Source: Cytauxzoon felis (Eukaryota > Apicomplexa > Aconoidasida > Piroplasmida > Theileriidae). From it: 14,953 nt of DNA. The stretch is from NCBI GenBank assembly GCA_020283715.1, contig JAIQCW010000022.1, positions 1 to 14,953 on the forward strand, in the 5' to 3' direction. A program made the position numbers and the translations under genes. Shown here piece after piece: positions 1 to 14,953 of the stretch (positions within the stretch are counted from its first letter, which is position 1; each line of letters opens with the position of its first letter). The notes below the pieces were generated by a model that saw only the letters and a program-made list of their open reading frames with translations, had not been told where the DNA came from and did not search any database.

Positions 1-136
1 GAGTGGCTATACTCTTTAGAGATAGGTGATTGGAAGAGCTGACGGCAGGATGAAAAGAGTTGGATTGGACCTCGAGTGGAGAGCTCTCTGCAGGAGAACG
101 CGAGGTTGGACCGTTGGTAGAGGTAACCTCAGGTGG
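1..136. repeat. GC-rich fold-back repeat R1 (partial) in intron 1 of the left-edge gene
   Basis: This copy carries the family modules CTCTTTAGAGATAGG, GAGCTGACGGCAGG, ACCTCGAGTGGAGAGCTC-like and AACCTCAGGTGG. It is cut by the window edge. It begins 48 nt after a GTACGA donor at 184. It reads through in frame with the upstream exon, which I judge coincidental because the family is GC-rich and poor in stop codons. Confidence 0.8.
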
Positions 137-505
137 AACAGAGGTTAATGCATTAGTGGTTGCATCGATTCTGAGTTCTCGTACTTTGGTTAGTAGATCA
201 TCATTTAAATTATTATTATTATTATTCTTTGAAGGTTTGTTTGCGATGGAATCTGATAATTCTATGGTTGTATTCTTTTTGTATCCATGATATGGGTCTG
301 TGGGATGTGTATTGTAATTAATTTTTTTATATTTATAATAATTTGAATTTTTATATTCTAATGGATATCTAATATGATTAAATGGTTCTTTTATAAATAA
401 TTTATTATTTTCTTGTATATTTTCTAATAAATTTGGTACTATGGGCGGTGACCATTTATTATCATTCAATAAATCATCTGATGTTAGCCACCAATTAACT
501 GCCAT
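1..505 (-). CDS. Unrecognised protein, first exon and start of intron 1 (partial, runs off left edge)
   Basis: The ATG at 505-503 opens a frame that starts MAVNWWLTSDDLLNDNKW. I place the end of exon 1 at 185 (107 residues) because AAA|GTACGA at 187-179 looks like the donors used elsewhere in the window, and a GC-rich repeat begins 48 nt further on, the same arrangement as in the neighbouring repeat-bearing introns. The frame happens to stay open through the repeat to base 1, so a naive call would add about 61 repeat-derived residues. The exon has no signal peptide, is polar and Asn/Tyr/Lys-rich, contains an HPTDPYHGY stretch and ends in a run of six Asn. It lies 163 bp downstream of the SMC3 stop codon on the same strand. 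I do not recognise the family. The start is well supported; the intron boundary is inference. Confidence 0.6.
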   Translation of the reverse strand, partial: MAVNWWLTSDDLLNDNKWSPPIVPNLLENIQENNKLFIKEPFNHIRYPLEYKNSNYYKYKKINYNTHPTDPYHGYKKNTTIELSDSIANKPSKNNNNNNLNDDLLTKVRELRIDATTNALTSVPPEVTSTNGPTSRSPAESSPLEVQSNSFHPAVSSSNHLSLKSIAT

Positions 506-668
506 TATTAATAAATATATAGAAATAAAATTATTATTTTATCTTGTTAAATAGTATTCTTGAGATTCCATTTGGTGCACCAGTGTTGTGTGTTTGACCT
601 TTTGGACTTGTATATCAATCTTCTATAGCTAATGGTTCCTATATAAAGTTATATATATTATTCCTATA

Positions 669-3600
669 TTATATATATACTTGTATAATCGATTCTAATG
701 CCTCATTCATATTAATACTACGTAATTGACTTATACCATTAATATTCTTTATCTCATAAAACACTTCACCAGGCATTACCAATTGCTCCTTAAATGTAGT
801 TAATATACACTGAGTATTCTTAGATTGCTTCTGTAATAAATTTGCAACTCTAGTAAGATAATTGTCATCCAATGCCGCATCAATCTCATCAAATAAATTA
901 AATGGAACATTATTCAAACGCTGAATAGCAAATATAAACGATAAAGATACAATCGTCTTCTGACCACCTATACAATTCATATAACACATACATGAAGGAA
1001 TGTAGTTATTCCACCTGAGGTTACATCCATCTTCCTTCGTCTTGCAGACAGCTCTCCACCTGAGGTCTTCCCACTCGCCGTGGTGGCTCTTCTATTTACC
1101 TCCCCGTAAACGGTATATCCACTCCCAGAGATCGTGGCTAGGTTTAGTACATGACCTCAAGTGGAATACCTGGAAGCGATCCACGGGAGCTGGAAGGGGA
1201 GGTAAATAGAAGAGCTGTCTGCAAGACAAAGGAAGGTGGAGATAGCTTCATGTGTAGTATCTATTAGGTTTAGTTTGTGTACATACCGGAGAGTTGGTGT
1301 AGTTGTTGTAGTTCGGAATTATTGAAGGATACTTTGATATCGAGTCCGATGAATTGATGGTTTTCATTGATGTTGGCATAGAATTCTATGTGATTTTATA
1401 TATGTATAGAGATTTATATTGTACCTGGTAGACATGTAGTGATTTTTTTCGTTGTTGTATCACGTTTTATTAAAAACTATTGAATTAATAAATTTAAATC
1501 AACAACTTACAACTTTAATTCTACCATTCGGTACCAATTCCTCAAATATCTCACTTATATTATCATTCAATCGTGATACAAATTGAACCAAATTAGTATC
1601 CTTTTGATTATTCAATGACTATATATATCATTATATACACAATTAATGACTACTCAACCTGAAGTCCAATCCAACTCTCTTCTCCAACCTCTCTTTGTCT
1701 TGCCGTCAGCTCTTTTATTTACCTATCTCTAAAGAGTATAGCCACTCCCGGAGATCGTGGCGATGTCTACCCGGAGAAACAGGAAATGTCTACCCGGAGA
1801 AACAGGAAATGTCAACCCGGAAGAACAGGCATATAATAGTGTAACCTCGAGTGGAAAACCCGTAGCTGATCTCAGGGAAGCGGAGGGTGAGGTAAATAAG
1901 AAGGCCACCACGGCGAGTGGAGGAAGAGTTGGATTATACTTCGTGTGGAAAGTGTATTTTATGAACATACTTTGATGGTTTTGAGTATGGATGATTTGGA
2001 TATATTGATATTATTGGATTGTTGATTGAGGTATTGGTATTCATCTGAGTGATAGATATTATGATTGATGAAGGTTATACCTTTGATATTATTATAATCA
2101 TTGGATTGTATTTGATTTTCTGTAAGATCGTATAGTTGACAATCCTATAATTGATGATATATATAAAATTTATAATAAATGATATATACTTTATTGACTT
2201 TAGAAAGTTGTTCAAGTATATCTTTACGATTAGTATTGAAATTATTTTTAACATTTTCTATTAATTGTTGATCCATAATTTTCAATTCTTGATTTAATTG
2301 ATTTAATGTAACTCTAAAAAAAATTTTTTTTAAATATAAAAAGTAAATATAATTAAAACATACTGTACTGATGATTTCCTCTTATTTAAATTACCTAAAT
2401 CCATAGTCACCTTATCCAACTTCTCTACTATCATTTTACGCTCATTATCCATCATCGATATCTTATTCATTAACAACTCCCTCTCAGACTATATTAATAC
2501 AATATATAAACGAAATCATACAATAACAAATGAATGAAGTACACCTGAGGTCCAATCCTACTCTTCTTTCCACTCGCCGTGGTGGCTTTCTCTATTTACT
2601 TCCCCCTCCGCTTCCCTGAGATCAGCTGCGGGTTCTCCACCTGAGGTTACATCTACTATACTCGAGGTCTGTTCTTCCGGGTTTACAACCTTTGTTCCTC
2701 CGGGTAGAATTCCTGTTCTTAGGGGTAGACATATTTACGTTCTTCCGAGTAGACATTATACCGAGGATGATCTACGGGAATCCGAGGGGAGGTAAATAGA
2801 AGAGCTGTCTGCAAGACAAGGATAGGACCTCAGGTGCAGTTGAGTATGTAATAATATACAAACTTCGATGGATGAGTTTTTTTGGCTGGAGATTTCGATT
2901 TCTTCATGTATCTGTATGATGATGTTGATATAATAATGATTGATACAAACAAGATTTTTTTGTATTTCTAATTGTTTAATTTTATTATCGAGTTCATTTT
3001 GATGTGTTTTATAATCATTAATCATTTGTTCAGTAGTGATGATAAGTTTTGATGTATCATTTCTTTTTTCTGATAATGTAGAAATAGTTTCATTAAGATA
3101 TTGTAATTCTTCATTTAATGTAGCACGTTTACATTTTAATTCTGTTAATTTATTATTTAAATTTATTAAATCTAATTGTAATTTATTATTTTCATTTGAA
3201 TTAGGTCTTTCTTTATATCTAAAATAATAATTTATAAGATTTATTTATAATTAATAAATTTACATTTTTATATCTTCATCTATCTTATTTAATGAATTCT
3301 CTAATTCTTCTATCCTATTCTGTGATAATTTCAATCTTATATTCTCTCCAGTACTATTTTATTTTATTATTTATATCTTATATAATTACCTCCGTAAATG
3401 TTGTAATGATATATTCAATGAATTCATCTCATTCACACTAGCACTCCATACACCCTTCGATTCGTCCCTTTTCAACTTCAAACACTCCTGATCCTATATA
3501 TCAATATATACATATAATAAATACTATATCATTACACTCGAAGTCTAATACACGTATGTTACCACTGCCGTGGCGGCCATTTCTATTTACTTCCCCTTCC

Positions 3601-6600
3601 AGCTCCCGTAGATCGCTTCCAGGTTCCACTTGAGGTCATATTCACTATCTATCTGTTCTTCCGGGTTAAACTTTTTTTGTTCCTCCGGGTAAAATTCCTG
3701 TTCTTAGGGGTTGACATATTTATTCGTTCTTCCGGGTTAAACTTTATTTGTTCCTACGGGTAAAATTCCTGTTCTTATGGGTTGAATATCGCCACGATCT
3801 CTGGGAGTGGCTCTACTCTTTAGAGATAGGTAATTAGGAGAGGGTTCCACGCCGAGTGGGTCAGAGTTGGATTGGACCTCAGGTGGAGAGCTGTCTGCAA
3901 GACGACATACGGTCGAGGTAACTTCAGGTGGAATCTCAATACCTCATTGAAGGACGTACTTTTTCGATAGAATTGAGTTGTTGTGTGACATTATCGATAT
4001 TTGATTGTGTATTGGCAATATCTTGTTTGATGGTTTTGACTTTATGGTATGATTGTAAAATTGATTCATGTGTATTGACATGTCCAACGGAATAGATACC
4101 TTTATGATGGAACTGAAGTAATAATTATTAATATTTAATTGAATTCAACATACAATTTGTCCATTTGGTGTAACATAATTACGTCCACGTTTATCTTTTG
4201 TAGCTATACTTAAATCTGGTACAAGATCATATTCACTTAATAAATTCGACATTAAATCCTTCAAATTATCATCATATTCAACACAATTTAATAAAGGATA
4301 ATAATAATTATCCTCATCATCCTCATCTATTATCGTTTCTACATCATCATCCATTGTCCTAGCAGTCGTTGGTAATCTACTATAATCATCCATACTACTC
4401 CTCATTATAAACGCAGATGTCACTGTTTCATCACCACCTGAGGTTACATTCCTGCCGTCAGCTCTTCTATTTAGTTCTCCCTTCGCTTCCCTGAGATCAG
4501 CTGCGGGTTCCACTTGAGGTCCAGTACTACACTTCATTCCACTTGAGGTCACATCTAGTACATCCTTAGAACCATCTTCCATCATTCCCATGATGGATGA
4601 TCCATCACTACCCTTCGATGATCCATCACAACCTTCACCACGATCTCTGGGAGTGGTTCTACCGTTTACGGGGAGGTAATTGGAAGAGGCCTCCACGGCG
4701 AGTGGAAGAGAGGTTGTAACCTCAGGTGGAGAGCTGTCTGCAAGACCAACGGTGGTGGTAACCTCGAGTGTAGAACCAAGTCCATCATCAGGTGACATGG
4801 GGTCATAATGGGGTTGTTCATGGGGCGTTGTGGGATTATAGTGCTTTTTACCCCCACAACCCTCTTTTACCCCATTTTTCCCACTAGAGGTCCTGTCCAC
4901 TTCCTTCCTACTGATGAAATCGAGTGAAATGATTCTGATATTATGTTGGAATGTGTGGTTAGTTTCGATATATTCGAGTATGGATTTGGCGCATTTGATA
5001 TTTTTGACTACAATGGTGAATAATTTATATCCTAGTATATTTTCAATGGCAGTTTTATATTCATCTTTGATATTAATGAGATCGATTAAAATACCAATAT
5101 AATCATCTTTATATTTATAATATTCATTTGTATTGATCCAAGAATTGATAATATCGATTGTATTTTGATTAGAAAATGTAATTTTTTTAAATAAATTATA
5201 ATCATCTATAGAATTTATTTTTAATTTTGATAATTTTATAATTAAATCTGATAATTCTTTTTGTTTAATTCTTTTTAATTCTATATTATCTTCTAATAAT
5301 TTTAAATTTTTTTTATAATTTTCTTCATTTTTTATTACTTTATCATTTATTATTTTTAATTGGTCTTGTATTAATTTTATATCAGTAATATTTTTTTCTT
5401 GTAATTGTTTTAATATATTTATATTATTTAATTCATTATTTAATTTAGATTCTATATATAATTTTTGTTTTTTAAGATTATTTACTAATGTAGTAGAAGA
5501 ATTTTTATCCTGTTGGTACAACCCCATATTTATATTTTCATTTAATATATTAATATTATTATTAATATATTTTAATTGATTATTAATATTAATTAATTTA
5601 TTATTATTAAATATAATATTATTATTAATAATATTAAAATCATTATTATAATTAATTAATTTATCATTTAATAATATAGAATCTAAATTTAATTGATTAA
5701 TTTCTTTAATATATAAATCATATTCTTCTTTAATTCTAGTAAGTTGTATATTATTATAATTTAAATCAAGATTATCATCATCTAATGATTTTAATTTTAA
5801 TTTATAATCATTAATATAATTATTATATTCATCTAATTCTTTTTGATATTTAATAATATTATCATGATATTTATCCCCATTTATTATATATTTATTATAT
5901 AATTCATTATATTTATTTATATCTATTAATAATAAATTTATTTTTAATTTATTACGTTCATTATTTAATAATTTTAATTTATTATCATTAATATCATATA
6001 ATTGTAATTTTTTAATAAATTTTCTAATTTATAATTTATTGAATCATATATTATATTTGATTCATTTAATAATTTTAATGATTCATCTATCTTTTTATCA
6101 TATGTATAATGTCCTATTATATCACGTAATATAATTAAACGATCTTCTGTATTTATATTACATATTTTACATACTAAACCTTGTTTTATATTATAATATA
6201 AACCATTTTTATATGATGATATATTTATTAAATTCATATATATTAATATATCTTTATATTCTTTCAATGTCATCTGTTTACCATTTATCATATACACATC
6301 TTTATTATATGAATATATACGCTTCAAATATAATTCATTATTATTATTTTCTAAACCCATAGGTATATTATTCATACCTTTTATATCAAATACTAATTCA
6401 ACATATGCTGTATAATCATCATCTAATATAACATCATCACCCTTATATATATATTCAATACGATTACCACAATCTAATAATACAAAACCAATCGCTAATA
6501 ATATATTACTCTTACCACTTCCATTCAATCCAACTATAAAATTCATTATTCATATATACATAAACTTACCAATCACGTTGTATCCTGGAGAAAATTTAAA

Positions 6601-6657
6601 TACCGAAACATTTTTATATGTCCTAAAACCCTTTAAACGAACACATTTTATATACAT
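669..6657 (-). CDS. SMC3: Structural maintenance of chromosomes protein 3 (cohesin subunit SMC3), multi-exon
   Basis: SMC3 is the ATPase arm of the cohesin ring that holds sister chromatids together. My exons are 6657-6570, 6533-4912, 4437-4154, 4112-3960, 3493-3390, 3353-3264, 3218-2864, 2488-2364, 2313-2190, 2144-1971, 1618-1511, 1476-1425, 1385-1287 and 967-669. All junctions are GT..AG and keep frame, giving about 1225 residues, close to the usual SMC3 length. Visible parts: N-terminal MYIKCVRLKGFRTYK, Walker A GLNGSGKS (residues 31-38), Q-loop-like NIKQG, an Asn/Ile-rich coiled coil, a hinge from about residue 504, a return coil, signature LSGGQ (1125-1129, split by an intron inside a Gly codon) and Walker B NLFDE (1150-1154). 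The ATG at 6546 lies inside intron 1 and is not the start. Two oddities: a one-base frameshift at 6008-6013, and a repeat in the hinge (4434-4893) that could be intron or exon. The family is certain; exact splice sites are inferred. Confidence 0.93.
968..1286 (-). other. SMC3 intron (319 nt) splitting the ABC signature motif
   Basis: Donor CCG|GTATGT at 1287/1286 and acceptor TATAG|GTGG at 968/967. It divides the first Gly codon of LSGGQ (phase 1). It carries repeat R2 with 46 nt left on the donor side and 43 nt on the acceptor side. The junction is supported because both flanks encode conserved SMC signature residues in one frame. Confidence 0.88.
1011..1240. repeat. Fold-back repeat R2 (in SMC3 intron 1286-968)
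   Basis: Both arms contain the module GTCTTGCAGACAGCTC or its complement (1041-1056 and 1213-1228), next to a CTTCC-type flank, and both contain TCTATTTACCTCCCC or its complement. The centre holds the GCCACGATCTCTGGGAGTGG type module. The pairing extends into the surrounding intron: ATGAAG on one side is matched by CTTCAT on the other. GC content is clearly higher than in the neighbouring exons. Confidence 0.87.
1656..1949. repeat. Fold-back repeat R3 (in SMC3 intron 1970-1619)
   Basis: It starts with CCTGAAGTCCAATCCAACTC and ends with GAGTTGGATTATACTTCG, imperfect inverted termini. Inside are the ATAGCCACTCCCGGAGATCGTGG module, a 23-bp tandem array (1763-1829), GCTGATCTCAGGGAAGCGGA and the CCACCACGGCGAGTGG module. 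The host intron is 352 nt, phase 0, with 21 nt of unique sequence after the donor GTATGT and 37 nt before the acceptor. Confidence 0.87.
1763..1829. repeat. 23-bp tandem repeat, three copies, inside R3
   Basis: Two identical copies of a unit starting ATGTCTACCCGGAGAAACAG (1763-1785, 1786-1808) are followed by a diverged copy ATGTCAACCCGGAAGAACAGG (1809-1829). The unit is the loop module of the repeat family, also seen at 2690-2760, 3655-3784 and 8412-8505. Identity of the first two copies points to recent local duplication. Confidence 0.9.
2542..2836. repeat. Fold-back repeat R4 (in SMC3 intron 2863-2489)
   Basis: The termini are CACCTGAGGTCCAATCC (2542-2558) and GGATAGGACCTCAGGTG (2820-2836), a 17-bp inverted repeat with one mismatch. 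Arms carry TCTATTTACTTCCCCCTCCG and CGAGGGGAGGTAAATAGAAG; the loop holds three CCGG-containing modules of the GTTCTTCCGGGT/TTCCTCCGGGTAG type. The host intron is 375 nt, phase 0, donor GAA|GTTTGT and acceptor AATATAG|TCTGAG. Confidence 0.9.
3535..3931. repeat. Fold-back repeat R5 (in SMC3 intron 3959-3494)
   Basis: It is the longest simple copy. One end reads CACTCGAAGTC with CGTATGTTACC inside; the other reads CATACGGTCGAGGTAAC then CTTCAGGTGG, giving diverged inverted termini. It contains a 71-bp loop-module duplication (3655-3784), a GCCACGATCTCTGGGAGTGGC block (3791-3811) and the CTCTTTAGAGATAGG block. The host intron is 466 nt, phase 0, donor AAA|GTACGT. Confidence 0.88.
3655..3784. repeat. 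71-bp tandem duplication of the loop module inside R5
   Basis: Each unit reads GTTCTTCCGGGTTAAAC, then a T-rich stretch, GTTCCTCCGGGTAAAATTCC, then GTTCTTAGGGGTTGA. The second copy (from 3726) differs at a few bases only, such as TACGGG for TCCGGG and ATGGG for AGGGG. It accounts for most of the extra length of R5 relative to other copies. Confidence 0.88.
4434..4893. repeat. Fold-back repeat R6 in the SMC3 hinge (in-frame intron or exonised insert)
   Basis: The copy runs from CCACCTGAGGTTAC to CCACTAGAGGTCC. It includes the GCTTCCCTGAGATCAGCTGC module, a 51-nt block shared with R11 (4561-4611), CACGATCTCTGGGAGTGG, the CCACGGCGAGTGG module, GAGCTGTCTGCAAGAC and a G-run stretch (4799-4834). 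The minus-strand frame is open throughout. A phase-1 intron with donor CA|GTAGGA at 4911 and acceptor CTCAG|GTGGTG at 4438 would remove exactly 158 codons and bring SMC3 to normal length. Unlike the other copies, it leaves almost no unique sequence before the acceptor, so exonisation remains possible. Confidence 0.82.
4799..4834 (+). other. Possible G-quadruplex motif inside R6
   Basis: Three GGGG runs (4799-4802, 4810-4813, 4822-4825) and one GGG run (4832-4834) are separated by 7, 8 and 6 nt on the plus strand. This is the template strand of SMC3, so the transcript would carry the C-rich complement. The other copies of the repeat in this window do not show it. Formation is untested. Confidence 0.5.
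6008..6013 (-). other. One-base frameshift in an A6 run of the SMC3 coding sequence
   Basis: The frame encoding Walker A and the first coil (codons in phase with 6531) hits a stop at 5976-5974. The frame encoding the rest of the coil and hinge (in phase with 5527) is open upstream to this point. The two join without loss if the A6 run on the coding strand had one more A. No GT dinucleotide exists on the minus strand for over 100 bases around it, so an intron cannot bridge the frames. A homopolymer sequencing error is the simplest reading; a real mutation or slippage is the alternative. Confidence 0.8.
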
Positions 6658-6783
6658 TTTTATATCTATTATAATCAAATGTATAAAGAGAAACTTAATC
6701 TTATAATGAATTCAACCCACACATCCATGACCAAGACAATGAATTATATATATATGTATAGACAATCACATAGTAAATTATAT

Positions 6784-9700
6784 TTATAATAATGACTCAA
6801 TTTCCATTACTAATGGAGATTTTTTATCCGGTATTATACCAGATAAATCATCCAATAATGTATACGAATTATCATAAGATAAGGAACCACATTGCTCAAT
6901 CAATGTCAGTAATTTGTCATCATCCCTAACCTTCTGTAAAATCTTATACATCATCGACCATATACTAGATGGAATCAAACGATATATACCATTTATATCC
7001 TCCAATAAATACTTGAATACATATACACACTCATTATACTTATCTGTAAAATATATATAACAAGAGCTGAAAGAGATCATTCCACTTGAGGTCCAATCCT
7101 CCTCTCCATTCCACTCGCCGTGGAGGCTTCACCTATTTATTTCCCCCTTCGCTTCCCTGAGATCAGCTACGGGTTCCACTTGAGGTCTAATCACTACACT
7201 TCTGCCACGATCTCTGGGAGTGGCTCTACTCTTTAGAGATAGGTAAATAGAGAAGCTGTCTGCAAGACCAACCTCAGGTGGAACGACGAGTGGAAGACAA
7301 TGATGGATTTTCGATGGAGGATTTCCATATTTGTTTGGATTATGACGTACGTTTATGTGTGAGTAGTGTGAGTGTATGTTTATAGAGGTTGATGGAAATG
7401 TGTGTGTTATTTATTTTATTATTGCGATACTGATTAAATTGTTTCCAGACAAATGTATCCTAAAGAATTGAATTGTTTAATATATAAGAGATAACTATAC
7501 ATTTTGTTTAAGGTTACATAATTCTAAGAATCGTGCATACATTGAAGGCTCGGGTATACATTTGATCTAAAATGACATGAGCGTTATAATGTGTATGATA
7601 TGAACATACACGTATCATAGAATCTAATAATTCATTTAAGGAATTTATATTTTGATTTTCTAAATCTGATTCAAATGCACATAAGAAAATATGATAATGT
7701 GTCCTAATTAATTGAATGAATTAATGATAATATCTGAAGGTACCATTTTAGAAATGTTAAATTTGGTAATATTAGAAATAATAAATTAACTGCTGTATTA
7801 CCAGATATATTATAACTTAATAACTTCTTCATTGATGAATAAATATGAGAAATCTATATGAAATTCAATAATCATTAACAGATATCATCACACCTCTATA
7901 TTCTCATCATCAATTGTATTCTTAATTTCATATATCACATCATTCAAACCATCATCATCAGCAGACTCGTCCTAATTTATAAAATTTATTACATCATATA
8001 AACTTCGGAGCTCCACCTGAGGTTACAATCATACTCTTCATTCCACTCGCCTCCACCCGAGGTCGTCTTGCGGACAGCTCTCCACTCGAGGTCTATCCTG
8101 CCGTCAGCTCTTCTATTTACTTCCCCCTCAAGTTCACGTAGATCACTTTCGGGTAGTCCACTTGAGGTCTTATCACTACATCACGTTCTTCCGGGTAGAA
8201 GTCATTCTTGAATTCTCAAGTCCTCATATGGATAATTGAGATCAAGGGGACCGAGGAAATTTTTCAGTATAATTGTCTACCCGGAAGAACGAAGATTGTC
8301 AACCCCTAAGAACAGGCCCCCACCTGAGGTCCAATCCAACTCTCATTCTCTTGCAGAGAGCTCTTCCAATTACCTATCTCTAAAGAGTAATGCCACTCCC
8401 AGAGATCGTGGCGATGTCTACCCGGAAGAACGTAAATGTTCAACCCCTGAGAACAGGAATTCTACCCGGAGGAACAAAAGATGTCAGCCCGGAAGAACAG
8501 ACATTACCTCCGCCACGATCTCCGGGAGTGACTTTACCCTTCAGGGATAGGTAATTGGAAGAGGCCTCCACGGCGAGTGGCAAGACCTCGAGTGGAGAGC
8601 TGACGGCAGGAAAGACCTCAGGTATAGTACATTCGTCAATATAGCAAACCTTTAGGAATGTGGATTTGAGTGGTGCATGTAAGAATTTATGAATATCATT
8701 AGCATTGGTTTGATTGATATTGAGTATTGTATTCATGAATTTATCTACGGTATATATATTATTATTATTGTTATTTTTATTAAATAATTTTAGATTGGAT
8801 AATATTTTATGATATTCTAATATAATATTATGTATATTGGATGTATATAATTTATTATTGATTGAATTTATATTAAGATTAATAGTATTGAATATAGTCA
8901 TTAAGATATGTTTTAATAATAATTTATTATACCAATCATTATTATTTGTTAATATAAATTTATAATTATTAATTATAGATTCATTAAATATATATTTATC
9001 ATTATTATTTAATATATAATTAATTCTAATATCCCATTCTAATGTAGTACGATAATTAATAGATGTTAAATATTGTTGATTATCAATTAAATTTAATGAT
9101 ATATTATAATCATTAGGTATTGTATATTTTATATTATTAAATAATAAATTCTTATTATTATCATCATTTAATTCATATAAAATAGATATCTTATATAAAT
9201 ATATATATAATGATATAATATATTCTTTATTATCTATAGTACAATATAAAACATTATTATATATATCATTAAAACATTTTAATGTTGATGATTTTGTATA
9301 ATCTATATAATAATTTACATATCTTGTTATATTATCTGTAATATTATCAATCTTAGGTAATTTAAATTCTGTAAATACAAATATATTTCTTAAATATTTT
9401 ATTAATAATTTACATATATATAATAATTTTAATGATAATTCCCAACCATTTATAAAATTTTTACATAATAATCTTGTTATAAATTCTAATGAATATATAT
9501 CCAATACTAAAGGATTATTCAACATAAATATAAATATACTCAATACATCATTCATTCTACCACTCATATAATTCTCCATCAATAATATCCTATACCCCCT
9601 AGATAATACTATCTTGTCCATACAACTCCATCTTTTATACAACCTATATATTTATACATCAATTTATATATAAAACTACACCTGAAGTTACAGTCCTACT

Positions 9701-10654
9701 CTCTTCCACTAGCCGTGGCGCCTTCTCTATTTATTTCCCCTTCCAGCTCCCGTAGATCGCTTCCAGGTTCCACTTGAGGTTAAAACCTAATCTCAACGAG
9801 ATATGACTAAAGTGATGAAATACATGTTTGTAGGGATATCTCAATGAATATAAATTGAAATGAAGTGAGGATGAGTAAATTCAATAAATCATCAAATTCC
9901 TTTTCAATGAGGTATTGACATCAGAAATACATCCAATAGTCATTGAGTAATCTTCATGAGTTTCCCCAGAAATTGAGAAATTCCATCAAAATTTAGGGGT
10001 AGAAATGAAGTAGTGGAAAACAGTGATTGGACCTCAAGTGGTACCCGTAGCTGATCTCAGGGAAGCGGAGGGGGAAGTAAATAGAAGAGGCTCCACGCCT
10101 AGTGGAAGACGAGGAGAGTTGGATTTGACCTCAAATGGCGATGGAGAAGTTTGGTATGATGTAATAAATTTAGACGTACAGATTTCTGAGTGGTTTATTA
10201 TCGAGTTTATTTAATTCATTGAATAATACGGTAGTGAGATAATCTCTATATTCATTATAACCATCACTGATGATTTCTTTGACATCTATTACAAGGTCGC
10301 GATTCAAATTCTTGACTAGACCAATCTGATGTGTAGAATATGTTTAATTATAATGTTGATGTATAAACATACATTTATATCACCAAGTTTATATTTAGTT
10401 TTCTTAAACTCTTCCTTGTCATTACTTTTTAATGAACTATTACATTGTCTTGTATGCCCTTTACAATTCGGTATTATAAAGGTACAATCATTCCATCCTA
10501 ATGTCGAAGTACAGGTAGTCCTTCTTGCAATGACATTGAATTGTAATACATTGAGGACGATTGAGGAAGGTAAGGAGAGTATTGCGATGTTAATTAGAGT
10601 TATAAATGTATATAATCTATAATTATTATATCCGTTAAATGATAGACATCTCAT
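6784..10654 (-). CDS. Unrecognised 713-residue secreted or membrane-anchored protein, eight exons
   Basis: Exons: 10654-10373, 10325-10180, 9643-8650, 7971-7894, 7853-7744, 7703-7541, 7459-7351 and 7043-6784. All introns are GT..AG and the frame is kept, for 713 residues. The ATG at 10654 follows an in-frame TGA by 15 nt. Residues 14-36 form a hydrophobic signal peptide or anchor, followed by four closely spaced cysteines (48, 57, 64, 71) that could make disulfides. The rest is probably helical, rich in Ile, Leu and Asn, with an Asn run near residues 432-438 and a Glu/Asp-rich short exon (7971-7894). I see no catalytic motif and cannot name the family. Three introns (536, 678 and 307 nt) carry fold-back repeats; the other four are 40-81 nt. 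It ends 126 bp upstream of the SMC3 start on the same strand. A rhoptry or other secretory-organelle protein is possible but not shown. Confidence 0.82.
7082..7293. repeat. Fold-back repeat R7 (in intron 7350-7044 of the 713-residue gene)
   Basis: It starts CCACTTGAGGTCCAATCC and includes CCACTCGCCGTGGAGGC, CTTCGCTTCCCTGAGATCAG, CCACGATCTCTGGGAGTGGC, CTCTTTAGAGATAGG and GCTGTCTGCAAGACC, closing with CCTCAGGTGG and CGAGTGG. The flanking intron continues the inverted symmetry with AATGATCT against CATCATTG. The host intron is 307 nt, phase 1, donor AAAC|GTACGT, acceptor TTTACAG|AT. Confidence 0.88.
8013..8624. repeat. Compound fold-back repeat R8 (in intron 8649-7972 of the 713-residue gene)
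   Basis: This is the longest block and looks like two elements side by side. The part at about 8319-8624 is a complete hairpin with 52-nt arms (8361-8412 and 8512-8563). The part at 8013-8318 has one clear set of modules and a diverged AT-rich centre around 8205-8275. The host intron is 678 nt, phase 0, donor AAG|GTTTGC and acceptor AATTAG|GACGAG. The exon frame stays open for about 70 codons into the element, which would give a false C-terminus if the intron were missed. Confidence 0.85.
8361..8563. repeat. 52-nt inverted repeat arms of the R8 hairpin
   Basis: The arms 8361-8412 and 8512-8563 match at 46 of 52 positions as inverted repeats, with a 99-nt loop made of CCGG modules. Of the six mismatches, four become G-U pairs in the pre-mRNA sense, so 50 of 52 positions could pair in that RNA. 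Confidence 0.85.
9679..9781. repeat. Fold-back repeat R9, left arm of a split element
   Basis: Modules in order: CACCTGAAGTTACAGTCC, CCACTAGCCGTGGCGCC, TCTATTTATTTCCCCTTCC, CGTAGATCGCTTCC and CCACTTGAGGTT. It is the inverted partner of R10 (10026-10138); both lie in the 536-nt intron 10179-9644. The acceptor TATATAG|G follows 35 nt beyond it. Confidence 0.87.
9782..10025. other. Unique 244-bp spacer between the arms R9 and R10
   Basis: This AT-rich stretch lies within the 536-nt intron and has no coding frame of note. It lacks the usual CCGG loop modules of the family. A 15-nt sequence TCAATGAGGTATTGA (9904-9918) also occurs, in the opposite orientation, next to R5 at 3936-3950. It may be cargo or a replaced loop. 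Confidence 0.6.
10026..10138. repeat. Fold-back repeat R10, right arm of the split element
   Basis: Modules in order: TTGGACCTCAAGTGG, CTGATCTCAGGGAAGCGGAG, GGGGAAGTAAATAGAAGAG, CCACGCCTAGTGG and GAGTTGGATTTGACC then TCAAATGG. It mirrors R9 module by module, the clearest evidence that these repeats are fold-back elements. The donor CT|GTACGT at 10179 lies 41 nt beyond. Confidence 0.87.
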
Positions 10655-11433
10655 TAGAGACTCGAGATGGATTCAATCACTTGGACACATTTATGGAATT
10701 TTTTCCGCGTTATATTCAAGAGAATTTTCACCCCTAGGTATACAAACTTCCCTTGTTATACAGGGATTATCACTCAACACTATAAATATAACTCTCTATT
10801 CATCGTCACTTTTAATTAATTTACATTAAATGTGTAATTAAATTAGATTATATAACTGATTTATTAATTTAATTAATTTATAAAATTAGAAATTTATATT
10901 ATTTTATACACCTCTATACTTTACTTTTCCATCTACCCATCCTCTCATTAACATCATTTACACTCAATCACTTCATACTGATTATAATTTCCTTCTCTTG
11001 CATGGAATTTTCATCCTATATACAGAGGAAAATTCAACCATTTAGAAAATTCCTCAATATACATGAAGAAGATTCTACTGGTATACTAATCGAAATCTTC
11101 ATTGAAGTAATCCATCAACTGAATTCATTACCCATAATATTTTATAACTATTAATCCATATCATATCAATCTTCGCTTGATATAGTAACTAATGGTAATA
11201 GAGGAACTGACACACATTAACATAACATAAATGGATTATTGATTAGTAAATTAATTAAATTAATCTCAAATATAAATCAATTCCAATCAGATTATAATCG
11301 TCACAATCATTTATAATCTATACAATTATATCAATCATATATACTATATATATTTACTACATTATCATAATTTATTGTAATTTATAGATGCTAACACACA
11401 CCAATGGTATATCAACTATCTTATACAAATATC

Positions 11434-11736
11434 TCCGTCTTCCACCTGAAGTTACAATCCTACTATCCATTCCACCGTTCATTTGTCTTGCAGACAGCTC
11501 TTCTATTTACCTCCCCCTCCGCTTCCCTGAGATCAGCTACGGGTTCCACTTGAGGTCCAATCACTACTCTTCATCCTTAGCACCATCTTCCATCATTCCC
11601 ATGATGGATGATCCATCACTAACTTCATCACTACCTTCTCACCGCCACGATCTCTGGGAGTGGCTATACTCTTTAGAGATAGATAAATAGAAGAGCCACC
11701 ACGGCGAGTGGGAACAGTGGTTGTAACCTCAAGTAA
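11434..11736. repeat. Fold-back repeat R11, the only copy outside a defined intron
   Basis: It runs from about CTTCCACCTGAAGTTAC to TTGTAACCTCAAGTAAAAG, an inverted pair of termini. Modules include GTCTTGCAGACAGCTC, TCTATTTACCTCCCCCTCCG, CCTGAGATCAGCTACGGG, a block shared with R6 (11572-11621), CCACGATCTCTGGGAGTGGC and CCACCACGGCGAGTGG. All other copies lie in introns, so this one may mark a leader intron of the 713-residue gene or an undetected exon pair, for instance with donor GTATGA near 11793 or 11763 and acceptor ATATAG near 11345; this is inference. Confidence 0.85.
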
Positions 11737-11759
11737 AAGACACGTCGTGTAGACAACAT

Positions 11760-11843
11760 CTCGCTCATACTTCGCTCGGCTCGCTCATACTTCGTTCGTA
11801 TCACTCATTACATTCGTTCATCTCAGTCGTTTCACTCCTTCGT
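11760..11843. repeat. About 20-bp degenerate tandem repeat, four copies, just after the FAINT stop codon
   Basis: Two near-identical units CTCGCTCATACTTCGCTCGG (from 11760) and CTCGCTCATACTTCGTTCGT (from 11780) are followed by two diverged units built from TCACTCAT, TTCGTTCA and CACTCCTTCG. On the minus strand it is a purine-rich GAGCGAAG/GAACGAA array that starts about 6 nt after the TAA, so it would be transcribed as the 3' untranslated region or terminator of the FAINT gene. Confidence 0.75.
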
Positions 11844-11848
11844 GTCAT

Positions 11849-12946
11849 TTATGTTTCATAATCTTGTATTTTTTGATAGAATTCGTATCGTTGTGTTAGT
11901 ATCCATTTATTTCTATGATTTTTATAAAAGTATAAATCTTTGCGTATATTATCGGTTTGTATTTGTAATTTAGCGAATAATGGTTGTTGTTGGTATAAAT
12001 GTGTAACTATAGCATGGCATCGATCTTTTTTATTTGGTGATTCCCATATAATATTACCACCTTCATGTACTTTAGTAACATATAATGTATAATTAATTAG
12101 ATATATAAATGATGGTAAACCTATAGGTACATTTTCTACAACTTCATATTTATTTTCAATAGTAGTATTATTAAGTATATCTAAATCTGATTCATTTAAT
12201 ATTAATTTACATTTATGTTCATAATCATCTTTATTTATTGATATCCAATTATTATTTTCATTACATTCAAAAAATAAATAATTTAATGTAAAATGTTCTA
12301 ATATTTTTAATTCTAATAATTTTCTAATATTATTTTGTGATATAATTTTTATATTAGTACAACTTAATTCTAAATTATTACGATCCCATATTATTTGTTG
12401 TCTATCTTTAATACAACCAACAATTTCATATTTTAATATAGTAGCTGTTATTAAACTATTTTCATAATACATAGATTCTGTATATGATGTTCTATGCATA
12501 TCATTATTAATATCAAATTGTATTTCATTTGTTAATTTATTTAATAATAATAAATATTTATCAAATGGTATCCCTAACCAATTTTTATGTATAGGATTAT
12601 TATTATAATAATTTTTTATTATTTCATTATTATATTTTATATCTATAGACATTAATTTCATAATATCATATCTAAAATGTATATTTATTGATGATACTAT
12701 AACATCAGTACCTATACCAATCCATATAATATCTTCACCAGATTTTATTAATTTTACATCTATATCATTACATGTTATATATTTATATATATTTGAACCA
12801 TTATCACTATATTTATAATGTATATTCTCATCTAAACATGTCTTCAAATCTATCTGACGTACACCATCTACTTCTTCAATATTACAAGATAATATTAATC
12901 TTATATTATATAATAAATATAAAGTCAATAATAATTTAATATACAT
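11849..12946 (-). CDS. Secreted protein with three tandem FAINT (DUF529)-like domains
   Basis: A single uninterrupted exon of 365 residues. Residues 1-20 form a signal peptide with a hydrophobic core (LLLTLYLLYNI) ending at LILS-C. The rest splits into three similar units, about residues 31-124, 140-236 and 250-350. Each has a D/Q/N-IIW motif (W75, W187, W301) and a closing Trp 47-48 residues later (W123, W234, W348), with alternating polar/hydrophobic beta-strand-like segments between. The third unit, with YTLYVTKVHEGGNIIWES and LYFYKNHRNKW, fits the FAINT pattern best. FAINT proteins are expanded in Theileria and many are secreted, some into the host cell. I see no transmembrane segment after the signal peptide and no GPI-type tail. 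The exact role is unknown. It is intron-free, unlike its neighbours, and is followed at once by a tandem repeat. Confidence 0.85.
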   Translation of the reverse strand: MYIKLLLTLYLLYNIRLILSCNIEEVDGVRQIDLKTCLDENIHYKYSDNGSNIYKYITCNDIDVKLIKSGEDIIWIGIGTDVIVSSINIHFRYDIMKLMSIDIKYNNEIIKNYYNNNPIHKNWLGIPFDKYLLLLNKLTNEIQFDINNDMHRTSYTESMYYENSLITATILKYEIVGCIKDRQQIIWDRNNLELSCTNIKIISQNNIRKLLELKILEHFTLNYLFFECNENNNWISINKDDYEHKCKLILNESDLDILNNTTIENKYEVVENVPIGLPSFIYLINYTLYVTKVHEGGNIIWESPNKKDRCHAIVTHLYQQQPLFAKLQIQTDNIRKDLYFYKNHRNKWILTQRYEFYQKIQDYET

Positions 12947-13790
12947 TTCTACAATTTAATAATTATAATTTTATATTACATTTAAAAAAAAATTTTTTTT
13001 CGATACTAGACATTAAATTTATCCCCCTTTATACAATCTATCCTATAGTCAACATCATTTATTATACTTTATACACAGTAATTATATCCACAATACATAT
13101 AAATGCAATTAATCTATATATACATGCGATTAATCATGATATGAACAACACTATAATTTATTACGAAAATATCGCTACAATAGAGTAAAGTATTGATGTA
13201 ACTTATATTACACATCATCCTTATTACAAATATATATTAATCTCAACATTACTCAGGTCAAATGAAATCTACATCATACAACAGCTAATAGCTATATTAT
13301 AGTCATCAAAATTTAATGTGACCTAAGCATGTTTAAACTAGCAATATATTCATAATCTACACGATGTGTAGCGGCGATTTTTTATATTCAAATGTCTTTA
13401 ATAGCCATTTAATGATATGAAAATCGCATCTACATACAGCATCCAGAAATGTAGTACATGCGTATTTTTCATTATATTTCTATAATATATCGATAGATAA
13501 TGTCATTTAAAATGAAGTAAATGTCATATTTCAATGAAATTTCATATATTCAAATCTATATTTCATCATACCAGTCCATACATGACACTTGTTCACTAGA
13601 CCCTAAAGACGTCCCATGACGGTAGTTTAGATGGAATTTTATCACGCATATAACATCATCCACAGAGTAATATATGCATTTTAGACCTCTATACATCATA
13701 TAGTTTCAGATTACAATGTCAAAATGACAATAGTATAGTCCCATGTGAAATTAAGGGATATTATTCACTTTTTGCCTAGAGCCTAGGACG

Positions 13791-13826
13791 CCTTGGCTGT
13801 TAAACAGCCAAGGCTTACCAGTAAGC
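13791..13826. repeat. Two adjacent GC-rich hairpins
   Basis: CCTTGGCTGT (13791-13800) and ACAGCCAAGG (13804-13813) form a perfect 10-bp stem with loop TAA. GCTTAC (13813-13818) and GTAAGC (13821-13826) form a second 6-bp stem. The context is AT-rich. No T-run follows, so a simple terminator is unlikely. Confidence 0.85.
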
Positions 13827-14197
13827 GATGGAATCTTCCAACACTATTACAGCTGACTATAGTAAAGGAATCTTATTCTTAATGCATTCCCACATTTTTT
13901 TATTATAAATTTAATAAATTTAAATTGATTTAATTAATGTTATCGTGAGATTAGAGTGAATTAACTTTAAATTATAATAGAAGGTCGATATTTTATTAAA
14001 TTACAGTATAAATAATTTTTTTATACACATTTTATGCCTAATTCATATATAAAACACTATTTAAGGATAAAATCTCTATTCATGTAAATTAACTCGCGAC
14101 ATAATATGCATTTATTACACATTTAACGTATAAATCATCAAATGACCAGAAATTTTTATAGTAATTACGAATATTTAAGATTTATATAGATCCATGG

Positions 14198-14238
14198 ACA
14201 GTTTTCTATGCAGAATTTATTTCTACATAGAAAACTGT
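14198..14238. repeat. 13-bp perfect inverted repeat with 15-nt loop
   Basis: ACAGTTTTCTATG (14198-14210) is the exact complement of CATAGAAAACTGT (14226-14238). Confidence 0.9.
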
Positions 14239-14536
14239 ATTATTACTAGCGCTATTTATGTTAACATCTAGCTATATAGTTGATATAGAGGTCGTTTTAA
14301 CAGGATTCTACGTGTCAGACGCATATAATAAGCATTTTAATTATCGTGGTAAATATAGTACACATGACAAAAAGAATGACATTATTGTCTGATTAATAGT
14401 GGGGTTATTTCAAGACTCTATTAAATTACGATATAAGTATAGAATCCCCCAACTATTTAGGAATTTTATGTCAGAATAATATACAATATATTAAAATCAT
14501 ATTATTAAGAACCGGTTTTTTGAATTATATGTTTTG

Positions 14537-14582
14537 ATATATAGATTTGAATGTAGTGATCACTACATTCAAATCTATATAT
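14537..14582. repeat. 46-bp perfect palindrome
   Basis: The two 23-nt halves, meeting between 14559 and 14560 in GTGATCAC, are exact reverse complements with no spacer. The arm includes ATAGATTTGAATGTAGTGA. Confidence 0.95.
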
Positions 14583-14812
14583 ATATAAGAGTCGTTTTTA
14601 TATAATTTTAGACTATATAATGTAATATTTTATATAATAATTATTTATTTTATATTTTTTATGTATTATTATACATTTTTCTTTACATTTTAATGCAGTT
14701 TACTTATATACCATCATAATGTATTATATAGCAACTATTATATGGGGAATCGTAACCCAACTTGCTTTACAACTCTACTACAGGATTCATCCCAAATTAT
14801 CTAGGATCCTAA

Positions 14813-14840
14813 CCTCAGACTTTATAATATAGTCTTGAGG
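14813..14840. repeat. Imperfect hairpin directly before a 19-bp inverted repeat
   Basis: CCTCAGACT (14813-14821) pairs with AGTCTTGAGG (14831-14840) with one bulged base. It abuts the inverted repeat that starts at 14841. Confidence 0.75.
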
Positions 14841-14937
14841 AACGGTTTTAATATATTATAGGATAACATTTATAACATTTATTCAATTCTTTTGTTGTTT
14901 ATATACTGTTGTTTTTGCATAATATATTAAAACCGTT
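14841..14937. repeat. 19-bp perfect inverted repeat with 59-nt spacer
   Basis: AACGGTTTTAATATATTAT (14841-14859) is the exact complement of ATAATATATTAAAACCGTT (14919-14937). Confidence 0.9.
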
Positions 14938-14953
14938 TATATGATTTTCTTCT

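Follow-up and report, generated by a model that had tools for sequence, protein, structure and literature searches.

The Rickettsia palindromic elements are bacterial repeats of ~150 bp, many of them inserted in frame into genes that are unrelated to one another, where an open frame encodes a conserved peptide, and 44 insertions are reported in R. conorii in the excerpted text of PMC10969869. The GC clusters of yeast mitochondria, as presented in the accessible part of PMC4478555, are palindromes of high GC content within AT-rich DNA, and they spread, merge and shuffle. In the alveolate parasite Amoebophrya, introner elements are repeated introns with inverted repeats, predicted hairpins and an apparently transposable-element-like spread (PMC7789003, in its available sections). 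Apicomplexan genomes are described as streamlined and without DNA transposons in PMC9141347, a survey of 64 of them, in whose accessible text C. felis has no reported transposable element and all MITE candidates were removed as likely false positives.

The nuclear genome of the piroplasmid Cytauxzoon felis carries a palindromic repeat family that is enriched in long introns and also lies in coding exons and between genes. It is probably a non-autonomous, modular family, most likely selfish, that has spread by recombination between its copies and whose distribution is filtered by splicing and by the reading frame. The suggestion of the initial annotation that the family was undescribed fits the accessible text of PMC9141347 and the literature searched (titles and abstract openings, with subscription papers and supplements outside the search), which held no prior description.

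The assembly analysed comprises 8,623,106 bases in 181 contigs; the C. felis assembly of PMC3748084, given in that paper's available text as 9.1 Mb in 361 contigs with 31.8% GC, differs from it in size and contig number. The GC content was 31.7% in a 200-kb sample. Hsp70 of the same genome is 83–87% identical to named piroplasmid proteins (Babesia 84–87%, Theileria 83%). A Cytauxzoon Hsp70 closer to Babesia than to Theileria is not expected. The window, a stretch of 14,953 nucleotides that makes up contig C15, was analysed together with 20 stretches of 10 kb, for a sample of 21 stretches and 214,953 bases. Islands of the repeat, defined by repeated 12-mers, number 119 in this sample, have a median length of 266 bp and occupy 16.1% of its bases, with a GC content of 50% against 28% outside; a profile search with the element model returned 416 matches, three of them outside the 119 islands. 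Because the 20 stretches sit on contigs reached through repeat matches, this density is biased upward, and a correction of 0.81–0.93 was obtained from module counts.

Genes were predicted with an HMM gene finder that was begun from weak seeds and arrived at AAG/GTATGT as donor and TAYAG as acceptor, the models being purpose-built and unannotated and the introns restricted to GT-AG. Repeat bases were left without coding score at gene calling, in-frame stops still being counted, and exonic repeat bases formed part of the set on which the coding model was trained; the exon and intron calls given below rest on these predicted models, which pick coding-like flanks. A high-confidence filter, requiring strong splice sites and strong exons, was passed by 61 of the 288 predicted introns, and a further set of 20 short loci, 14 of them fetched for holding the repeat, lay outside the training data. 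Besides a FAINT-domain gene, the window holds the following features:

1–139, minus strand: repeat copy truncated at the edge of the window and called exonic, open in the frame of a predicted gene at 1–505 (minus)
669–6549, minus strand: SMC3 gene, with the SMC N-terminal part, hinge and C-terminal signature region
968–1286, minus strand: SMC3 intron of 319 nt with repeat at 1009–1229, its junction within the LSGGQ signature
1619–1970, minus strand: SMC3 intron of 352 nt with repeat at 1664–1935 and three G modules in the loop
2489–2863, minus strand: SMC3 intron of 375 nt with repeat at 2540–2836
3494–3959, minus strand: SMC3 intron of 466 nt with repeat at 3562–3932
4434–4770, minus strand: repeat copy read as SMC3 coding exon, downstream of the matched first hinge part; sense-oriented, open in frame and without a good splice pair
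6784–10654, minus strand: second predicted gene, with three of the large introns; the three pieces searched gave no Pfam match
7044–7350, minus strand: intron of the second gene, 307 nt, with repeat at 7079–7300
7972–8649, minus strand: intron of 678 nt with a compound repeat at 8011–8620
9644–10179, minus strand: intron of 536 nt with a long-family copy at 9704–10125 that has the shared centre of ~240 nt
11441–11734, no strand assigned: intergenic repeat copy, 114 nt past the 3' end of the FAINT-domain gene

Seven of the eight large-intron lengths proposed in the initial annotation (307, 319, 352, 375, 466, 536 and 678 nt) were recovered to the base, all with a repeat, as was its separate class of small introns, and removal of intron 968–1286 restores the SMC3 signature QLSGGQK. 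The eighth, a 474-nt intron "if spliced" around the copy at 4434–4770, was not confirmed, nor was the intron assumed for the left-edge copy at 1–139: both copies are better taken as exonic, being open in frame and having best splice scores of 1.1 and 0.3. One predicted window intron, of 272 nt (6024–6295), lacks the repeat; it is probably an artefact, lying at an SMC3 frame break and within an open frame that matches SMC_N. An Rfam search at the gathering score found no known RNA in the window. A SNORD74-like match at 9801–9872 (23.9 bits against a cut-off of 41) was rejected; among 13 long-family copies, the window copy is the only one with TGATGA at the would-be box C.

Across the 288 predicted introns, the repeat is present in 65 of 72 with a length of at least 300 nt, leaving seven without it, in 11 of 45 between 100 and 300 nt, and in none of the 171 shorter than 100 nt. 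Among the 61 high-confidence introns, it occupies all 25 of at least 300 nt and none of the 36 below 200 nt. The further 20 loci gave a weaker pattern, with the repeat in 8/11 introns of at least 300 nt, 3/7 of 200–300 nt, 1/9 of 100–200 nt and 1/39 below 100 nt; their high-confidence introns, with none of 100–200 nt present, gave 2/2, 1/1 and, below 100 nt, 0/3. The initial observation is borne out for introns, but does not cover the whole distribution. The enrichment in introns that was to be looked for in the wider genome, sampled here in 214,953 bases, is present for long introns, alongside exonic and intergenic copies. In an Hsp70-family gene on contig C104, a copy with the long-family centre lies between GT and AG, and splicing restores HLGKFDLTG and gives HLGKFDLTGIPPAPRG, a standard Hsp70 stretch.

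The splice sites lie outside the repeat, with median flanks of 53.5 nt on the donor side and 51.5 nt on the acceptor side in the 50 of 75 element introns that were usable, and in these the flank sum is 106 nt as against 40.5 nt for 148 introns of at most 60 nt. The intron remainder after subtraction of the element has a median of 87 nt (60 introns), about twice the 42 nt of 128 element-free introns of at most 100 nt (p = 1.5e-15), and not, as had been claimed, about the size of a normal intron; the picture of an ordinary ~40-nt intron with an insert is therefore wrong or incomplete. The donor-side flanks are rich in C and the acceptor-side flanks rich in G, as the arms of the repeat are, so that decayed outer modules are a plausible guess for the extra length.

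Each copy of the repeat consists of two inverted arms in the order T, H, box A, core, where T is the end box TCCACCTGAGGT, H is a hairpin cassette with three alternatives, and the core cassette is C+E, D1 or D2. In the short lineage, of ~266 bp, an E arm faces a D arm, while the long lineage has D arms facing each other around a common centre of ~240 nt. Simple islands, with one core per direction, account for 61 of the 119, the other 58 being partial or compound. Like cores were found in the two arms of 4 of the 61 as against 21.5 expected (permutation p = 5e-5), and these heterotypic arms could reflect ancestry or an additional constraint; between the two arms, neither the H variants nor the A variants agree more often than chance predicts (13/45 and 23/41 alike, with 16.6 and 25.8 expected). 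Of 13 long-family copies chosen from the best matches and sharing the ~240-nt centre, the right core is of D1 type in eight and another in five, and this difference in right cores around a common centre points to the exchange of cassettes.

Genome-wide, at no more than three mismatches, 2,694 matches were obtained for the D1 box and 2,876 for the E box, the reversed patterns giving 1 and 0, and the 42 matches listed for one query were spread over 32 contigs. The islands scale to 4,774 copies, or ~3,900–4,400 after multiplication by 0.81–0.93, and the family makes up ~13–16% (a sample value with correction) of a genome whose type has been described as streamlined. The copies are not organellar, as the genes that contain them have introns of the spliceosomal type. 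Within a single stretch, two copies that belong to different predicted genes are identical over 326 nt and inverted relative to each other, with the borders of the identical tract at a T box and an H box, within older modules. As a length of 326 nt does not divide by three and the frames of both genes stay open, replacement would fit this tract better than plain insertion. Sixteen of the 110 islands with a 150-nt match have their best match within the same stretch, against 5.9 expected, and identity over all pairs is slightly higher within a stretch than otherwise (79.2% versus 77.6%, p = 0.02). The thousands of module copies, the 326-nt tract, the likeness of neighbours and the core modules that differ around one centre all support the initial proposal of a spreading or gene-converting family. 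Copies would spread through recombination that copies one into another, as the 326-nt tract exemplifies, and may reach new sites by the same route. Searches with an exon of the second gene (E 1e-3) and with spliced SMC3 (E 1e-30) returned no orthologue from a relative in which an empty site could have shown.

The repeats might instead be MITE or fold-back remnants of a DNA transposon whose transposase has been lost or has diverged too far, the T boxes marking the outer limits of its terminal inverted repeats. Like such elements, they are short and non-autonomous with a high, genome-wide copy number; in 21 complete copies, conservation begins sharply at TCCACCTGAGGT at either end, the T boxes at the two ends are inverted, and the arms converge in all 61 simple copies. 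We nonetheless regard this origin as unlikely, given that the inner cassettes are interchangeable, unlike those of MITEs, and that, according to the accessible text of PMC9141347, the apicomplexan genomes surveyed yielded no genes of DNA transposons. Around 37 complete pairs, direct repeats of 2–7 nt were no commoner than in shuffled pairs, a few chance cases aside, so that no target-site duplication was seen, and no DDE_3, rve or DDE_4 transposase match was found in the genome at E <= 0.001; a hAT search, in which the controls were silent, carries no weight. Separately, a reverse-transcriptase-like reading frame of 1,010 aa was observed on contig C56 and could be telomerase.

A strict rule placed 73 of the 119 islands in introns, 22 in exons and 14 between genes, with 10 mixed. 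The contention that the repeat enters, or survives only in, introns is not supported, in view of the 22 exonic islands, a copy in the cf76 cDNA and the intergenic copies. The exonic islands have 22 open frames where 11.7 are expected for random frames. On either side, their 60-nt flanks have a mean coding score of 0.10 per nt (long exons, 0.094), the model favouring coding-like flanks by design. The best in-frame splice pair has a median score of −0.9 for exonic copies against 1.6 for random positions within exons; for intron copies, whose pairs need not keep the frame, the median is 5.5. Of the 22 exonic islands, 20 fall under the tenth percentile (2.3) of the intron-copy scores; the two above it are L022:8716–8794 and L032:876–1069. 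Three of the 22 lie in single-exon predicted genes. Where domains can be named, exonic copies adjoin or separate conserved parts: the SMC3 copy follows the first part of the hinge (positions 3–74 of 116), another has a P-loop piece that stays below threshold on one side and a later GTPase piece on the other, and another borders a PSME4 HEAT stretch. For 14 of 20 exon pieces, no Pfam family was matched at E <= 0.01.

Transcript data bear on one exonic copy. The start primer of cf76 has one exact match in the genome, and the match of four more cf76 primers to that locus is likewise exact. As given in the available text of PMC3748084, fragments of 720 and 828 bp were amplified from cf76 cDNA, the clones were sequenced, and the gene has a single exon. 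In the unspliced genome the primers are 720 and 828 bp apart, with the inner primers within the copy L047:2032–2312. Because the cDNA sizes equal the genomic distances, both arms of this copy stay in the mRNA, provided that the printed sizes are measurements rather than predictions. The vaccine candidate cf76 thus contains a repeat copy.

Orientation relative to the gene differs between exons and introns, E-first and E-last copies numbering 19:1 in exons and 17:21 in introns (Fisher p = 1.4e-4), a count that leaves out the islands without E (2/22 exonic and 34/73 intronic) and one intronic island with both; at the further loci the ratios are 10:0 in exons and 5:3 in introns. The 19 E-first exonic copies have one common peptide frame, typically PPEV...SSNYLSLKGRATPGDRG...GPQVEPVADLREAEGEVNR. 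In 16 E and 16 D cores from exonic copies, the change rates at the three codon positions are 0.087, 0.050 and 0.087 (E) and 0.181, 0.138 and 0.158 (D), without a third-position excess, which is likewise absent from other copies; we conclude that the exonic reading frame is tolerated, not selected. Between genes, copies occur in 6/16 convergent, 10/32 same-strand and 1/19 divergent gaps (convergent versus divergent, p = 0.03).

With copies spreading by recombination, the distribution now visible would be set by survival, as its shape suggests. In introns either orientation would be harmless because splicing removes the copy, and between genes copies would be tolerated, though seemingly more rarely in front of genes. 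In coding exons a copy would survive almost only in one open orientation and frame, adding a hydrophilic-looking peptide of roughly 25–250 residues. A bolder scenario, to which we attach distinctly less than even chances and regard as a long shot, is that the palindrome is still copying and enters exons as well as introns, that hundreds of proteins, essential ones and a vaccine-candidate antigen included, carry its peptide, and that a copy with a different frame or orientation turns into an intron. Were this true, one element family would feed both new protein segments and new introns.

It is more doubtful still that the repeats are introner-like elements, whose insertion into an exon creates an intron, so that the element introns would be new rather than old and invaded. 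Element-free introns alone amount to 1.59 per kb of coding sequence, close to the ~1.6 computed for T. parva, for which the rounded figures in the accessible text of PMC2612703 are introns at ~10% and coding sequence at ~70% of ~8 Mb, with a mean intron of 84–108 bp by position. Exonic insertion is real, and G is the first base of the downstream exon after 58% of 60 element introns as against 37% of 115 small ones. Against such an origin, the splice sites lie ~50 nt away from the repeat, the exon borders of 60 element introns show no excess of direct repeats over shuffled pairs (z −1.1), and copies are found in exons and intergenic DNA as well.

Intronic islands fold strongly in prediction (median z −4.3 against shuffles, 49 of 73 islands), and exonic islands do so similarly (median z −3.4, 15 of 22), both for islands of 150–420 nt; the consensus fold of the long family has no covariation support (term +0.8; double change in 7/85 pairs), for which reason we read the fold as inherited symmetry and not as selected RNA. 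A functional structured RNA or splicing aid, whose hairpin would join distant splice sites and be kept by selection in long introns, would accord with these folds and with repeats that begin ~50 nt from each splice site, but is very improbable in view of the similar folding of exonic copies, a window copy that reaches z −1.63 only, the unmatched variants of the two arms, the lack of covariation and the presence of both orientations in introns. The two intron flanks pair no better than shuffled partners (z −0.93; 29/200 shuffles as good).

A palindromic family that is probably selfish and filtered by splicing and frame would offer thousands of natural tests of where the proteome tolerates foreign peptide, of how short-intron splicing copes with hairpin inserts, and of whether introns are made from repeats or not. 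Gene prediction in the C. felis genome must allow for it.

Among the systems described, the Amoebophrya introners share with the C. felis repeat the inverted repeats, the predicted hairpins and an alveolate parasite as host. In Amoebophrya, according to the available sections of PMC7789003, inverted repeats of 8–20 nt join the intron ends and direct repeats of 3–5 nt lie over the exon borders, whereas in C. felis the GT-AG splice sites, as required by the model, are ~50 nt away, border repeats are absent and copies are also exonic. The yeast mitochondrial GC clusters, as characterised in the accessible part of PMC4478555, are like the C. felis repeat in being GC-rich palindromes (here 50% versus 28%) with cassette exchange, and differ in being mitochondrial and short (GC42 is 42 nt) with AG target nucleotides, where the C. 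felis repeat is nuclear, of ~266–430 bp, and without a target duplication seen. Organellar double-hairpin elements are grouped here with the GC clusters by name only. The Rickettsia palindromic elements, likened here by their description in the excerpted text of PMC10969869, are palindromic and lie in frame in protein genes, as do the exonic C. felis copies, with 22 of 119 islands called exonic and 19 of these in one orientation and frame; unlike these bacterial elements, the C. felis repeat is nuclear, has thousands of module copies and two-armed cassettes, and its genic copies are mostly intronic. We claim membership neither in the Rickettsia elements nor in the GC clusters: from these comparisons, it is in its behaviour that the C. 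felis repeat resembles them.

Two repeat copies in another sampled stretch of the genome, L037:3484-3809 and L037:5113-5438, are identical over 326 nt (100% identity) and are hosted by two predicted genes in opposite orientation. Across the whole genome assembly (G000), matches to the reverse-transcriptase domain RVT_1 were found only at G000:C56:73693-74436, within one 1,010-aa frame.

In some copies within the window, the loop is occupied by G modules, TGTCTACCCGGAAGAACAGG-like, arranged in tandem. These and other features are as follows:

1764-1829: tandem G modules, loop of a repeat copy
3646-3785: tandem G modules, loop of a repeat copy
8274-8502: tandem G modules, loop of a repeat copy
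11849-12955: predicted single-exon gene, FAINT (DUF529) domain at the C-terminus
14540-14579: perfect AT-rich palindrome, 40 nt, in the gene-poor right end

The AT-rich palindrome was judged by eye to be unrelated to the GC-rich repeat. The SMC3 reading frame is broken at 5974-6028, where frames 4145-6028 and 5974-6549 overlap near an A run; either slippage during sequencing or some feature not yet recognised would account for this break.

A GTPase-like frame in the sampled stretch L024 (5398-6657) remains unbroken across roughly 290 residues, mainly repeat-derived, that separate a P-loop piece from a later G-domain piece.

A repeat copy (L047:2032-2312) also lies inside the published vaccine-candidate gene cf76, and the N-terminal and central fragments described in PMC3748084 join within this copy. 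The same paper gives a cf76 length of 723 aa in the sequenced isolate versus about 706 aa in most isolates.
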